DNA from: Luteitalea sp.
GTDB lineage: Bacteria > Acidobacteriota > Vicinamibacteria > Vicinamibacterales > Vicinamibacteraceae
Direction of reading: 5' to 3'
Assembly: GCA_009377605.1 (NCBI GenBank)
Contig: WHTT01000035.1
Span: forward strand, 1-63,807
Length of the DNA stretch: 63,807 nucleotides
Below are positions 1 to 63,807 of the stretch, one piece after another (the stretch's first letter is position 1; every line of letters begins with the position of its first letter). Position numbers and translations under genes: made by a program. The notes below the pieces were generated by a model that was given only the letters and a program-made list of their open reading frames with translations, ran no database searches and was not told the origin of the DNA.

Positions 1-226
1 AGTAGCCGGCGTTGTTGGTGGTCGCGTGAGTTGCGATTCCTGTCTGTTCATTGGTGACGATGATCGTGGCGTCAGGAGTGACTGCCTCGGTCGCGTCAGT
101 CACACGGCCGGTGATCTGGGCCACCTGGCTGAAGCCGACGTGCGGCCAGGCGAGGAACGCCAGCAGCAGCACGATCGAAGGCCTCGAGCGTCGATGTCGC
201 GTGCGTGAGCTCGTCAAGGGTTTCAT
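1..226 (-). CDS. TonB-dependent receptor, N-terminal part (runs off the window)
   Basis: Only the first 75 codons lie in the window. They read as a signal peptide (basic MKPLTSSRTRHRRSRPS, then a hydrophobic stretch ending near GFSQ) followed by the start of a carboxypeptidase-regulatory-like beta-sandwich (ITGRVTDATEAVTPDATIIV, then NEQTG). This is how Oar-like outer-membrane receptors of Acidobacteria begin. The ATG at 226 has a good ribosome site, GGAGGT six bases upstream. The barrel is outside the window, so the identity rests on the N-terminus alone; another secreted protein with the same domain is possible. Confidence 0.7.
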   Translation of the reverse strand, partial: MKPLTSSRTRHRRSRPSIVLLLAFLAWPHVGFSQVAQITGRVTDATEAVTPDATIIVTNEQTGIATHATTNNAGY

Positions 227-609
227 CTCAACCTCCACCCAGCAAAGACCGAAGCGGCACGCCTCGGTCACAAAGGACACATGCACTTCGCAGCAGCTGC
301 ACCGGTCCAAATTACGGCGGGAGAAGCATAGGCCTCAGCCGGTGCGCAATGAAACCAAACTTAAAACAAATTATGAGAGGAGCATATGCCTGCGATCAGC
401 CCTTGTCAAGCCGAGACGAGGACTCAATGTCAAGAGAAAACTGAGAGAGTTGCGAAGAAGAGGAAGAAGTCGAGGGTGGATTACGGAGAAGGGCCCGTAA
501 AAATAAATAGCGATAAGACACTGAAACGTTTGACATAAATAATGAAGGCAGCGCGGTCATGATCGCCCGGTCGACGGCTGGCCAGCAGCTAAATCGCAAA
601 ACAGGGCAG
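227..609. other. Intergenic region, AT-richer than its surroundings
   Basis: No convincing gene is seen here. Short open frames are present but show no recognisable protein. The stretch 340-540 is visibly richer in A and T than the neighbouring genes. It should hold the promoter of the leftward TonB receptor gene. Confidence 0.5.
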
Positions 610-644
610 CCATAAACAGGGCCATAAAACAGGCCATAAACAGG
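610..644 (+). repeat. Three direct repeats of CCATAAACAGG upstream of imuA
   Basis: CCATAAACAGG at 610-620, CCATAAAACAGG at 622-633 and CCATAAACAGG at 634-644 follow each other with a 12-bp period. They end four bases before the -35 box of the imuA promoter. Iterated sites at about one helical turn could bind an activator, or they may be a simple tandem duplication. Confidence 0.6.
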
Positions 645-648
645 ACAA

Positions 649-677
649 TTGACTCGGGTCGGGAGCTCGGTTATCTT
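649..677 (+). promoter_or_regulatory. Predicted sigma70-type promoter of imuAB
   Basis: TTGACT at 649-654 is followed by a 17-bp spacer and TATCTT at 672-677. The expected transcription start lies near 684, only about 17 nt before the imuA ATG, so the leader is very short and no clear Shine-Dalgarno sequence fits in it. Confidence 0.5.
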
Positions 678-684
678 GTTGAGC

Positions 685-699
685 GAACAAAAGACGAAA
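685..699 (+). promoter_or_regulatory. Candidate LexA/SOS box of imuA (GAAC-N7-GAAA)
   Basis: GCGAACAAAAGACGAAA ends two bases before the imuA ATG. Read as GAAC-N7-GAAA it matches, with one mismatch, the direct-repeat SOS box GAAC-N7-GAAC (GTTC-N7-GTTC on the other strand) known from alphaproteobacteria. An almost identical sequence lies before dnaE2 at 6361-6375. Its place over the predicted transcription start fits repression. Confidence 0.55.
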
Positions 700-701
700 C
701 T

Positions 702-1454
702 ATGCCTGCTCTCGCCCGTGCCGATCTCGAAGCGCTGCTCCGAGACCGCAAGTTGGATCGGACATTACTGGACACCCAAGTGCCACGGTCTCGGGCCGTG
801 GCAAAGACGGGTGTCGCTTGGTTGGATGCACAGCTTGGCGGCGGTCTTCCTCGTGGAGAGACCTCGGAAATTACTGGTCAGCGGTCCTCTGGGCGCACAG
901 GAGTGCTGCACGCGGTGCTTGCCGCAGCGACTGAGCGTGCCGAGGCCGTGGCCGTCGTCGATCCGCTCGACCGGTTCGATCCGGTGTCTGCAGTGGCTGG
1001 CGGGGTGCAGCTCGAATGGCTGCTGTGGGTGCGCGGACCAGCGCTTTCGCCGGGCGAGCTCGCGCGGCGTGCCCCGAACGACGAGCACGATCTACTTGGA
1101 CGAGCGTTGACGAGCGCGCTCAAGGCGTCGGGACTCATCCTCCAAGCGGGTGGCTTTGGCCTTGTCGTGCTCGACTTGGCCGATGTGCCGCGCCGTGCGC
1201 TCGCGCGTGTGCCGTTTACGACGTGGCTGCGGCTCCAACGATCGATAGCGGATCGCAACACCGTGTTGCTCATCGTCACAGGTGAGCCAGTTGCGCGTAG
1301 TGCCGGTGGCGTGTCGCTGCGTCTCGCGCACGCCATGCCGCGATGGCAGGGCGAGAGCGATCGCGCGCGCATGTTTGCAAGCTTCCAGCCTTCGCTCGCC
1401 TGCGGCGAGCTACCCGCTTCCGCTGTCGCTTCGGCGAGGAATCCTGAATCCTGA
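702..1454 (+). CDS. imuA: ImuA-like RecA-fold protein of the SOS mutasome
   Basis: A 250-residue protein of the RecA/ImuA superfamily. Near residues 40-60 it has LDAQLGGGLPRGE, then the loop GQRSSGRTG at the Walker A position. The lysine of a normal P-loop is replaced by arginine, as is common in ImuA-like proteins. VAVVDPLDRFDP follows as the Walker B-like strand, then LLWVRG. In the mutagenesis cassette ImuA acts with ImuB and DnaE2 in error-prone lesion bypass. Its TGA overlaps the ATG of imuB (TGATG), so the two are translationally coupled. The start at 702 leaves no room for a Shine-Dalgarno sequence. Confidence 0.8.
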   Translation: MPALARADLEALLRDRKLDRTLLDTQVPRSRAVAKTGVAWLDAQLGGGLPRGETSEITGQRSSGRTGVLHAVLAAATERAEAVAVVDPLDRFDPVSAVAGGVQLEWLLWVRGPALSPGELARRAPNDEHDLLGRALTSALKASGLILQAGGFGLVVLDLADVPRRALARVPFTTWLRLQRSIADRNTVLLIVTGEPVARSAGGVSLRLAHAMPRWQGESDRARMFASFQPSLACGELPASAVASARNPES

Positions 1455-2959
1455 TGTACCTTGCGCTTGGATCGTCGGCATCCGTGCACGAAGCGCTTTG
1501 CCGTGTTGCGGCTGATATGTCGCCGCGTGTCGAGGCGCTTGCGCCGGGGCTCGTGACCGCTGATGTGAGTGGCCTTCGTCGCATGTTCGGTGAGGCGCAT
1601 GCAATTGCGCGCGCCGCCGAGTGCCTCGCGGCGGACCGTGGCTTGTCCGCGATCAACGTGGCGGTTGCCGGCACGTGGATGGTGGCCGCCTTGCTCGTCC
1701 GGACACGCCGAGGGCTCACTGTCGTGTCACCCGGTGAGGAAGCGAGTTGCCTGGCGGATCTCCCGGTGGCCCAGCTCGCCGACATGCCAGCTATCCAAAA
1801 GCAGGGGCTCGATTCTCCAGAACCGATTCGCGCGAAGGGCAGGCGGGGGAGAGGCCCCGCGGGTGGAGCGCATCGTCACTACCGCATGGCGCCCAGCCCC
1901 AACCTCCATGAGGACGCCGACATGCCGTGTGCCGAGATTGTCGCCACGTTACAGCGCTGGGGCATCAGGACGTGTGCCGATCTCACCCGACTGCCAGCCG
2001 ACGCACTGCATGCACGGCTCGGTCTGGATGGACTGGCGCTCCAGATGGTTGCACGCGGCGAGGATCCACGGCCACTGATGGCGACTCGTCTTCCCGAGAT
2101 CTTCGAGGAGACGTGCGAGCTCGAATGGCCTGTCGAAGAGATCGAGCCGCTCTCGTTCGTGCTGGCGCGCGTGCTCGAGCCGCTCTGTCAGCGCTTGGAG
2201 CGGCGCGACCGCGGTGTTGCCGTGTTGCGCTTGCGACTGAAGCTCGTCACGCGCACATGGCACGAGCGCGCCATCGAGCTGCCGGCGCCGCTGCGCGATC
2301 CAAGAACGCTACGCACGCTGTTGCTGCTCGATCTCGAAGCGCACCCGCCGGACGCCGGCATCGATCGCGTCACGGTGGCCGCCGATGTCGTCCTCGGTCG
2401 CATCGTGCAATACACGTTGCTCGGCTCGCATCCACTGCCAGCGCCAGAGCGGCTGACAACGCTCATTGCGCGGCTGAAGGCCCTCGCAGGCGAGGGACGT
2501 GTAGGAGCACCACGCCTGCTCGATGCTCATCGGCCCGACGCGTTCACCATGACGGGATTCGAGCCTCCCGTCGAGCAGGCCGTGACCTTACCGAAGGCAC
2601 GGCTTCAGCTGTGCCGAAAAGAGAGCGCGAGCCTCGCCGACAAAACCGCCGAAGATTCTTGCTCGACCAGTCCTCCCTTGCGACGTTTGCGCCGCCCGTG
2701 GCCGATCCGTGTGCGGGTCGTCGAGGGGCGGCCGGTCTCCGTGCAGCTCGGGACCAGTACGCCTGGTGGTGGGCTCGTTCGCAAGGCGGCCGGTCCTTGG
2801 CGCACGTCGGGCGCATGGTGGAACGATGCTTCGCGCGGAACGGGGTCCACACGCGCCTGGGATCGCGACGAATGGGATGTCGCGCTTGCCGATGGTGTCT
2901 ATCGCATCTTCCAGGATCGATCGACCGGCGGGTGGTTTCTCGAAGGAGAGTTGGACTAG
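1454..2959 (+). CDS. imuB: ImuB-like Y-family polymerase homologue
   Basis: A 501-residue DinB/UmuC-superfamily protein. Early motifs are MSPRVEAL and LVTADVSGLRRMFGE (about residues 22-45). A helix-hairpin-helix-like region follows (RWGIRTCADLTRLPADAL, about 168-185), then a little-finger-like region. The tail has the pattern of ImuB C-termini (DEWDVALADGVYRIF, WFLEGELD). The usual N-terminal part of the palm, about 60-80 residues, is absent: the protein starts where other ImuBs reach their SPxVE motif. ImuB is a catalytically dead hub linking DnaE2 and the clamp, so loss of the palm start is tolerable. The overlapping start codon supports this N-terminus as native. Confidence 0.8.
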   Translation: MYLALGSSASVHEALCRVAADMSPRVEALAPGLVTADVSGLRRMFGEAHAIARAAECLAADRGLSAINVAVAGTWMVAALLVRTRRGLTVVSPGEEASCLADLPVAQLADMPAIQKQGLDSPEPIRAKGRRGRGPAGGAHRHYRMAPSPNLHEDADMPCAEIVATLQRWGIRTCADLTRLPADALHARLGLDGLALQMVARGEDPRPLMATRLPEIFEETCELEWPVEEIEPLSFVLARVLEPLCQRLERRDRGVAVLRLRLKLVTRTWHERAIELPAPLRDPRTLRTLLLLDLEAHPPDAGIDRVTVAADVVLGRIVQYTLLGSHPLPAPERLTTLIARLKALAGEGRVGAPRLLDAHRPDAFTMTGFEPPVEQAVTLPKARLQLCRKESASLADKTAEDSCSTSPPLRRLRRPWPIRVRVVEGRPVSVQLGTSTPGGGLVRKAAGPWRTSGAWWNDASRGTGSTRAWDRDEWDVALADGVYRIFQDRSTGGWFLEGELD

Positions 2960-3011
2960 AAAAGGAACCGGGCACCTTTTCGGCCCCGAAAAGGTGCCCG
3001 GTTCCTTTTTC
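2960..3011. terminator. Long perfect palindrome between convergent genes
   Basis: AAAAGGAACCGGGCACCTTTT CGG... pairs with its complement over about 22 bp, with a CCCC-type loop and a T-run. It separates imuB and the convergent ADOP permease and can act as a bidirectional terminator. A closely related palindrome lies at 14209-14269, so it is also a member of a dispersed repeat family. Confidence 0.75.
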
Positions 3012-3012
3012 G

Positions 3013-5643
3013 CTATTCCGTGCGGAGCGCGCGCACCGGGTCGACGCGCAGCGCTCGCTGGGCGGGAATGTACGTCGCGACGAGCGCCACGACGAGGAGG
3101 AGCGCCGACACGGCGCCGTACGTCAGGACGTCGGTCGCTGTCACGCCGACGAGAAATGTCGCAATAGATCGGCTGAGAACGAGCGCAGCGCCCACACCCA
3201 GTGCCAGGCCGATCGCGGACAACCGCAAGCTGCGGCCGAGGACGAACGTCAGGATGTCGCGGCGGGACGCGCCGAGCGCGACGCGCACGCCGATCTCGTG
3301 CGTGCGCCGCGTGACGATGAACGCCATCACGCCGTAGATGCCAATGGCTGCCAGCAGGAGGGCGATCGTGCCGAACACCACCATCAGGAGCACGTACTTT
3401 CGCGGTGTGGCTAGCGACTCGCTGACGACCTCTTCCATCGTCATCATCTGATAAATCGGTAGCGCGGGATCAAGTGCGCGTACGACGGCGCGGGTGGGGG
3501 CGGCAAGTTGTGCCGGCTCGCCGGACGTGCGCACCACGAGATCCATAGAGCGTTCCATCCAGCCCCAGAATGGTGGTGGAAGCTGCGACATGGCGATGAA
3601 CAGCTCGGGTCTTGGCTCTTGCCGGAGCCCAAAGTGCTTCGTATCACTGACCACACCGATGACCTCGACAGGTTCACCCGCATCATCTGGGTGCAGACGA
3701 GCGCCGATGGGATCGTCATTGGGCCAGTACTGCCGTGCGGCGGTCTGATTGATGATCGCCACGCGAGGCCGACCCTCGCGATCGTCGGGAGAAAAGTCGC
3801 GGCCCTTGACCACGGCGATGCCGAGAGCCCGGAAGTAGCCACGTGTGACGCCGCGGTAGAAGAACATCGGGAACTCCGGTTTGGGCCGTCCGTCGATGGG
3901 TGCAACGAGGTTCACGCCGCTGCCCCTTAGAGGCAGCGCCGACGTGGCGCCTGCGCTCATCACCTGAGGGACCGCGCGGATGCGCTCCAGGACGGTCGCG
4001 AAGAAGGTGCTCACGTGCGCCGACTCGGGGTACCGCGCCTCAGGTAGAGAGACACGAAACGTCAATACGCCCTCCGTGCGAACGCCCGGCTCCGTCGCCT
4101 GCAGCGACAGAAAGCTGCGCATCAGTAGGCCGGCGCCGATCAGGAGTGCTAATGCAAGCGCGATCTCAATCACGACGAGCATCCCACTGACGCGATGCCG
4201 TTCTGGGCGGGCGGTACCACGCCCACCTTCGCTCAAGCGATCGCGAAGGTCGGGACGGGATAATTGCCATGCGGGAGCGGATCCAAACAACAGCCCCGTC
4301 GCGATGGTCACGACTGCTGCGAACGCCAGCAGGCGCACGTCGAGAATGGACCCGGCGAAGCGTGGCTCTGTATCGGGAAGCAGCCACGGCATCAGTTGTG
4401 CGGACCAGGCACCCACGAGCACACCTGCGCCGCCGCCGAGCAGCGCCAATACCAAGCTTTCCACTAGCGATTGCCTCAGGATTCGATGGCGGCCCGCGCC
4501 CAAGGCGGCGCGAATGGCGACTTCGCGCTGGCGGCTGGTGGCGCGCACGAGCTGCAGGTTTGCGACGTTCGCACATGCGATAAGCAGTACCAAGGCGACG
4601 GCGGCCATGAGCACAAGCAGCGGTCGACCGAGATCGCCGACGAGCGTGTCGTGCATGTCAGTCAGTCGGGCGGACCAGTCACGGTTCGACTGTGGGCGCA
4701 GCAGCGCCAGGCGCGCCATGATGGCCGCCATAGCGGACTGTGCGTGCTCGAACGAGACGGCGGGCGCTAGGCGCGCGATCACCCTCAAGAAGCGATTGCC
4801 CGGCTGGCTCCTCTCGGCTGGGGTGAGTGCGAGCGGCAGATAGAGCTGTTCCGCTTCTTCCTCGAGTACGACGTTTGGCGGCAGCACGCCGATGACGGTG
4901 TGGCGCTCGCCGTTCAGGATCAGCTCGCGATTAAGGACGGAGGGATCCGCACCGAAACGGTTACGCCACAACGCGTCACTCAGGAGCAGCGTCTTTGGTG
5001 CGCCGAACGGCTCGTCAGCCGCGGTGAAGTCTCGTCCCAGCGCCGGCCGGACGCGGAGGACCCGGAAGTAATCCGCCGAAACGCGGCGCGCTGGCAGGCG
5101 TTCTGCTTCGCTGCCCGCCGTCAGGGCGACCGTGGTCGAGGTGAAGGCCGCCAGCCGTTCGAAGACGCGCTGATCGCGGTGCCAATCGAGGAAGTCGGGC
5201 GCGGTGACGCTGATGCGATCCTGTTCCCCCACGGTTTCCCACACGAACACCAGCCGGTCGGCGTCGGGGAACGGTAACGGTCGCAGGAAGACAGCGTTAA
5301 CACCACTAAAGATCGCGGTCGTGGCACCAATCCCAAGCGCGAGCGTGCCGATGACCGAGAACGTGAGCACCGGCGCGCGACGAAGGGACCGGAGCGTGAA
5401 GCGAAGGTCCTGTGTGAGCTCGTCGAGAAACTGCCAGGCCCAAACGTCGCCGGATCGCTCTCGCGCGCGCAGTGCCCCGCCGAGCGCTCTCCGTGCCGTG
5501 GTATGCGCTTTGTCTGCGGGAAGGCCGCTTGCCTCGAGCGTGTGCGTCTTCTCTTCGAGGTGAAACGCCAGCTCCTCATCGAGCTCGCGGTCGAAGCGCC
5601 GGCGGCGTAGGTAGAACCAAACTCGAGAAAGGAGTGTCCGCAC
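3013..5643 (-). CDS. ADOP-family ABC transporter permease (MacB/FtsX type)
   Basis: An 876-residue duplicated permease. The N-terminal cytoplasmic segment (RRRRFDRELDEELAFHLEEK) is typical of acidobacterial duplicated orphan permeases. Then come a transmembrane helix and a MacB-like periplasmic domain (about 80-280), a first FtsX unit (IACANVANLQLVRATSRQRE, about 365-440), a second periplasmic domain, and a last FtsX unit (EIGVRVALGASRRDILTFVL, about 770-870) ending YIPAQRALRVDPVRALRTE. No ATPase gene is adjacent, hence orphan. The chosen start is GTG with GGGGAG upstream. A PadR regulator lies 45 bp upstream in the same direction, the classical arrangement. The substrate is unknown. Confidence 0.92.
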   Translation of the reverse strand: MRTLLSRVWFYLRRRRFDRELDEELAFHLEEKTHTLEASGLPADKAHTTARRALGGALRARERSGDVWAWQFLDELTQDLRFTLRSLRRAPVLTFSVIGTLALGIGATTAIFSGVNAVFLRPLPFPDADRLVFVWETVGEQDRISVTAPDFLDWHRDQRVFERLAAFTSTTVALTAGSEAERLPARRVSADYFRVLRVRPALGRDFTAADEPFGAPKTLLLSDALWRNRFGADPSVLNRELILNGERHTVIGVLPPNVVLEEEAEQLYLPLALTPAERSQPGNRFLRVIARLAPAVSFEHAQSAMAAIMARLALLRPQSNRDWSARLTDMHDTLVGDLGRPLLVLMAAVALVLLIACANVANLQLVRATSRQREVAIRAALGAGRHRILRQSLVESLVLALLGGGAGVLVGAWSAQLMPWLLPDTEPRFAGSILDVRLLAFAAVVTIATGLLFGSAPAWQLSRPDLRDRLSEGGRGTARPERHRVSGMLVVIEIALALALLIGAGLLMRSFLSLQATEPGVRTEGVLTFRVSLPEARYPESAHVSTFFATVLERIRAVPQVMSAGATSALPLRGSGVNLVAPIDGRPKPEFPMFFYRGVTRGYFRALGIAVVKGRDFSPDDREGRPRVAIINQTAARQYWPNDDPIGARLHPDDAGEPVEVIGVVSDTKHFGLRQEPRPELFIAMSQLPPPFWGWMERSMDLVVRTSGEPAQLAAPTRAVVRALDPALPIYQMMTMEEVVSESLATPRKYVLLMVVFGTIALLLAAIGIYGVMAFIVTRRTHEIGVRVALGASRRDILTFVLGRSLRLSAIGLALGVGAALVLSRSIATFLVGVTATDVLTYGAVSALLLVVALVATYIPAQRALRVDPVRALRTE

Positions 5644-5688
5644 GGTGCTCCCCTTCTTTCCTTGCCGTAGCGCCAGAAGCGCCGTGCG

Positions 5689-6042
5689 CTACGCGCGCTG
5701 TGACACCTGCATCACGCGACGGATGGCAGCGAAGATCTCGGAAAGCCTGGTCTCCTCGACGCCCAGCTGCTGGTGTCCGGCCTTTGTCAGCTCGTACACA
5801 CGCACGCGGCGATTCGAGGGGGTCGTGATCCACTTTGCTCTGGTCCAGCGCTTGAGCAGCAAGCGCTGCAGCGCGGGGTAGAGTGAGCCTTCCTCGACGG
5901 TGAGCACATCCTTCGATACCTTCTGAATGTGCTGCGCGATCGCGTAGCCATGCATTGGCTCGATAGAGAGTGTCTTGAGGATGAGCATTTCGAGCGTGCC
6001 GGGTAGCAGCTCACCCCGCCGCATGTCGCGGTCTTTAGTCAT
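5689..6042 (-). CDS. PadR-family transcriptional regulator
   Basis: A 117-residue winged-helix repressor. The PadR core is clear: RRGELLPGTLEMLILKTLS, then MHGYAIAQHIQ, EGSLYPALQRL and VYELTKAGHQQL. The start at 6042 (MTKDRDM) has AGGA eight bases upstream; an upstream in-frame Met at 6090 would put the promoter inside the gene. It heads an operon with the ADOP permease. A 15-bp perfect palindrome overlaps its own promoter, so autoregulation is likely. The inducing ligand cannot be told from sequence. Confidence 0.92.
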   Translation of the reverse strand: MTKDRDMRRGELLPGTLEMLILKTLSIEPMHGYAIAQHIQKVSKDVLTVEEGSLYPALQRLLLKRWTRAKWITTPSNRRVRVYELTKAGHQQLGVEETRLSEIFAAIRRVMQVSQRA

Positions 6043-6054
6043 AGGTGTCCTGTG

Positions 6055-6090
6055 CATAGATAATCTATGAGTATAGATGGTCTTTGTCAA
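6055..6090 (-). promoter_or_regulatory. Promoter and PadR operator of the PadR-ADOP operon
   Basis: On the minus strand TTGACA (6085-6090), a 17-bp spacer and TAGATT (6062-6067) form a good promoter. CATAGATAATCTATG at 6055-6069 is a perfect palindrome (7-1-7) that covers the -10 box. A third half-site, ATAGAT, lies at 6073-6078. This is the expected place for PadR autorepression. Confidence 0.65.
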
Positions 6091-6158
6091 TAAACTGCGT
6101 TCGCACCCCCAGGTGCGACCGCCAGCATCGGTAACAAAATAGACCGCCGGCGGTCTGA

Positions 6159-6356
6159 ACTGTTTACCTGTCGGCCCGCATTCAGGCGGCGACCTATGAG
6201 CTGCTGGTCTTGATCCGACAGTTCGATGCGCGGGCGGGCTGGCACACCGGCTTCACCTTCTGCGCCCACTGGCTCAGTTGGCGCACCGGCCTCGAGCTCG
6301 GCGCTCCGCCCGCTCAACAACGGGTACGTTTGACGCGCCGTATTCGCGGCCACTAA
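6159..6356 (+). pseudogene. Remnant of a DUF222/HNH-endonuclease gene
   Basis: The plus strand reads, without a start codon, LSARIQAATYELLVLIR, then QFDARAGWHTGF, then CAHWLSWRTGLELGA. This is the conserved N-terminal block of DUF222-HNH endonuclease-like proteins that are multicopy in Acidobacteria and Actinobacteria. Similarity stops at GLELGA, where homologues continue into a helix with KVRVA; here the frame reaches a stop at 6354-6356. A TGA at 6156 closes it upstream. About 60 codons survive of a gene normally several hundred codons long. Assignment is from memory of the family. Confidence 0.6.
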
Positions 6357-6360
6357 AGGC

Positions 6361-6380
6361 GAACAAAAAGCGAATATAAT
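6361..6380 (+). promoter_or_regulatory. dnaE2 promoter with SOS-like box
   Basis: GCGAACAAAAAGCGAATATAAT contains GAAC-N7-GAAT (6361-6375) directly abutting a perfect TATAAT (6375-6380). The box matches that of imuA in 14 or so of 17 positions. It would lie between the -35 and -10 elements and block polymerase. No strong -35 is visible. Confidence 0.6.
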
Positions 6381-6427
6381 GGTTCAAGCAGCGACCGTTA
6401 ACGTCAACCTTCTCACGTGCCAGCGCC

Positions 6428-9400
6428 ATGTCCGGGTATATCGAGCTCCATGCAGCTTCGGCCTTTTCTTTCCTCGAGGCAGCGTCGACACCAGAGCGGC
6501 TCGTCGACCGCGCCGCGGAATTGGGCTATCCCGCGCTTGCATTGTTGGATCGCGACGGTGTCTACGGGGCGCCACGATTCCACGGTGCGGCAAAGGCGGC
6601 AGGCATCCGCGCCCTCATTGGTGCAGAGCTGACGATCGCGGGCGCTGGAGAACGAGCCGCACCCAGCACTGCGCACCAAGCACCAAGAACCAAGCACCAA
6701 GAACCCTTTCTATGGCGCCTCCCTGTTCTCGTGGAGTCGCGTGAAGGCTATCGCAATCTCTGCCGGCTCATCACGCGCATGAAGCTGCGCGCGCCGAAGG
6801 GAGAAGGGGCGCTCGGATTGGACGAGCTCGACGGGCACACGGCAGGCCTCGTTGCGCTCGCGGGCCGTCCCGCGTGCGACGCTTCCCGCTACGGCGTCGG
6901 CGGGTTGCTCGATCGACTGATCGGGATGTTCGGCCGCCGCAACGTGTATGTCGAGCTGCAGCGGCACCTGCGGCGCGACGAGGAGATCGACAATCAGGTC
7001 CTGCGCGCGCTGGCCTCCGCATTCCGCGTGCCGATTATGGCAACCAACGGCGTGCGCTTCGCCACGCCAGACGAGCGTCCGCTCCATGACGTGCTCACCT
7101 GCGTGCGCCACAAGACGACGCTCGCGGAAGCAGGGACGCGGTTGGCGGTCAATGCCGAACGGTATTTGAAGACGCCGGATCAGATGGCCCAGCTCTTTGC
7201 CGACCAGCCGGACGCATTGGCGGCGTCGTCGGAGCTGGCGGATCGCCTGCAGTACACGATGGCCGATCTCGGCTATCGATTTCCGTCGTATCCGGTACCG
7301 CCTGGCGAGACGGAGGCCTCGTTCCTGCGCAAGATGACCGACGCAGGTGCTCGCGCACGCTACCACTCGTTCGACGAGCGCGTCGCGCGTCAGCTCGAGC
7401 ACGAGCTCGCCGTCATTGAAAAGCTGGATCTCGCCGGCTACTTTCTCATCGTGTGGGACATCGTGAACTTTTGCCGGCAGCACGACATCCTCGTGCAGGG
7501 GCGTGGCTCGGCGGCAAATAGTGCGGTCTGCTACAGCCTGGGGATCACTGCGGTCGACCCGGTCGGCATGGAGCTGCTCTTCGAGCGGTTCTTGTCGGAA
7601 GAGCGCGGCGAATGGCCGGATATCGATCTCGACCTCCCGAGCGGCGACCGGCGTGAGCGCGCCATCCAATATGTTTACGAGCGCTACGGGACACATGGTG
7701 CGGCGATGACGGCCAATGTGATCACGTACCGTGATCGCAGCGCCGCACGCGAGGTTGGGAAGGCGCTGGGCATGGATCCCGTGCTCGTGGACCGACTGGC
7801 GAAGCTGATGGCGCACTTCGAGTGGCGAGATCCGCGAGACACGCTCCAGCGCCACCTCCGTGAGCTCGGGTACGCGTTTGATGCGGAGACCGTTCGACAT
7901 TTCGCCGCCTTGTGGACGCGGATTCAAGATCTCCCACGCCACCTCGGCCAGCACTCGGGTGGGCTGGTGATCTGTCACGGACGACTCGACGAGATCGTGC
8001 CGCTCGAGAACGCGGCGATGCCAGACCGGGTCGTCGTGCAGTGGGACAAAGACGATTGCGCCGAGATGGGGCTGATCAAGATCGACCTGCTCGGTCTCGG
8101 CATGATGGCCGTGCTGCATGACGCCATCGCAATCGTCAATCGAAGCGCGAAGGTCCAAGGTGCAGAAGGGCAGCACCTCGAGCTGGCAAGCGTGCCACCG
8201 GATGATCCGCTCGTTTACGAGGCGCTGCAGCAGGCGGATACGATCGGCCTCTTCCAGGTGGAGTCGCGCGCGCAGATGGCGACGTTGCCGCGCCTCAAGC
8301 CTCGATGCTTCTACGATCTCGTGGTCGAGGTCGCCATCATTCGGCCCGGGCCCATCGTCGGGCGCATGGTCCACCCGTACTTGCGTCGTCGCAGCGGTCA
8401 GGAGCCGGTGACGTATCCGCACCCGTCGCTCGAGCCGATTCTCGCGCGGACGCTTGGTGTGCCCCTCTTCCAAGAGCAATTGCTGCGCATTGCCATGGTG
8501 GTGGCTGGGTTCTCGGGCGGCGAGGCGGAGGAGCTGCGGCGCGCGATGGGTTTCAAACGGTCGGAAGCACGCATGAGGAAGCTCGAGACACGACTGCGCG
8601 AGGGCATGGCACGACGGGGGATTGCCGGGGAAGCCGTGGAGCAGATTCTCCACGCGATCATGTCGTTCGCGCTGTATGGCTTTCCCGAGTCGCACGCGGC
8701 AAGCTTTGCACTGCTCGTCTATGCCAGCGCATACCTGAAGGTCTACTACCCGGCGGCGTTCTTCACGGCAATGCTGAACAACCAGCCGCTCGGGTTCTAC
8801 CATCCCGCGACACTCGTCAAAGATGCCCAGCGGCACGGCGTGCGCTTCAAGCCAATCGACATACAGGTGTCGCACTGGGATTGCTCGATCGAGGAGGATG
8901 GCGCGATCCGGCTCGGGCTGCGCTCTGTGCAGGGCTTGCGAGCGATCGTGGGGCAGAAGATAGAGGGGCATACCTGCGCACCGAGATTCCAGACCCTCGA
9001 GGAGCTGATTGCGGCGACCGGCATTCGCCACGACGAGCTCGTCACGCTCGCGAGTATAGGTGCGCTCAACGGGTTCGGCGCCGATCGCCGCGGCGCCCTG
9101 TGGGAGGCGGCACGGGCAATCCGGCCAGCCGGCGAGCTGTTCGAGACGTCACTGGCTTTGTCACGACCGCTGCGCAGTCCGCTTCTGCCAATGGCGATGC
9201 ACGAGCGAACGACTGCCGATTACGAGGGCACTGGGCTGACGATTGGACCGCATCCCATGACGTTTCGGCGTGCAGAGCTCGCAACACGTGGCGTGCTGCG
9301 TGCTGTGGACTTGCCGCGACAGCAAAACGGCCGGCGTGTGCGGGTCGCTGGGGCCGTGATTACACGCCAGCGTCCTGGCACAGCGAAAGGCTTCGTCTTT

Positions 9401-9607
9401 CTCACGCTCGAGGATGAGACCGGTCTCGCGAACATCATCGTCCGGCCGAACGTGTTCGATGGCTATCGATCAATTCTGCTGAGCGAGCCGTTCCTGTTGA
9501 TTGAAGGCATTCTCCAGCAACAAGAGGGCGTCACATCGATTCGCACCGAGCGCGTCGTTGCGTTGGGTGGGACGAATCCTCCTATCGCTTCGCACGACTT
9601 TCACTAG
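6428..9607 (+). CDS. dnaE2: Error-prone DNA polymerase III alpha subunit
   Basis: A 1059-residue C-family polymerase of the DnaE2 (ImuC) type. The N-terminal PHP domain starts YIELHAASAFSFLEAAS; the HxH metal motif is degenerate (HAA), as expected for DnaE2, so no proofreading by PHP is expected. The palm carries PDIDLDL (about residue 398) and KIDLLGL (about 553) with the catalytic aspartates. The thumb/fingers motif FQEQLLRIAM and the SHAASFALLVYASAYLKVYYP block are intact. A C-terminal OB-fold follows (RVRVAGAVITRQRPGTAKGF onwards, about 950-1045). It synthesises across lesions together with ImuB. Residues about 80-95 derive from an inserted short tandem repeat (see 6673-6706). Confidence 0.95.
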   Translation: MSGYIELHAASAFSFLEAASTPERLVDRAAELGYPALALLDRDGVYGAPRFHGAAKAAGIRALIGAELTIAGAGERAAPSTAHQAPRTKHQEPFLWRLPVLVESREGYRNLCRLITRMKLRAPKGEGALGLDELDGHTAGLVALAGRPACDASRYGVGGLLDRLIGMFGRRNVYVELQRHLRRDEEIDNQVLRALASAFRVPIMATNGVRFATPDERPLHDVLTCVRHKTTLAEAGTRLAVNAERYLKTPDQMAQLFADQPDALAASSELADRLQYTMADLGYRFPSYPVPPGETEASFLRKMTDAGARARYHSFDERVARQLEHELAVIEKLDLAGYFLIVWDIVNFCRQHDILVQGRGSAANSAVCYSLGITAVDPVGMELLFERFLSEERGEWPDIDLDLPSGDRRERAIQYVYERYGTHGAAMTANVITYRDRSAAREVGKALGMDPVLVDRLAKLMAHFEWRDPRDTLQRHLRELGYAFDAETVRHFAALWTRIQDLPRHLGQHSGGLVICHGRLDEIVPLENAAMPDRVVVQWDKDDCAEMGLIKIDLLGLGMMAVLHDAIAIVNRSAKVQGAEGQHLELASVPPDDPLVYEALQQADTIGLFQVESRAQMATLPRLKPRCFYDLVVEVAIIRPGPIVGRMVHPYLRRRSGQEPVTYPHPSLEPILARTLGVPLFQEQLLRIAMVVAGFSGGEAEELRRAMGFKRSEARMRKLETRLREGMARRGIAGEAVEQILHAIMSFALYGFPESHAASFALLVYASAYLKVYYPAAFFTAMLNNQPLGFYHPATLVKDAQRHGVRFKPIDIQVSHWDCSIEEDGAIRLGLRSVQGLRAIVGQKIEGHTCAPRFQTLEELIAATGIRHDELVTLASIGALNGFGADRRGALWEAARAIRPAGELFETSLALSRPLRSPLLPMAMHERTTADYEGTGLTIGPHPMTFRRAELATRGVLRAVDLPRQQNGRRVRVAGAVITRQRPGTAKGFVFLTLEDETGLANIIVRPNVFDGYRSILLSEPFLLIEGILQQQEGVTSIRTERVVALGGTNPPIASHDFH
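6673..6706 (+). repeat. 7-nt tandem repeat embedded in the dnaE2 coding sequence
   Basis: CACCAAG, CACCAAG, AACCAAG, CACCAAG and AACCC follow one another with a 7-nt period. They encode the low-complexity linker HQAPRTKHQEP within the PHP region of DnaE2. The same unit, in the complementary sense, forms the left arm of the intergenic repeat at 15133-15168. The insertion is frame-neutral. Confidence 0.75.
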
Positions 9608-9622
9608 TGGGAGAATAGGCGC

Positions 9623-10717
9623 ATGGGCGGGTCGCTGTTGGTGGTGATGCTCCTGGCCGCGTTCCTCCTGGCTGCAGGCGTCGTTTACCAGTGGCGTGGG
9701 ACGAAACGGGACATCGAGCGACAACCTGCGCCGGGACGGCTGGTCGATGCGGGCACCGGGCAGCGTCACGTTTATGTCTTGGGTACCGGTAGCCCGCCAG
9801 TGGTCTTCGAATCCGGTGTTGCCGCTTCGTCTCTCAACTGGCGGCAGGTGCAAGTCGGCGTTGCCCGGTTCACGCGTGCATGCGCGTACGACCGCGCCGG
9901 TCTGGGGTGGAGCTCGCGGCAGGCCGGTCCAACGACGGCTGCTCGTGCGGTCGGCGAGCTACGTGACCTGCTCGCGGCGGTCGGTGTGGCGCCACCATGG
10001 GTGCTCGTCGGTCACTCTTTTGGAGGCTACATCGCGTTGCAGCTTGCCTTGGGCCATGCGGACGAGATCGGCGGCCTCGTCCTCATCGATCCAATCACGC
10101 CTGAAGACTGGTGCGCGCCGACGCCGAAGCAGCGACATTTGATCGCGGGCGGCCGCCTGTTCTCGTACGTTGGCGCTGTCCTGGCGAGCGTTGGTCTCGT
10201 CCGTCTGTGTCTTGCCAGGCTGCAACGAGGCTCCGGCCGCTTGGGCCGGATAGTGCTCCGCCGTTTCGGCCGAACCGCCTCCGCAACAGTGGAGCGCATC
10301 GTTGGTGAGGTGACAAAGCTGCCCGCCGAGCTCTGGCCTGCTGTACAAGCGCATTGGAGCCGGCCGAAGAGCTTCATGGCGATGGCAGCCTGGATCGCCG
10401 GCGTTCCGGCAAGTGCGCGCTCGTTGAAGGAAGCTCTTGCGCGGGCGGAGAAACGCAGCAGCAGTGAGGGAAGCGCACTGCTCGGCCGCGTCCCGCTGGT
10501 CGTCATCAGTGCAACCCACGGTGGCTCGTCGCCACGGCGCGAGCACGAGTCGCTTGCCCGGCTCTCGGAGCGGGGCCGCGTGCTCGTCGCGCTCAAGGGG
10601 GGGCACTGGGCCCACCTGGACGATCCCGATACCGTCATCGAAGCCATTCGCGAGACGGTCGAGACCGTACGGCGGGCGCCGCCGGTGACAGCGACGCCAC
10701 CGGCGGCGCCCGTATAG
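9623..10717 (+). CDS. Alpha/beta hydrolase, membrane-anchored or secreted
   Basis: A 364-residue alpha/beta hydrolase. It opens with a hydrophobic helix (LLVVMLLAAFLLAAGVVYQW) that is an anchor or signal peptide. The oxyanion/cap region has VVFESGVAASSLNW and ACAYDRAGLGWS. The nucleophile elbow is GHSFGG (about residue 130) and the catalytic histidine lies in GGHWAHLDDPD (about 326). The substrate is unknown; the family includes lipases, esterases and haloperoxidase-like enzymes. It starts 15 bp after dnaE2, in the same direction, and could be read through from it. Confidence 0.85.
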   Translation: MGGSLLVVMLLAAFLLAAGVVYQWRGTKRDIERQPAPGRLVDAGTGQRHVYVLGTGSPPVVFESGVAASSLNWRQVQVGVARFTRACAYDRAGLGWSSRQAGPTTAARAVGELRDLLAAVGVAPPWVLVGHSFGGYIALQLALGHADEIGGLVLIDPITPEDWCAPTPKQRHLIAGGRLFSYVGAVLASVGLVRLCLARLQRGSGRLGRIVLRRFGRTASATVERIVGEVTKLPAELWPAVQAHWSRPKSFMAMAAWIAGVPASARSLKEALARAEKRSSSEGSALLGRVPLVVISATHGGSSPRREHESLARLSERGRVLVALKGGHWAHLDDPDTVIEAIRETVETVRRAPPVTATPPAAPV

Positions 10718-10748
10718 TAGGACGCCTCGCGAGCGCTGGCGACTCAGT

Positions 10749-10774
10749 GAGGACGCCTCGGCGAGGCGTCCCTC
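10749..10774. terminator. GGACGCCTCGGCGAGGCGTCC palindrome between convergent genes
   Basis: GAGGACGCCTCG pairs with CGAGGCGTCCCTC around a short centre. It sits between the hydrolase and the convergent doxX gene and probably ends both. A partial copy (GGACGCCTCGCGAG) precedes it at 10721. Related palindromes lie at 36848 and 46306. Confidence 0.65.
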
Positions 10775-10776
10775 CC

Positions 10777-11163
10777 TTAGCTCTTTCGACCCATCAATCG
10801 GTCGACGCTGAAAGCGCCGGATCCACGGGAGGCCATGTAGAGGAACAAAAAGCAGTAGAGCACCGCGAGCTCACCCTGATTCACAATCGGCCAGAAGCCG
10901 CCAGATGCATGCCCCATGAAATAGGCCACCGCCATCTGGCCGCTTGTGATGAACGCTGCCCAGCCGGTAAAGAACCCGACGGCAACGAGCGCGCCGCCGA
11001 AGAACTCAATCGCGCCTGCGACTGTGTTCAGAGGCTCGGGTATCGGGCTGCCGCCGAAGGCGCCGAAGAGCTTTTGCGCGCCGTGGCACGCGAAGAGAAT
11101 TCCAACGACGATCCGGAGTGCGGCGTAGATACCATCTGAGTACTTGCCTAGAATTCGCTCCAT
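10777..11163 (-). CDS. DoxX-family membrane protein
   Basis: A 128-residue protein with four predicted membrane helices. Characteristic pieces are ALRIVVGILFACHGAQKLFG near the N-terminus, AGAIEFFGGALVAVGFFTGW in the middle and NQGELAVLYCFLFLYMASRG near the end. DoxX-like proteins are quinone-linked or redox-stress membrane proteins whose roles vary; no partner gene is adjacent. The start at 11163 (MERILGKYS) has CAGGAG nine bases upstream, which excludes a longer frame reaching 11331. Confidence 0.88.
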   Translation of the reverse strand: MERILGKYSDGIYAALRIVVGILFACHGAQKLFGAFGGSPIPEPLNTVAGAIEFFGGALVAVGFFTGWAAFITSGQMAVAYFMGHASGGFWPIVNQGELAVLYCFLFLYMASRGSGAFSVDRLMGRKS

Positions 11164-11193
11164 GCGTGGCTCCTGGTTGTGGGCGACCGACTG

Positions 11194-11430
11194 ATGGGTG
11201 ACCCTCTCATCCAACTGCACGTCGAATGTTACGCTGGCCATCGCGGCGAGGAAACACCTCGACGCTTCTACCTGGGCGAGCGTGCCATCGAGGTTGTAGA
11301 GGTTCTCGACCGCTGGCTCGACCCAGACCACCGCTACTTCAAGGTTCGCGGCAACGATGGGGACCTGTATATCCTACGCCACGACGTCTCGACGTTCACC
11401 TGGGAGCTCACGCTCTTTCAGCGTCGGTAG
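11194..11430 (+). CDS. Small conserved hypothetical protein
   Basis: A 78-residue soluble protein (MGDPLIQLHVECYAGHRGEE at the start, then FYLGERAIEVVEVLDRW and HRYFKVRGNDGDLYILRHD). The pattern resembles a small family seen in Acidobacteria; no function is known to me. The fold looks like an all-beta barrel with a W/Y-rich sheet. A GTG at 11179 is an alternative start. It is divergent from doxX and its end overlaps the convergent PadR gene by 23 bp. Confidence 0.7.
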   Translation: MGDPLIQLHVECYAGHRGEETPRRFYLGERAIEVVEVLDRWLDPDHRYFKVRGNDGDLYILRHDVSTFTWELTLFQRR

Positions 11431-11989
11431 CGTGGTCGCTCCGAACGCTGGTCTGGGCCGCGCGCAACGCCTGGATGTCCGCGGTCGCTCGGTCCAAGAT
11501 CTCGGCGATGCGGCGGCAGACCTCGTCCGAGTCGCGCCGCCAGCTCGCGCGATAGACCTCCTTCACGACTCGGCCCGTTGCCTTGTGAACGGCGCTCATC
11601 CCGCTGCCGGCCGCCCGCTCCACGGTCTCCTGCACCCGGTCGAAGATGTCTTCGACGATGCCCTTGTTGTCGCGCAGGAACTGGCGCCCCTCGTCGGTGA
11701 TCCCGTACACGCGCCGGCCCTGGTCTTCCTTCCCCTGGACCAGGCCGGCATCCTCGAGCCACTGTAGCGTCGGGTAAACGGTCCCCGGTGAGGGTGTGTA
11801 CCAGCCGCCGAGGCGCGTCTGAATCTCCTTCATGACGTCATACCCGTGGCGCGGCTTGTCCTCGAGCACCTTGAGAATCACGTACTTCATCTCGCCGGAA
11901 TCGAACCGGCGTCGGCGTCGACCCGCGACGCGGTCGATGTACGAGTCCATGTGGGCTGCAAACGTATGCCAATCGAAACCTGCTGTCAT
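11408..11989 (-). CDS. PadR-family transcriptional regulator
   Basis: A 193-residue PadR regulator of the long (PadR-s1 with C-terminal helical tail) type. Residues 28-110 form the winged helix: GEMKYVILKVLEDKPRHGYD, then TPSPGTVYPTLQWLEDAGLV and RRVYGITDEGRQFL. The C-terminal helices probably dimerise. The start at 11989 (MTAGFDWH) has GAGAGGT upstream. No target operon follows, so it may control itself or distant genes. A three-fold operator-like repeat lies at 12013-12051. Confidence 0.9.
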   Translation of the reverse strand: MTAGFDWHTFAAHMDSYIDRVAGRRRRRFDSGEMKYVILKVLEDKPRHGYDVMKEIQTRLGGWYTPSPGTVYPTLQWLEDAGLVQGKEDQGRRVYGITDEGRQFLRDNKGIVEDIFDRVQETVERAAGSGMSAVHKATGRVVKEVYRASWRRDSDEVCRRIAEILDRATADIQALRAAQTSVRSDHATDAERA

Positions 11990-12012
11990 GGCTACCTCTC
12001 TCAAATCTCTAT

Positions 12013-12051
12013 ACGATATATCGTAACGACATATCGTCACGACATATCTTA
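12013..12051 (-). promoter_or_regulatory. Triple 13-bp operator upstream of the second PadR gene
   Basis: ACGATATATCGTA, ACGACATATCGTC and ACGACATATCTTA are three head-to-tail copies of a 13-bp unit. Each is built around a near-palindrome, ACGAYATATCGT; the first is a perfect 12-bp palindrome. The array begins 24 bp before the PadR start codon and covers the likely promoter. It differs in sequence from the operator of the first PadR. Confidence 0.65.
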
Positions 12052-12057
12052 CTGCAT

Positions 12058-12725
12058 TTGAGAGGCAGGGAGATCCTTCTGAATCGCCTGTTAGACTCAT
12101 CCACCATCCGGCATCTCGCACCAACCCTGGATCGACGGATAGTCGCGCGTGACCCGAGAAGGCGCAATGTTGAAACGGTCGCGGCCATTTTGGCACTCAC
12201 CGTGGTTCCGTTGTCGCTCGGCGTTCGGGCGCCAGCAGTGACCGAGTTCGCCGATGATCTCAGGACCACAGCGGAGTCGCACCGCCACCTGTTCTCGATC
12301 GACAACGGATCGCTGGCGGGGCCAGGCGGCGATTGGCTGCTCGAGCGAGCTGGCAACGCGCGATTTGCGCTACTGGGCGAACGGCACCATAACCTTGAAC
12401 GCCGCAGCTCACCGGTGCACTGCTGAAGGGGCTGAGAGCGGCGGGCTACGGGACATACGTTCTGGAGAGTGGGCCGGTGACGACGCGCCTGGTCGTCGAC
12501 GCTGTCCGAGGAGGCGGTATGTTAGCCGCCGAGGCCCTCTTGAGGGAATTCCCCTTCAGTGTCGCGTTCTTGGACGTGCCGGAGGAACTGCGAGTCGCTG
12601 CAGATGCTCTCGCCATGGGCTACGTCGTGTGGGGTATCGACCAGGAGTTTGCCGGTGCGGCGCCCTTGCTCCTGCAACGCCCGGCCCTTCTGTACTCGGC
12701 GTCAGCCTCTTCCTCGAAGCGAACT
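12058..12725 (+). pseudogene. Frameshifted and 3'-truncated erythromycin-esterase/ChaN-like gene
   Basis: Two reading frames together make one protein: the first ends GGDWLLERAGNARFALLGERHHNLE near 12399, the second continues from about 12401 with PQLTGALLKGLRAAGYG, TYVLESGPVTTRLVVDAVR and MGYVVWGIDQEFAG. A single-base loss at about 12400 separates them. The LGERHHN block is reminiscent of the LGExxHG motif of erythromycin esterase/ChaN-like (Tiki-fold) proteins. After LLLQRPALL (about 12690) similarity stops and the sequence runs into the antitoxin gene on the other strand. The start codon is uncertain; a hydrophobic stretch (VAAILALTVVPLSLG) could be the signal peptide. Confidence 0.6.
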
Positions 12726-12732
12726 TGGGGCG

Positions 12733-12963
12733 TCACCGCCGGCGGAGCTCGGCCTCACCGCGCCGCCTCACGTCCTCCCAAGGAATGCCCTGCGACTCTC
12801 CGGCAAGTACGCGCCGGGCTCGCTTCTCGATTTCCGCGGCCCATTCAGCTTCGACAGCGGCGAGGTTCTCCTCGGGATCGTCGAGACTGGCGAGCAATTC
12901 CGCGGCCACGTCAGCACGTTCCTCAGCCGGCCACGTCAACGCTTCGCGAAGAAGCTCTTGCAT
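12733..12963 (-). CDS. Addiction-module antitoxin-like protein, without toxin
   Basis: A 76-residue, mostly helical acidic protein: LLREALTWPAEERADVAAEL, then LLASLDD and EAEWAAEIEKRARRVLAG with a C-terminal IPWEDVRRRGEAELRRR. This is the pattern of the short antitoxin family often annotated as putative addiction module component. Members are normally followed by a RelE/ParE toxin; here the downstream DNA is the broken esterase-like gene, so it is an orphan. A GTG at 12975 could be used instead of ATG 12963. Confidence 0.75.
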   Translation of the reverse strand: MQELLREALTWPAEERADVAAELLASLDDPEENLAAVEAEWAAEIEKRARRVLAGESQGIPWEDVRRRGEAELRRR

Positions 12964-13091
12964 GCGTGAGGTCACGTCTCATTCTAGACTCGACCGACGC
13001 TGCTCAACAAGGAACACGCCGCGGGTAAGGCGACGCGTTTTGCGGGCCTAACCTTTAGGTCCGGCCGGCGTGGGCTCAGCCGCGCCTGACA

Positions 13092-14195
13092 TCAGCCGCG
13101 GACGACTGTCCTGTCGCGCGCGACCGATAGGTCCGGCGGTAGACTAACGGGGGAAGGGGCGTGGCGCACAGCATGGTCGAGGTCCACGCCGTCGAGGAGA
13201 CAGTCGGCGAGGTAGGCGTGACCGGGCGGATCTACGCGTGCAAGCAGAGCTTCGGCTGTCGACGCCGGTTCGATCTGCGATTCTCGCTCCTGCATGCTCG
13301 AGAACGTGCCATCTGGCCGCCGCGGGACGAACCGGCACCAGAAGCCGAGGTGCCAGAGGAGGAACTCCCGAAAGCGGGACCGTCCGTGATCGTCGTCTCC
13401 CCAATGCTCGCGGCCCAGTCGCGCGTACTCGCTATAGACTTGCCAGCGACACTCAGCCGATTCGTCGAGAACGCCGTTGCACGCCTCCCGAAACACCCAC
13501 GGCTTGATGAGCGCGCCGCGCGCCACCATCACGCCCGCGCAGCCGGCCGCCCGCCGTTTGTTGTCGATATCATGGGGGTAGAGGATGTCGCCGTTCCCAA
13601 TGACCGGCACAGCGACGGCGGCGGCCACGGTGCCGATGGCTTCCCAGTCCGCGGCTTTTCGATACCGCTGGCGGCGCGTCCGGCCGTGAACGGTGATGGC
13701 GTCAGCGCCGCCATCGACGGCCGCGCGCGCCACCTCGAGGTAGTTCAGGTCGTCGTCGTTCCACCCCAGACGGATTTTGACGGTCACCGGGATCTGCGCC
13801 ACGGCCTTCTTCATGGCCTCGACGATTTCGCGGATCCGCTTGGGTCGGCGCAGCAGCGCTGCGCCCAGGCCGCGACGCGTGAACTCGTCGATTGGGCATC
13901 CCAGATTCAGATCGACCAGATCGGCGCCCCGCGACTCGGCGAGTGCAGCCGCCCACGCCATCTCTGCCGGGTCTCGGCCTGCGAGCTGTACGCCGAAGCG
14001 CTGCTCGTCGGGCGCGCGCTGGATGAGCGCGAACTCGCCGCGCTTTCGCTGCCGCAATCGCCGGGCCACCGCCATTTCACCCATGGTGATGGTTGCCCCC
14101 AACTGGTTGCAGAGCCGGCGGTAGGGCAGGTTCGATCCCTTGGTCATGGGCGCCATGATGACCGCCCCGGCCAGCACCTGACGAAAATCGTCCAT
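13092..14195 (-). CDS. tRNA-dihydrouridine synthase, Dus3-like subfamily
   Basis: A 367-residue FMN-dependent TIM-barrel enzyme that reduces uridines in tRNA. Visible motifs are APMTKGSNLPYRRLC (N-terminus), LVDLNLGCPIDEFTRRGLGA with the catalytic cysteine (about residue 108), VKIRLG, ITVHGRTRRQRY, VIGNGDI and VMVARGALIKPWVF. The LNLGCPID, GRTRRQRY, ARGALIKPW and LGREHWGDDDHGRSRFREFLL features resemble eukaryotic Dus3 more than DusA/B/C. No zinc-finger N-terminus is present. The start is ambiguous: ATGs at 14195, 14204 and 14207, none with a clear ribosome site. The longer open frame to 14273 reads through a palindrome and is rejected. Confidence 0.88.
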   Translation of the reverse strand: MDDFRQVLAGAVIMAPMTKGSNLPYRRLCNQLGATITMGEMAVARRLRQRKRGEFALIQRAPDEQRFGVQLAGRDPAEMAWAAALAESRGADLVDLNLGCPIDEFTRRGLGAALLRRPKRIREIVEAMKKAVAQIPVTVKIRLGWNDDDLNYLEVARAAVDGGADAITVHGRTRRQRYRKAADWEAIGTVAAAVAVPVIGNGDILYPHDIDNKRRAAGCAGVMVARGALIKPWVFREACNGVLDESAECRWQVYSEYARLGREHWGDDDHGRSRFREFLLWHLGFWCRFVPRRPDGTFSSMQERESQIEPASTAEALLARVDPPGHAYLADCLLDGVDLDHAVRHAPSPVSLPPDLSVARDRTVVRG

Positions 14196-14208
14196 CCGTT
14201 TCATCATA

Positions 14209-14269
14209 CGAAAAGGAAAAAGGAACCGGGTACCTTTTCGGTTCCGAAACGGTCCCCGGTTCCTTTTTT
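14209..14269. repeat. Imperfect AAGGAACCGGG palindrome in a divergent promoter region
   Basis: AAAAAGGAACCGGGTACC... TTTTCGG pairs with GGTCCCCGGTTCCTTTTTT. It is the second copy of the palindrome at 2960-3011, with a few mismatches between arms. Here it lies between two divergently read genes, so a terminator role is unlikely and a mobile or regulatory role is more plausible. Confidence 0.7.
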
Positions 14270-14330
14270 CCACCTGCCCCCGTTTGTCTCCGTTTTTCGG
14301 CTAGACTACCGGAGGGCTCAGGAGTCAGGC

Positions 14331-14699
14331 ATGCCGCAACCGTTTTCGGTGCAACGGACAGAGGAGGGTGACATCTCGGTTCTCGCGCTCGAGGGATTCC
14401 TGGATGCGCACACGGCTCCCATCTTTGAGCAAGCGATTCAGTCGGAGCTCGATAACGGCCGCTGGCGCCTCGTGGTCGACGGGCAGAAGCTTTCCTATAT
14501 TTCCTCGGCCGGCTTGGGGGTCTTCATGGGCTTCATCGAGCAGGTCCGGCAGGAGGGCGGCGATCTCAAGATCTGCGGCTTGAACCAGCGCGTGCGCCAA
14601 ATCTTCGAGATTCTCGGCTTTCAGGCCATTTACGACATGCTCGACACGGTACCGGACGCCATTCGGCGTTTCAGCGAGGTGCCCACCCGGGAGGGATGA
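14331..14699 (+). CDS. STAS-domain anti-sigma factor antagonist
   Basis: A 122-residue SpoIIAA/RsbV-like protein. The STAS core is SVLALEGFLDAHTAPIFEQA, then LVVDGQKLSYISSAGLGVFM; the SS pair (about residue 58) is the expected phosphorylation site. It would bind and neutralise the neighbouring anti-sigma kinase when dephosphorylated. AGGAG lies eight bases before ATG 14331. Its TGA overlaps the ATG of the next gene (ATGA), so the two are coupled. Confidence 0.92.
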   Translation: MPQPFSVQRTEEGDISVLALEGFLDAHTAPIFEQAIQSELDNGRWRLVVDGQKLSYISSAGLGVFMGFIEQVRQEGGDLKICGLNQRVRQIFEILGFQAIYDMLDTVPDAIRRFSEVPTREG

Positions 14700-15133
14700 C
14701 GATGGGCTCGATCGAGCAGACCTTCTTGTTGCAGGTCCCCTCGTCTACCGAAAACCTCGCGCTGATTCGAGATTTCGTGACGAGCGTCGGCGAGCAATCC
14801 GGCCTGGGTGAGGAAGATGTGTCCAAGCTGGAGCTCGCCGTGGACGAAGCGTGTGCCAATGCGATCGAGCACGCGCACGGGCACGACCTCACGAAGGCCG
14901 TGACGGTTCGTGCGACCTTCGACGAACAGAGCTTACGCATCGAGGTGGTTGACGCAGGCAGCGGCTTCGATCTCGGCGCGGTTGCGGACGAGCCTCTCGA
15001 CCGTCTCACCGCCACGGGACGCACCGGAGGCCTCGGTGTGCGCGTCATGCGCGCGCTTGTCGATGAGGTCTCGTACGAGATCGTCCCCGGCGAACCGAAC
15101 CGGCTGCGGCTGCTCAAGCACATTCGTCGCTAA
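14696..15133 (+). CDS. Anti-sigma regulatory factor / serine kinase (RsbW-like)
   Basis: A 145-residue GHKL ATPase. The N box is KLELAVDEACANAIEHA (about residues 41-57), the G1 box VVDAGSGFD and the G2 box GGLGVRVMRALVDEV. In partner-switching systems this kinase phosphorylates the STAS antagonist and binds a sigma factor or other output. It overlaps the STAS gene by four bases and precedes a SpoIIE phosphatase gene. No sigma-factor gene is adjacent, so the output is elsewhere. Confidence 0.92.
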   Translation: MTMGSIEQTFLLQVPSSTENLALIRDFVTSVGEQSGLGEEDVSKLELAVDEACANAIEHAHGHDLTKAVTVRATFDEQSLRIEVVDAGSGFDLGAVADEPLDRLTATGRTGGLGVRVMRALVDEVSYEIVPGEPNRLRLLKHIRR

Positions 15134-15224
15134 GTTCTTGGTCCTTAGTTCTTGGTTCTTGGTGCGCCTATTACCCCGGTGCCAAGGCGGACCAAGCACT
15201 AAGGACCAAGGACCAAGGACCGCT
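15133..15224. repeat. Inverted pair of 7-nt tandem repeats between kinase and phosphatase genes
   Basis: The left arm (15133-15168) is built of TTCTTGG/TCCTTAG-type 7-mers; the right arm (15186-15222) of AAGGACC/ACCAAGC 7-mers, so the arms can pair. The element starts at the stop of the kinase gene and ends 11 bp before the next start. It can form a long RNA hairpin within the operon, possibly attenuating the distal gene. Confidence 0.7.
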
Positions 15225-15234
15225 ACACGCTAGC

Positions 15235-16908
15235 ATGCCGGACGTTTCCCACGATCCTTCGACGAGCCTGACTCGCGGGGCGCGTCTCGGGGCGCTGCTG
15301 GAATCCGCGCAGCTCCTGCACGCCTCGCTCGACCTGGACCCTCTGCTCGCGCATCTGATCCGCACTGTCATGGGGCGCCTGCTCGTGACGCGCGCCGTCG
15401 TGGCGATTGGCGATGGTGATGCTGCCCGCGTTGCTGCGGTGCGCGGCCTTCGGCATCTCGCGGTAGGGGACGGGTTCGATGCCGAGGTGGCCGAGCGTCT
15501 GGGGCTGACGTGTGTCCTCCCTATTGGAAGTCCTCCGGTCGGCCTCTTGGGCCTTGGCCCATACGGTCGCAGCATCGATGCCGACGAAGAAGGGTTTCTG
15601 CTCGGTCTTCTTGGTATCGCCGCCAGCGGCATTGCCAACGCGCGCGCGCACGAAGAAGCTCGACGGCTGAACGTCGACCTCGATCGCAAGAATCAGGAGC
15701 TGGCGTCGCTGGTCGAGCTCGGGCGCGCGGTGGCGCGAACGACCGATCCCGACGAAGTCGCCCGCGTCCTCGGCCTGACGCTGGCTGGGCAATGGGCGGT
15801 CAGCCGCTACGCCGTGCTCGCCGCGCGTGCGGGGCAACAACCGATCGCGCGACAGAAAGGCATGCTGCTGCCGCCGTGCGACCGCTACCTCGAGGCGCTC
15901 GCGCCGTTGCCGGACGCCTGCACGCTCGACGAGATCGAGGACGCGGCGCTGCGCGACCTCTTGACGGCGCAGCGTGTCGCGCTGCTGTTCCCCTTGCGGA
16001 TCGGCGGTCACACGGTGGGATTGGCGGCGCTCGGACCTCGGCCGGGCGGGCAAGGCTACGGGCCGAAGGAGCGTGAGATGGGGGCCGGCATGGCCGCTCA
16101 GGCCGTCGTGGCACTGGAGAACTGCTGGAACTTTCGCGAGATCCTCGAAAAGCAGCGGATTGAAAAGGAGCTGGCGCTCGCGGCAAGTATTCAGCGCACG
16201 CTCTTCCCGGCGGAGCTCCCACACGTCGACGGCCTCGACATCGCCGCCGCCAGCCGGCCGGCCCGCACGGTTGGCGGCGATTACTATGACGGCCTGCGGG
16301 TACAGGGGAGCGGCACACCGTACCTCTTGTGCGTGGCGGACGTGGCGGGGAAGGGCGTTGCGGCGTCGCTGCTCATGAGCAACATGCAGGCGACGCTCCG
16401 CGCACTGATCGGATACGACCTGTCACTCGACGCGCTCGCCGTGCGCACAAACGATCTGTTGTTTGTCGCAACACCCGGGAATAAATACGTGACGGCCGTC
16501 CTGCTCCTGGCCGATGCCGTGACGGGGCAGTGCCAATACGTGAGCGCCGGGCACAACGACATGTTGGTGCTCAGGAGCAGCGGCGCGGCCGAGTGGTTTC
16601 CAGCAACCGGTCTCGCCTTTGGCATGTTTCCGGGCGCCACCTACGAGGCGGGTTCGTTCACTCTGGGGCCCGAAGATGTCAGCGTGTTGTATTCCGACGG
16701 GGTCACCGAGGCGCAACGCGCCGACGGCGAAGAGTTCGGCACGGCGCGACTTCTCGGCGCCGTCCGCGCGGTCGCCTCCGCGCAGGCGGAGGCGACCGTC
16801 GCGCATGTGCTGCGCGAGCTCGACCTGTTCACGCACGGCGATCCGCAGTACGACGACATCACGATCGCGGTGGCCAAGAAGGTGCAGGTACCATCTCAAC
16901 CCCGATAG
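15235..16908 (+). CDS. GAF-GAF-SpoIIE (PP2C-type) protein phosphatase
   Basis: A 557-residue RsbU-like phosphatase. A first GAF domain spans about 20-140, a coiled coil (EEARRLNVDLDRKNQELASL) about 138-160, and a second GAF about 160-300. The PP2C core runs from about 315 with SIQRTLFP, VGGDYYDG, VADVAGKGVAASLLMSNMQA, YVSAGHNDMLVL, LYSDGVTEAQ and YDDITIAV; metal-binding aspartates are present. It should dephosphorylate the STAS protein in response to a signal sensed by the GAF domains. It completes the switch with the two preceding genes. Its 3' end overlaps the convergent yajQ by 13 bp. Confidence 0.93.
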   Translation: MPDVSHDPSTSLTRGARLGALLESAQLLHASLDLDPLLAHLIRTVMGRLLVTRAVVAIGDGDAARVAAVRGLRHLAVGDGFDAEVAERLGLTCVLPIGSPPVGLLGLGPYGRSIDADEEGFLLGLLGIAASGIANARAHEEARRLNVDLDRKNQELASLVELGRAVARTTDPDEVARVLGLTLAGQWAVSRYAVLAARAGQQPIARQKGMLLPPCDRYLEALAPLPDACTLDEIEDAALRDLLTAQRVALLFPLRIGGHTVGLAALGPRPGGQGYGPKEREMGAGMAAQAVVALENCWNFREILEKQRIEKELALAASIQRTLFPAELPHVDGLDIAAASRPARTVGGDYYDGLRVQGSGTPYLLCVADVAGKGVAASLLMSNMQATLRALIGYDLSLDALAVRTNDLLFVATPGNKYVTAVLLLADAVTGQCQYVSAGHNDMLVLRSSGAAEWFPATGLAFGMFPGATYEAGSFTLGPEDVSVLYSDGVTEAQRADGEEFGTARLLGAVRAVASAQAEATVAHVLRELDLFTHGDPQYDDITIAVAKKVQVPSQPR

Positions 16909-17399
16909 TTCCCGAACTGCAGATCGATTCCGAAGTCCTCATTTTCGAGGAGCCGCATCGCCGACTGGAGATCATCTTTGGACGGTGAGGAGACCCGCAC
17001 CTGATCGGCCTGAATGGCTGCTTGGACCTTCCTGAGCTTCTGGTCTTTCAAGAACTTGACGATGGCGCGAGATGTGTCCGTCGGGATGCCCTGCTGAAGC
17101 GTCAGTGTGCGCCGCACCGTCGACCCGGCGGCTTGCTCTTTGTCCCCGAGCTTGAGATTCTTTGTCGGGACGCCGCGGCGGACCATGCGACCCTGGAGCA
17201 CATCCCAGAGCGCTTGCAGCTTGAAGTCGTCCTCCGCGGTGAGGACGATGAGGCTCTCGGCGCGGCGGAGATCGATTTCCGCCTTCGAGCCCTTGAAGTC
17301 GTAGCGCTGTGCGATCTCCTTCTTGGCCTGGTTCACGGCGTTGTCAACCTCCTGCAGGTCGACGGTGGACGTAATGTCAAAGGATGTTTGCGCGGCCAT
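16896..17399 (-). CDS. yajQ: YajQ-family nucleotide-binding protein
   Basis: A 167-residue protein with the YajQ pattern: SFDITSTVDLQEVDNAVNQA at the N-terminus, RYDFKGSKAEIDL, GVPTKNLKLGDKE and ending DFGIDLQFGNYRG. The length is that of the family (about 160-165). YajQ-like proteins have two RNP-like ferredoxin folds and in some bacteria bind cyclic di-GMP. It stands alone, divergent from the CoA-transferase gene with only 25 bp between starts. Confidence 0.95.
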   Translation of the reverse strand: MAAQTSFDITSTVDLQEVDNAVNQAKKEIAQRYDFKGSKAEIDLRRAESLIVLTAEDDFKLQALWDVLQGRMVRRGVPTKNLKLGDKEQAAGSTVRRTLTLQQGIPTDTSRAIVKFLKDQKLRKVQAAIQADQVRVSSPSKDDLQSAMRLLENEDFGIDLQFGNYRG

Positions 17400-17424
17400 A
17401 GCCGATCAATCCTAGCAAAGACCC

Positions 17425-18690
17425 ATGCGCACGACGAGCCCCCAACCACCACCCCCAGCACCCAACCAGGGGGCCGAGCCCGCATCACCGGCCCGCCCGC
17501 ACCCGCTCGAGGGGCTCCGGATCCTCGAGTTGGGGCAGCTCATCGCCGGGCCGTTTGCGACGATGCTCCTCGCCTGGTTCGGCGCCGATGTCATCAAAGT
17601 CGAGCCGCCAGCCGGGGGGGACCCGTTGCGAACCTGGCGCCAGATGCACCATGGCACCTCGTTGTGGTGGTACATCATGGGCCGGAACAAGCGCTCGGTC
17701 ACGGCGGATCTGCGCACGGCCGACGCGCGGGACCTCGTGCGGCGACTCGTTGTTCACTGCGATGTCGTCCTCGAGAACTTCAAGCCAGGCCGGCTGGAGG
17801 CGTGGGGGCTCGGCTACGAGGAGCTTCGGCGAATCAACCCGAAGGTGATCATGGTGCGACTTTCAGGCTGGGGGCAGACCGGCCCGTACGCCAACAAACC
17901 GGGCTACGCATCTGTGGCCGAGGGCATTGGCGGCCTCCGGTACGTCAATGGCCACCCTGACCGGCCCCCAGCGCGGGCGAATCTGAGCCTCGGGGACACG
18001 ATAGGCGGCTTGCATGCGGCGTTGGGCATCTTGGCTGCCGTCTACAATCGCGACGTGGGCGGCTCCGGGCGCGGGCAGGTGGTCGACGTTGCGCTCTTCG
18101 AAGCGATCTTCAACATGATGGAATCGACACTGCCGGAGTACACGAAGTACGGGGCGGTGCGCGAGCGACAAGGCTCGACGGTCAGTGGGATCGTGCCCAC
18201 CAACACGTATCCTTGCAAGGACGGCACGTACCTCATCATCGGCGGGAACGGCGACAGTATCTTCAAGCGATTGATGCGTGTCGCGGGACGGCCCGACATG
18301 GCGGACGACCCTCGTTTCGCGCGCAACGACGGGCGCGTGCAGCATCAACAGGAGATCGACGCCGCCATTGCGGCCTGGGCGTCGCAGTGCAGCTTCGACG
18401 AGGCGCTCGCAGCGCTGGAGGCGGCGCAGGTGCCGGCAGGGCCGATCTACTCGATCGCTGATCAAGTGAAGGATCCGCACTTCGCGGCGCGTGGCCTCAT
18501 CGAGGAGGTCAGCCTGCCGGACGGCGATAGGGTGACGCTGCCCCGACTCGCTCCCGTCTTCTCCGAAACCCCGGGTGGCACGCGGTGGCCCGGCCCGCCA
18601 CTTGGCGCTCACAACGAAGAGGTCTACGGGGAGCTGCTCGGCCTATCACGTGAAACGCTGGACGACCTGAAGGCGCGAGGCGTGATCTAG
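17425..18690 (+). CDS. CaiB/BaiF-family (class III) CoA transferase
   Basis: A 421-residue class III CoA transferase. Motifs are LEGLRILELGQLIAGPFATM, ADVIKVEPPAGGDPLR, RSVTADLRTADARDLVRRL, VRLSGWGQTGPYANKPGY, and SLGDTIGGLHAALGILAAV, whose aspartate (about residue 192) is the expected covalent CoA carrier. The C-terminal domain includes VPAGPIYSIADQVKDPHFAARG. It moves CoA between organic acids; the substrates cannot be told. The first 25 residues are a Pro-rich extension, and a later start is possible but no better ribosome site is seen. Confidence 0.93.
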   Translation: MRTTSPQPPPPAPNQGAEPASPARPHPLEGLRILELGQLIAGPFATMLLAWFGADVIKVEPPAGGDPLRTWRQMHHGTSLWWYIMGRNKRSVTADLRTADARDLVRRLVVHCDVVLENFKPGRLEAWGLGYEELRRINPKVIMVRLSGWGQTGPYANKPGYASVAEGIGGLRYVNGHPDRPPARANLSLGDTIGGLHAALGILAAVYNRDVGGSGRGQVVDVALFEAIFNMMESTLPEYTKYGAVRERQGSTVSGIVPTNTYPCKDGTYLIIGGNGDSIFKRLMRVAGRPDMADDPRFARNDGRVQHQQEIDAAIAAWASQCSFDEALAALEAAQVPAGPIYSIADQVKDPHFAARGLIEEVSLPDGDRVTLPRLAPVFSETPGGTRWPGPPLGAHNEEVYGELLGLSRETLDDLKARGVI

Positions 18691-18857
18691 TGGGGTCAAG
18701 GGGTCAAGGGGTCAAGGGGGCAAGGGGTCAAGGGGGCAACGAATCGAGAGGGTGGAGGATCTCGTTGCGACGACGTGCACCTCGAACATCGTTCGAACCC
18801 CCACCCTAGATCCCTTGATCCCTAGATCCCTTGACCCCTAGATCCCTTGACCCCTGA
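18691..18857. repeat. Inverted pair of 8-nt tandem repeats (TCAAGGGG / CCCCTTGA)
   Basis: The left arm (18691-18740) has TCAAGGGG repeated about five times, with GCAAGGGG variants. The right arm (18798-18857) has CCCTTGACCCCTAGAT repeats that are complementary. Between them a small hairpin, GGGTGG/CCACCC, adds to the structure. It sits after the CoA-transferase stop and ends exactly at the duplicated radical SAM fragment. A terminator role is possible. Confidence 0.8.
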
Positions 18858-18859
18858 CC

Positions 18860-19299
18860 TTAAAGCCCCGCCCTCCCGTCCACCGGCATGCTCGGCGGCA
18901 CCGGAACACTCTGCGGTGCTCGCCAGAAGTCCATCATCGACACGCGGTGGACACAGCCGACGGTGCAGAATGGCGCGCACGATTTGGGTGTGAGGAACTC
19001 TCGCTTGATGTCATCGACTGTGTACCCGATCAGCGGGACCCCAGGATAACTGCGCTGCTGTGAGCAGTAATGGACGAGACCGTCCTCGCACACATAGAGG
19101 TAGCGCGCCCCCGCACGGCAGCGCCACACGTTGGGCTTACCTTCCGCCAGATTGTCCTGGAAGCCACGGATCCCCGAATAGAGGTTCTTGACGATCTGCC
19201 AGCCACCGCTGATCTCGCGCGAAACCTCGTCGAACACGCGTCGCTCGACCGGCCCGAGCGGCTTCAGATGGCCGTTCCCGTCGTGGATGATGCCGATCG
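18860..19299 (-). pseudogene. Duplicated 3' fragment of the radical SAM gene at 35661
   Basis: These 440 bp match 35661-36100 with only four differences by my reading (about 99% identity). They encode the last 146 residues of the radical SAM protein, from IGIIHDGNGHLKPLGP to the stop. The SAM-binding CxxxCxxC half is missing, so the fragment cannot be an active enzyme. Upstream it joins the antisense of an amidohydrolase remnant. The left end coincides with the stop codon in both copies. A recent duplication is the simplest reading. Confidence 0.85.
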
Positions 19300-19682
19300 G
19301 TGCCGTCGTCGAGATGTCCGCGACCTTCCAGGACCTCGGTCGTGCGCCCCGCCTGTGGCGTGAGTTCATCATCACGTACCAAGACCGCGTTCTGATCGGC
19401 TCTGACGGCAATCCCACTCGCCAGCCGGACGAGTTCTGGATCCCGCACTGGAGATATCTGGAGACATACGACGAGTACTTTTACCACCCGGCACAGATTC
19501 GCACACCCGGGGGCTCGCCGGGGCACGGCCGCTGGAACGTCTCGGGTATCGGGCTTCCGGACGAGGTGCTACGCAAGGTGTACTACGAGAACGCGCTCCG
19601 GCATCTGCCGTCCCTGCGAACGTCCATAGAGAAGCAGCTCGCCCAACGTCGGGCTTCCGCGAGAGCAGTCGCTCGTCGGTAA
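19300..19682 (+). pseudogene. 3' remnant of an amidohydrolase-family gene
   Basis: The plus strand reads GAVVEMSATFQDLGRAPRLW, then REFIITYQDRVLIGSDG, HWRYLETYDEYFYHP and GIGLPDEVLRKVYYENALRH. This is the C-terminal part of an amidohydrolase-2 type protein: the GSDG aspartate and the final YYENALR helix are typical. About 125 codons survive and the metal-binding N-terminal half is missing. It begins exactly where the duplicated radical SAM fragment ends. A relative, intact and on the other strand, is at 22280-23506. Confidence 0.75.
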
Positions 19683-19809
19683 CGGCTCCATCATGACGAT
19701 GCATCTGGTCCTGTCGATGCTCCTTCTGATTCTTGTCTCCGCCTGGCATTCAAATCGGTGAAGATCGCGTTCTTTCCACTATGCGGAGAACGAGGGCCTG
19801 TCCCTGTTT

Positions 19810-20568
19810 TCACAGCTCGCCGCGGGCGATCACGGCGGGGTCGAGCAACGACGTGGAGGCGCGATCGGCGAACAGCGTCGTGCCGGCATGCGTGCGCAAG
19901 ATGGACGCGGGCGCCATCGGGCTGATGCCGTCGCCAAGGCACGCCTTGACGGCCGCCGCCTTACGCTGATCGGACACGATACAGACGATGCGGCGCGCTT
20001 TGAGAATCTGCTGAATCGACATCGAGATCGCACGCCGCGGGACCTCGTCCAGCGCCGGGAACCATCCTTCCCCAATCTGCTGCCGCCGGCATGCCTCGTC
20101 GAGGTCGACGATCAAGTACGGCTGCTCGGTGTGGAAGTCGGCGGGCGGGTCGTTGAAGGCGAGATGGCCATTCTCACCGATACCAACGAACGCCACGTCA
20201 ATGGGTGCCGCGGCTATCGCCCCACCCGCCTCTTCGCAAACCCGTGCGGGATCACCCATGCCGTCGAGGAGATGATACGTCTCGATTCCAGTGGGGCGAA
20301 TCAAGCGCTCCAACAGATACTTTCCAAAGCTGGCTGGGTGCGTCATCGGAAGGCCAATGTACTCGTCCAGGTGGAACATCGCGACGCGTGACCACGGCAG
20401 ATCGGACCTCGCCGTGATCGCCTCGAGGAACGCGAGCTGCGACCTGCCGGTCGCCGCCACAATGCGAGCGTCACCGCGGGCAGCGACCGCGCCGGCGATA
20501 ATGTCGGCGGCAACTGCCGCGGCGGCCTGCCCAAGCACCGAGCCATTGTCGAAGACTTCGATCCGCAT
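19810..20568 (-). CDS. nagB: Glucosamine-6-phosphate deaminase
   Basis: A 252-residue NagB/SugP isomerase-fold enzyme that converts glucosamine 6-phosphate to fructose 6-phosphate and ammonia. Motifs are [15 protein letters not shown] (phosphate loop), [13 protein letters not shown] with the catalytic Asp, and [21 protein letters not shown] with the Asp-Glu-His region. Length is normal. It fits an amino-sugar catabolic group with the GH109-like oxidoreductase upstream and a LacI regulator further on. A hairpin element lies upstream at 20678-20785. Confidence 0.93.
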
Positions 20569-20677
20569 AAGGCGTCAGGCTACCTCCATACGACGAGCGT
20601 GGTGTCCTCGGACGGCTTGCTGCGTGGCACCGACGCTGCGAGCGCTGCTGTCGTTGATGTCCGTGGTGACGTGATAC

Positions 20678-20785
20678 TGACTTAGTACAGCGTTTCGTAA
20701 TTACGGCGACGTATTTTGTGCAGTTTCAGGCCTAATCTCGGCGATTCCTGCGTCACCGTAATTGTGAAACACGGTACTTAGGTCA
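20678..20785. mobile_element. MITE-like hairpin element with 35-bp inverted repeats
   Basis: The left arm begins TGACTTAGTACAGCGTTTCG and the right arm, read in complement, TGACCTAAGTACCGTGTTTC; both go on with nearly the same AATTACGG-GACG sequence. The arms are about 35 bp, the whole about 108 bp. No coding capacity is present. The right arm supplies the stop codon of the adjacent oxidoreductase gene. The layout resembles a non-autonomous transposon; no target duplication is obvious. Confidence 0.6.
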
Positions 20786-22205
20786 ACGCCGTGGTTCCCC
20801 CATGCTGAAGCGAGATATCCATTGACCGCTTGTTGGTCTTCCATGCACCGGCCGTAAAATCAGGCACTTTCACGGAGGTGCCTTCGTGGGCTACGGACCA
20901 CTCGCTCAATGGGATGATCGCGCTCCACAGCGCCGCATCATAGACGTCCACTTCCAGCGGAAGGCCGTTACGGAGACAGTCGATCAGGCGCCAATCGCTG
21001 GCGGTCACGACCTCATATGACCGTCCTTTGCTGATCGATTTCGCCTGTTTGGCTTTTTCATCGAACCTCTTGACGAGCTCGGGTATGTACTTCTGGATCA
21101 GCGCGTCGAACTCCTCCTTCGGGATCCAGCCCTGGTCACTCGTGGCAATTCTGGGAGGGTCCGCGTGATAAATGGCCTTGTCGCCGCTTATCAGTTGGAA
21201 TCGCGATCCGGGGCGTGGCGAGCTGGTGTCGTGTTGGAGCATGATCGTCCGGCCGTTGTGAGTACGGATGACCGTAATATTCATGTTCCCACGAAATGTT
21301 CGGCCGATGTATGGCTTGTAGAAGTCGTCCGCGACCGCGAGCTCCTTCATCTTGTCTCCCAGTGTGAAGTCGTCACTGGAGATCGAGACCATGTAATTCA
21401 TCTGGTCCCCATAGTTCAGATCCATCATCTGCGCCACCGGCCCCAAGCCGTGTTGCGGATACAGCGTTCCGTTCCTCTTGGCATTCTCGTCCAAGCGCCA
21501 CGAGCGGAACCCAAACGCCCCATGGTCTGCCTTGTCTCTCAGCCATCGCGCCTCCGTATCGGAGACACGGTCATGCACATAGTTGCCTTCACCATGAACA
21601 ATCTCGCCGAAGAACCCATCTCTGACCATGCTCAAGACGATGGCCGACATACCGTCATGACAGGAGCCGCACCCCATGAAGCAATGTCGACGCATGCGCT
21701 CGGATGTCTCCACCACCTGCCAGCATTCCTCGATCGTGTTTGCCACAGGCAGCTCCGTATAGACATGCTTTTCACGCTCCATCGCGTATGCGGCGATGAT
21801 AGGATGCAGGCGCCAGGGGGTCGCGATGTAGATCAGGTCGATGTCGTTGCGGTCACACACCCGCTTCCACTCGTCTTCGCCACCGGAGTACGACTCTGGG
21901 CTGTGCTGAGCAAACTCGCGAATCGATTCGATCGCTGCGCTCACCCTATCGGGGAACAGGTCGCACAACGCCTTGATCTCTACGCCTTCAATGCCGGCCA
22001 TCCGCCGCGCGGTGCCGGACCCGCGGCTGCCGATGCCAATGAGGCCGAGCCGGACCGTCTCCAGTTTCGGCGCAGCGTATCCGTGCATATTGAAGGTCTG
22101 ACGTTGCGCAGGCTGGCGCCGTTCAATATTTGCAGGCTGCCGCATACCTACCACGCCGGCACCCGCGAGGCCGAAAAGCGCTAAGAAGTCTCTGCGGTTG
22201 TTCAT
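20778..22205 (-). CDS. Gfo/Idh/MocA oxidoreductase, GH109-like, Tat signal
   Basis: A 475-residue protein close to glycoside hydrolase family 109. MNNRRDFLALFGLAGAGVVG is a Tat-type signal. The NAD site is LGLIGIGSRGSGTARRM (about residue 55). Further GH109-like blocks are EIKALCDLFPDRV, DIDLIYIATPWRLHP, NTIEECWQVVETSERMR, FGEIVHGEGNYVHD, YPQHGLGPVAQMMDLN and GNMNITVIRTHNGRTIMLQHD. GH109 enzymes cleave alpha-N-acetylgalactosaminides by an NAD-dependent redox mechanism. Where relatives have MENCCYD this one has MGCGSCHD, so the substrate may differ. The last codons lie in a MITE arm. Confidence 0.88.
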   Translation of the reverse strand: MNNRRDFLALFGLAGAGVVGMRQPANIERRQPAQRQTFNMHGYAAPKLETVRLGLIGIGSRGSGTARRMAGIEGVEIKALCDLFPDRVSAAIESIREFAQHSPESYSGGEDEWKRVCDRNDIDLIYIATPWRLHPIIAAYAMEREKHVYTELPVANTIEECWQVVETSERMRRHCFMGCGSCHDGMSAIVLSMVRDGFFGEIVHGEGNYVHDRVSDTEARWLRDKADHGAFGFRSWRLDENAKRNGTLYPQHGLGPVAQMMDLNYGDQMNYMVSISSDDFTLGDKMKELAVADDFYKPYIGRTFRGNMNITVIRTHNGRTIMLQHDTSSPRPGSRFQLISGDKAIYHADPPRIATSDQGWIPKEEFDALIQKYIPELVKRFDEKAKQAKSISKGRSYEVVTASDWRLIDCLRNGLPLEVDVYDAALWSAIIPLSEWSVAHEGTSVKVPDFTAGAWKTNKRSMDISLQHGGTTALT

Positions 22206-22279
22206 GTCCATCGTGCCACCACGCCCAGTTGGCTCGGACCATTGAATGTGTAGGTGTTACCAGCCATGCCACGCCGGTC

Positions 22280-23506
22280 TTAGACGTTCTCCCAATTCAA
22301 AATCCTCTTGGCATTGCGCACGTACAGCGACTCCAATACTGTGCCGGATAGCTCGAGGCCGTAGTACGGCCACCACACCCGACCGACCATGTATTCGTCG
22401 GCGGTCTCCAACAAGCGCCACCAGCTCTGATACATGGTCTTCTCCATGCCCATGTCGGTGCCAAACAGCACTCGGTCGGCGTACTTCGTGAGGAAGGTCG
22501 CCGCGGCACGCGGCGTCCGCCCGATTTCGTAGTCTCGCGCGGAGATATCCAGGTTGAGGTTGGGATACTGGTGGAGGAGCCTCCCCAGCCGGGCGAGGTC
22601 GTTGCCCTGATTGGCCAAGTGGCAGGCAATAAACGTCGTCTTCGGATGCTTCTCGAGCAGACGAGGCAGGATGGCCAGCAACCCTTCATAGGAGAGCGCG
22701 TCTTCACCAGCCTGATTGAATTGCTGGAAGACCGGCGTGCGCTCCTGAAAGACATCCGGAGGCTCCCACGCGGACAGGTGGTCGGCAATGTGAATGTTCA
22801 CGGGCAGATTCAGCTCCGCACACATGTTCCAGACACCACCCAAGCGTGGGTCATCGTGGTGGAGCCTCTCACCAGGGGGCAAGTCTGAATCTCTCGTCAG
22901 ACCATAGCCCTTGTCGGTGATTTCTCCCACGCCGCGAGCGCCGTTCCTGTAACAGCGCTCGAGCTCCACGACAACCCGGTCCGGGTAGTCCGGCTTGCCG
23001 ATATCAGTGACCTCCAGACCGCAGTACAGTTGAAATCGATCGGGATATGGCTCCAGATACATCTTTAGTAACCGGTCGAAGTCGGAACCGGTTGCTCCCG
23101 TCAGGACCACTGATGTCTGAATGCCGACCTCGTCTTGCGTCTTGACCCACTCGGCCAGCGTCACCTCCGCGCTCTTGCCTTGTGCGCGCGCCGGATAGTG
23201 GTGCACATGAACGTCGACGACGGGATAGCTGGCCTTGGGGACGAACGTCTCGTCGGTTACCACGGAGGATCTGGGAGCGTAGTCTTTGAGCAACACGCCG
23301 TCCATGGGACCGGCGCCGATGGGGACTCCGGGACCACGCCAGGCGCCGTACTTCACTTCCTGCCACTTGGGATCGGTCTGCCACCGCTCGTCGGGCGTGC
23401 TCGTCTCACCGGATTCTGAACGGCACGCCGGCAGAATCGTGACACCCGCCACAGTTATGCCAGCCACCCCGCCACGTTTCAGGAAGCTCCTTCGATTGTC
23501 GCGCAT
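22280..23506 (-). CDS. Amidohydrolase-family protein with Tat signal
   Basis: A 408-residue exported metal-dependent hydrolase. RDNRRSFLKRGGVAGITVAG is a Tat signal, followed by a Cys (ILPACRS) that could be lipidated. The TIM barrel has VVDVHVHHYPARAQ as the first metal motif, VNIHIADHLSAW with a metal histidine, TTFIACHLANQG, and LFGTDMGMEK with the catalytic aspartate. The family comprises amidohydrolase-2 type decarboxylases and lactonases. It lies 75 bp upstream of the GH109-like gene in the same direction, so both may be one operon under the divergent LacI regulator. Confidence 0.88.
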   Translation of the reverse strand: MRDNRRSFLKRGGVAGITVAGVTILPACRSESGETSTPDERWQTDPKWQEVKYGAWRGPGVPIGAGPMDGVLLKDYAPRSSVVTDETFVPKASYPVVDVHVHHYPARAQGKSAEVTLAEWVKTQDEVGIQTSVVLTGATGSDFDRLLKMYLEPYPDRFQLYCGLEVTDIGKPDYPDRVVVELERCYRNGARGVGEITDKGYGLTRDSDLPPGERLHHDDPRLGGVWNMCAELNLPVNIHIADHLSAWEPPDVFQERTPVFQQFNQAGEDALSYEGLLAILPRLLEKHPKTTFIACHLANQGNDLARLGRLLHQYPNLNLDISARDYEIGRTPRAAATFLTKYADRVLFGTDMGMEKTMYQSWWRLLETADEYMVGRVWWPYYGLELSGTVLESLYVRNAKRILNWENV

Positions 23507-23544
23507 CGAAACGGGGCGTGTCGTCAACTCCAAATCTGTGAAAA

Positions 23545-23590
23545 GTGTCACGTAGCGGTGAAATAGTGTCATGCCCAACGAGAGGTGTCA
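23545..23590. promoter_or_regulatory. Three GTGTCA direct repeats in the LacI-amidohydrolase intergenic region
   Basis: GTGTCA occurs at 23545-23550, 23566-23571 and 23585-23590, spaced 21 and 19 bp, about two helical turns. The region lies between the amidohydrolase start and the divergent LacI gene and could hold binding sites for that regulator. No classical palindromic LacI operator was found. Confidence 0.35.
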
Positions 23591-23767
23591 ACCCCCGACA
23601 TGCCGTCATAAACTGCCGACATGTGCGGCTCTCAACACCCTCTCGTTTGGATGAGGCAGGCGTAGAACCGCTCTGGGCTCCAGTCGCCCCACTATCTGCG
23701 CGCCCGTTCGAGGCCGTTGTCGTGTGATACAGTTTCGTAGGATCGGGAACTCGAGAACCGGAGCTTA

Positions 23768-24847
23768 ATGCGCAAGAAACCGACGCTTCGTGATGTGGCA
23801 CGGCTGGCCGGCGTGAGCCCCTCGTCGGTCTCCCGTGTTGCGAACGGCAGTGCGTACGTCGGCCCGACGGTCCAGTCGCGCGTGCGGAGCGCCGCGAGCC
23901 AGCTTGGCATCGATCTGACGAAGGCGATGAAGAGTCGCATCATCGTCTTCTTGTTGGGAAACCGCGATGTGCTCCATAGATTCCAGGCGCGGATCCTCGC
24001 TGGCGCCGAGGAGTATTGCACGAGCCATGGCTGGGAGCTGTTGTTTCTCTCTTTTCATTACCCTTCGACCACGGCGGTTGGGGAGCTCAGCCTACCGCAG
24101 GTTCTGAACAGGAGAGATACGGTTCGAGGCGTCATCTTGGGGGGAACCAATCCGGCGAGCCTCTTGCTTGCTCTACATGAACGCAAGGTTCCCTTCTCGG
24201 TTCTGGGAAACAACGTGCTCGGGGAATGGCAGCCTGAGCAGCATGATGTGGTCTTCTCGGATGATGTCCTCGGGGCGTACGAGATGACGTCGTACCTCAT
24301 CTCACGGGGACACGTGCACATTTGGTATGTGGGCGATGTGCGATTTCCCTGGTTTGCCCGCTGCTTTCAAGGCTATCAGCGCGCGATGGCGGAGGCCAAG
24401 CTACAGGCGCGTTGCAGTCAAATCCGCTCGGATCGGCAAGAGCTCGGCTATCTTGCCGTGAAGTCGTTGATCGCATCCGGCGAGCCGGTCACCGCCATAT
24501 TCGCGGGCAGCGATCAGGTGGCGCACGGTGTCTACCGGGCTCTTCGTGATTTCCATCTGCGAGTGCCCGACAACATCAGCGTGGCCGGATTCAACGATAC
24601 CGAGGGCGCGATTCTGCATCCCACCCTGAGTAGCGTGCGTGAGTTCCCCGAAGAGTTGGGCAGACATTTGGCCGAGTTCGTGACCACCAGGATCGTCAAC
24701 CCCGATCTGGATCCCCGACAGCTCTGCATGCCGACCGAGTTAGTCATACGCGAGTCGATCCGACCATCCGAGGCTTTGACGAGCACGAATGCTCGTGCTG
24801 ATGAGGACGCCCGGCCGGCCGTTGAAACGCAGCGGCGGCTCGGTTGA
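23768..24847 (+). CDS. LacI-family transcriptional regulator
   Basis: A 359-residue repressor. The N-terminal helix-turn-helix reads TLRDVARLAGVSPSSVSRVA (residues 6-25). The periplasmic-binding-like domain has RGVILGGTNPASLLLALHE, VVFSDDVLGAYEMTSYLISR, and AIFAGSDQVAHGVYRALRDF, NISVAGFNDTEGAILHPTLSS typical of sugar sensors. The hinge after the helix-turn-helix is not the standard one. It is divergent from the amidohydrolase/GH109/NagB group and most likely represses it. The last 25 residues are a low-complexity tail. Confidence 0.9.
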   Translation: MRKKPTLRDVARLAGVSPSSVSRVANGSAYVGPTVQSRVRSAASQLGIDLTKAMKSRIIVFLLGNRDVLHRFQARILAGAEEYCTSHGWELLFLSFHYPSTTAVGELSLPQVLNRRDTVRGVILGGTNPASLLLALHERKVPFSVLGNNVLGEWQPEQHDVVFSDDVLGAYEMTSYLISRGHVHIWYVGDVRFPWFARCFQGYQRAMAEAKLQARCSQIRSDRQELGYLAVKSLIASGEPVTAIFAGSDQVAHGVYRALRDFHLRVPDNISVAGFNDTEGAILHPTLSSVREFPEELGRHLAEFVTTRIVNPDLDPRQLCMPTELVIRESIRPSEALTSTNARADEDARPAVETQRRLG

Positions 24848-24910
24848 CGATACGGCGTTGCACATGCCCCTCGAGTGCGCGGGCAATCAATGGACAGACG
24901 CTGGTAGCGG

Positions 24911-25465
24911 TTAGCGGCTCTTTCGCCCGTATGCCGAGGGCCGCTGCTGACGCTGGTACGTATCCCTCCAGTCCCCGATATAGTCCTGCGGGAAACGCCT
25001 TGTGAGATCGATCTCGGCGACGGCCACAGCCGGACCCTTGTCGAGCGGTGCTGCGGCGAGTATCTCCCCGAGGGGAGAGATGATTTCGCTGGGATAGCTG
25101 TAACCGGACGTCACGACATAGAGGCCGGTCTCGACGGCTCGTGCGCGCACGAGCGTCTCCCGGCCGCCCCAGATCGGCATTAGGATCATCTCGACGCCCT
25201 TCAGCGCCAGTTCGCGCGCGGCTTCCGGGAACGACGCATCGTGGCAGATCAGCATGCCGACGGTTCCAAAGTCGGTAACGAATACCGGAAAACGGTCGCC
25301 AGGCGCGATGCCGAGCGAGAGCTCCTCGAACGGCAGTTGCACCTTGCGGTACGTGCCCGCGATTCGCCCGTCACGGTCCAGCAGGACGGCGGTATTGAAC
25401 AGATCAGGACCGTCGCGCTCGACGATGCTGAAGGCAATCCATGACCGGTATTTTGAAGACGGCAC
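24911..25465 (-). pseudogene. Carbon-nitrogen hydrolase (nitrilase family), N-terminus missing
   Basis: The last 185 residues of a nitrilase-fold protein: YRSWIAFSIVERDGPDLFNT, then AGTYRKVQLPFEELSLG with the catalytic lysine, VGMLICHDASFPEAARELAL with the catalytic cysteine, and VEMILMPIWGGRETLVRARA. The N-terminal strand bearing the catalytic glutamate is missing. The frame continues upstream only by reading the antisense-frame of a TonB receptor fragment, so it is a fusion junction at about 25460. A truncated product starting at an internal codon is unlikely to be active. Confidence 0.75.
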
Positions 25466-26694
25466 GGAGAAGACATCACGATGTTGGTCCTGTTGAGGAT
25501 GATGCCGTTGACATCGTCGCCAAACCAGTGGTCCTTGTCTTCCTCCCATCTGTCATAGTGGATCCGAGCGAAGATGCGATGGTTCGAGGTGAACGCGTGA
25601 TCGCCACGAATCATATGGACGAAGTAGTCCTGCTCCCCTTTGAGCGACCCGTTGAAGTAGTTGTCGCTACCGTCGGCCGTGCCGGGTCTGTTTGGCAGCG
25701 GATACAGATTCGCGAGATTCAGGCCCAGCGCGTCGAGACGGTGCTGTGGAATGATGTTGTTCGGGAACGGCTGACGGGTATAGCGGCCGTTGTAGAGCCC
25801 CGGAAGGATCAGCGGGCCGCCGGCGGACGCGCCGTAGCGGTTGTCCTCGTACGTCGGCTTCGGCGTGTTGTCCTTGTTGTTGAAGAAGTTGGCGGCATCG
25901 AGCGTGCTGTTCTTCGTGAAGAAATGCATCTCGCCCTTGAGTGTGTTCGTGCCGCTCGCCGTGCTCACGTTGACCACCGAGCTCATGGTGTGACCGATGC
26001 TGGCGTCGTACGGCGTCGTCTGCATCTTGAACTCGCTGATCGCGGCAGCCGGCGGCGCGAACGCGTATCGGTTCCTGCCGGTATTGCCTTCGGCGAAGGT
26101 ATTCGACACGCCGTCGATCTGGTATTCGGTCGTGTAGCTTGGATTGCCGTCGCTGGCGATGTTCCGGAAGTTCCATGCGGCTTTCCATGTGAACTTGCTC
26201 GGCTCGATCATGCCCGGAGCGAGCAACGTCAACTCGAGCGCGTTCCCCGCGACGATTGGCAGTTCCTGGATTCTCCTGGGGTCGATGATCTGGCCGAGCG
26301 ACGCCGACGCGGTATCGAGCAGGGGCGTTCCCCCTTTGACCTCGACGCGTTCAGTGACCGCGGCGGCGCTCATCGTGATGTTCAGCTCGGTTGTTTCGCT
26401 GACCCGGAGCTGCACGTCGCTCCGCGACCAGGAGTTGAACCCGGCGAGGTCTGCCTCGATCGTGTAGATCCCGGCTGGGAGAAACGGGATGCTGTACATC
26501 CCTTCTTCGTTCGTTTCGGCGGACACACGAACACCGGTCGTGACATTCGTCGCGGAAATCGTTGCGCCCGGTACGATCGCGCCGGACGAATCAAGGACGC
26601 GTCCGCGAATCGTTCCTCGGGGATCCTGGGCGAAGGCGGTGCCCAGCATGCAGAGAACGGCTACGAGAGCCGCCACCGTAGATCTCGGCTGCAT
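25466..26694 (-). pseudogene. TonB-dependent receptor, 3'-truncated
   Basis: The first 410 or so residues of an Oar-like receptor. MQPRSTVAALVAVLCMLGTA is the signal peptide (ATG at 26694, AGGAG upstream). A carboxypeptidase-regulatory domain follows (GTIRGRVLDSSGAIVPGATI), then the plug (QIIDPRRIQELPIVAGNALE, EYQIDGVSNTFAEG, VVNVSTASGTN) and the first barrel strands, ending FARIHYDRWEEDKDHWFGDD. After NRTNIVMS similarity ends and the DNA continues into the nitrilase fragment. About 600 C-terminal residues of barrel are missing, so no functional receptor can form. Confidence 0.8.
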
Positions 26695-26714
26695 TCGAGC
26701 TTCTCCTGGAGGTC

Positions 26715-27310
26715 TCAACCATCCCACGGCAAATATGCAGTCCTGCGTCCCCCGCCACGGCGTATCCAGACGGCAAGCCTGTTTCCCTGCTTTGTCCACC
26801 CGGCCTCCGGCACCGTCACACTCCCGGCATCTCCGATAGCCAGAATGTGCAGGAAGCGATGGGTATCCTGCCGCGGTGTCTCCTGCGAGCCGTTACCTGT
26901 GACCTCGACCCGATATCCTGCGAGCGTCTCGGTGGTCTGGATCGTCGCCTGTGTTGGCAGAAGGGTAACTGCACGCAACTCTCCAGCGCCGTTGACAACG
27001 CCGAATTCTGACTGCCCGACGTCTGGCTGGGTGACTGTCTGCATGAGCCAAATCGGGGACCTGCCGGATGGTGTTATCAGAACATGGTAGACCACAAGCA
27101 GGTGAGGTTTCATGAAGACCAGGTGCCGAACGAAGCGCTCCAGCTGCGATCTGCGATAGGCGAGGGTGGCATCGACGGCGACATGGGCATGGTCCTTTGC
27201 TGACTCAAATGTGACGATATCGCCGGTTTCGAACATGCTGTGACCGGGGTAGTCGGGGTGGCGTTGCTGTTCGTACTGCTCCACATCCTTGACACATCGT
27301 GTCAAGTTCG
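26715..27310 (-). pseudogene. 3' fragment of a heparinase II/III-like gene
   Basis: About 195 codons without a plausible start. They read MFETGDIVTFESAKDHAHVA, then VDATLAYRRSQLERFVRHLV, FMKPHLLVVYHVLITP and a beta-rich tail with HRFLHILAIGDAG. The motif of acquired proton-like residues in a beta-sandwich (GDIV, DAT.AY, FVRH) is that of the C-terminal domain of heparinase II/III-like polysaccharide lyases. The catalytic helical domain is missing. The fragment lies between two TonB receptor genes; its 5' end runs into the 3' flank of the intact receptor gene. The family call is tentative. Confidence 0.55.
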
Positions 27311-27357
27311 GGGCTCGCAAGTGAGCGTCGGGAGGCGCGGCTGAAAGCCGCGGCTCG

Positions 27358-30300
27358 CTAGAACACAAGCTTCATGCCCAACTGGATGATGCGTTGATTG
27401 TCTCCCACGGTGGCGGTAATCCTTCCGAACTGCGGCGACGAGACGTTCGCATCCGGGAACGCAAAGTTCGGATTGTTGAACAGGTTGAAGGCCTCCGCAC
27501 GAAACTCCAGCCGTACGCCGCTCGATAGCTGTGTGTTCTTGATCACACCAAAGTCCGTCTTGAAGTAGCCAGGCCCCGTCACGCTATTGCGGCCGGCGTT
27601 CCCGAATGTGCCGACTTGGTTCACGGTGAACTTGGAGGTATCAAACCACTCCGCTACCTGCTCGCCACGCGACCGCCCGGAACCGAGCGAGGCCTCCCCG
27701 CCGAGAAAGTCGGCCTGGTCGGCGCCGTTGCCGCTGAACGCGTTGTCTTGGCCACTGACGACGGTGAACGGCATACCGCTCTGCCAGATCAGCATCGAAT
27801 TGACCTGCCACCCGTTCAGAAGCTTGTCGGCGAGCCCCGTCAGGTTGAACGTCGGAAGCTCATAGATGGTCGAGAACTTGAAGTTGTGCCGCACGTCCTC
27901 GCTCGCCAAACCGCGCCCGATGCTACGCCGGTCGAACGGGTTCGCGGCGTCGGCGTCATCGATCATCTTCGACCATGTGTAGTTGGCCAGGATGGAGTAC
28001 CGATCGGAGAAGCGCCTTTCGATGTTCCACTGCAGCGCGTTGTAACTCGCGTTGGCGCCGGAGTCCGTCCGCGTCACGGGGCCGAAGTGCGGATAGATTC
28101 TGCGGTCCTGCGTGTTTGCGACAGTTGATGCGCCCGGCACGTAGACGGCGGCGTTCTCCTGCACGTTCACGGGAAGGAATGTCCCCTTGTTACCCAAATA
28201 GGCGATGCCAGCCACCCAGCTCTCCCCAAGCTGTCGCTCCAACCGGAGGTTCCACGTGATGAGCTGAGGGATCCGAAAGTCCCGGGGGCGATATCCCCGA
28301 ATGGCATTGAAGTCGTTGAAGCGGACGTCCGGTCCCGGGATCTCCGGGCCGAAGTTCATCGGAAAGGGATTCGGCACACCGATGCTTCCCCACGGATCGT
28401 CGAACGCGACGTCGTTCACCGTGAACGTTCCGGCGAACGGCGCCGTGTTCGTGTAGGGATTCATCGTATGGGTGGCGGGCGGCGTATAGTACACGCCGAC
28501 GCCGCTTCGCACGCTCGTCTTGCCATCGTCGGTCAGCCGGTAGGCCACACCGACACGCGGACCGATGTTGCCCCAGTTCGCATCCGAGCCTGCCACGGGG
28601 CATCCCGAGTCGCCGCCGTACAGCATGCCCTCGGGCGCATTGGGAAACCGATCAGAGCGGAGGGCCGCGCCCGGCTGGAAGCAGACGACCCGACCCTGCC
28701 GATCATAGTAGGGGAGGTAGGGATCCCAGCGGACCCCGAGATTGAGGGCGAGTCTGTCGCCTGCTCTCCAGTTGTCTTGGAAGAAGAAGCCCCACTTCGT
28801 GCCAAGAAGGTCTTTGAATTCGCCGCCACCCTGCGTGAATGTTGTGGCCCTCCCGAACATGAAGTCCGCCAGCGCGTTGCCAGACAGATCGCCCGTGAAG
28901 CTGAAGTTGCCCATCGTCTGGAAGGTGTTGATGTTCTCGTTGGCGACGCGGACGATCTCGAACCCGACGCGGAGCTCGTGCGCGCCTCGGATGTTGGTGA
29001 CGACTTGGCGAATCGTGAAGTCTCCGCGATTGAAATCGCCTTTGTGGCTCGTGCCAATCGAGAATCCGCCCGACACGGACAGGTTGAGGGCGGGCGGCGC
29101 CTGGAAAGGCAACGTCATGTCTTGCGGCCCGAGGATGTTCGATCCCGCGTCGCGAAAGCTGAACGGCGCGCCCGACAGCGAGCCGCCTCGCTGCCGGTTG
29201 AGACCGAACGTGGTGTTGAAGAGCAGCGTGGGTGACGCGGTGTACGCGTAGCTGATCGAGATGTTCTGCACCCGCACGGCATTGCCACCTCGCGCTTGCA
29301 GAATATGGTCCGCCGGCCCCGGGATGCCCGCCGGGCGGGAGAAGTCGGTGAAGAAGTAGCGTCCGCTGAGCTGGTGGCGGCCCGCCACGTAGTCGATCTT
29401 CGGCATGAACTGGTTTTCCGACTCGACGATTTCGAGGCCGGGATACGTCAACTGTCCGTCAGGACCGTTGGGCAGCGGGACGCGGTCGAGAAAGAACGAT
29501 GAGACAGGGTTCAGCCGGCTCGCAGGTATGTGGTTGTTCGGAAGCGGCCGACCCGTCTCCGGATCCACGAGCTCGGTCGAGAGAGCCGAAAAGTCGCCCC
29601 GCCGTTGCGCGTCTGTCGGCACAAAATCGATCAATCCCGAGGGCGTGTTGTTCACCCGTGTGCCTTGATACGTGGCGAAGAAGAACAGCTTGTTCCTCAC
29701 AATCGGACCACCGAGGCTTCCTCCGAACTGGTTACGTTTCAGCTCATCTCGCTCCGGCGCGAAGAAGTCGCGCGCGTTCAGCCGGCCGTCGCGCAGAAGG
29801 TGAAACCAGGTGCCGTCGAGGTTGTTGGTGCCCGACTTCGTCACGACGTTGAGGATGGCGCCACCGGCGTTGCCGTACTCCGCCGTAAAATTGCTGGTCT
29901 GCACGCTGAATTCCTGCACGGCGTCCGGATGAGGAAAGGGCAGGCCGGCATTCAGATAGGTGTCATTGTTGCTGGTGCCATCGAGCTGGAAGTTGACCTG
30001 GCCCAGTTGTGCGCCACCGGCACCGGCCGTCTCCTGGCCGGGGTACACACCGCCATGTCCGCAGATCCGACACGCGTTCCGGCCCAGATCCACGGTACCG
30101 GCTGCCAAGTAAATGAGGCGCTCCGGCCGACGTCCTTCCAGGGGCAGCTCCACGATCTGCTTCTCGTCCACGAGTTGCCCGGCCGTCGCCGTTCGCGTGG
30201 GAATCAACTCCGCTCCGCCTCCTACGGTGACGGTCTCGGAGAGCTCCTTCACCTCCAACCTGACGTTCTGCGTCGCCACGCGATCAACGGTCAGCTCGAG

Positions 30301-30663
30301 GCCTGTCTGGAGATATGGAGTGAAGCCTTCGAGCTCCACGCGAAGCTCATAGGCGCCGACGGGCAGTTGCGGGAACAGATACGCCCCGACCGAATCGGTG
30401 ATGGCCGTCCGGGTAAAGCCGGTCGCCACGTTCCGTACCGTGACGGTTGCGCCGGCAATCGCGGCGTCACTGGCATCGGTCACGGTGCCGCTCAGACTGG
30501 CCGTCGTGTACTGCGCTGTTACGGGTTTCGTGAGGCACACGACGGTGACCGCACACGCCAGCACCCACGTCAGAAGTCCCCAGTGAGCCGATGCCCGTGG
30601 CCGGCGAGCCGCCATTTCCAATCCCGTTCTTGCTGTGGAGGGAACGCACTGCTGATAGTCCAT
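27358..30663 (-). CDS. TonB-dependent receptor (Oar-like), complete
   Basis: A 1101-residue outer-membrane receptor. The long signal region ends near VCLTKPVTAQ; a carboxypeptidase-regulatory domain follows (TASLSGTVTDASDAAIAGAT), then the plug (LVDEKQIVELPLEGRRPERL, NFQLDGTSNNDTYLNAGLP, AILNVVTKSGTNNLDGTWF) and a beta-barrel ending RIIQLGMKLVF with the terminal Phe needed for Bam insertion. The C-terminus and length are normal. ATG 30663 has GAGGG five bases upstream; two further Met codons upstream are less likely. Such receptors import glycans or peptides; the substrate is unknown. A divergent esterase may work with it. Confidence 0.93.
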   Translation of the reverse strand: MDYQQCVPSTARTGLEMAARRPRASAHWGLLTWVLACAVTVVCLTKPVTAQYTTASLSGTVTDASDAAIAGATVTVRNVATGFTRTAITDSVGAYLFPQLPVGAYELRVELEGFTPYLQTGLELTVDRVATQNVRLEVKELSETVTVGGGAELIPTRTATAGQLVDEKQIVELPLEGRRPERLIYLAAGTVDLGRNACRICGHGGVYPGQETAGAGGAQLGQVNFQLDGTSNNDTYLNAGLPFPHPDAVQEFSVQTSNFTAEYGNAGGAILNVVTKSGTNNLDGTWFHLLRDGRLNARDFFAPERDELKRNQFGGSLGGPIVRNKLFFFATYQGTRVNNTPSGLIDFVPTDAQRRGDFSALSTELVDPETGRPLPNNHIPASRLNPVSSFFLDRVPLPNGPDGQLTYPGLEIVESENQFMPKIDYVAGRHQLSGRYFFTDFSRPAGIPGPADHILQARGGNAVRVQNISISYAYTASPTLLFNTTFGLNRQRGGSLSGAPFSFRDAGSNILGPQDMTLPFQAPPALNLSVSGGFSIGTSHKGDFNRGDFTIRQVVTNIRGAHELRVGFEIVRVANENINTFQTMGNFSFTGDLSGNALADFMFGRATTFTQGGGEFKDLLGTKWGFFFQDNWRAGDRLALNLGVRWDPYLPYYDRQGRVVCFQPGAALRSDRFPNAPEGMLYGGDSGCPVAGSDANWGNIGPRVGVAYRLTDDGKTSVRSGVGVYYTPPATHTMNPYTNTAPFAGTFTVNDVAFDDPWGSIGVPNPFPMNFGPEIPGPDVRFNDFNAIRGYRPRDFRIPQLITWNLRLERQLGESWVAGIAYLGNKGTFLPVNVQENAAVYVPGASTVANTQDRRIYPHFGPVTRTDSGANASYNALQWNIERRFSDRYSILANYTWSKMIDDADAANPFDRRSIGRGLASEDVRHNFKFSTIYELPTFNLTGLADKLLNGWQVNSMLIWQSGMPFTVVSGQDNAFSGNGADQADFLGGEASLGSGRSRGEQVAEWFDTSKFTVNQVGTFGNAGRNSVTGPGYFKTDFGVIKNTQLSSGVRLEFRAEAFNLFNNPNFAFPDANVSSPQFGRITATVGDNQRIIQLGMKLVF

Positions 30664-30735
30664 GTCACCCTCGACTCTCCTCTCCAAATGCCTACGGGGA
30701 GAGAAACATTTCTCAATACCAGGAATCGTGCCGGC

Positions 30736-30764
30736 AGTAAAACATAGTAGAGAGGCCGTGTCAA
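30736..30764 (-). promoter_or_regulatory. Predicted promoter of the TonB receptor gene
   Basis: On the minus strand TTGACA (30759-30764), a 17-bp spacer and TTTACT (30736-30741). It lies about 70 bp upstream of the start codon at 30663. Confidence 0.5.
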
Positions 30765-30962
30765 CCAGCAGTGCTGGAAGCCCTCCTTCATCGTGGGAGG
30801 AGGGTTGACGCTATCCAGTTCGGAGGCCCTTCTCTGGGCCGGGGGAGGCCTTCTGACGACGCGACGCCGGCGTCTTGTTGGGCAATATGACATGCAAATG
30901 TGAAATATTTCCTGAGGTCGCCTATCATTGAGCTCAACGTCGGCCCGACAGAGGAGGTATCG

Positions 30963-33050
30963 ATGGAGCGTCAGCGGGGTTTCTGGATTCTTGGATGTGC
31001 TGGGATCTTCTGCGCGCTACTGGGAGGAGCCGCCACCCAACGCGGGCCGGACCACCGGGCCGGGTCGCTGATGGATGCCAATCACTTCGAGGCGCGCATC
31101 CCCGAGGTCGCGGACCGCCAACAATGGGAGGCACGGAAGAAGGAACTCCGGGAGCTGGTGTTGAACAGCACCGGTCTCTGGCCGCCACTTCCCAAGACAC
31201 CGCTGAGGCCCAAGATGTTCGATGAGAAGCAGGGGGACGGCTTCCGGGTTGCCAAGGTCTATTTTGAGAGCGTGCCGGGATTCTTGGTCACCGGGAATCT
31301 CTATCGCCCGGCGTCTGGCAATGGACCGTTTCCGGCCGTCATTACCCCTCATGGGCACTGGCCTTACGGGCGGCTCACCAACTCGGAGAGCGGGAATATT
31401 CCAGGCCGATCGATTGATCTCGCGCGAATGGGATTCATCGTCTTCGCCATCGATATGATTGGCTACAACGACAGTTTGCAGCTCCCACACGATTCCTCCA
31501 AGAGTCGCGCCCAGTTGAACGCAGACGTGCCGCTTCCGTACGAGCCGCGGCTGTTTCGGGCCGACTTCGACTTTCCGGAGGCGGAGCTGTACGGGTTGAG
31601 CCTCGCCGGACTGCAACTGTGGAACGCCGTCAGGGCGGTGGATTTTCTGGTGTCGCTTCCTGATGTCGACCCGCGCCGCATCGGGGTGACGGGGGCGTCG
31701 GGCGGTGCGACCCAGAGTTTGCTGCTCATGGCCGTGGACGACCGGATCCAGGTTGCCGCCCCGGTCAACATCATCGGCGCCACGAAGCATCCCGGATGCC
31801 GCTGCGAGAATGCTCCCGGGCTCTGGCGAGACATGTCGACCATCGAGCTCGCGGCGACCTTTGCGCCGAAGCCGCTGCTTCTTCCCTCTGCAACGGAGGA
31901 TCCGTGGACCCACAGGTTTCCCGAGCGGGAGCTCCCGATCGTCAAGAAGTACTACGCGCTCTACGGAGCAGAAGACCATGTCGCCAACGTACATGTGACG
32001 GCCGGCCACAATTACAACGCCGAGACTCGAGCCGCCGTGTACGCGTGGTTTGCACGCCATCTGAAGAGCCCCCACGCGGCCATCACCGCCCCGGTGCCGG
32101 TGGCTCCGGAGCTGAAAGCGCTCGGCGATCTCCGCCTGTTTCCCGAGCACATCCTGCCGGAGCACGCGCTCTCGGGCCAGGACGTGATTGAGAACTGGAT
32201 CGCCCAGTCGGAGAAGGATCTTCACGCCGCCCTCCCTGGATCCCCCGCGGACCTGCCGGCATTCGTGTCGACCTTTGGGGCACGGCTGGCGCAGGTCTTG
32301 GGTGTCGAGGCCCAGCCGAGCGTCGACATCCGGCCGCTGACGGAGACAACCACCGGGAGACTGCGCTATGAAAGGTTCGTCACGGGGCGATCTGGACGGG
32401 ACGAGGCCGTTCAGATAGATGTGCTGAGCGCAGACCGCTCATCTCGCGGAACATTGGTCCTGGTACGGAGTCACGAGCTGGAGGGCCTGGTCACGCCGGA
32501 TGGCACGCCTGCCGCCTATGCAACGGCCCTCGTATCCCAAGGGTACCGCCTCGTGACCATCGGCGGCTATGCCTCAGGCGAGCTACAGATTCCTCGCAAA
32601 GACTGGGAGGCCCTGAGCTGGCCTCACGTCTACAATCGGGACCACAGACTGAACGGCATCCAAGACGTCGTGACCGGCTTGGCGTTTGCACGCAAGCGGT
32701 GGCCCGACGCGCGTCTGACGCTGGTTGGACTCGGCCGCTACGGTCTGCTGACAGCCTTTGGCGCGGCGATCTCTGGAGTGGCTGATCGGGTAATTGTCGA
32801 CTTGGCGGGCCGCGACCCAGGTCTTGACTCAGAGCTGCTCGAGCTGCTGCCTGTTGGTAGCCTCCGGCGCGTGGGCGATCTTCGAACGGCCACGCTACTC
32901 CTCGTGCGGAAGCCGCTCGACCTCGTGAATCCTGGCCCCAGCTTTGATCGCACGTGGTACCAAGAGCGAGCCGCGGCGGTAGGGCTCGCAGAGAACTTGC
33001 GGTTTCGGAAGACCACATCGATCTGGCCGCCAAATCGGTTGCTCGACTAA
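30963..33050 (+). CDS. Secreted alpha/beta hydrolase (acetyl xylan esterase/prolyl oligopeptidase-like)
   Basis: A 695-residue exported protein. MERQRGFWILGCAGIFCALL is a signal peptide, and GGAGG lies just upstream of ATG 30963. The catalytic domain (about 90-390) has VTGNLYRPASGNGPFPAVIT, then PHGHW, DMIGYNDSLQ, and RIGVTGASGGATQSLLLMAV with the nucleophile serine (about residue 244). The acid and histidine probably lie in TEDPWTHRF and HVTAGHNYN (about 325-360). A second, hydrolase-like half (about 420-690) appears degenerate. It is divergent from the TonB receptor and may deacylate or cleave the imported carbohydrate ligand. Confidence 0.87.
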   Translation: MERQRGFWILGCAGIFCALLGGAATQRGPDHRAGSLMDANHFEARIPEVADRQQWEARKKELRELVLNSTGLWPPLPKTPLRPKMFDEKQGDGFRVAKVYFESVPGFLVTGNLYRPASGNGPFPAVITPHGHWPYGRLTNSESGNIPGRSIDLARMGFIVFAIDMIGYNDSLQLPHDSSKSRAQLNADVPLPYEPRLFRADFDFPEAELYGLSLAGLQLWNAVRAVDFLVSLPDVDPRRIGVTGASGGATQSLLLMAVDDRIQVAAPVNIIGATKHPGCRCENAPGLWRDMSTIELAATFAPKPLLLPSATEDPWTHRFPERELPIVKKYYALYGAEDHVANVHVTAGHNYNAETRAAVYAWFARHLKSPHAAITAPVPVAPELKALGDLRLFPEHILPEHALSGQDVIENWIAQSEKDLHAALPGSPADLPAFVSTFGARLAQVLGVEAQPSVDIRPLTETTTGRLRYERFVTGRSGRDEAVQIDVLSADRSSRGTLVLVRSHELEGLVTPDGTPAAYATALVSQGYRLVTIGGYASGELQIPRKDWEALSWPHVYNRDHRLNGIQDVVTGLAFARKRWPDARLTLVGLGRYGLLTAFGAAISGVADRVIVDLAGRDPGLDSELLELLPVGSLRRVGDLRTATLLLVRKPLDLVNPGPSFDRTWYQERAAAVGLAENLRFRKTTSIWPPNRLLD

Positions 33051-33079
33051 ATGCGATAGCTCAAACGGGGAGGTGACAC

Positions 33080-33850
33080 CTGAGTCGACCGATTAGACAC
33101 TTGCGATGGTACATCGGTGGCCTTCTGTTCCTCTCGACGGTCATCAACTACATCGATCGGCAGACGCTGAGCGTCCTCGGCCCGTACCTGAAGACCGAGT
33201 ATCAGTGGACGAACACCGACTTCGCGCTCGTCCTCATCGCCTTCCGCGTCGCCTACGCGATCGGCCAGACGCTCGCCGGCCGTCTGGTCGACCGACTCGG
33301 GACACGCACGGGCTCGAGCCTTGCCGTCCTCAGGTACTCCGTGGCAGCGATGGCGACATCGCTGGCGACCGGGCTCCGTAGCTTCGCTGCTTTCAGGTTT
33401 GCGTTGGGCCTTGGCGAGGCTGGCAACTGGCCGGGCGCGACCAAGGCCGTCTCCGAGTGGTTCCCGCGACGAGAATCGGGATGGGCAGTCGCCCTGTTCG
33501 ACAGCGGATCGTCGATTGGCGGGGCACTGGCACCTTGGATCGTGCTGACGATCTATCACGCGTTCGGGAGCTGGCGGCCAGCCTTCCTGCTGACCGGCAT
33601 GCTCGGGCTCCTGTGGTTGCTCGCCTTCCGCACGCTCTACCGTCGTCCGGAGGATCACGGGAGACTCTCGGTCGAGGAGCGCGAGTACATCCTCGCGGAT
33701 CGACCGACGCTCACGTCGAGCGAAGAGCAGGCCACGCAAGCCATGCCGTATCGCACGCTTCTCGGATTGCGCCAGACGTGGGGCTACATCCTCTCGAAGA
33801 GCTTCACCGATCCCGTATGGTTCTTCATTACCGACTGGTTCGCCATCCTC
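33080..33850 (+). pseudogene. MFS transporter, 3'-truncated and fused to a permease fragment
   Basis: About 257 residues of a hexuronate/ACS-type major facilitator: [54 protein letters not shown] (typical of the family) and [21 protein letters not shown] complete protein has about 420 residues and 12 helices; here only the first seven remain. The start seems altered: the expected Met position (33080) reads CTG although GGGGAGG lies just upstream; the next in-frame start is TTG 33101. From 33849 the frame continues into an ADOP permease fragment. Confidence 0.75.
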
Positions 33851-34422
33851 ACCTTTGGGTTGCCGGTGAACGAAGGGCGGTTCTCTTCGGCGGCGGAGAT
33901 CGACGGCTTCTACCGGCAACTGCTCGAGCAGTTCCGGGCGGTTCCTGGCGTCGTCCGCGCCAGCGTGTGACGATGGACGAGCTCGTCCCGGGGACCGTGG
34001 GATTCGTGCCTGGCGTCCCGGGTCCTCCTGTCGAGTGGCGCATCGTCGGGGTGTTCCGCGATGTCAGCAACGTCGAGCGGTTCGACGTTCCTGAAGCGCC
34101 GCAGATCTACGTGCCCTTCGCGCAACGCCCGTGGCCACAGGCAATGGCTGCGGTTCGTTCGGCGACCAATCCTGAAGCCTTGCGACAGAGCCTCGCGACC
34201 GTGGTTCATGCCGCCGACCCGGAGCTGCCGCTGACCGACGTGCAAACGATGGATGAGATCGTTGGTGCGAGCTTCGCGCCCGACCGACTGAACATCGCGC
34301 TCAGTGTGCCTGTGCTGTTGGCTGTGGGGAGCGTACCGCTCACCGCCGCGGCGGTCGCTTGCTACGTGCCAGCTCGCCGCGCAAGCGCGGTGGATCCCAT
34401 GATTGCTTTGCGCCAGGAATAG
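33849..34422 (+). pseudogene. Scrambled ADOP permease fragments
   Basis: Three pieces of an FtsX/MacB-like permease lie end to end. 33849-33967 encodes [20 protein letters not shown] and [20 protein letters not shown], in frame with the MFS fragment, then a TGA. 33973-34300 encodes WRIVGVFRDVSNVERFDVPE, YVPFAQRP and DVQTMDEIVGASFAPDR from the end of the second periplasmic domain. 34300-34422 jumps to the extreme C-terminus, CYVPARRASAVDPMIALRQE, with the transmembrane part (about 90 residues) deleted. None can be functional. The intact paralogue at 3013 shows the order in a complete gene. Confidence 0.75.
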
Positions 34423-34558
34423 GCGGGCATGAGCGAGCAGGAATCCGCAATCGGGCGATCCTCCACAACCGCCGCCGTGCCGTTCATCTCGGTGCACGAT
34501 TAAATTGAGCGCACGCATTCGTGAGACGCCTTTCTTGGATGCATTAGCATAAGGAGGA
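34423..34558. other. Intergenic region
   Basis: Nothing coding is seen. AAGGAGG just before 34559 is the ribosome site of the next gene. No palindrome or promoter with both boxes was recognised. Confidence 0.4.
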
Positions 34559-35290
34559 ATGTTCCGCGCGACGATATTCCCTACACTGGTGGCGTGGCTG
34601 CTGATGGCGCCGAGCCTTCTCTCTCGACAGGCACCGCAGCAAGTCACATGGTCATTCGACAGAACTGACGAAATCGGGGGCAACAAGACCAAGCTCGAAG
34701 GCAATCCCAAGGTCGTCGACACGCCAATGGGGAAAGCCGTCGAGTTCGACGGCGTAGACGATGCCCTCTGGATCGAGCAGCATCCGCTTGCGGGCGCGTC
34801 CACGTTCACCTTCGAAGCGATCTTCAGGCCCGATGGCGGTTCAGCCGAACAGCGGTGGTTTCATCTTGCGGAGCGCGACCCGAAAACGGGATTGCTCGCC
34901 AGTCGAGACCGACCCAAGACTGGTCAAGATGCTAACGCGCGGTTCCTGTTCGAAATTCGCGTTCTCAACATGAATCAGTGGTGTCTTGATGCGTTCGTCA
35001 ATGGACCCGGCTACTCCAAAGCACTACTATTCCGTGGCAAACTTCATTCGATCGGCCACTGGTACCACGTTGCCCAGGTCTACGACGGTAAGTGGTATCG
35101 CAGCTACGTCAACGGTGAATTGCAGGGCGAAGCCGAGATTGCATTCACGCCGCAGGGACCTGGAGCGGCATCGGTCGGCACCCGCATCAATCGGGTGAAT
35201 CACTTCAGGGGTGCGATCCTTCTCGCACGTTTTACACCAGAAGCGCTGGCTGTGTCTGAGTTCCTGACGCTCCCAACGCACCGTCCTTGA
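34559..35290 (+). CDS. Secreted LamG/concanavalin A-like domain protein
   Basis: A 243-residue exported lectin-like protein. MFRATIFPTLVAWLLMAPSL is a signal peptide and AAGGAGG stands directly before ATG 34559. The rest is one jelly-roll: WSFDRTDEIGGNKTKLEG, AVEFDGVDDALWIEQHPLAG, FTFEAIFRPDGGSAEQRW, HSIGHWYHVAQVYDGKWYRS and YVNGELQGEAEIAF, ending GAILLARFTPEALAVSEF. This domain binds glycans or other ligands in the envelope. It is a complete single-domain gene among pseudogenes. Confidence 0.88.
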   Translation: MFRATIFPTLVAWLLMAPSLLSRQAPQQVTWSFDRTDEIGGNKTKLEGNPKVVDTPMGKAVEFDGVDDALWIEQHPLAGASTFTFEAIFRPDGGSAEQRWFHLAERDPKTGLLASRDRPKTGQDANARFLFEIRVLNMNQWCLDAFVNGPGYSKALLFRGKLHSIGHWYHVAQVYDGKWYRSYVNGELQGEAEIAFTPQGPGAASVGTRINRVNHFRGAILLARFTPEALAVSEFLTLPTHRP

Positions 35291-35336
35291 CGAGCGGGCG
35301 AGGGGCGAGGTGCAAGGTGCGAGGGACAACGAAAAG

Positions 35337-35586
35337 CTAGCGGCCGTAGATAACCGCACCATTGATCGCAATCGTCGTCCCTGTGGATCGCTCGTTCTTG
35401 TCCGGACGGGTACGGATCTGCAATGTGTGCAGTCCGGGCTCGAGGCCCGTGACGTGCCAGTACACATCCTCGTAGGTGCGGGGCACCTGCCAAGCGTCGA
35501 TCTCACCGGCCTTCTTTCCGTCGAGCCAGACATCGGCACGGCCGCCATCCTCGAGGTACCTCCCGGCAATGGGACGATAGACGGTA
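35337..35586 (-). pseudogene. 3' fragment of a secreted beta-sandwich protein gene
   Basis: The minus strand reads YRPIAGRYLEDGGRADVWLD, then GKKAGEIDAWQVPRTYEDV, YWHVTGLEPGLHTLQIRTRP and TTIAINGAVIYGR before TAG at 35337-35339. This looks like the final carbohydrate-binding-like beta-sandwich of a secreted hydrolase. No start codon precedes it, and similarity ends near 35586 where the frame meets unrelated DNA. About 80 codons survive. The parent gene cannot be named. Confidence 0.5.
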
Positions 35587-35660
35587 TTAGACCGGTTTTC
35601 GGAGGTTGAGGTTAACGTAAACCATGATCCAAAAGTAGGACCGCCGTAAAATTGGCGGGG
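35587..35660. other. Junction sequence, possibly an IS remnant
   Basis: GGTTAACGTAAACC, GATCCAAAAGTAGGACC and CCGCCGTAAAATTGGCGGGG occur here. The second resembles the internally repeated end motif of some IS21-like elements, but no transposase is present. The last part is a small CCGCC/GGCGG hairpin directly after the radical SAM stop, and may be its terminator. Confidence 0.3.
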
Positions 35661-36722
35661 TTAAAGCTCCGCCCTCCCGTCCACCGGCATGCTCGGCGGC
35701 ACCGGAACACTCTGCGGTGCTCGCCAGAAGTCCATCATCGACACGCGGTGGACACAGCCGACGGTGCAGAACGGCGCACACGATTTGGGTGTGAGGAACT
35801 CTCGCTTGATGTCATCGACTGTGTACCCGATCAGCGGGACCCCAGGATAACTGCGCTGCTGTGAGCAGTAATGGACGAGACCGTCCTCGCACACATAGAG
35901 GTAGCGCGCCCCCGCACGGCAGCGCCACACGTTGGGCTTACCTTCCGCCAGATTGTCCTGGAAGCCACGGATCCCCGAATAGAGGTTCTTGACGATCTGC
36001 CAGCCACCGCTGATCTCGCGCGAAACCTCGTCGAACACGCGTCGCTCGACCGGCCCGAGCGGCTTCAGATGACCGTTCCCGTCGTGGATGATGCCGATCG
36101 ACGTCGAAAAACCGAGCTCACGCGCCCGTCGTGTGATGGTGCGGGCATCCTCTGGGTTCTTGATGCCGCCACCCACGACCGAGTTGATGTTGACATCGAA
36201 GACGCCGTAGTCGCGGAGCCATGTGAGCTTCTTGTCCAGCAGCCGTAGGCTCTTCTTCGAAACCTCATCGGGCTCTACGTTGTCGATGCTGATCTGGAGA
36301 AAGTCCAGCCCGGCGTCGTTGAGCGCAACGATCCGCTTGGGCGACAGCAGGTAGCCGTTGGTGATCAAGCCGGCCATCATCCCGCGCGATCGAATGTGGC
36401 CAATGAGCTGGTCGAGATCGGGATGCAGCAGCGGCTCTCCTCCGCTGAACGCCACGACAGAAGCGCGCAGCCGAGCGAGCTGATCGATGCGCGCCAGCAT
36501 GACCTCGGTCGGCACTGGCTGCGAGACCTTGTCGTACTCGTTGCAATACCCGCACTCGATGTTGCAGCGGCGCGTAGGAATGATGTGGACGAGGAGCGGA
36601 TGCGACGTCTCGACGAATCCACGCGCGAACTTCCGGACCAGCCGCGCCTTGCGCTCGGCGCGCACGCGCAGGTGCGTCATGAGACGTCGAGGCTTTAGCG
36701 GTGCCAGGGCAGTAACCGGCAT
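35661..36722 (-). CDS. Radical SAM protein
   Basis: A 353-residue radical SAM enzyme. The [4Fe-4S] motif is CNIECGYC (about residues 53-60), then VVAFSGGEPLLHPDLDQLIG (GGEP motif) and ISIDNVEPDE. The C-terminal half has conserved cysteines in WRCRAGARYLYVCEDG, HYCSQQRS and KSCAPFCTVGCVHR, which look like a SPASM/twitch-type auxiliary cluster site. The substrate is not evident. The next upstream gene in the same direction is another radical SAM gene. The last 440 bp are duplicated at 18860. The start at MPVTALAPL is the first Met; a later one is possible. Confidence 0.9.
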   Translation of the reverse strand: MPVTALAPLKPRRLMTHLRVRAERKARLVRKFARGFVETSHPLLVHIIPTRRCNIECGYCNEYDKVSQPVPTEVMLARIDQLARLRASVVAFSGGEPLLHPDLDQLIGHIRSRGMMAGLITNGYLLSPKRIVALNDAGLDFLQISIDNVEPDEVSKKSLRLLDKKLTWLRDYGVFDVNINSVVGGGIKNPEDARTITRRARELGFSTSIGIIHDGNGHLKPLGPVERRVFDEVSREISGGWQIVKNLYSGIRGFQDNLAEGKPNVWRCRAGARYLYVCEDGLVHYCSQQRSYPGVPLIGYTVDDIKREFLTPKSCAPFCTVGCVHRVSMMDFWRAPQSVPVPPSMPVDGRAEL

Positions 36723-36847
36723 ACTGAGTGAGCGTCGCCGCGGAAGGGCGGCCTGTCCCCTTTTCGCCGAAATTGTAGCAGCTGGCCGGCCTGAGGCACC
36801 CTGATGGACCGCTGAACGGGCGAGAATCCGGGTTCATCGGGTCGAAA

Positions 36848-36868
36848 GGACGCCTCGGCGACGCGTCC
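36848..36868. repeat. GGACGCCTCGGCGACGCGTCC palindrome
   Basis: A 21-bp palindrome with one mismatch between two same-strand radical SAM genes. It is a member of the family also found at 10749 and 46306 and may terminate the upstream gene. Confidence 0.6.
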
Positions 36869-36877
36869 CTACCGCTA

Positions 36878-37864
36878 CTAGTTGCTCGCCGAGGACACCC
36901 GGTCGCGGACCCGCCTGACGGCTGCGCCGACCTTGAACGACGTGTCGAAGATCGCTCCCACGCGCAAGCCGCCACGCAGCCGATGTCGACCGACCGCTCC
37001 CAGCCCCGCCGACGCGATGCAGCCGCACTGCGAGCAGTCAGGCTCTCCTCCAAACTGGCAAGGCGTGACCCGCGCCTCGAGGTCTGACGAGATGCACGTC
37101 GTCGTCTTGGCGAAGATGCACTCCTCCGGTGACGGAGGCGGCTCGGAGTAGACCTCGATCATACCCTTGGGCATGGCGAGCTTCGGATACTTCGCGCGGA
37201 GACGAAGGAGGTCGCCGACGACGCGCTGGCGATCCTCGGGGGTCAGCATCTCTGGAGACTGCTCGCCGACTTGGGGCGTGTAGAGGCTGACCCAAATCTG
37301 CTGCGTATCGTCGTTGCGCGACCACAGGTCGATGAACTCGTCGAGGTATCCGTCTCGACCGACCTGCTGGCGTGTCACCGTGCAGTGGACCGTGATCTGT
37401 TGTCCGACGATGTGCTTGAGGATGCGATCGTAGGTGGCCGGTTTGCGGCGCACGTCGTGCTCGGGTGGGAGCCCATCGATCGAGACAACGATCTGGAGGC
37501 GGCGAATGGCCGCCCACTCGGGCGGGATCGGCCGGACCGCGCTCGTGACGACCTGTGTGTAGATGCCCATTGCCTCGAGCTTTGGGAGGAGCACGTTGAG
37601 CTCCCGATACCGGACGAGCGGCTCACCGCCAACAATGGACAGGTGAAGCGCGCGGTGCTCACGGACGAGCTTGATGACGCCGTCCACCAGCGCGTCCCCG
37701 CGATAGTCGCTCATCTGGCGGAGATTGACCTCGCCACCGAGGTGATCATCGCCATACGCATAGCAGCCAGGGCACCGCAGCGGGCACTCGCGGGTGATCT
37801 CGATCGACAGGTTGGGCGTGTAGCCGCGAAGGATGCGTCCCCACGCACGAATGATGCCTTCCAT
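36878..37864 (-). CDS. Radical SAM protein with auxiliary cysteine cluster
   Basis: A 328-residue radical SAM enzyme. CPLRCPGCYA (about residues 28-37) binds the SAM cluster; LSIVGGEPLVRYRELN is the GGEP motif and IVVSIDGLPPEHDVRR follows. At the C-terminus CIFAKTTTCISS and CQFGGEPDCSQCGC suggest a SPASM-type auxiliary cluster. The start is well supported: GGAGG seven bases before ATG 37864. It precedes the other radical SAM gene by 155 bp, with a palindrome between, so they are probably functionally linked. The substrate is not evident. Confidence 0.9.
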   Translation of the reverse strand: MEGIIRAWGRILRGYTPNLSIEITRECPLRCPGCYAYGDDHLGGEVNLRQMSDYRGDALVDGVIKLVREHRALHLSIVGGEPLVRYRELNVLLPKLEAMGIYTQVVTSAVRPIPPEWAAIRRLQIVVSIDGLPPEHDVRRKPATYDRILKHIVGQQITVHCTVTRQQVGRDGYLDEFIDLWSRNDDTQQIWVSLYTPQVGEQSPEMLTPEDRQRVVGDLLRLRAKYPKLAMPKGMIEVYSEPPPSPEECIFAKTTTCISSDLEARVTPCQFGGEPDCSQCGCIASAGLGAVGRHRLRGGLRVGAIFDTSFKVGAAVRRVRDRVSSASN

Positions 37865-37895
37865 GTGCCTCCTCGCCGAAGTGGCTCCCAGTATG

Positions 37896-38105
37896 ACACA
37901 AGGTCACAAGGTCACAGGGTGACAGGGCGAGAGGGTGACAGGGTGAGAGGGTGAGAGGGTGACAAGGTGACAAGGTGACAATGGCCGAAGGCACGCAGTT
38001 CGTCCTGCCCGTTCACCTTGTCACCCGTTCACCCGTTCACCCCCTCACCCCCTCACCCCCTCACCCTTCACCCCCTCACCCCCTCACCTGATCACCTCGT
38101 CACCA
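37896..38105. repeat. Large inverted pair of 8-nt tandem repeats (GTGACAGG / CCCCTCAC)
   Basis: The left arm (37896-37980) has about ten GTGACAGG/GTGAGAGG/GTGACAAG units; the right arm (38014-38105) has GTTCACCC and CCCCTCAC units that pair with it. The spacer is about 30 bp. The right arm runs into the 3' end of the DUF309 gene, whose last codons come from it. It is the longest element of this type in the window and lies upstream of the radical SAM start. Confidence 0.8.
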
Positions 38106-38475
38106 ACCTCACGCGCGGCGCGAGCGACCAGGCGAACTCGGAGAGACGCGCGGGACCGAGGCGCTCGACCTCGGCCAGCGCACGTGCGGCGTCAACCAAG
38201 AGCCGCGCGACGTCGACGCCGAGACAGATGGGCGGCAGGTCACGCAGATAACTGGAGCCGCGCGTCAGCATGTAGACCGTACCGTGATAGTTGCCATCTT
38301 GCAGATGGTGAAACGCAACGCCGATCTGGAGGACGCCCTGATACAATCGGCGCACAGGGCGCGTTTCAGCGCGCCACAGGATCTCGAGCGTTTCGTGCTG
38401 TTCGAAGTACCGGCCGGCATTGAGCTCCTCGATGCCTTGAAGCAGGAGGGGCGGCGTGGGGTCGCTGCAGCACAT
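38092..38475 (-). CDS. DUF309 domain-containing protein
   Basis: A 127-residue helical protein. GIEELNAGRYFEQHETLEIL followed by WRAE, then RLYQGVLQIGVAFHHLQDGN are the signature of DUF309; the His and Glu residues are invariant and may bind metal. Function is unknown. The start MCCSDPTPP at 38475 is preferred to the longer frame from 38535. The final RVRLVTR lies in the repeat arm, so the native end may have been altered. Divergent from the SET-domain gene. Confidence 0.85.
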   Translation of the reverse strand: MCCSDPTPPLLLQGIEELNAGRYFEQHETLEILWRAETRPVRRLYQGVLQIGVAFHHLQDGNYHGTVYMLTRGSSYLRDLPPICLGVDVARLLVDAARALAEVERLGPARLSEFAWSLAPRVRLVTR

Positions 38476-38482
38476 TGGGTGA

Positions 38483-39028
38483 ATGCGGAGGGCGAACTTG
38501 GGAACGAACGGATCACAACCGAGGAAGTGGTCCAAGCGGCAATGGCTAAAGCGTACCAGATCGGAGGCGGCGTCTCATGCTCGCCTCGTCCAAGGACGGC
38601 TCATCGTCACGGCGCCACCGCGGCTCGAGCCGCCGGCGATCGAGCGCCGGCGCTCGCGCGTGCACGGATGGGGCGTCTTCGCGCTCGAGCCAATCTCGAA
38701 GAACAAGCGCATCGTGGACTACGCGGGGGAGCTCGTTGCCAATTCGCGAGCAACGCCGCGTGAAGAAAGATACTTGGAAGAGGGCTGCATCTGGTGCTTT
38801 CAACTCAATCGTCTCTGGGTGATTGATGCCGGCGTCGGGGGCAACATCGCCCGCTTCATCAATCACTCGTGCCAGCCCAACTGCCATAGCCGCATCGAGC
38901 GTGGCTTGATCTGGATCTGCGCGTCCCGCGTCATTCGACGGGGTGAAGAGCTGACCTACAACTACTTTACCGAGGGCGCTGCCGAGATCCCGTGCGGCTG
39001 CCGTCCCGGGTGCCAGAATATGCTCTAG
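38483..39028 (+). CDS. SET-domain protein-lysine methyltransferase
   Basis: A 181-residue bacterial SET protein. RRSRVHGWGVFALEPISKNK begins the domain (about residue 57), then VDYAGELV, ARFINHSCQPNC (about 122-133), RRGEELTYNYF with the catalytic tyrosine, and the post-SET CGCRPGC. All three SET motifs and the zinc-binding cysteines are present, so an active methyltransferase is expected, with an unknown protein substrate. The N-terminal 40 residues are basic and poorly defined; the first Met is at 38483, and a later non-ATG start is possible. It overlaps the next gene's region by only a few bases (8 bp gap). Confidence 0.88.
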   Translation: MRRANLGTNGSQPRKWSKRQWLKRTRSEAASHARLVQGRLIVTAPPRLEPPAIERRRSRVHGWGVFALEPISKNKRIVDYAGELVANSRATPREERYLEEGCIWCFQLNRLWVIDAGVGGNIARFINHSCQPNCHSRIERGLIWICASRVIRRGEELTYNYFTEGAAEIPCGCRPGCQNML

Positions 39029-39036
39029 CCCACTAG

Positions 39037-39714
39037 ATGCACGTCCTCTACCTCCACGGCTTCGCTTCCTCCCCGAGCTCGTCGAAGGCCCGCTTCTTCG
39101 CCGAGCGTTTGGCGACCAAGGGTCTGACGCTCCACTGCCCGGATCTCAACGAGCCAGACTTTTCGACGCTCACGGTGACTCGTATGCTGCAGGCCACCGA
39201 GGATGCGATGCGTCGGCTGGCGCCGGACCGCGTCGTTTTGATCGGCTCGAGCCTTGGCGCGCTCGTGGCGTGGCGTACGGCGGTGCGACTGCATCCGGAC
39301 GCAACGCATCCCGTCGACCGCGTGGTACTGCTCGCGCCGGCGCTCGAGTTCGGCCACGACCGCCTCGGGCTGACGGAGGGAGAGCTTTGCGAGTGGGAGC
39401 GGACTGGCTGGCGCGAGGTGCTTCACCACGCATACGGCGAGGTGCGGCGCATCCACTTCGAGATCTATCGGGACGCGGCCCGCTACGATTCCGAAGGAGT
39501 CGATGTGCGCGTGCAGACACTCATATTCCAGGGGCGGCGGGACGAGCTGGTCGACGCCGACGCGGTTGCACGATTTGCGCGCGCGCGCAAATCGCATGTC
39601 ACGCTGCACCTGCTCGAGGATGGTCATCAGCTGCTGAACCACATGGAGTTGATGTGGCGCGAGACGTCGACCTTCCTCGGCCTGGATGCCGACGTCGCGC
39701 TACGTCCGACGTGA
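39037..39714 (+). CDS. YqiA/YcfP-family alpha/beta hydrolase
   Basis: A 225-residue esterase-like protein. MHVLYLHGFASSPSSSKARF is the typical start (LHGF.SSP), then VVLIGSSLGALVAWRTAVRL with the nucleophile serine in GSSLGA (about residue 71), GRRDELVD with the acid, and EDGHQLLNH with the catalytic histidine. The family is of small cytoplasmic esterases of unknown physiological substrate. It follows the SET gene by 8 bp and is probably co-transcribed. Confidence 0.9.
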   Translation: MHVLYLHGFASSPSSSKARFFAERLATKGLTLHCPDLNEPDFSTLTVTRMLQATEDAMRRLAPDRVVLIGSSLGALVAWRTAVRLHPDATHPVDRVVLLAPALEFGHDRLGLTEGELCEWERTGWREVLHHAYGEVRRIHFEIYRDAARYDSEGVDVRVQTLIFQGRRDELVDADAVARFARARKSHVTLHLLEDGHQLLNHMELMWRETSTFLGLDADVALRPT

Positions 39715-39739
39715 AGAGTACGCGGCGGAAAGGGGACCC

Positions 39740-42178
39740 ATGTCCGGCCACGACGGGTGCGCAAGGATGCTCGCCGCTGCTGTTGTGCTCGCTCTCACGT
39801 GGGCCGGTGCGGCGTGCGGCCCGAGCGGCGAGGCGCCACGCCGTAGCAGGCCCACGCGATCGCCCGCCGTTGCCTCTCCCTCGGCTGATTCCGGTCAGAC
39901 CGACGACACGCTGCAGACCGCTATCGACCGTAGCGCCTTTCTCGTGCTCGCGTTGCCGGGCACTCAGGTGCTTGCGAGCCAGCGCCTCGAACGGTTGGAC
40001 GAGCCCGTTCGGCCAGGCTCCATCGCGAAGATCGTGACGCTGGTGGGCGCGCTCGAAGCAGGCGTCGTCCGCGAGACGAGCCGCGTCCGCTGCAGTCGCA
40101 CGCTGCATCTGCCTCCACACGATCTCACCTGCGCCCACCCGGATCTGGGGCAACCGCTCACGCCTGCCGACGCGTTGGCGCATTCCTGCAACGTGTTCTT
40201 CGCCACGGTCGCGAAGCGCCTGCCCCGCGCGGCATTCAACCGCGCCGCGCTCGCCTTGGGTCTCTCACCGATCAGCGCCGATGTCGATCTTCCCCTTGCC
40301 GCCCTTGGCTTGGCCGGCGAGTCCGCAACGCCGCGCGCGCTCCTCGCCATGATGCAGCGCCTCGTCCAGGGTGAGCAGATGTCAATTCACGACAGCACTC
40401 GTCGGGTCGTTCTCGAGGGCCTGCGGCGTGCCACAGAGGAGGGTACCGCTGCCGCGCTCTCCGCTCACGAGCTGCAGGGCTGGGCGAAGACGGGCACGGC
40501 GCCAGGCGCGGGCCGGTTCGAAGGGCTGGCGGTGGCCGTCACGACGGACGCTTCGGATCGTCCGTCACGAGGCGTTGTCGTCCGCGCTCCAGGTGCGGCT
40601 GGTCGCGACGCCGCCGCGATCGCCGCCGAGATCCTGGCACGCGAGCGGAGCGAGCGAGCGCGGCCGAACGTCGCGTCGGCACGCTCGACCGACGGGCCTT
40701 TCGTGCAGGTCGGCCGCTCTGCCCAAGCTGGCTCGGTCGACACGCTCGCGCTCGACGACTACGTGGCCCAGGTCGTGGCTGGTGAGGCACCGCCAGACGC
40801 ACCGGCCGCTGCGCTCGAGGCGCTTGCGATCACGGCTCGCACGTTTGCCCTCGCACAGGGAGGTCGTCATCAACGAGAGGGCTTCGATCTCTGCGACCTT
40901 ACTCACTGTCAGGTCCTTCGGCCGGAAACGGCTTCGTCCAGGGCCGCTACCGTTCGCACGAGAGGTGTCGTGCTCGTGGAGCCACCGAGCACCGAGCGCT
41001 CCCTGCACCAGGTTCGACCTGCTGCGGTGTTCTACAGCGCATCCTGCGGCGGCACGCTCGTGATGCCAGCCGATGTCTGGCCGGATGGACAACGCCTCGA
41101 ACACCTCCGGGAGGGCGCTGATCCGGCCGCACATCCGGTTGCGTCGTGGCAGACAAACGTCGCGGCTGTCGATCTCGAGCGCGCTCTTCAGTCGGCCGGT
41201 GCTCGTGGAGGCACGCTGCGTGACCTACGCATCCTGGCTCGTACGCCGGCCGGCTTGGTGGCACGCCTCGGGCTCGACGGTCTGGTCCCGAGCGAGCTCG
41301 ATGCCGAGAGCTTTCGACGGCTGCTCGGCGACCGACTCGGCTGGCACATCCTGAAGAGCAACGAGTACGACATCACGCGCACGGCCGCCGGCTATCGGTT
41401 CGATGGCCGGGGGCGTGGTCATGGCATTGGGTTGTGTCTGCGAGGCGCGATCACGCTCGCCCAGACGGGACGATCGTCGGAGCAGATCGTCGAAACCTAC
41501 TTTCCAGGGCTCGTCGAAGCCGGCCTCGAGGATGTGCAGGTCCGCAGCGGGAGCGAGCACAGCCGAGATGTCCGGATCATTCTCCCGGCAGCTGATGAGC
41601 AGGCGCGCTCTCGCTTCTCGGCGCTCGTCGAGCGGACGCTCGCCGATCTCCAGAGGCAGACCGGCCAGCCTCGGCCGGCCATTGTCTTGCGCGTCCACCC
41701 GACCATTGAGAGCTTTCAGCGAGCGACCGGTCTCGCGTGGTGGACAGCGGGAGCGACGACACGCCGGGACGCCAGAAGCGCCGCTGGGGAGTCGAGGGCC
41801 GCGGCAGTCGATGTTCACCTCGTGCCATTACAGCTGCTCGAACGTCGCGGCACGCTGGCGGCGACCCTGCGGCACGAGCTGTCGCACGCGTTGACGTTCG
41901 ATGCGTTGGTCGACCGGCCTCTCTGGGTACGCGAAGGCATGGCAATGCACTTCGCCAAGCCGTCAAAAGAAGAAACGGGAGGCGGACATCTTGCTGCTGC
42001 TGATACTTCGTGTCCCACGGAGACCGAGCTGCGGCGTTCCGGCTCCGCGGAGGCCCTCGCGCGCGCACAACGCCGAGCCCTGGCCTGCGTCGAGACCTCC
42101 TTGGACGCAGGCACTCCTTGGTGGGCCGTGGGCGACGACACCATCACTGTCACGTCGTCAGGAAGACACGTTCGATGA
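39740..42178 (+). CDS. Transpeptidase-SpoIID-metallopeptidase fusion protein
   Basis: An 812-residue exported protein with three enzymatic-looking modules. After the signal peptide (CARMLAAAVVLALTWAG, a cysteine follows in AAC) comes a penicillin-binding-type transpeptidase (about 50-290): SIAK (SxxK), SCN (SxN) and AKTGTA (KTG) are all present. The second is SpoIID (about 300-600): YVAQVVAGEAPPDAPAAALE, FYSASCGG and GRGHGIGLCLRG. The third is a zinc-peptidase-like tail: LRHELSHALTF (HExxH-like, HELSH) and WVREGMAMHF with a downstream Glu. SpoIID modules cut or sense glycan strands, so this would be a single envelope protein acting on peptidoglycan. The start ATG 39740 overlaps nothing; a longer frame from 39686 exists. 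Its end overlaps hupE by 29 bp. Confidence 0.82.
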   Translation: MSGHDGCARMLAAAVVLALTWAGAACGPSGEAPRRSRPTRSPAVASPSADSGQTDDTLQTAIDRSAFLVLALPGTQVLASQRLERLDEPVRPGSIAKIVTLVGALEAGVVRETSRVRCSRTLHLPPHDLTCAHPDLGQPLTPADALAHSCNVFFATVAKRLPRAAFNRAALALGLSPISADVDLPLAALGLAGESATPRALLAMMQRLVQGEQMSIHDSTRRVVLEGLRRATEEGTAAALSAHELQGWAKTGTAPGAGRFEGLAVAVTTDASDRPSRGVVVRAPGAAGRDAAAIAAEILARERSERARPNVASARSTDGPFVQVGRSAQAGSVDTLALDDYVAQVVAGEAPPDAPAAALEALAITARTFALAQGGRHQREGFDLCDLTHCQVLRPETASSRAATVRTRGVVLVEPPSTERSLHQVRPAAVFYSASCGGTLVMPADVWPDGQRLEHLREGADPAAHPVASWQTNVAAVDLERALQSAGARGGTLRDLRILARTPAGLVARLGLDGLVPSELDAESFRRLLGDRLGWHILKSNEYDITRTAAGYRFDGRGRGHGIGLCLRGAITLAQTGRSSEQIVETYFPGLVEAGLEDVQVRSGSEHSRDVRIILPAADEQARSRFSALVERTLADLQRQTGQPRPAIVLRVHPTIESFQRATGLAWWTAGATTRRDARSAAGESRAAAVDVHLVPLQLLERRGTLAATLRHELSHALTFDALVDRPLWVREGMAMHFAKPSKEETGGGHLAAADTSCPTETELRRSGSAEALARAQRRALACVETSLDAGTPWWAVGDDTITVTSSGRHVR

Positions 42179-43262
42179 ACCAGTATCCGCCGGCCAGGAT
42201 GACGCCAATCGAGCCTGCCAGCGTCAGTCGTTCGCCGAGGCGCAGGTTGTGCCGGCGAATCGCGCTGAGGGCCAATGCGACCACCAAGACAATCGCGAGC
42301 TGCCCGATCTCCACACCGAGATTGAAAGAAAAAAGCGACCAGCCGAGCGCGGCCCGGGGAAGCCCGAACTCCCTGAGGACGGTCGCAAACCCGAATCCAT
42401 GCACGAGCCCGAAGATTGCTGCCACCCACGGACGGATGTCACGCGCGCCCCTGGACGCGCGCGCGGCGACATCATCCCCTGCCGCTCGCGCTTTGACGAC
42501 CAGAAGATTGTCGGCTCCCACGAAGACAATGCTCAACGCAATCGTCGGCTCGACGATGCCGGCGGGCGGTGAGAGGAGATCGAGGGCGGCGAGCGACAGG
42601 GTGATGCTGTGTCCAAGGGTGAACGCCGAAACGATCCCCGCCAGGCGCCACAGCGATCCTCCCAGCAGAAGTAGTCCAATGAGGAACAGGACGTGGTCCG
42701 GCCCGATGAGGATGTGCTCGATACCGGACGGCACGAACGTGGCCACCACCGCGAGCGTTCCCTGGATCGTGCCAGCGTAGTAGACCAGCCGTTGCTCTCG
42801 AACATCGAGGATTGCCTGGTGGGCGAGGGCCTCATTCTCGTAGACATTCACGAATGTCTGATGGATCGGGTCGTACGGGAACAGGAGAGCGTCGATCTGC
42901 AGGGTAGCGGGGCGAGCCGCCGCCAGGCGGAAGGTGAGCCGAAGGCTCTGCTGGTCGACGAGCGGTTGGATGTCGCGCCACTCGGGCGTGATCTCGCGAC
43001 CGTCGAGCGTTAACCGCAGTCGCTCGGTGAGGAGCGCGACGAGCCCGTCCCGATGGGACCGTGCGACTGCTGGGTCGAGCAGCAGGTCGGGCGGAACAAT
43101 CGTCAGATCGTTCGCGACGTCGAAGTCGTGGACGACCAGCGAGCCGTGCACAGCCTCCGCACCGAGGTGCAGGTCGAGATAGCTGAACGGCGACGGGTGG
43201 GCGGCCACCGGTTCCGGTAGCGCCAGCAGCACCACGGCCAGCAGGAGATGACGCACCGTCAT
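42150..43262 (-). CDS. HupE/UreJ-family membrane protein
   Basis: A 370-residue protein. MTVRHLLLAVVLLALPEPVAA is a signal peptide; an extracellular beta-domain (about 22-170) follows and then a six-helix HupE/UreJ-2 domain with GPDHVLFLIGLLLLGG, FTLGHSITLSLAALD and IFGLVHGFGFATVLRE. The His residues may bind metal (nickel/cobalt or copper). The family is often found beside DUF3500, as here, 47 bp away. Its start is ATG 43262. Confidence 0.9.
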   Translation of the reverse strand: MTVRHLLLAVVLLALPEPVAAHPSPFSYLDLHLGAEAVHGSLVVHDFDVANDLTIVPPDLLLDPAVARSHRDGLVALLTERLRLTLDGREITPEWRDIQPLVDQQSLRLTFRLAAARPATLQIDALLFPYDPIHQTFVNVYENEALAHQAILDVREQRLVYYAGTIQGTLAVVATFVPSGIEHILIGPDHVLFLIGLLLLGGSLWRLAGIVSAFTLGHSITLSLAALDLLSPPAGIVEPTIALSIVFVGADNLLVVKARAAGDDVAARASRGARDIRPWVAAIFGLVHGFGFATVLREFGLPRAALGWSLFSFNLGVEIGQLAIVLVVALALSAIRRHNLRLGERLTLAGSIGVILAGGYWFIERVFLTT

Positions 43263-43282
43263 AGTGGAGCGGCCGTGATGTT

Positions 43283-43303
43283 CAGGGTAGGCTACCTACC
43301 CTG
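43283..43303. terminator. Short near-palindrome between DUF3500 and hupE
   Basis: CAGGGTAGGCTACCTACCCTG can form a stem-loop in the 47-bp gap. Both genes are read leftward, so it may attenuate read-through from DUF3500 into hupE. Confidence 0.4.
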
Positions 43304-43309
43304 CGGGGA

Positions 43310-44353
43310 CTAGTGCCGGACGGCTGCCAAATGCTCGCGCAGCAGATCGTGTCCGAAGTCGCCATCGAAATCGCGCCAGACGGAGTGGATGTGGTTGCCG
43401 TCGTTCTGTGTGTTGTCGTATTCAATCAGGAACGTTGGTCCCTGAACGCGATAGTAGTGCTTCTTCCCGAGCTCGCTCTCGCCGCTCCATGCGAACGCAA
43501 TCTTCTCGATTCCGGCCTCGCGGAGCTTGGTCATGCGATCCGAGCGAATGTCGTCCGCCATGTGCGACGTGTAGGCGTCGATGATCTCCATCAGCAGGTC
43601 ACGCTGCGCGGGCGTCATCGCAGAGGCCGTGATGCCCACCGGTGACAACGGGTCCGCCTCGGCGGCATTCTTCGTCACGATTTCCCTGGGCGCCACGTCG
43701 GCGATCACCGCGGTTGCCCGCTGAGACTCATCGAGCGCCATGAGGAGCTCCCGGGCGGTGTCCTCCTCTACGGCGAGCACGCGAAGGCCCTTCTTCGGCC
43801 CTTCGCGAACTTCACCCGGGTTCGAGCCAAAGAACAAAGGCGAGCTGGCGATGGCAGTGCCGTTCACGATTGTGAAGTGCAGCGATACGTGGTGTCCTTC
43901 GACACGCCAGCCCCAGGCGTCGTCGGGCGACGGTGTCCCGAACACCGTGAAGAAGTACAGCTCCGGATCGCGGCTGATTCGGCCTCTGCGCTCGATCGCC
44001 TTGAGTACCGTCTCGAGGTCCATGATGGCGGTCGCGGTCAAGTACCCCCGGGCGCTGAGACCCGCTTCGAGCAGCGTGTGCGCGCGCTTTCGCTGCGGCT
44101 CGGTCATGTCCTTGATCGGCAAGCCCTGGCGCGGAAACTGCTCCGTGGGAATGAAGTTCCACCTCGTGCGCTCGTCACCATCGAAGGGGAAGGAGGCCCG
44201 CTGGCGCTCGTCGGGAGCGAGCTCTTCGAGGAACTGGTCGGCGGCTGTGGCCATGGTGGACGCCACACGCTGCGACGCGACCATGTGGCCAACGAGCCAG
44301 ACTGCGAAAAGCCCCAGGACCAGGGAAGCACGAAGAAGCTTCAAGCGATTCAT
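43310..44353 (-). CDS. DUF3500 domain-containing protein
   Basis: A 347-residue exported protein. MNRLKLLRASLVLGLFAVWL is a signal or anchor. Typical DUF3500 blocks are FPFDGDERTRWNFIPTEQFP, LLEAGLSARGYLTATAIMDL, YFFTVFGTPSPDDAWGWRVE, GHHVSLHFTIVNG and YYRVQGPTFLIEYDNTQNDG with NHIHSVWRDFDGDFG near the end. The family occurs with HupE and is of unknown function; the conserved His and Trp suggest metal or cofactor binding. It heads a probable two-gene operon with hupE. Length is typical. Confidence 0.9.
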   Translation of the reverse strand: MNRLKLLRASLVLGLFAVWLVGHMVASQRVASTMATAADQFLEELAPDERQRASFPFDGDERTRWNFIPTEQFPRQGLPIKDMTEPQRKRAHTLLEAGLSARGYLTATAIMDLETVLKAIERRGRISRDPELYFFTVFGTPSPDDAWGWRVEGHHVSLHFTIVNGTAIASSPLFFGSNPGEVREGPKKGLRVLAVEEDTARELLMALDESQRATAVIADVAPREIVTKNAAEADPLSPVGITASAMTPAQRDLLMEIIDAYTSHMADDIRSDRMTKLREAGIEKIAFAWSGESELGKKHYYRVQGPTFLIEYDNTQNDGNHIHSVWRDFDGDFGHDLLREHLAAVRH

Positions 44354-44388
44354 GGATATGACCTCTATCAGCCTGGGTGAACGTGTCG

Positions 44389-44460
44389 TACGTAGCGCAG
44401 GGCTTTAGCCCTGCCTGCCGCCCGCGCCCATTTGGCAGGCCTGAAGGCCTGCGCTACGGA
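44389..44460. repeat. CGTAGCGCAGGGCTTTAGCCC inverted repeat
   Basis: CGTAGCGCAGG at the left pairs with CCTGCGCTACG at the right; inside, GGGCTTTAGCCC and GGCCTGAAGGCC form smaller stems. This kind of palindrome (GTAGCGCAGG...TTTAGCC) is widespread between genes in Acidobacteria. It separates DUF3500 from the dehydratase gene. Confidence 0.65.
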
Positions 44461-44489
44461 TGTCGTGGGCGACGATCGGCACACGGGTT

Positions 44490-46217
44490 CTAATGTGACT
44501 CACGGGGTACCGCATGTCCGCGGCAGCCCACCAGGAAGTCGAAGTCCGCGCCCGCGCTTGCTTGTTGGACATGCTCTACGTACAGCCCTTGATAGCCACC
44601 TCGCATGACGGGATCGAGCGCACGCCATCCCGAGCGACGCCGCTGCAGCTCTTCGTCCGAGACCGCCAGGTGGAGGCGCCGAACCTCCACGTCGAGCTCG
44701 ATGACATCGCCGTCCTGGACCAACGCGAGAGGGCCGCCAATCGCCGCTTCAGGACAGGCGTGCAACACGACCGTTCCGTATGCCGTGCCGCTCATGCGCG
44801 CGTCGGAGATCCGAACCATGTCGGTCACCCCTTGGCTCAGCACCTTCGGTGGCAGCCCGATGTTGCCGACCTCGGGCATGCCGGGATAGCCCTTGGGCCC
44901 ACAGTTCTTCAAGACGAGGACCGACTGCGCATCGACGTTCAGGTCTGGATCCGCGATACGCTGATTATAGTCTTCGATGCTCTCGAAGACGACGGCGCGG
45001 CCGCGATGTCGCATCAGGTGCGGCGACGCCGCCGACGGCTTCAGCACGGCACCATCGGGCGCGAGGTTGCCACGCAGAACGGCGAGGCCGCCCTGCGCGA
45101 CGAGCGGGCGGTCGAACGGCCGAATGACCTCGGTGTTCCAGGTCGACGCCTCTCGACAATTCTCCCAGATCGTCCGGCCGTTGACCGTCACCACGTCACG
45201 ATGGATCAAGCCATGCTCGCCCAGGGCCCGGATGATGGCGGGCAGCCCGCCCGCGTAATAGAAGTCCTCCATCAAGTAACGGCCTGACGGCATCAGATCC
45301 AGCAAGGTGGGCACGTTGCGTCCGAGCCTGTCCCAATCGTCAAGCGTGATGTCGACGCCGACGCGGCCGGCAATGGCAAGCAGATGAATGACGCCGTTGG
45401 TCGAGCCGCCCACGGCGCCACACACACGAATGGCGTTCTCGAACGCCTCTCGCGTCAGGAGGTGCGAGAGGCGCTGATCCTCGCGCACCATCTCGACGAT
45501 CCGGCGGCCCGCCAGATGCGCCAGCACCGCGCGGCGCGAATCCACGGCTGGAATCGCGGCACTGTGTGGCAGCGTCAACCCGAGCGCCTCGACGATCGAG
45601 GCCATCGTCGAAGCCGTGCCCATGACCATGCAGGTGCCTGTCGAGCGCGACATGCCGGTCTGCGCGTCCATGAAACCCTCGAGGCTCATCGTGCCTGCCT
45701 TGACCTCCTCGCTGAAGCGCCATACATCGGTGCCGGATCCGATATCCCGGCCGCAGTACTTCCCATTCAGCATCGGGCCGCCCGACACGACAATGGCCGG
45801 AACGTCGCAGCTTGCGGCTCCCATGACCAGCGCTGGTGTCGTCTTGTCGCAGCCGCACATCAGCACCACGCCGTCGATGGGGTTGGCGCGGATGGACTCC
45901 TCGACGTCCATGCTGACGAGGTTGCGGAACAACATGGCCGTCGGCCGCATGTTGGTCTCGCCGGTCGATGTCACGGGGAACTCGACGGGAAACCCGCCCG
46001 CTTCCCAGATGCCGCGCTTGACGCGATCCGCGAGATCGCGGAAGTGCGCGTTGCACGGCGTGAGCTCCGACCAGGTGTTACAGATGCCAATAACAGGGCG
46101 CCCGTCGAGCACGTCGGTCGGCCAGCCGCGCATCCAACTCCGGTGCACGAACCCATCCTTGTCGCGCTTGCCAAACCACGCGGCCGACCGATACTTCTGT
46201 TTGTCGTCGTCGTTCAT
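44490..46217 (-). CDS. IlvD/Edd-family sugar-acid dehydratase
   Basis: A 575-residue iron-sulfur dehydratase. The cluster cysteines are in IGICNTWSELTPCN, VLMCGCDKTTPAL and STGTCMVMGTASTMASIVEA. Other family blocks are GETNMRPTAMLFRNLVSMDV, RRAVLAHLAGRRIVEMVRED, VCGAVGGSTNGVIHLLAIAG and ISDARMSGTAYGTVVLHACP with the catalytic serine (ARMSGT). The sequence fits the sugar-acid branch (arabinonate/xylonate type) better than branched-chain IlvD, in keeping with neighbouring sugar-oxidation genes. The start ATG 46217 has GGAAG upstream. It follows the Gfo/Idh gene, in the same direction. Confidence 0.9.
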   Translation of the reverse strand: MNDDDKQKYRSAAWFGKRDKDGFVHRSWMRGWPTDVLDGRPVIGICNTWSELTPCNAHFRDLADRVKRGIWEAGGFPVEFPVTSTGETNMRPTAMLFRNLVSMDVEESIRANPIDGVVLMCGCDKTTPALVMGAASCDVPAIVVSGGPMLNGKYCGRDIGSGTDVWRFSEEVKAGTMSLEGFMDAQTGMSRSTGTCMVMGTASTMASIVEALGLTLPHSAAIPAVDSRRAVLAHLAGRRIVEMVREDQRLSHLLTREAFENAIRVCGAVGGSTNGVIHLLAIAGRVGVDITLDDWDRLGRNVPTLLDLMPSGRYLMEDFYYAGGLPAIIRALGEHGLIHRDVVTVNGRTIWENCREASTWNTEVIRPFDRPLVAQGGLAVLRGNLAPDGAVLKPSAASPHLMRHRGRAVVFESIEDYNQRIADPDLNVDAQSVLVLKNCGPKGYPGMPEVGNIGLPPKVLSQGVTDMVRISDARMSGTAYGTVVLHACPEAAIGGPLALVQDGDVIELDVEVRRLHLAVSDEELQRRRSGWRALDPVMRGGYQGLYVEHVQQASAGADFDFLVGCRGHAVPRESH

Positions 46218-46235
46218 GATCTTCCGAAATTCCTA

Positions 46236-46326
46236 GGGCGGCGCGTTCGGCGAACGCGCCCTACCATCGTGGTCGGACGCGCCGCCGAGGCGCGCATCGT
46301 GGTAGGGACGCCTCGCCGAGGCGTCC
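46236..46326. repeat. Cluster of three GC palindromes (GGACGCCTCG family)
   Basis: GGGCGGCGCGTTCGGCGAACGCGCCC (46236-46261), GGACGCGCCGCCGAGGCGCG (46274-46296) and GGACGCCTCGCCGAGGCGTCC (46306-46326) stand side by side, joined by ACCATCGTGGT linkers. They lie between two same-strand genes and belong to the family at 10749 and 36848. Confidence 0.65.
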
Positions 46327-46348
46327 GTTTTCGCTGTTGAGGCCGATC

Positions 46349-47668
46349 TTACGTGGCCTTGGCCGTTGTCCCGTCCCACGCAATCGTCTTGCCCTCGCGG
46401 ATTGCGAGGACGGCGAGCAGACAGGGCAGCGTGGAGTTGAATCCGATCTCCATGTCGCATACCGGCTTCTGCCGCGATTTCACGCAGTCGAGGAAGTTAC
46501 GAACGTGCCGACCGGTTGCGGAGCCGAACTGCGAGTCCGCGACCTCGGACATCCCCGATGGGTCCTGGAACTTCTTTGGCTCGAGTGGTGGCGGCGGCTC
46601 CGGGGCATCCGGCGGCCGACGGCGATCATCGCGTGGGAACGGCTTGACCTCGTAGCCAAGGCGGTTGACGAGGAGCACGCCGCGATCGCCAAAGAAGTAG
46701 TTGCCGTAGAGCTCCCGCGCGTCTTCTTCCCCCGGCACGACGGCATTCGAGAGCGTTGCCACGAACTGGTCGTACTGCCAGGTGACCGAGAAGGTGTCGG
46801 GGGCCCGCTCCGGGTCGCGGCGGCTCCGCACGTACTGCGCCGACGCGCTCGCGAGCAAAGGCGTCTTCGTATCTCCCTGCATGTACCAGTTCATCACATC
46901 CACCAGGTGGACGCCCCAGTCGGTGACCGAACCGCCGCCGTAATCGTAGTACCCACGCCATCCTCGCTGCCGGCTGGGGACGTAGGGCTTTCGCTCGGCG
47001 GGCCCCTGGAACATCTCCCAGTTCAGATCCGCCGGAGGGTCTTGTGGCGTCTCAGGCGGCTGCGTGCGCCGGCCTCCGCCACCGCCCGGCGGGCTCATCA
47101 CGCAGTGAGTGATGAGCGAGCCGAAATAGCCGTCCCGCGTGAGCTTTGCCGCCTCTTGGAAATGGTGCCAACTTCGCTGCTGCAGCCCCACCTGCACGAT
47201 CCGATTGTGCTGGCGCGCGGCCTCGACCATCTTCAAGGCCGGCTCGATGGCGTTGGAGACCGGCTTCTCGACGTAGATGTCCTTGCCCGCGTCACACGCG
47301 TCGACGGTCATCGGACTGTGCCAATGATCCGGCGTTGCGATGAGCACCACATCGATATCCTTCCGATCGAGCAGGCGTCGATAGTCTTCGACCATGTCCA
47401 CCTTGGTGCCGCTTTGTGCCGCGTTCAGCTTGGCGGCGGTCTCCTCGAGCTTGGTCTTGGCGACGTCGCAGGCGGCCACGAACACGCTGTCTTTGTGTGG
47501 TAGCCAATCGTTCATCACCTGGTTGCCCCGACTGCCGCAGCCGATGATGCCTACTCGAATCAGATCGCTCGCGCCGGCACCCTGCGGCGTGCGGCCGAAC
47601 ATGGCTCGCGTCTGTGCTGCCGCCGCCCCGGCAACGGCCGCCTGCAAGAACCCGCGTCTGTTGATCAT
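46349..47668 (-). CDS. Gfo/Idh/MocA oxidoreductase with Tat signal
   Basis: A 439-residue exported oxidoreductase. MINRRGFLQAAVAGAAAAQT is a Tat signal. The NAD site is RVGIIGCGSRGNQVMNDWLP and the catalytic-site strand reads IYVEKPVSNAIEPALKMVEA (EKP motif). FQEAAKLTRDGYFGSL, DWGVHLVDVMNWYMQGD and GRHVRNFLDCVKSRQKPVCD are typical of the family in Acidobacteria and Planctomycetes. It oxidises a sugar or sugar derivative at an unknown position. Its ATG overlaps the stop of the ThuA gene by four bases (ATGA). Confidence 0.92.
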   Translation of the reverse strand: MINRRGFLQAAVAGAAAAQTRAMFGRTPQGAGASDLIRVGIIGCGSRGNQVMNDWLPHKDSVFVAACDVAKTKLEETAAKLNAAQSGTKVDMVEDYRRLLDRKDIDVVLIATPDHWHSPMTVDACDAGKDIYVEKPVSNAIEPALKMVEAARQHNRIVQVGLQQRSWHHFQEAAKLTRDGYFGSLITHCVMSPPGGGGGRRTQPPETPQDPPADLNWEMFQGPAERKPYVPSRQRGWRGYYDYGGGSVTDWGVHLVDVMNWYMQGDTKTPLLASASAQYVRSRRDPERAPDTFSVTWQYDQFVATLSNAVVPGEEDARELYGNYFFGDRGVLLVNRLGYEVKPFPRDDRRRPPDAPEPPPPLEPKKFQDPSGMSEVADSQFGSATGRHVRNFLDCVKSRQKPVCDMEIGFNSTLPCLLAVLAIREGKTIAWDGTTAKAT

Positions 47669-48606
47669 GGCGATGTCCTTTCCGGGCCCACCTTGGGATG
47701 CGATTCCGTGCTGCCCTCGGTGAGGCCGAGTGCCCACTTGATAGCCTCGAAGTACATGGTGGTCACGTCGGGATCGGTCCAGCTCTCGTTGGTGTGGCCG
47801 AGCGTGGAGTAGAACACACGGCCCTTGCCGTACATCTTCGACCACGCCACGGCAAAGTCGCGGTCCGTGCGGCGGATCCGTGGGTTGTTCTCGTAATCGA
47901 GCTTTGTCTCGTCGAGCCGCAGCAGCACGTTCACCTCGTCGCGCGACCACTGCTTCGCCTGGTAGATCTCATCGCGCTTGGTGAAGGCCTTGGGGAAGTG
48001 CCTCACGGCCGGGAACGTGGGGTCCTCGAGGAGGATCGGTGCGTCAAAGGTGTTCCACGGATGCGCGTCGAACCAGCCCCCGATCATCTCCGCGTACTCG
48101 GGCCAGTCGTAGTTTGCATCCAGCGCGGCATGGACACCGACGAACGCCTTTCCATCATCGTGGACGAACGAGAGCAAGTCCTGCTTCTGACTGTCGCTGA
48201 GCTCCATCCGGCCGGTGGTGTTCACGAACACGAGCGCATCGAAGTCGTCGAGATTCTTCCCGTTGGCGCCGACCTTGCCCTTGGTGATCCACTCGTAGTC
48301 GGTACGGAGATACGCCTGCCACATGCCCGTGTCTTTACCCATGTTGCGAATGGTGACCATGCCATCCGAGATCGAGTCGTGCTGGAAGCCCGTGGCGGCA
48401 CCGAGCACCAAGATGGTCTTCTCGAACGGGGGCAACGACGGAGGGCCTTGCGGTCCTCTCCGGCGAGGGCCACGCTCGGCGTCCGGCGGCGGCTGTCCGG
48501 TTGGTGCTTGCTCCGGCGGTTGCTGATCCGCGCTGCCCGCCACGTGGACGGGCGCCACACAGATTGCAAGGAGCACGACGAATGCTGCGTTGTGAAGTCG
48601 CTTCAT
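47665..48606 (-). CDS. ThuA-like domain protein, secreted
   Basis: A 313-residue protein with signal peptide (AFVVLLAICVAPVHVAG) and a Pro-rich linker (about 25-60). The ThuA/glutamine-amidotransferase-like fold has KTILVLGAATGFQHDSISDG, ALVFVNTTGRMELSDSQKQD, FVGVHAALDANYDWPEYAEM, IGGWFDAHPWNTFDAPILL and VFYSTLGHTNESWTDPDVTT. ThuA proteins are linked with disaccharide utilisation. It is coupled to the Gfo/Idh gene by a four-base overlap. An 8-nt repeat array lies 32 bp upstream of its start. Confidence 0.9.
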   Translation of the reverse strand: MKRLHNAAFVVLLAICVAPVHVAGSADQQPPEQAPTGQPPPDAERGPRRRGPQGPPSLPPFEKTILVLGAATGFQHDSISDGMVTIRNMGKDTGMWQAYLRTDYEWITKGKVGANGKNLDDFDALVFVNTTGRMELSDSQKQDLLSFVHDDGKAFVGVHAALDANYDWPEYAEMIGGWFDAHPWNTFDAPILLEDPTFPAVRHFPKAFTKRDEIYQAKQWSRDEVNVLLRLDETKLDYENNPRIRRTDRDFAVAWSKMYGKGRVFYSTLGHTNESWTDPDVTTMYFEAIKWALGLTEGSTESHPKVGPERTSP

Positions 48607-48638
48607 GTTGCCTTCCCCTTTGCTCCTTCCCTTTTTAT

Positions 48639-48700
48639 CCCTTGACCCCTTGACCCCTTGACCCCTTGACCCCTTGACCCCTTGACCCCTTGACCCCTTC
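48639..48700. repeat. Tandem array of TTGACCCC (8 nt, about seven copies)
   Basis: TTGACCCC is repeated seven times in a row, starting after ATCCC. Only one arm is present, unlike the paired arms at 18691, 37896 and 62191. It lies between DUF1080 and the ThuA gene, read on the minus strand as GGGGTCAA. Confidence 0.85.
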
Positions 48701-48705
48701 CACCG

Positions 48706-49494
48706 TCACAGCTCTTTGACCGCGATGGCACGCCAGCGCCAGAAGCCGCCATCGACCCAGCGTGGCGTCTCTTCATCGCTGTAGTGCATTTGAATGGCGA
48801 TCATGCCGTCGGTCGCACCACCCGCAGCATGATTGGCCGTGTCGGTGAAGTCGGTCACCAACTGGTCGTTGATCCAGACGGTGATGTGAGGGACGTCGCC
48901 TTCGATCCGGGCGCGAATGGAATTCCAGGCTTCCCGCTTCCACGCCTTCTGCCACGTCTCGTTGCGCTCGCGCATTCGTTCCTGCCGTTCCTCAGGGCTC
49001 AGGCTCGCCAGGTCACCGCCGCTACTGACGCCTTTCAGGCGCTCGCCGTAGATGCCGCCCATGTTTCCACCGGGCAGATAGTCCAGCATCACCTGATACG
49101 CCTCGCCCGCCTCGCTCGAGCGCAGGAACAAGCCACTGTCACAGCCCCAGTCTGGCTTGACCTCCATATACACTTCGAAGTTCTTGTACTTCTTGTCGGT
49201 CAGCAGGATGCCGCCCTTTCCGCCCGGATTCTGGCTGCCGACGATCAGGCCATGCAGGATGCGAAACTCCGGCGTCGTCCCATGATGATTCGTCTTGCTG
49301 ACGTGCCACCCTGTGAGGTCCTTCCCGTTGAAGATGGGCGTGAACCCTTCAGGGATCGTGGGGCCTTTGTCAGGCGCGATGTCGGCTCCAGCATCGCTGC
49401 GATCAGGCGATGCCGAACGTTGGGCGGCGCCTACAGACACCGCGGCGGCCGCGAGCAGGATCGCACCGATGAGTGGGATTCTGGTACTCCTCAT
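48706..49494 (-). CDS. DUF1080 (3-keto-disaccharide hydrolase-like) protein, secreted
   Basis: A 262-residue exported protein. The signal peptide is followed by the family opening GFTPIFNGKDLTGWHVSKTN, then GILLTDKKYKNFEVYMEVKP, GCDSGLFLRSSEAGEAYQVM and MLDYLPGGNMGGIYGERL; WNSIRARIEGDVPHITVWIN and GGFWRWRAIAVKEL close it. DUF1080 proteins have a LamG-like jelly-roll, and members hydrolyse 3-keto-glycosides. Together with Gfo/Idh and ThuA genes this suggests a C3-oxidation route for glycosides. The tandem TTGACCCC array follows its stop. Confidence 0.9.
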   Translation of the reverse strand: MRSTRIPLIGAILLAAAAVSVGAAQRSASPDRSDAGADIAPDKGPTIPEGFTPIFNGKDLTGWHVSKTNHHGTTPEFRILHGLIVGSQNPGGKGGILLTDKKYKNFEVYMEVKPDWGCDSGLFLRSSEAGEAYQVMLDYLPGGNMGGIYGERLKGVSSGGDLASLSPEERQERMRERNETWQKAWKREAWNSIRARIEGDVPHITVWINDQLVTDFTDTANHAAGGATDGMIAIQMHYSDEETPRWVDGGFWRWRAIAVKEL

Positions 49495-49609
49495 AAGACT
49501 CTTTCAACCTCCTGACGGTTACTGCACGCGCTCGCTTGCCCGTTCCAACGGCGTGTGCGCGTCGGCGCGGCCAGACTGCGCGGAACGGACACGGGTGACG
49601 GTGTAGATG

Positions 49610-52174
49610 TCATCTGATTCTTAGCAGCTCCTCTTCGGTCCAGGGGCGTGTCCGATCTGCTGACAACGCCCGCACCTGCTTCACGAGGGCCGGATCTACC
49701 GGTGAGGCGGTTTGTCCCCACGCACGCCGTACGTAGGTCAGCGCCGCGGCGATCTGCTCGTTGGAGAGAGACTCCAACGGCGGCATCATCTCTTGACCCT
49801 CTTTGCCGTTGAGGACGATCCGTATGGCGTGGCCTGGCTCACCGACGGCCCATCTCGATCCGACGAGTGTCGGGGCCACGTTCGGCAGCCCACGCCCGTC
49901 CGTCTGATGGCATGCCACGCAGAGATTCTCGTAGACCTCCCGGCCGGCTGCAAATCGCTCTTCTTCTTCGGCGGTGAGCGGCGCCTTCTTGGGAGATCTC
50001 GACCCGCCAGACGCGTTGGCTGTGGGGTTGGGCTTGCCGGGCCAGTCCAATCGCGCGGCAACGCGCGCCGCCAGCTCACTGAGGCCGCCGCGACCGGCCG
50101 CCGCCAACCTGACGAGCGCGTCCGGCTTGTGCGCTAGAGCCATGGCCGGTGCTGTTCTTCCCCGACCGCGGCCACCACCGCTAGGAGCGCTGCCTGGCGC
50201 GCCGCCCGGGAGCGCGGCTTCCACACCGCGGAGGAGCGCCTCGGACTGCCACGAAGCGCGTCCAGTCTGCCCTGCCCACTGGAAGATACGCTCAATCGCC
50301 GCAGGCTCGCCCTCCCGCATGAGCGCACCGGCAAGCATTGCCACCGCGTCATCGAGCTCGTCGGTTGATTCGAGCAGCGTCTCGAGGACGGCGGCTTCAC
50401 GCCCCTGTAGGCCGCTGATGGCCGCATCCACGGCCACCGGATCGTCGCCGAAGCGCTCGAGCACCGTGATCAGGGACTTCTCTCGCATGGGCTCCGGCAG
50501 CGCGCCAAGCGACGCGGCCAACTGCCGCCGAACGGCGTTGTCGGTATCGTCGAGACGCTCGAGGACGGCGGCTTGCAGCGGGTGATCCGGTTCACCGAGC
50601 CAACGTTCAGCGAGCCGGATCGCCGAGGCGCGGACATATGGCGATCGGTCGGTCAACGCTCGCGCGACCGTCGTCTCGTCCATGGCGCCAAGCCCGTCCA
50701 CGGTCCACAAGGCGTGCAAGCGCGTACGGTGATCCGTCGCGCTCGAGGCGTGCCGCTTCAGGGGCGGCACCACTGACGTCTCGCCCCGTTCCACCAGCAG
50801 GCGCTGCGCTGTGTCGCGCCACCAGCCGTTGGGATGCGACAGCAACGCCACGAGCTCTGACGGCGTGGCCTTCGACAGCGCCGGCTTCCGATCACGCCGC
50901 GTCGACTCGTGGACGACGCGGTAGATGCGGCCAAGACCGAGGGGGACGTCGAGCTTCCGAGTCTTGATGTAGTTCCGGAGGTACTCCGTTTGGTACTGCC
51001 CTTCCTGAATGATCCCTCGATACATATCAACGACATACAACGTGCCGTCGGCGGCCGCGAGCAGGTTCACCGGGCGGAAGCGCTCGTCGGTCGAGGCGAG
51101 AAACTCCCCGCGCTCGTACGCGTTCTTGGCGCGGAGGTTCCCCTCTTCCTCGACCAGGACGAGCCGATGCACGAGGTTGCCAGCCGGCTCGGTCACGAAG
51201 AGATTGCCCTGAAGCTCGGTCGGAAGACGGTCACCGCGGTAGACCGTTGGCGTGCCTGCCGAGACGTAGGTTCTCAGCGTTCCATCCGGCCGCAGCGTCC
51301 CTTCTCGGTATCCTCGGTTGACGCCACGGGTCGGCCGCACCGGCCAGATGGTCATCTCTTCGGGATCCATCAGGAGCTCGTAGCTGCCACGCGTTCGCAC
51401 GAGATTAGGATTTCGCGCGTAGTAGCGCCCTGGCAACAGGTCGACGAAGGCGGGCTGCTCGTTCCAATTGCGGTAGACGCGGCCCACGTCATCCATCGTG
51501 AGGCTCCACTGTCCGCGCCTCACGGTCGGGTGGTGTTCCAGCTTGCCTCGCTCGAACCGAAAGTGACCGTCGTGCTCGGATGTGTAGATCCAGTTGTCGA
51601 GGCCCCACAACAGGCCGTTCGCATTGTGCTCTGGGTTGCCTTCGTATCGCCCGAAGTCGTCACGGACGAGCTCCTTGCTATCGGCACGGAGATCACCATC
51701 CGTGTCGCGGGCCAGCCACAGATTCGGCGGCTCCGCGATGAGGACGCCTTGGTCGAGCACCTTCAGGCTGCGCGGGAGCACGAGATCATCGAGAAAGACG
51801 GTGCTCCGATCCATCGCGCCGTCGTCATCGTCGTCTTCGAGCACGACAACGCGACAGACAGGGGCCCGTGTCGTGTTGCGCTCGTCGGCGGTTGGCATGA
51901 AGCCGCGCATCTCGATGACCCAGAGCCTGCCGTCAGGGTCCATATCGATCCATATCGGGTCGACAATCATCGGCTCGCTGGCCACGAGCTCGAGAGAATA
52001 GCCGGGTGGCATGTAGAACGTCTTCATCGCCTCGTTCGGGGCGAGAGGGATCGAGGCTTCTGCCACCTCCTGAACATCAGGCGGCCACTTGCGGTCCGCG
52101 CGTGTCCGATGGCAAGCGGTCAGGCCGGCCGCGAGGAGCAGTACGAGCCAGAGGGATGACCGGATCACGCTCAC
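49610..52174 (-). CDS. PVC-type haem-binding protein (beta-propeller, HEAT repeats, cytochrome c)
   Basis: An 854-residue envelope lipoprotein (signal SLWLVLLLAAGLTACHR, lipidated Cys21). The first 430 residues form a propeller dehydrogenase-like domain (MPPGYSLELVASEPMIVDPI, GRLWVIEMRGFMPTADERNT, FVTEPAGNLVHRLVLVEEEG). HEAT-like repeats follow (HPNGWWRDTAQRLLVERGET, VRASAIRLAERWLG). The C-terminal cytochrome c carries CVACH in ENLCVACHQTDGRGLPNVAP, and MMPPLESLSNEQ has the axial Met. It is thought to pass electrons from sugar oxidation. The start GTG 52174 overlaps the preceding ThuA gene by four bases. Confidence 0.9.
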   Translation of the reverse strand: MSVIRSSLWLVLLLAAGLTACHRTRADRKWPPDVQEVAEASIPLAPNEAMKTFYMPPGYSLELVASEPMIVDPIWIDMDPDGRLWVIEMRGFMPTADERNTTRAPVCRVVVLEDDDDDGAMDRSTVFLDDLVLPRSLKVLDQGVLIAEPPNLWLARDTDGDLRADSKELVRDDFGRYEGNPEHNANGLLWGLDNWIYTSEHDGHFRFERGKLEHHPTVRRGQWSLTMDDVGRVYRNWNEQPAFVDLLPGRYYARNPNLVRTRGSYELLMDPEEMTIWPVRPTRGVNRGYREGTLRPDGTLRTYVSAGTPTVYRGDRLPTELQGNLFVTEPAGNLVHRLVLVEEEGNLRAKNAYERGEFLASTDERFRPVNLLAAADGTLYVVDMYRGIIQEGQYQTEYLRNYIKTRKLDVPLGLGRIYRVVHESTRRDRKPALSKATPSELVALLSHPNGWWRDTAQRLLVERGETSVVPPLKRHASSATDHRTRLHALWTVDGLGAMDETTVARALTDRSPYVRASAIRLAERWLGEPDHPLQAAVLERLDDTDNAVRRQLAASLGALPEPMREKSLITVLERFGDDPVAVDAAISGLQGREAAVLETLLESTDELDDAVAMLAGALMREGEPAAIERIFQWAGQTGRASWQSEALLRGVEAALPGGAPGSAPSGGGRGRGRTAPAMALAHKPDALVRLAAAGRGGLSELAARVAARLDWPGKPNPTANASGGSRSPKKAPLTAEEEERFAAGREVYENLCVACHQTDGRGLPNVAPTLVGSRWAVGEPGHAIRIVLNGKEGQEMMPPLESLSNEQIAAALTYVRRAWGQTASPVDPALVKQVRALSADRTRPWTEEELLRIR

Positions 52175-53049
52175 CTTCGCGCATCACCTGACGGGTTGGC
52201 TGTTCTAGCGGACCGCGGGCCGCGCTCCGCGACGCTCACTTGCGAGCCCCGAACTTGACGCAAGGCGTCAAGTTTCGCGCTCTCAAGGGCTCCCGTGAGC
52301 AGATCGATTGGACGCTTGCCCGCCCACGCAATGCCACGTAGCAAGAGCTGACGGTATGGCTCGAGCTCGAAGATCGAGTAGTAGTGCCCCTGGAGCGACA
52401 CGAACGCGCGATACGGCTCACCGCCGGACAACGTCTTCTCGTAGGTCCACAATTGTGGAACCGAGCCCTGGTCTGGAATGGGCGCGCTGGCGAGGGCCTG
52501 CATCTCCGGTGCCTTCCGGAGGAGGAAGAATCCTTCGTCGTCCATTTCGAAGTCAGAGACTCCTTGTAGAACTGGGTGCGATGAATCCTCCAGGTGCATC
52601 TTCAAGACGCCGCGCCACCAGTTCCGCTCGCCGTGTTGCTTCGCGCCTCCGGCAACGCCAGCGAACCATGTCGCGTCATCACCGCACATCCCGTCGTGAA
52701 GCACCACCAAACCGCCTCCGCGCTCGCGGAAGCCGTCGAGCCGTACACGCTCGTCGGGCGTGATGTCGGCGCCATCTCCTTTGTAGATGATGAGCACGTC
52801 CGCTTTGGACAACTCCGCTTCTGTCGGGAAGCGCAACGCGCCGTCGACCACCGCGCCACGGTCGGTCAGCAGCTTCTTCCAGTCCTCGAGGAAGCGTGGG
52901 TAATCATGCTCGCCCGGACCGTGCGTCTTTTCGCCAGCGCGGATGAAGATGCTGAGCGGCTGCTCTTGGGCCGTGAGTGGCGTGTACACGCACACGGCGA
53001 AGATCGCAAGGAGGGCCAGGCGGACGGTCGTAAGGTGTGTAGCGCTCAT
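52171..53049 (-). CDS. ThuA-like domain protein
   Basis: A 292-residue exported ThuA-like protein. LALLAIFAVCVYTPLTAQEQ is the signal; the fold has PLSIFIRAGEKTHGPGEHDY, PRFLEDWKKLLTDRGA, ADVLIIYKGDGADITPDERV, GGGLVVLHDGMCGDDATWFA and YRAFVSLQGHYYSIFELEPY. It is distinct from the paralogue at 47665. Its ends overlap both neighbours by four bases, so MBL protein, ThuA and haem protein are translationally coupled. A role in handling the products of the haem dehydrogenase is plausible. Confidence 0.9.
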   Translation of the reverse strand: MSATHLTTVRLALLAIFAVCVYTPLTAQEQPLSIFIRAGEKTHGPGEHDYPRFLEDWKKLLTDRGAVVDGALRFPTEAELSKADVLIIYKGDGADITPDERVRLDGFRERGGGLVVLHDGMCGDDATWFAGVAGGAKQHGERNWWRGVLKMHLEDSSHPVLQGVSDFEMDDEGFFLLRKAPEMQALASAPIPDQGSVPQLWTYEKTLSGGEPYRAFVSLQGHYYSIFELEPYRQLLLRGIAWAGKRPIDLLTGALESAKLDALRQVRGSQVSVAERGPRSARTANPSGDARR

Positions 53050-54173
53050 GGGTTTTGCTCTCGGTCGCGCGATCGCGACGGGTAGGTCTTGCTGAAGTCG
53101 TTCCGGCTGTTGGTGACAGTGAACGTGCCATCTGCGTGCGCCGAGACCTTGATCCAGTGCGCCGGCCCGGTATGACCTGGGCCTCGGCGGCCTCGTCGAG
53201 GCGCTCCTGGTGGGGGCGGAGGGGTGGTGAGAATCGTCGCGAGAGCCGCTGGCTCCTCGACGTTCGCGATGAATGCTCCCGCAGGGTTGTACTCGATGCC
53301 GCCAGTGTGCGACCAGTGCAGCTGCCAGAGATCCTCGAGGCCTGGAGAGGCGTGTAGGATGCGAAACGTCTGCTCGGCGGCGCCTTTACGCGTGCCGTTC
53401 TGGGTGATCGCGACGCGCGGTTGAAGCGCGTGCACCAGGACCGCGGATCCCGACTGGTCGAGCCCGTGGTGCGACGTGAGGTACAGATCCACCGTTCCTA
53501 TCGGATTGGTCGGGCACATCAAGTCACGTTCGTTGTTCCACAACAAATCGCCCAGGTCGATCAGGCGGAACTCGCCGTAAGCAACGACGCTACCGACCGA
53601 CTGGCCATTTTCTGGATCTCCTGTGTTTTCTCGGGGCTCGAAGTCGTCACAGTACGGGTTCGGCTGACCTGCACCTGAGAGAGGGTCTTGCAGAGTCTTG
53701 CCGGCAGCGGTGACGATGCGCCACTCGAGGCCTGCCACAGGCACGGTGTCGCCCGGCGTCACCACGGTGTGCTTCGCCTTGCCGTACAGCGACGCGTACG
53801 CCTCCTGAAAACCCTCCACGTGTTCCTGCTCCTCCACCGTCGGCCCGTGATCGAGGAAGTGGCGGATTGGAATCCGCTTTGCGAGCTCTTGAAGCCCACC
53901 GATGTGATCGCCGTGATAGTGGGTGCTAATCAAGTAGTCGATCTGCTCGAGCCCGGCGTCGGTGACCGCTGCCATGATCCGTTCGACATCACGGTCGCCA
54001 GGACTCCCGGTATCGACGAGCACCGACTCACCCGAAGGCGACACGAAGACCGTGGCTTTGCCGCCCTCGACGTCGACAATGTAGATGTCCAATGTCTGCT
54101 GCTGGCCCTGCGCGCGAGCCGTGAAGACCATCAGGGTCAAGGTGAGAACGCATCCAATCGTTGCTCGCATCAC
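53046..54173 (-). CDS. Secreted MBL-fold hydrolase, ComEC/Rec2-like
   Basis: A 375-residue exported metallo-beta-lactamase-fold protein. VLTLTLMVFTARAQGQQ is the signal. TLDIYIVDVEGGKATVFVSP, VLVDTGSPGDRDVERIM, STHYHGDHIGGLQELAK (HxHxDH, about residues 83-88) and YLTSHHGLDQSGSAVLVHAL with the GLD..HH-type variants are typical of the ComEC-like branch. The C-terminal Pro-rich part is a spacer. It begins a minus-strand operon with ThuA and the haem protein. Substrate unknown. Confidence 0.88.
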   Translation of the reverse strand: MMRATIGCVLTLTLMVFTARAQGQQQTLDIYIVDVEGGKATVFVSPSGESVLVDTGSPGDRDVERIMAAVTDAGLEQIDYLISTHYHGDHIGGLQELAKRIPIRHFLDHGPTVEEQEHVEGFQEAYASLYGKAKHTVVTPGDTVPVAGLEWRIVTAAGKTLQDPLSGAGQPNPYCDDFEPRENTGDPENGQSVGSVVAYGEFRLIDLGDLLWNNERDLMCPTNPIGTVDLYLTSHHGLDQSGSAVLVHALQPRVAITQNGTRKGAAEQTFRILHASPGLEDLWQLHWSHTGGIEYNPAGAFIANVEEPAALATILTTPPPPPGAPRRGRRGPGHTGPAHWIKVSAHADGTFTVTNSRNDFSKTYPSRSRDREQNP

Positions 54174-54185
54174 AGTTCATCCTCT

Positions 54186-54349
54186 TAAGGGCCCGTCAAG
54201 GAATAAGGGTGGCATTCTGGCCGCCGAGGCATCCCGCCTGGCGGCGTTGCTCGTCGCTTACATACGGCCTGGTATGCGCGCTCCTCGCGCCTTGCCAGAC
54301 GGGCGCCTCGACACCCAGAACGGCACACTTATTCCCTGACAGGCCCTTA
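54186..54349. mobile_element. MITE-like element with about 55-bp inverted repeats
   Basis: The left arm begins TAAGGGCCCGTCAAGGAATA and the right arm, in complement, TAAGGGCCTGTCAGGGAATA; both go on with TTCTGG and CGAGGC blocks and are about 80% identical over about 55 bp. The centre contains CGCTTACATACGGCCTGG. It carries no gene. The right end (CCCTTA) supplies the stop codon of the sugar dehydrogenase gene. The element is repeat-like in many acidobacterial genomes by memory; I cannot confirm copy number here. Confidence 0.65.
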
Positions 54350-55867
54350 CTCGTCGCCAGCCGGTACGAGCCGCACGATCATGCCGGGGGTCGTATCCGA
54401 CACCCTCACGCCCGGTACGGCCAGGGCCACGTAGAGATAGCCGTCCGGTCCGGTGCTCACATCACGAACGCGGCCGAACTCCGTGAAGACGACCTCTTCG
54501 TGCAGGACCTTGTCTCCGTCGATCTCGAGACGCCGGAGCGCTTCGCCACCGAGGCCGGTCACGAAGAGGTCGTTTTTCCACGCCGGGAAGCGGTCGCCAG
54601 TGTAGAACGCGATGCCGCTCGGTGCAATCGTCGGGTTCCAGTGTGTGACAGGCGCCTCCATCCCGCGCTGTTCAGTCGGAATCGGCTGGGCGTTTCGTCC
54701 CATGCGACCAAAGGTGACGAGCGGCCAGCCGTAGTTGCGGCCAGGCTCGATCCGGTTCAGCTCGTCGCCGCCGATCGGGCCGTGCTCTGCAGCCCACAGC
54801 TCCCCGGTCACGGGATGACGGGAGAGCCCCTGCGGATTCCGATGGCCGTAGCTCCAGATCGACTCCAGCGCTCCGGCGCGTCCGACGAATGGGTTGTCGC
54901 GTGGCACCGTCCCATCGCCGTTGACGCGGTGCACCTTCCCGTTGGACCGCGACAGATCTTGCGCGTCGGTGTCGTGGCCGCGGTCACCGATCGTGTAGAA
55001 AAGATGTCCCTGCTTGTCGAACAGGAATCGTGAGCCGTAATGGACGTTGGTGGGGAAGAAGAGATCTGCCGGCGCCCGATACAACACTTCCTGATCGACC
55101 CAATGGCCGTTCTGGATGCGGCCGCGGACGATTGTCGTCATCGACGTCGCTTGCTTGCCAGGCTCCGCATACGACAGATAGAGCCACCCGTTCTCTGCGT
55201 AATCCGGGTGCGCCTCGATGTCGAACAACCCACCGTCCTGCTCGGTCCACACCGTGGGCGTGTCGGCGATAGGCGTTGGCAGCAGCTTGCCCTTCTCGAT
55301 CACGCGCAGCCCACCAGGACGCTCGGTCACGAGCAGTCGGCCGTCGGGTAGGAAGGCCATGCCCCACGGCGTGGCGAGCCCTTCCGCCACGACCTCGAGC
55401 TTGAACGTCTGCTGCTCGGAGCGCACGACTTGACCCGCGGGGTGTCGAGCCCTCGACGCGTTCTTCTCGACGAGCAGACGCTGTCGGCGGAGATAGCCGA
55501 TGAGGCCCTCGATCTGCGCTTCCGTCAGGACCTCCTTGAACGGCGGCATCTCGGTGCCCCGCAGCCCTTCTCTGATGCTCGTCGTCAGGCTCGCGTCGTC
55601 GCCGCCGCCGCGCCAGGTGTCATCGAAGAGGGTGGGAGCCCGGCCGCCGCTCAACGTCGAGCCGTGACAGCCTGAGCAGTAGTCGGTATAAATCTGCGTA
55701 TACGGATCGGCAGGCTGGCGCGGCTTCCGTGTTGCTCGAGGCGGCGTCTCCGGCCGCTCGGTGGGGGGAGTCTGTAACGGGGACAGTTCTGCGACCGATG
55801 TCATAGCGAGCCCGGTCATGACAATGGACGCTATCGCTGCAACGTGAGAGCCGCTGATGACGCGCAC
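54347..55867 (-). CDS. PQQ-dependent sugar dehydrogenase with N-terminal cytochrome c
   Basis: A 506-residue exported protein. HVAAIASIVMTGLAMTSV is the signal. A cytochrome c domain (about 50-140) has DYCSGCHGSTLSGG (CxxCH) and TEMPPFKEVLTEAQIEGLIG. A six-bladed soluble glucose dehydrogenase-like propeller follows (about 150-500): GLATPWGMAFLPDGRLLVTE, RPGGLRVIEKGKLLPTP, WSYGHRNPQGLSRHPVTGEL and AAEHGPIGGDELNRIEPGRN. It oxidises an aldose or similar sugar and passes electrons through its own haem. The start codon is ATG 55867. Its stop lies in the MITE end. Confidence 0.9.
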   Translation of the reverse strand: MRVISGSHVAAIASIVMTGLAMTSVAELSPLQTPPTERPETPPRATRKPRQPADPYTQIYTDYCSGCHGSTLSGGRAPTLFDDTWRGGGDDASLTTSIREGLRGTEMPPFKEVLTEAQIEGLIGYLRRQRLLVEKNASRARHPAGQVVRSEQQTFKLEVVAEGLATPWGMAFLPDGRLLVTERPGGLRVIEKGKLLPTPIADTPTVWTEQDGGLFDIEAHPDYAENGWLYLSYAEPGKQATSMTTIVRGRIQNGHWVDQEVLYRAPADLFFPTNVHYGSRFLFDKQGHLFYTIGDRGHDTDAQDLSRSNGKVHRVNGDGTVPRDNPFVGRAGALESIWSYGHRNPQGLSRHPVTGELWAAEHGPIGGDELNRIEPGRNYGWPLVTFGRMGRNAQPIPTEQRGMEAPVTHWNPTIAPSGIAFYTGDRFPAWKNDLFVTGLGGEALRRLEIDGDKVLHEEVVFTEFGRVRDVSTGPDGYLYVALAVPGVRVSDTTPGMIVRLVPAGDE

Positions 55868-56088
55868 CGTGAGGGATACCTTCCGCCGGGGGAACGCGCC
55901 GGGGCTGGATGGCGCCGGTGAAACGTTCCATACTGACGACCGTAGATCAACCTGAGCTCAGGACACTAGTTCCGCGCTGGAACCGATGTCATACCTTTTG
56001 TTACCAATCGCCGCGCCATCGTCATGAGCCGGTCATCCGACGTTCTAAGATGTCGCGTTGACGCTGGTGCCCCGAAGGAGGCTTCTCG

Positions 56089-56538
56089 ATGTCGATGAAA
56101 ACGTGGTCCTGTCTCGCTGTGAGCGCTGTGGCGTTCGTCAGCGGTTTCCTGCTTCGCGACCTCGTCGTGCCGATGCCGGAGTTGCATGCGCAGTCGGCCA
56201 ATCGGGTGTTCGAGATCAGAACCTATACAGCGTCCGAAGGCAACTTCGAGGCGCTCAAAGCCCGTTTCCGCGATCACACCATAGGTCTGTTCGAAAAGCA
56301 TGGGATGACCAATATCGGCTACTGGACGCCGCAGGACGGTCCGTTGTCGCAAAATACGCTCATCTACATCCTGGCCTACCCGAGTCGGGAGGCGGCAAAA
56401 CAGAGCTGGGACGCCTTTAGAGCCGATCCGGTGTGGCAGAAGGCGCTTGCGGCCTCGGAGGCCGAGGCCGAAGGTTCTCTGACCGACAACGTCGAGTCCC
56501 TCTTCGTGGAGCCTGCCGATTTCTCTCCCCTCAAGTAA
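56089..56538 (+). CDS. NIPSNAP-family protein, exported
   Basis: A 149-residue protein. MKTWSCLAVSAVAFVSGFLL is a signal or anchor; RVFEIRTYTASEGNFEALKA, then RFRDHTIGLFEKHGMTNIGY and YILAYPSREAAKQSWDAFRA are the NIPSNAP dimeric alpha-beta-barrel signature. These proteins are small ferredoxin-like dimers of unclear function. GAAGGAGG lies before ATG 56089 (nine bases). Confidence 0.9.
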   Translation: MSMKTWSCLAVSAVAFVSGFLLRDLVVPMPELHAQSANRVFEIRTYTASEGNFEALKARFRDHTIGLFEKHGMTNIGYWTPQDGPLSQNTLIYILAYPSREAAKQSWDAFRADPVWQKALAASEAEAEGSLTDNVESLFVEPADFSPLK

Positions 56539-56575
56539 GGTCAGGGGTCAGGGGCGTGGCCTCTGAGCCCTGTCT

Positions 56576-57055
56576 TTACAGTTTTTGCCGTAGCCATCGC
56601 TCCAGCCCGTAACGATAGCCGCGGCTCAGCATCAACTCCGTCCCATCGGCGAGGATGACCGTGTAGTCGCCGCGCGTCCGCGGCTGGAGCTCGCGAATGC
56701 GGGCTGGATTGACGGCCGCGGAGCGATGGATCCGCACGAACAGCCTCGAATCGAGGCGCTCGAGGAGCTGGGTGACGCTTGCGCGGTGCGGGTGCGTCTT
56801 GGCTCCCACATGGAGATGCACATAGACACCGGCCGCCTCGATCCAGTCGATCTCGTTGACGTCGAGCAGCGTGATGCGGTCCGCTGATTTGACTACGATG
56901 CGCTCGAGATATCCTGGTTCTTCGGTTCCAACCTGCGCACGTGTAGTCTGTGTGTTGCCATTCGGCGCCGCGTGGCTCCGACTGTACCAGTGCGCGTGTG
57001 CTCGTGTCGCCGCTTCAGCGTCGACGATGGCTGTCCGGAACTTCTCGATGATCAT
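56576..57055 (-). CDS. LytTR-domain regulator lacking a receiver domain
   Basis: A 159-residue DNA-binding protein. The LytTR domain (about 55-159) reads RIVVKSADRITLLDVNEIDW, IEAAGVYVHLHVGAKTH, LDSRLFVRIHRSAAVNPARI and DGTELMLSRGYRYGLERWLR. The first 50 residues (MIIEKFRTAIVDAEAATRAH) look like the linker that follows a receiver domain; the receiver with its phosphoacceptor Asp is absent. It lies 36 bp after the histidine kinase gene, so it is the probable output of that kinase despite the missing receiver. Either the gene is truncated or it works by another mechanism. Confidence 0.8.
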   Translation of the reverse strand: MIIEKFRTAIVDAEAATRAHAHWYSRSHAAPNGNTQTTRAQVGTEEPGYLERIVVKSADRITLLDVNEIDWIEAAGVYVHLHVGAKTHPHRASVTQLLERLDSRLFVRIHRSAAVNPARIRELQPRTRGDYTVILADGTELMLSRGYRYGLERWLRQKL

Positions 57056-57091
57056 GGGAGGTCGCTCGCTAAACCTCGGGCCTCGAACCTT

Positions 57092-58003
57092 CTACGAAGT
57101 TGACCGGAAAGGCAGCGTCAGCTCCACGGAGACGCCGCCCTCCGGCTGGTTGAAGATCGCGCAGCTTTGATTCGTCTCGCCGTACAACTGCCGAAGGCGC
57201 TCGCGCGTGTTGAGCAGCCCAATGCCGCCGCGAGAGGTGAGATCCCACCCACGCGGCAGACCGGGTCCGTCATCCCGCACCGACAGATGCAGTTGTCGGT
57301 CGTCTCGCCACGCCTCCACACGAATCACTCCTTTGCGCCCACGCACCAGCACGCCGTGGCGGATGGCATTCTCCACCAGCGGTTGCAGGATGACCGGAGG
57401 CACCAGCGCCGCCGATGCTTGGTCGTCGACGTTCAGGACGACGTCGAAGCGATCCTCGAACCTGATCTTCTGAAACTCCACGTACCGCGCGAGAAAGGTC
57501 AGCTCTCGGCCAAGCTCGATCTCACGCTCGTGGAGGTTCTCGAGTGAGCACTGCAGGAGCTCGCCCAAGTGCTCGATGAGCAGCCGAGTCGTGCGGGCGT
57601 CGTGTTCCGCATGGGCTGATACCGTGTTGAGCGCGTTGAAGAGAAAATGTGGATGCAACTGCATCTGGAGCAAGCGAAGCCGCGACTCCGACAGCTCGCG
57701 CTCCACCTCGGACGCGCGCGTGTGCAGTGCGGTGAGATGACGGCGATACTCGACGGCGCGTTGCATGGCAGCAATAACCCAGAGGATCAGCGATACCAGC
57801 AGCGCCCAGGCGTACCACGAGGCGTGCGCGCTGAACGGGGCGCCACGGGCGAATGTGAGCAGCGAGGCGGCGCCGACAATCAGCGTCGAGACGCCCGCCA
57901 GGAGGATCCAGCGTCTGGACGGCTGGGTCGAGCGTCGCGCGCGCGCCAGCGCCGGTCGGCGACCGATCGCGTGCCGATAGGGGTGGGCTTGGATGAGCTC
58001 CAT
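57092..58003 (-). CDS. LytS-type sensor histidine kinase
   Basis: A 303-residue kinase of the His_kinase (LytS/YehU) family. Two membrane helices lie near the N-terminus (ILLAGVSTLIVGAASLLTFA and WYAWALLVSLILWVIAA). A short coiled coil is followed by the phospho-His motif LHPHFLFNALNTVSAHAEHD (about residue 120), then LQPLVENAIRHGV (N box), DDGPGLP and GGIGLLNTRERLRQLYG. It is complete. The following gene encodes a LytTR protein without receiver domain; a full LytTR response regulator is at 61410. Confidence 0.9.
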   Translation of the reverse strand: MELIQAHPYRHAIGRRPALARARRSTQPSRRWILLAGVSTLIVGAASLLTFARGAPFSAHASWYAWALLVSLILWVIAAMQRAVEYRRHLTALHTRASEVERELSESRLRLLQMQLHPHFLFNALNTVSAHAEHDARTTRLLIEHLGELLQCSLENLHEREIELGRELTFLARYVEFQKIRFEDRFDVVLNVDDQASAALVPPVILQPLVENAIRHGVLVRGRKGVIRVEAWRDDRQLHLSVRDDGPGLPRGWDLTSRGGIGLLNTRERLRQLYGETNQSCAIFNQPEGGVSVELTLPFRSTS

Positions 58004-58158
58004 GCACAGGTCCCGTCAGCTGATGCACCGCAGTGTCGGCTGGGGGCCTGGGCCGGGCGGGGCGATGCCTGTGTTGGTCGGGGCAGCACGGCGCCACTGT
58101 ACCCGAGATCGGGCTGCGCCGTCCGTGCCACGCGTTACCGCAAACCGAAAACGGATCC

Positions 58159-58269
58159 TGGATCCAGTACTATCGAGAATCGAGTGACTATAGATCCGAC
58201 GCTTCGTGGCTGTCAACAGGCTTCCATCTCGGATTCAGAGGATTTGACGCCACATTCGCGTGGATCCAG
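58159..58269. promoter_or_regulatory. TGGATCCAG repeats upstream of the GntR gene
   Basis: TGGATCCAG is found at 58159-58167 and at 58261-58269, each around a GGATCC palindrome, and GGATCC also at 58153. They flank the region where the promoter of the GntR gene should lie and could be its operators. The last copy lies 10 bp before the start codon. Confidence 0.35.
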
Positions 58270-58279
58270 AATCCAAAAA

Positions 58280-58969
58280 ATGCGGCGCATCAAACGTGCT
58301 TCGGATCTGGCAGATCGGGCAGCGGAGCGGATTCGGGCCGCGATCCTGCGCGGAGACCTTGGCCCCGGCAGTCGCATTCGTCAAGAGGACCTCGCCGCCC
58401 GTCTGGCGGTCTCCCGCGCACCAATCCGCGAAGCGCTGGTGGTGCTGGAGCGCGAGGGCCTCGTGCAGACCGATCGCTTGCGGGGAACAATCGTCGCGCC
58501 GCTCGATGCCGAGCTGATTCGCGACCTGTACGAGTTTCGAGAAGGGGTCGAGCGTCACGTCGCGGAGCGCCTGGCCGAGCGAACCGACCTGACCTGGGAG
58601 GCGGTCGAAGTGATCGTGGACGCTGGCCGCAACGCGACCGCCAGTGACGACCTCTCGGTGCCGGGCGCGATCGACCTCGACCTCCGCTTTCACACGGCGC
58701 TCTACGATGCGGTCGGCAATCGGATTCTGTCCGATGTCATGCGCGGGCAGTGGATCAACATGTGGCGGGTCATGGCCGCCACGTTCGCGGTGGCCGGCTA
58801 CCCGCGGCAGATCTGGGACGAACATGGCGCGATCCTCGAGGCGATCATGGCGCACGACACTGCACGTGCCGGCCGACTGGCCGCCGCGCACACGAGGGCG
58901 GCCAGCCTCTTGCTGGTCGAAAAGTACAGCCGTACCCGCAGCATTGACCTGCCGTCGACCCACTCATGA
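58280..58969 (+). CDS. GntR-family regulator of the FadR/FCD type
   Basis: A 229-residue repressor. The winged helix-turn-helix (about 10-70) reads LADRAAERIRAAILRGDLGP, GSRIRQEDLAARLAVSRAPI and REALVVLEREGLV. The FCD ligand domain (about 80-215) has LYEFREGVERHVAERLAERT, LDLRFHTALYDAVGNRIL and EHGAILEAIMAHDTARAGRL, with His and Asp metal ligands. It precedes glcD by 79 bp in the same direction and should control use of glycolate/lactate-type acids. ATG 58280 is preferred to longer frames beginning in the kinase region. Confidence 0.9.
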   Translation: MRRIKRASDLADRAAERIRAAILRGDLGPGSRIRQEDLAARLAVSRAPIREALVVLEREGLVQTDRLRGTIVAPLDAELIRDLYEFREGVERHVAERLAERTDLTWEAVEVIVDAGRNATASDDLSVPGAIDLDLRFHTALYDAVGNRILSDVMRGQWINMWRVMAATFAVAGYPRQIWDEHGAILEAIMAHDTARAGRLAAAHTRAASLLLVEKYSRTRSIDLPSTHS

Positions 58970-59047
58970 CGGTCTCGTCCTTCTCGTAACAAAGGCGATG
59001 TGTGCGCGGACGAGCCGTGGTAACGATCTGGTGGCCTCGTCTCGGCC

Positions 59048-60430
59048 ATGGCTTTGTCAGACACCATCCACCGCGACCTCATCGCCCTCGTCGGCTCGAG
59101 TGGGCTGCTCACACGCGCCGAGGACGTCATCCCCTACAGCTTCGATGGAACAGCGGCGCTCAGGGTCAAGCCGGATGCCGTGATTTTGCCGCGCACGACC
59201 GAGCAGGTTGCGGGCTGTGTGCGACTGGCGGCACAACATGGCGTGCCGATCGTGACGCGCGGCTCGGGGACTGGTCTCAGCGGTGGCAGCGTCCCAGTGC
59301 GCGAAGGATGGGTCATGTGCCTCGCGCAGATGGACGCGATCCTCGACGTCGATGCGCGGAACCTCACGGTGCGCGCGCAAGCGGGAGCGGTGACCGAGAA
59401 GATCGACCGGGCCGCCGCCGTCCACGGGCTGTTCTATCCACCCGATCCCAGCTCCGCACGGATTAGCACCATCGGCGGCAACGTGGCGGAGAATTCGGGC
59501 GGTCTGCGAGGCCTGAAGTACGGCGTCACCCGCGACTATGTCATGGCGCTCGAGGTGGTGCTGGCCGATGGCGCCGTCGCGCGCGTCGGCAATCGGTCGG
59601 TGAAGGACGTGGCTGGCTATTCGATGAAGGACCTGTTCATCGGGTCCGAAGGGACGCTTGGCGTCATCACCGAGGTGGTCCTCAAGCTGCTGCCGCGACC
59701 CGCCGCGCAGGGCACCCTGCTTGCGCTGTATGGTCGCCTCGAGGATGCCGCTGAGACCGTATCCGCCATCATTGCCGCGAAGATCATTCCGTGCACGCTG
59801 GAGTTTCTGGACCGGATCACGGTGACGTGCGTCGAGGACTACGCGCGTATTGGCCTGCCGACCGAATGCGCCGCGCTACTGCTCATGAGCACGGACGGCC
59901 ATCCTGCCGCCGTCGCCGACGAGATAGCGCGCATGGAGGAGATTGCGCGCCAATTCGGCGCGGCGGAGGTCCGGCGTGCGCGGACCGAGGCGGAGGCTGC
60001 CCGACTGACGGCGGCGCGCCGGCATGCCCTGTCGGCCCTGGCGCGCGTGAAGCCGACAACCATCTTGGAGGATGTCACGGTGCCGCGCAGTGAGGTGGCC
60101 TGTCTAGTGGCGTTCATTGCCGAGACCGCCGCCTCCTACGGGCTGCAGGTCGGCACCTTCGGCCATCTGGGCGACGGCAATCTCCATCCGACGTTTCTCA
60201 CCGACGAGCGCGACGCCGATGAAATGCGTCGGGTCCACCTCGCCCTGGACGCGATTGTGTCCAAGACGCTGGCACTCGGCGGGACGATCACCGGTGAGCA
60301 CGGCGTCGGGCTGGCCAAGAAGCAATGGCTCCGCCAGCAGATGGGCGACGCCAGCTACGACCTCATGCGCCGCGTCAAGCAGGCGCTCGATCCGCAGGGG
60401 CTCCTCAATCCGGGCAAGATCTTCGAGTAA
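59048..60430 (+). CDS. glcD: FAD-linked oxidase, glycolate oxidase subunit GlcD-like
   Basis: A 460-residue flavoprotein of the GlcD / D-lactate dehydrogenase family. The FAD site has VTRGSGTGLSGGSVPVREG, ISTIGGNVAENSGGLRGLKY and GVTRDYVMALEVVLADG; the C-terminal domain has TFGHLGDGNLHPTF and GTITGEHGVGLAKKQWL, ending LDPQGLLNPGKIFE. It oxidises 2-hydroxy acids and delivers electrons through GlcF. The GlcF homologue is not adjacent but lies on the other strand at 62282; an SDR and a LytTR gene lie between. The start is ATG 59048. Confidence 0.92.
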   Translation: MALSDTIHRDLIALVGSSGLLTRAEDVIPYSFDGTAALRVKPDAVILPRTTEQVAGCVRLAAQHGVPIVTRGSGTGLSGGSVPVREGWVMCLAQMDAILDVDARNLTVRAQAGAVTEKIDRAAAVHGLFYPPDPSSARISTIGGNVAENSGGLRGLKYGVTRDYVMALEVVLADGAVARVGNRSVKDVAGYSMKDLFIGSEGTLGVITEVVLKLLPRPAAQGTLLALYGRLEDAAETVSAIIAAKIIPCTLEFLDRITVTCVEDYARIGLPTECAALLLMSTDGHPAAVADEIARMEEIARQFGAAEVRRARTEAEAARLTAARRHALSALARVKPTTILEDVTVPRSEVACLVAFIAETAASYGLQVGTFGHLGDGNLHPTFLTDERDADEMRRVHLALDAIVSKTLALGGTITGEHGVGLAKKQWLRQQMGDASYDLMRRVKQALDPQGLLNPGKIFE

Positions 60431-60458
60431 GGGAGCCCTGAACGCTGACGCCTTCCGC

Positions 60459-61250
60459 CTACCAGGCCGTCCAGCCGCCGTCTACGAAGAGCGCGCTGCC
60501 GGTCACGTATGAGGAGGCCTCGGACGCCAGGAACAACGCCGCGCCGGCGAGCTCGTGCAGCTCACCCCAACGTCCCAGAGGCACGCGTCTGACGAACTCC
60601 TGATACTTCGCCGGGTCGTCCATCAGTTGCCGATTCATGTCGGTCGCGAACACACCGGGGCACAAGGCATTCACCGTCACACCGCTGCCCGCCCATTCCA
60701 GCGCGAGAACCCGGGTCAAGTTGATCACGCCCGCCTTGGACGAGGCGTACGGCGCACGGCCCGCCAGCGCGACCACGCCCATGATGGATCCCAGATTGAT
60801 GATGCGACCCCACCCGCGCTTCGCCATGCCGGGGCCCACCGCCCGGGCGCAGAGGAAGGGACCCTTCAGGTTCGTGTCGATGACGAGGTCCCAGTCGGCC
60901 TCGGTGAGCTGCTCGACGGGACCGCGCACGTTCGTGCCGGCGTTGCTGACCAAGATATCCACGGGACCAAAGTCCGCCTCGATCGCTCCCACCAGCCGCT
61001 CGACGTCAGCGCCGACGGTCACGTCCGCCGTGAATGCGGCCGTTCGCCGGCCCGTGGCCTCGGCGATCTGCGATGCGGCGGTCTCACAGGCCTCGAGCGA
61101 ACGGCTTGCCAAGGCGACGTCGGCACCAGCCTCGGCGAGAGCCGTGGCAATCTCATGGCCGATGCCGCGCGCGCCACCCGTCACGAGCGCGCGACGGCCA
61201 TCGAGCCGAAATCTGTCGAGACTCTTCGTGTGTGTCATCGATTTACTCAT
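60459..61250 (-). CDS. SDR-family oxidoreductase
   Basis: A 263-residue classical short-chain dehydrogenase. The NAD(P) site is [20 protein letters not shown], then [11 protein letters not shown] and [20 protein letters not shown] with [19 protein letters not shown] (Tyr-x-x-x-Lys); DGGWTAW closes it. GAAGG lies seven to eight bases before ATG 61250. The family covers gluconate 5-dehydrogenase- and ketoacyl reductase-like enzymes; the substrate is unknown. It is convergent with glcD. Confidence 0.92.
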
Positions 61251-61409
61251 GCTTCATCCTTCACCCGTCGTCAAATGGCGCACCCAGGCGCCTGCACCTG
61301 CACCCCGGACGGCGCGCGGCACCATTGTTGTCGATGGTGTGGTTCCTGTCGACCCGTCGGTGCCGACAGCGTTACACTGGTGACGCGCTCATTACAGCCT
61401 CGCGAACGT

Positions 61410-62190
61410 ATGGAGACCATTCGAGCCATCGTCGTGGACGACGAGAGACCGGCGCGGCGCCGCGTGTTGGACCTCCTCGGGTGCAGCGAGGAGGTCGAGG
61501 TCGTGGGGGAGTGCCGGGACGGCTGGGAGGCCGTCGAGCTGATTCGCGCCTGCACACCGCAGTTGATGTTCCTCGATATTCAGATGCCGAATCTGAATGG
61601 CTTCGGTGTGGTCGAATCGGTCGAGCCGCAGCTGCTGCCGGCCATCGTCTTCATCACAGCGTATGACACGTACGCGATCCAGGCGTTCGAGGCGCACGCG
61701 CTGGACTATCTGGTCAAGCCGTTCGGCGACGAGCGTTTCGAGACAGCGCTTCGACGGGTCTGTCGGCTCATTCGGTCGCAGACGGGACGCCAAGCGGATC
61801 CGAGAATTGTGAGCCTGGTGGCGGAGCGCGGTGGCGCGAGCGCCGAGCCCGGTTACCTCACGCGGCTGGTTCTCAAGGTGAACGGGCGCATCACCTTCCT
61901 TGACGTGGACGATGTCGACTGGATCGAAGCGTGCGGCGTCTATGTCCATCTCCACGTGGGGCAGCGGACGCACTTGTACCGATCCAGTGTCGCTCAGCTC
62001 CTACAGCGGCTCGACCCCTCTCGCTTCGTGCGCGTCCATCGCTCGTCGGTCGTCAACACCAGCCGCATCAGATCGCTCCAACCGCGCAGCCATGGTGATT
62101 ACCAACGTGATGCTGCGGAACGGCACCGAGCTCGTCATGAGCCGCTGCTATCGCCCACAGCTCGAAAGCTGGCTGCGGCAGCCACTGTAA
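61410..62190 (+). pseudogene. LytTR response regulator with a frameshift near its end
   Basis: A receiver domain (residues 1-125: IRAIVVDDERPARRRVLDLL, LMFLDIQMPNLNGFGV, FITAYDTYAIQAFEAHALDY) with phosphoacceptor Asp in LFLDIQMP, linked to a LytTR domain (FLDVDDVDWIEACGVYVHLH, RFVRVHRSSVVNTSRIRSLQ). At 62102-62103 an extra C breaks the frame: without it the sequence would read GDY, then NVMLRNGTELVMSRCYRPQL and stop at 62190, as in the paralogue at 56576. In the actual frame the protein continues to about 62285 with an unrelated tail. It may be a recent mutation or an assembly or sequencing error. Confidence 0.75.
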
Positions 62191-62333
62191 GGGCCAAGGG
62201 GGCAAGGGATCAAGGAATCAAGGGATTCGATGGGGCCACACGCTCAGCGTGGTCAACGTCACACCCTTCATCCCTAGACCCCTAGATCCCTCGATCCCTC
62301 GATCCCTCGATCCCTCGATCCCTTTCCCGTCGA
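62191..62333. repeat. Inverted pair of 8-nt tandem repeats (GGATCGAG type)
   Basis: The left arm (62191-62230) has CAAGGGGGCAAGGGATCAAGG-type units; the right arm (62270-62333) has GATCCCTC repeated four times, read GAGGGATC in complement. The right arm overlaps the 3' end of glcF by about 50 bp. The hairpin is between convergent genes and may be their terminator. Confidence 0.8.
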
Positions 62334-63571
62334 TACGCGCGAGCAAGCAGCGATACGGGATGGATCGCCGCCATGCCGGAGCCGGCCTGCTGCAGACCGC
62401 GCTCGATCTGCAAATGGCAACCGGGATTCGCTGTCGCGACCAGGTCGGCGCCGGTGGCGAGCACGTTGCGAATCTTTCGCGCCAGGGAGGCGTCGGACTG
62501 CGCAGGTTGCGTGATCGTGTACACGCCGGCGCTGCCGCAACACCAGGTCGATTCGTGGAGCTCGACGAGCGAGACACCCGGTAGCAATCGGCAGACCTCT
62601 CGGGGCTGCTGCGTGATCTTCTGACCGTGCGCCAGATGGCAAGGGTCGTGATACGTAACCTGCACCGCTTCGTCGAAGGGCGATGCGCCAGGGCGCCGGC
62701 AATCGCTCTCGACCAGCCACTCGTGGATGTCACGCACCTTGTCGGCCCAGACACGGGCCACCTGCGCGTACCGCGCATCCTCCGCGAGCAGCGACCCGTA
62801 GCGTCGCAAATGGGCACCGCAGCCGGCCGAGTTCGTGATGATGGCGTCGTAACGTTCCGCCGGTAGCTGGTCGATCATCCTCCGCGCGAGGGCGCGTGCC
62901 CTCTCCAGCTCGCCGTTGTGCGCGTGCAAGGAACCGCAGCAGGGCTGCGTCGGTGGCGTGTGCACGGCGCATGCGTTCGCCAGAAGCACGTCCGCTGTGT
63001 CCCGATTGATGTCGGGAAACAGCATGTCTTGCACGCAGCCGGTCAGGAGCGCAACAGTGTGTCGCGCCGCGCCGTGACGAGGCGCCTCTTCGGACCGAAT
63101 CAGCCGGTTGGAAAAGGCGGGCGCGACAGGCGGCGTGAGGGGCTCCAACTCCCGAAGGCCCTTCGGCAGCAGCGCGGTCAGGCCCACGCGCCGCAGCCAC
63201 GCCTGCATGCCGCTGCGCTGATACCAGCGTAGCAAGAGGCCCGCGGCCCTCAGCAGGCGCGGGTGCACGAAGAGCAGCCCCAGCGTGACCGCTCGCCAGC
63301 ACCGGCGCGCCGCACCGGTGTTGATCCCGTTCCGCTCGATCGCGTGTCGCGCATGCTCGAGCAGATCCGCGTACTGCACGCCAGCAGGACACGCGGTCTC
63401 ACACGCCAGGCAGCCGAGACAGTAGCTCATCTCGGCGGCGAACTCTGGGCCGATGTCCAGCTCACCGTCGGCCACGGCGCGCATCAAGGCGATACGACCC
63501 CGTGGGCTGTGCCGCTCACGCTTCGTCGCGTCGTAGGTTGGGCAGGTCGGCAGGCACATGCCGCAATGCAT
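62282..63571 (-). CDS. glcF: GlcF-like iron-sulfur subunit, N-terminus disrupted, C-terminus extended
   Basis: A 429-residue Fe-S protein. CMHCGMCLPTCPTYD and EMSYCLGCLACETACPAGVQ (first 75 residues) bind two [4Fe-4S] clusters; the two CCG domains have LLTGCVQDMLFPDINRDTAD, PCCGSLHAHNGELE, ITNSAGCGAHLRRYG, YHDPCHLAHGQKITQQPREV and TWCCGSAGVYTI. It serves as electron acceptor of GlcD. The 5' end is abnormal: the in-frame upstream residues VQQC precede MHCG, but no start codon is close and from about 63577 the DNA belongs to a haem-protein gene on the plus strand. The last residues (RDRGIEGSRDRGI) are read from the 8-nt repeat. Confidence 0.8.
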   Translation of the reverse strand: MHCGMCLPTCPTYDATKRERHSPRGRIALMRAVADGELDIGPEFAAEMSYCLGCLACETACPAGVQYADLLEHARHAIERNGINTGAARRCWRAVTLGLLFVHPRLLRAAGLLLRWYQRSGMQAWLRRVGLTALLPKGLRELEPLTPPVAPAFSNRLIRSEEAPRHGAARHTVALLTGCVQDMLFPDINRDTADVLLANACAVHTPPTQPCCGSLHAHNGELERARALARRMIDQLPAERYDAIITNSAGCGAHLRRYGSLLAEDARYAQVARVWADKVRDIHEWLVESDCRRPGASPFDEAVQVTYHDPCHLAHGQKITQQPREVCRLLPGVSLVELHESTWCCGSAGVYTITQPAQSDASLARKIRNVLATGADLVATANPGCHLQIERGLQQAGSGMAAIHPVSLLARAYRRERDRGIEGSRDRGI

Positions 63572-63578
63572 GCACTGC

Positions 63579-63807
63579 TGAACTCGTGTCGCATCTCGAT
63601 CATCCGAACGGCTGGTGGCGTGATACGGCGCAGCGACTGCTCGTGCTGAAGCAGGAGACCTCGGTCGCGCCCGCCCTCCAGGAGCTCACGCGAACATCGA
63701 AGAACTTACTGGCGCGGTTTCACGCGCTCTGGACGCTCGAGGGGCTCGGCGCCCTCGATGCGGCGCTCGTCCGCGAGCAGATGCAGGATCCGAATCCGCG
63801 GATGCGG
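63579..63807 (+). pseudogene. Fragment of a PVC-type haem protein, running off the window
   Basis: The plus strand reads, from about 63579, AELVSHLDHPNGWWRDTAQR, LLVLKQETSVAPALQELT and LLARFHALWTLEGLGALDAA. This matches the HEAT region of the complete paralogue at 49610 (LLSHPNGWWRDTAQRLLVER, LHALWTVDGLGAMDETT). The first 450 or so residues of the gene are missing at the junction with glcF. The frame is open to the window end at 63807. Confidence 0.8.

Follow-up and report, generated by a model that had tools for sequence, protein, structure and literature searches.

A predicted exported protein with transpeptidase, SpoIID and zinc-peptidase modules in Luteitalea sp. and its probable link to bacterial alpha-2-macroglobulins

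The gene at positions 39740-42178 of the window, i.e. the whole 63,807-nucleotide stretch of Luteitalea sp. DNA that was analysed, almost certainly encodes a single exported chain in which a transpeptidase of class-B-PBP type (TP), a lytic transglycosylase of the SpoIID family and a zinc peptidase of the gluzincin type (PEP) follow one another, as judged from folds and motifs. D,D-transpeptidase, transglycosylase and peptidase activities are predicted for this protein of 812 residues, and we favour, at a probability of about 0.6, the reading that it is a peptidoglycan-processing enzyme forming the wall-repair arm of a periplasmic defence system based on thioester alpha-2-macroglobulin (A2M).

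Architecture and catalytic residues

The open reading frame covers 39686-42178 on the plus strand, and translation from the ATG at 39740, located behind the stretch GGAAAGGGG, yields the 812-residue product. Its features are as follows:

39740..42178, plus strand: gene of the three-module exported protein (812 aa), from the reading frame, Pfam/NCBIfam and alignment
39740..39814, plus strand: hydrophobic N-terminal export signal, predicted from sequence and alignment
39923..40648, plus strand: TP module, residues 62-303 (PF00905, E 7e-15; Foldseek to PBP3/FtsI/SpoVD, E about 1e-11)
40019..40030, plus strand: SIAK (S94xxK97) with the predicted acyl-serine; S94 and K97 invariant
40184..40192, plus strand: SCN, residues 149-151, the SxN motif; invariant
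40487..40498, plus strand: KTGT, residues 250-253; invariant
40697..41539, plus strand: SpoIID module, residues 320-600 (PF08486, TIGR02669; Foldseek to 5i1t, E 9.5e-15; profile match to 4rwr, E 2e-27)
40784..40786, plus strand: E349, putative catalytic residue of SpoIID; invariant, at the position of the conserved glutamate in 5i1t and 4rwr
40868..40915, plus strand: zinc-site signature H377...C385-DLT-H389-C390-QV; invariant, aligned with the H134/C140/H145/C146 region of Clostridioides difficile SpoIID
41561..42139, plus strand: gluzincin peptidase module, residues 608-800 (model pLDDT 88, pTM 0.86; VIA-align Z 11.6 to collagenase 7wss and 10.5 to LTA4 hydrolase)
41873..41887, plus strand: HELSH, residues 712-716, HExxH zinc site; H712, E713 and H716 unchanged across 17 sequences of several lineages
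41933..41935, plus strand: E732 in WVREGMA, predicted third zinc ligand of the gluzincin type; invariant

When the window protein was aligned with nine complete homologues encoded in Acidobacteria MAGs (identity to the window protein 40-67%), S94, K97, S149, C150, N151, K250-T253, E349, H377, C385-V392, H712, E713, H716 and E732 were found to be invariant in all ten sequences. Chance occurrence of the motifs is ruled out by this conservation and by shuffling of the window protein, in which the ordered motif set never appeared (0 of 20,000 shuffles), and a chimeric assembly or gene-call artefact is ruled out because the identical fusion recurs in many independent genomes. The original prediction of three catalytic modules in one chain, with SIAK, SCN and KTGT retained in the N-terminal module and SpoIID with its glutamate region behind it, is therefore upheld by profiles, invariant residues and predicted folds alike. 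The full-length AlphaFold2 model (mean pLDDT 78.6, pTM 0.41) does not fix the placement of the modules relative to each other. Cys26 lies in what is at best a weak lipobox (AGAAC) and is not conserved among the aligned homologues. A tblastn search of plasmids returned no full-length relative. Directly upstream of the gene, a SET-domain gene and a UPF0227 alpha/beta-hydrolase gene occupy 38483-39714 on the plus strand; similar ORFs, recognized by eye, precede the homologue at two other loci (L004, L006) and a hydrolase-like ORF does so at a third (L003), so that the upstream gene order is partly conserved.

In the TP module, the Pfam Transpeptidase profile PF00905 matches residues 84-299 with 55.4 bits (cut-off 22.1), and the SxxK, SxN and KTG motifs together with the PBP fold identify a PBP transpeptidase domain. 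Foldseek comparison of the AlphaFold2 model matches this part to PBP3/FtsI and SpoVD in their transpeptidase domains and the SpoIID part to 5i1t and 4rwr, and a profile search of PDB sequences agrees with the structural matches for both the TP and the SpoIID parts. The structure-prediction check proposed at the outset was thus favourable, and of the refuting outcome named with it, a fold unlike transpeptidases combined with absence of penicillin binding, the part on the fold does not apply. By its predicted fold, the module is of the class-B PBP type, and it has no dimerisation domain.

The SpoIID module is matched by PF08486 at residues 329-412 (E 7.5e-17) and by the NCBIfam model SpoIID_LytB (TIGR02669) at residues 333-591 (110.7 bits, cut-off 83.3), which, with the invariant E349 and the fold match, places it among the SpoIID/LytB transglycosylases. 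Its invariant H377/C385/H389/C390 set (CDLTHCQV; H-x7-C-DLT-HC-QV) corresponds in a profile alignment to the zinc ligands of C. difficile SpoIID, where zinc is bound by H134, C140, H145 and C146 and mutation of C140 or H145 abolishes in vitro activity (PMC6221140). The module thus shares its fold, the position of the catalytic glutamate and C. difficile-type zinc ligands with the Firmicute SpoIID of the DMP engulfment machine, but it occurs outside any sporulation context and is joined to TP and PEP modules. A second SpoIID protein is encoded in the same genome (G000:C31:8391-8678), and the family profile matches it only over the SpoIID part.

For the C-terminal part, a weak DUF1570 match is the sole Pfam/NCBIfam signal. 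The PEP module was modelled alone with 17 aligned sequences (pLDDT 88.4, pTM 0.86). Foldseek found no significant PDB match for this model (best E 0.044), and VIA-align gave Z 11.6 to a collagenase (180 residues, 3.7 A), with LTA4 hydrolase and M1 aminopeptidases following at a Z of about 10.5. A Z of 11.6 is moderate; combined with the HExxH...E motif and the PxWxxEG signature, it makes the gluzincin assignment firm, the HExxH site and the downstream glutamate ligand lying in a thermolysin-like domain. The window protein is not among the matches listed for Peptidase_MA_2 (PF13485), judged at the Pfam gathering score, to which seven of the 17 PEP relatives show weak similarity (E up to 0.1, best 6e-7); PEP is related to this family and is not filed as a member. 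HELSH and the downstream glutamate had been correctly recognized in the initial reading, and the statement that they close the protein was nearly right, about 80 residues following E732.

Gene neighbourhoods and co-occurrence with A2M

In six or more groups of phylum rank, homologues of the protein adjoin a large gene for A2M; loci outside Acidobacteriota were collected by a conserved-peptide search, and counts there do not represent an unbiased survey. Near A2M, the modules are arranged as TP-SpoIID-PEP, as TP and SpoIID-PEP genes, as three separate genes, as TP-PEP-SpoIID or as SpoIID-TP. Among Acidobacteriota, the complete fusion stands beside A2M and DUF1175 at L008-L010, L081-L084, L087 and L095-L098, and split TP and SpoIID-PEP genes do so at L086 and L099. 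Family f31 of the same phylum, from which an HMM search suggested that TP was absent, carries TP followed by PEP-SpoIID, either split (L088, L089) or fused (L090), so that TP is present there, either on its own gene or in another module order. In Myxococcota/'Deltaproteobacteria' (L018, L021, L024), A2M and a DUF2135-like gene are followed by three consecutive genes for TP, SpoIID and PEP, and L046 has the same neighbours. Elusimicrobia (L026, L032) present A2M, TP and SpoIID-PEP, while Sericytochromatia (L022) present TP and SpoIID with A2M 2.5 kb further on. In Spirochaetes (L041, L044, L045, L048), A2M is followed by a SpoIID-TP fusion in which PEP was not detected. At a WOR-3 locus (L014), the DUF1175, A2M, TP and SpoIID-PEP genes overlap end to end. 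This operon closes with a 478-residue ORF (L014:8359-9795) that has no Pfam match and may be a further Yfa/Mag component, for example DUF2138. That one set of modules is found fused, split and rearranged is a classical sign of parts that work together, and suggests such cooperation here.

The association was quantified across 297 Acidobacteriota genomes with DUF1175 as the marker of the A2M operon. DUF1175 is present in all 20 genomes with detected TP+SpoIID, which belong to 11 families, versus 18 of the 277 others (Fisher p 5.5e-21, kinship ignored). These 18 all belong to family f31, and the three that were inspected carry TP, PEP and SpoIID in another order. DUF1175 and TP+SpoIID share a contig in 17 of the 20 genomes, within about 10 kb in 16 and 31 kb apart in one. 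Five families (f3, f7, f8, f17, f26) each include genomes with both features alongside genomes with neither, which indicates that the link does not reflect descent only. In the order to which the window belongs, 14 genomes have no triple protein, and a bMG10-type A2M is missing from 12 of them as well; the A2Ms of the other two are larger (open frames, 1985 and 2092 aa). A general rule that TP occurs only with DUF1175 fails, as three spirochaete genomes have SpoIID-TP without DUF1175; A2M adjoins SpoIID-TP at two of these three loci and is the more general neighbour.

The genome of the window itself holds one A2M and one DUF1175 gene, adjacent to each other on contig C28 (L080:3782-9366), and the triple gene lies on contig C35; adjacency to A2M and DUF1175, seen in most relatives, is therefore represented here by co-occurrence only. 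Membership of the protein family in A2M gene clusters was beyond the reach of the single sequence from which the single-chain architecture had been correctly read. In DUF1175 (L082, L084, L014, L101 and E. coli YfaT aligned), the DCA, H.M and YHTG motifs are kept, and a weak similarity to NlpC/P60 is visible. DUF1175 has been called inactive in one paper (PMC10318531), and its conserved cysteine and histidine invite a test of that report.

These data bear on the possibility that the protein is a general peptidoglycan degrader or remodeller serving growth, predation or recycling with no tie to A2M, in which a D,D-endopeptidase/carboxypeptidase, a transglycosylase and a stem-peptide peptidase cooperate in the manner of SpoIID-SpoIIP. 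Peptidoglycan is a possible target of each of the three modules, SpoIID action requires prior removal of stem peptides (PMC6221140) and the window gene is not adjacent to A2M. Furthermore, SpoIID-PEP without TP is present in genomes lacking DUF1175 and the A2M operon, which suggests that SpoIID and PEP have another use too. Two such loci are L091, which keeps HELTH, and L094, which reads RYQVA at this position and has thus lost the zinc site. The recurrence of the A2M linkage in different groups, and the gain and loss of the protein together with DUF1175, argue against a role apart from A2M, which we consider to have perhaps one chance in four, whereas a functional link of the three-module protein to A2M is very likely.

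Relation to the Yfa, Mag and PBP1C systems

The closest described protein is YfaQ of E. coli (549 aa, DUF2300), encoded in the yfaA-T-S-Q-P operon between the A2M YfaS and YfaP. The initial remark that no described enzyme with these three activities in one chain was known was incomplete, since YfaQ was described in 2025 as bipartite, with transpeptidase-like and SpoIID-like parts, in an account whose relevant passages name no peptidase (PMC12282094). Loss of yfaQ makes the cells wider, an effect like that of deleting mepS or mepK (PMC12282094). Homology over TP and SpoIID is supported by hhalign (E 1.1e-4 with one sequence; E 2.3e-9, probability 96%, with two). Both proteins have the TP-like part before SpoIID, an HExxH-type motif towards the C-terminus (HEYLH in YfaQ) and an association with A2M and DUF1175 (YfaS adjacent, YfaT in the operon), and YfaQ keeps SxxK and the SpoIID glutamate. 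YfaQ differs in having SCG instead of SCN and KTW instead of KTG, in lacking the CDLTHCQ zinc signature and in its length (549 versus 812 aa). PF10062 (DUF2300) matches YfaQ and gives no match in the window protein, and similarity of the YfaQ C-terminal end to PEP (E 0.004, probability 8%) is suggestive only. The thioester motif CxEQ is present in all 24 A2M sequences read from clusters of the window-protein family and absent from the YfaS-type A2Ms of E. coli and Citrobacter, in which P[WY]GGVIN stands instead. YfaQ is a worn cousin of the window protein, and these two enterobacterial sequences suggest that the A2M thioester and the active sites of the enzyme decayed in parallel. The absence of SxN and KTG from YfaQ, whose TP and PEP parts may be non-catalytic, could be taken to mean that both modules are binding scaffolds throughout; for the window protein this is highly improbable, given that every catalytic residue is invariant in the ten aligned sequences and that SxxK/SCN/KTG[TS] is found in all 18 other TP modules for which the full sequence was read.

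In Pseudomonas aeruginosa, the A2M MagD, which lacks a thioester, binds MagF 1:1 in an A2M-centred periplasmic complex (PMC5764988) and protects against the peptidoglycan-targeting T6SS effectors VgrG3 and Tae1 (PMC12663445). The Mag complex (MagA-F) resembles the present clusters in its A2M centre, and differs in that the A2M neighbours of the window-protein family keep CxEQ. The protection given by the mag operon, like the yfaQ deletion phenotype, counts in favour of a role in envelope defence and wall repair. By operon comparison, MagF may be the counterpart of YfaQ. Within the open-access papers searched, bacterial macroglobulin and SpoIID are mentioned together only in one proteome study of a cyanobacterial thylakoid lumen.

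A connection to the second known arrangement, the Type I pair of A2M and PBP1C, for which protease trapping on intrusion and peptidoglycan repair have been put forward as functions (PMC5764988), is provided by Corallococcus, where A2M is followed by a PBP1C (above the TIGR02073 cut-off) and then by SpoIID (L027:3-6774). SpoIID is the third member of this A2M-PBP1C operon, and a Goldiibacteriota locus (L017) likewise has PBP1C followed by SpoIID. The TP module appears to take the place of PBP1C. Both systems pair a thioester A2M with a D,D-transpeptidase and are joined in Corallococcus, but the TP of the window protein lacks a glycosyltransferase domain and shares its chain with SpoIID and a peptidase.

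BlaR1 also combines a TP-like module and a gluzincin in one chain. This likeness would fit a BlaR1/MecR1-like sensor-protease, in which acylation of TP by beta-lactams or stem peptides activates the zinc peptidase to cut, for example, the A2M bait region; sensing of beta-lactams or stem peptides by the first module had been raised in the original prediction. Processing of MagD from 165 to 100 kDa in P. aeruginosa would also agree with it, but is unchanged by deletion of magF (PMC5764988). Moreover, the TP is class-B-PBP-like with SxN rather than class-D-like, its best fold matches being class B PBPs; SpoIID, with its own active site kept, lies between TP and PEP; both modules are often encoded by separate genes, and the spirochaete fusions have no detected PEP; and PBP1C can occupy the TP slot, as in Corallococcus. 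A sensor function is therefore improbable.

Proposed role in wall repair

Under the favoured reading of a wall-repair arm, a breach of the envelope would lead A2M to trap incoming hydrolases while the three-module chain repairs the sacculus on the spot. SpoIID would clear denuded or damaged glycan, and TP would re-form cross-links in the slot filled elsewhere by PBP1C. The zinc peptidase might trim nearby peptides, or proteins that intrude there, which is the least certain step. The earlier suggestion that the protein could build and cut peptidoglycan at one site accords with the evidence. Wall repair or remodelling during attack stands at roughly even odds, and the specific role given to the peptidase is less likely than not; a physical complex with A2M and the substrate of the peptidase are likewise putative.

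The gene set around the thioester A2M protease trap is probably ancient. A broader proposal, to which we assign slightly less than an even chance, is that an undescribed, ancient and phylum-spanning system of envelope defence combines this trap with a three-enzyme repair chain, and that Yfa, and probably Mag, derive from it by joint decay of the thioester and the active sites. The data connect two kinds of A2M operon so far regarded as distinct, i.e. the PBP1C type with a thioester and the Mag type without. Since relatives with every active site intact are now available, the function of Yfa and Mag, the enzymatic steps that accompany bacterial A2M and the mending of the wall by an A2M complex become testable.
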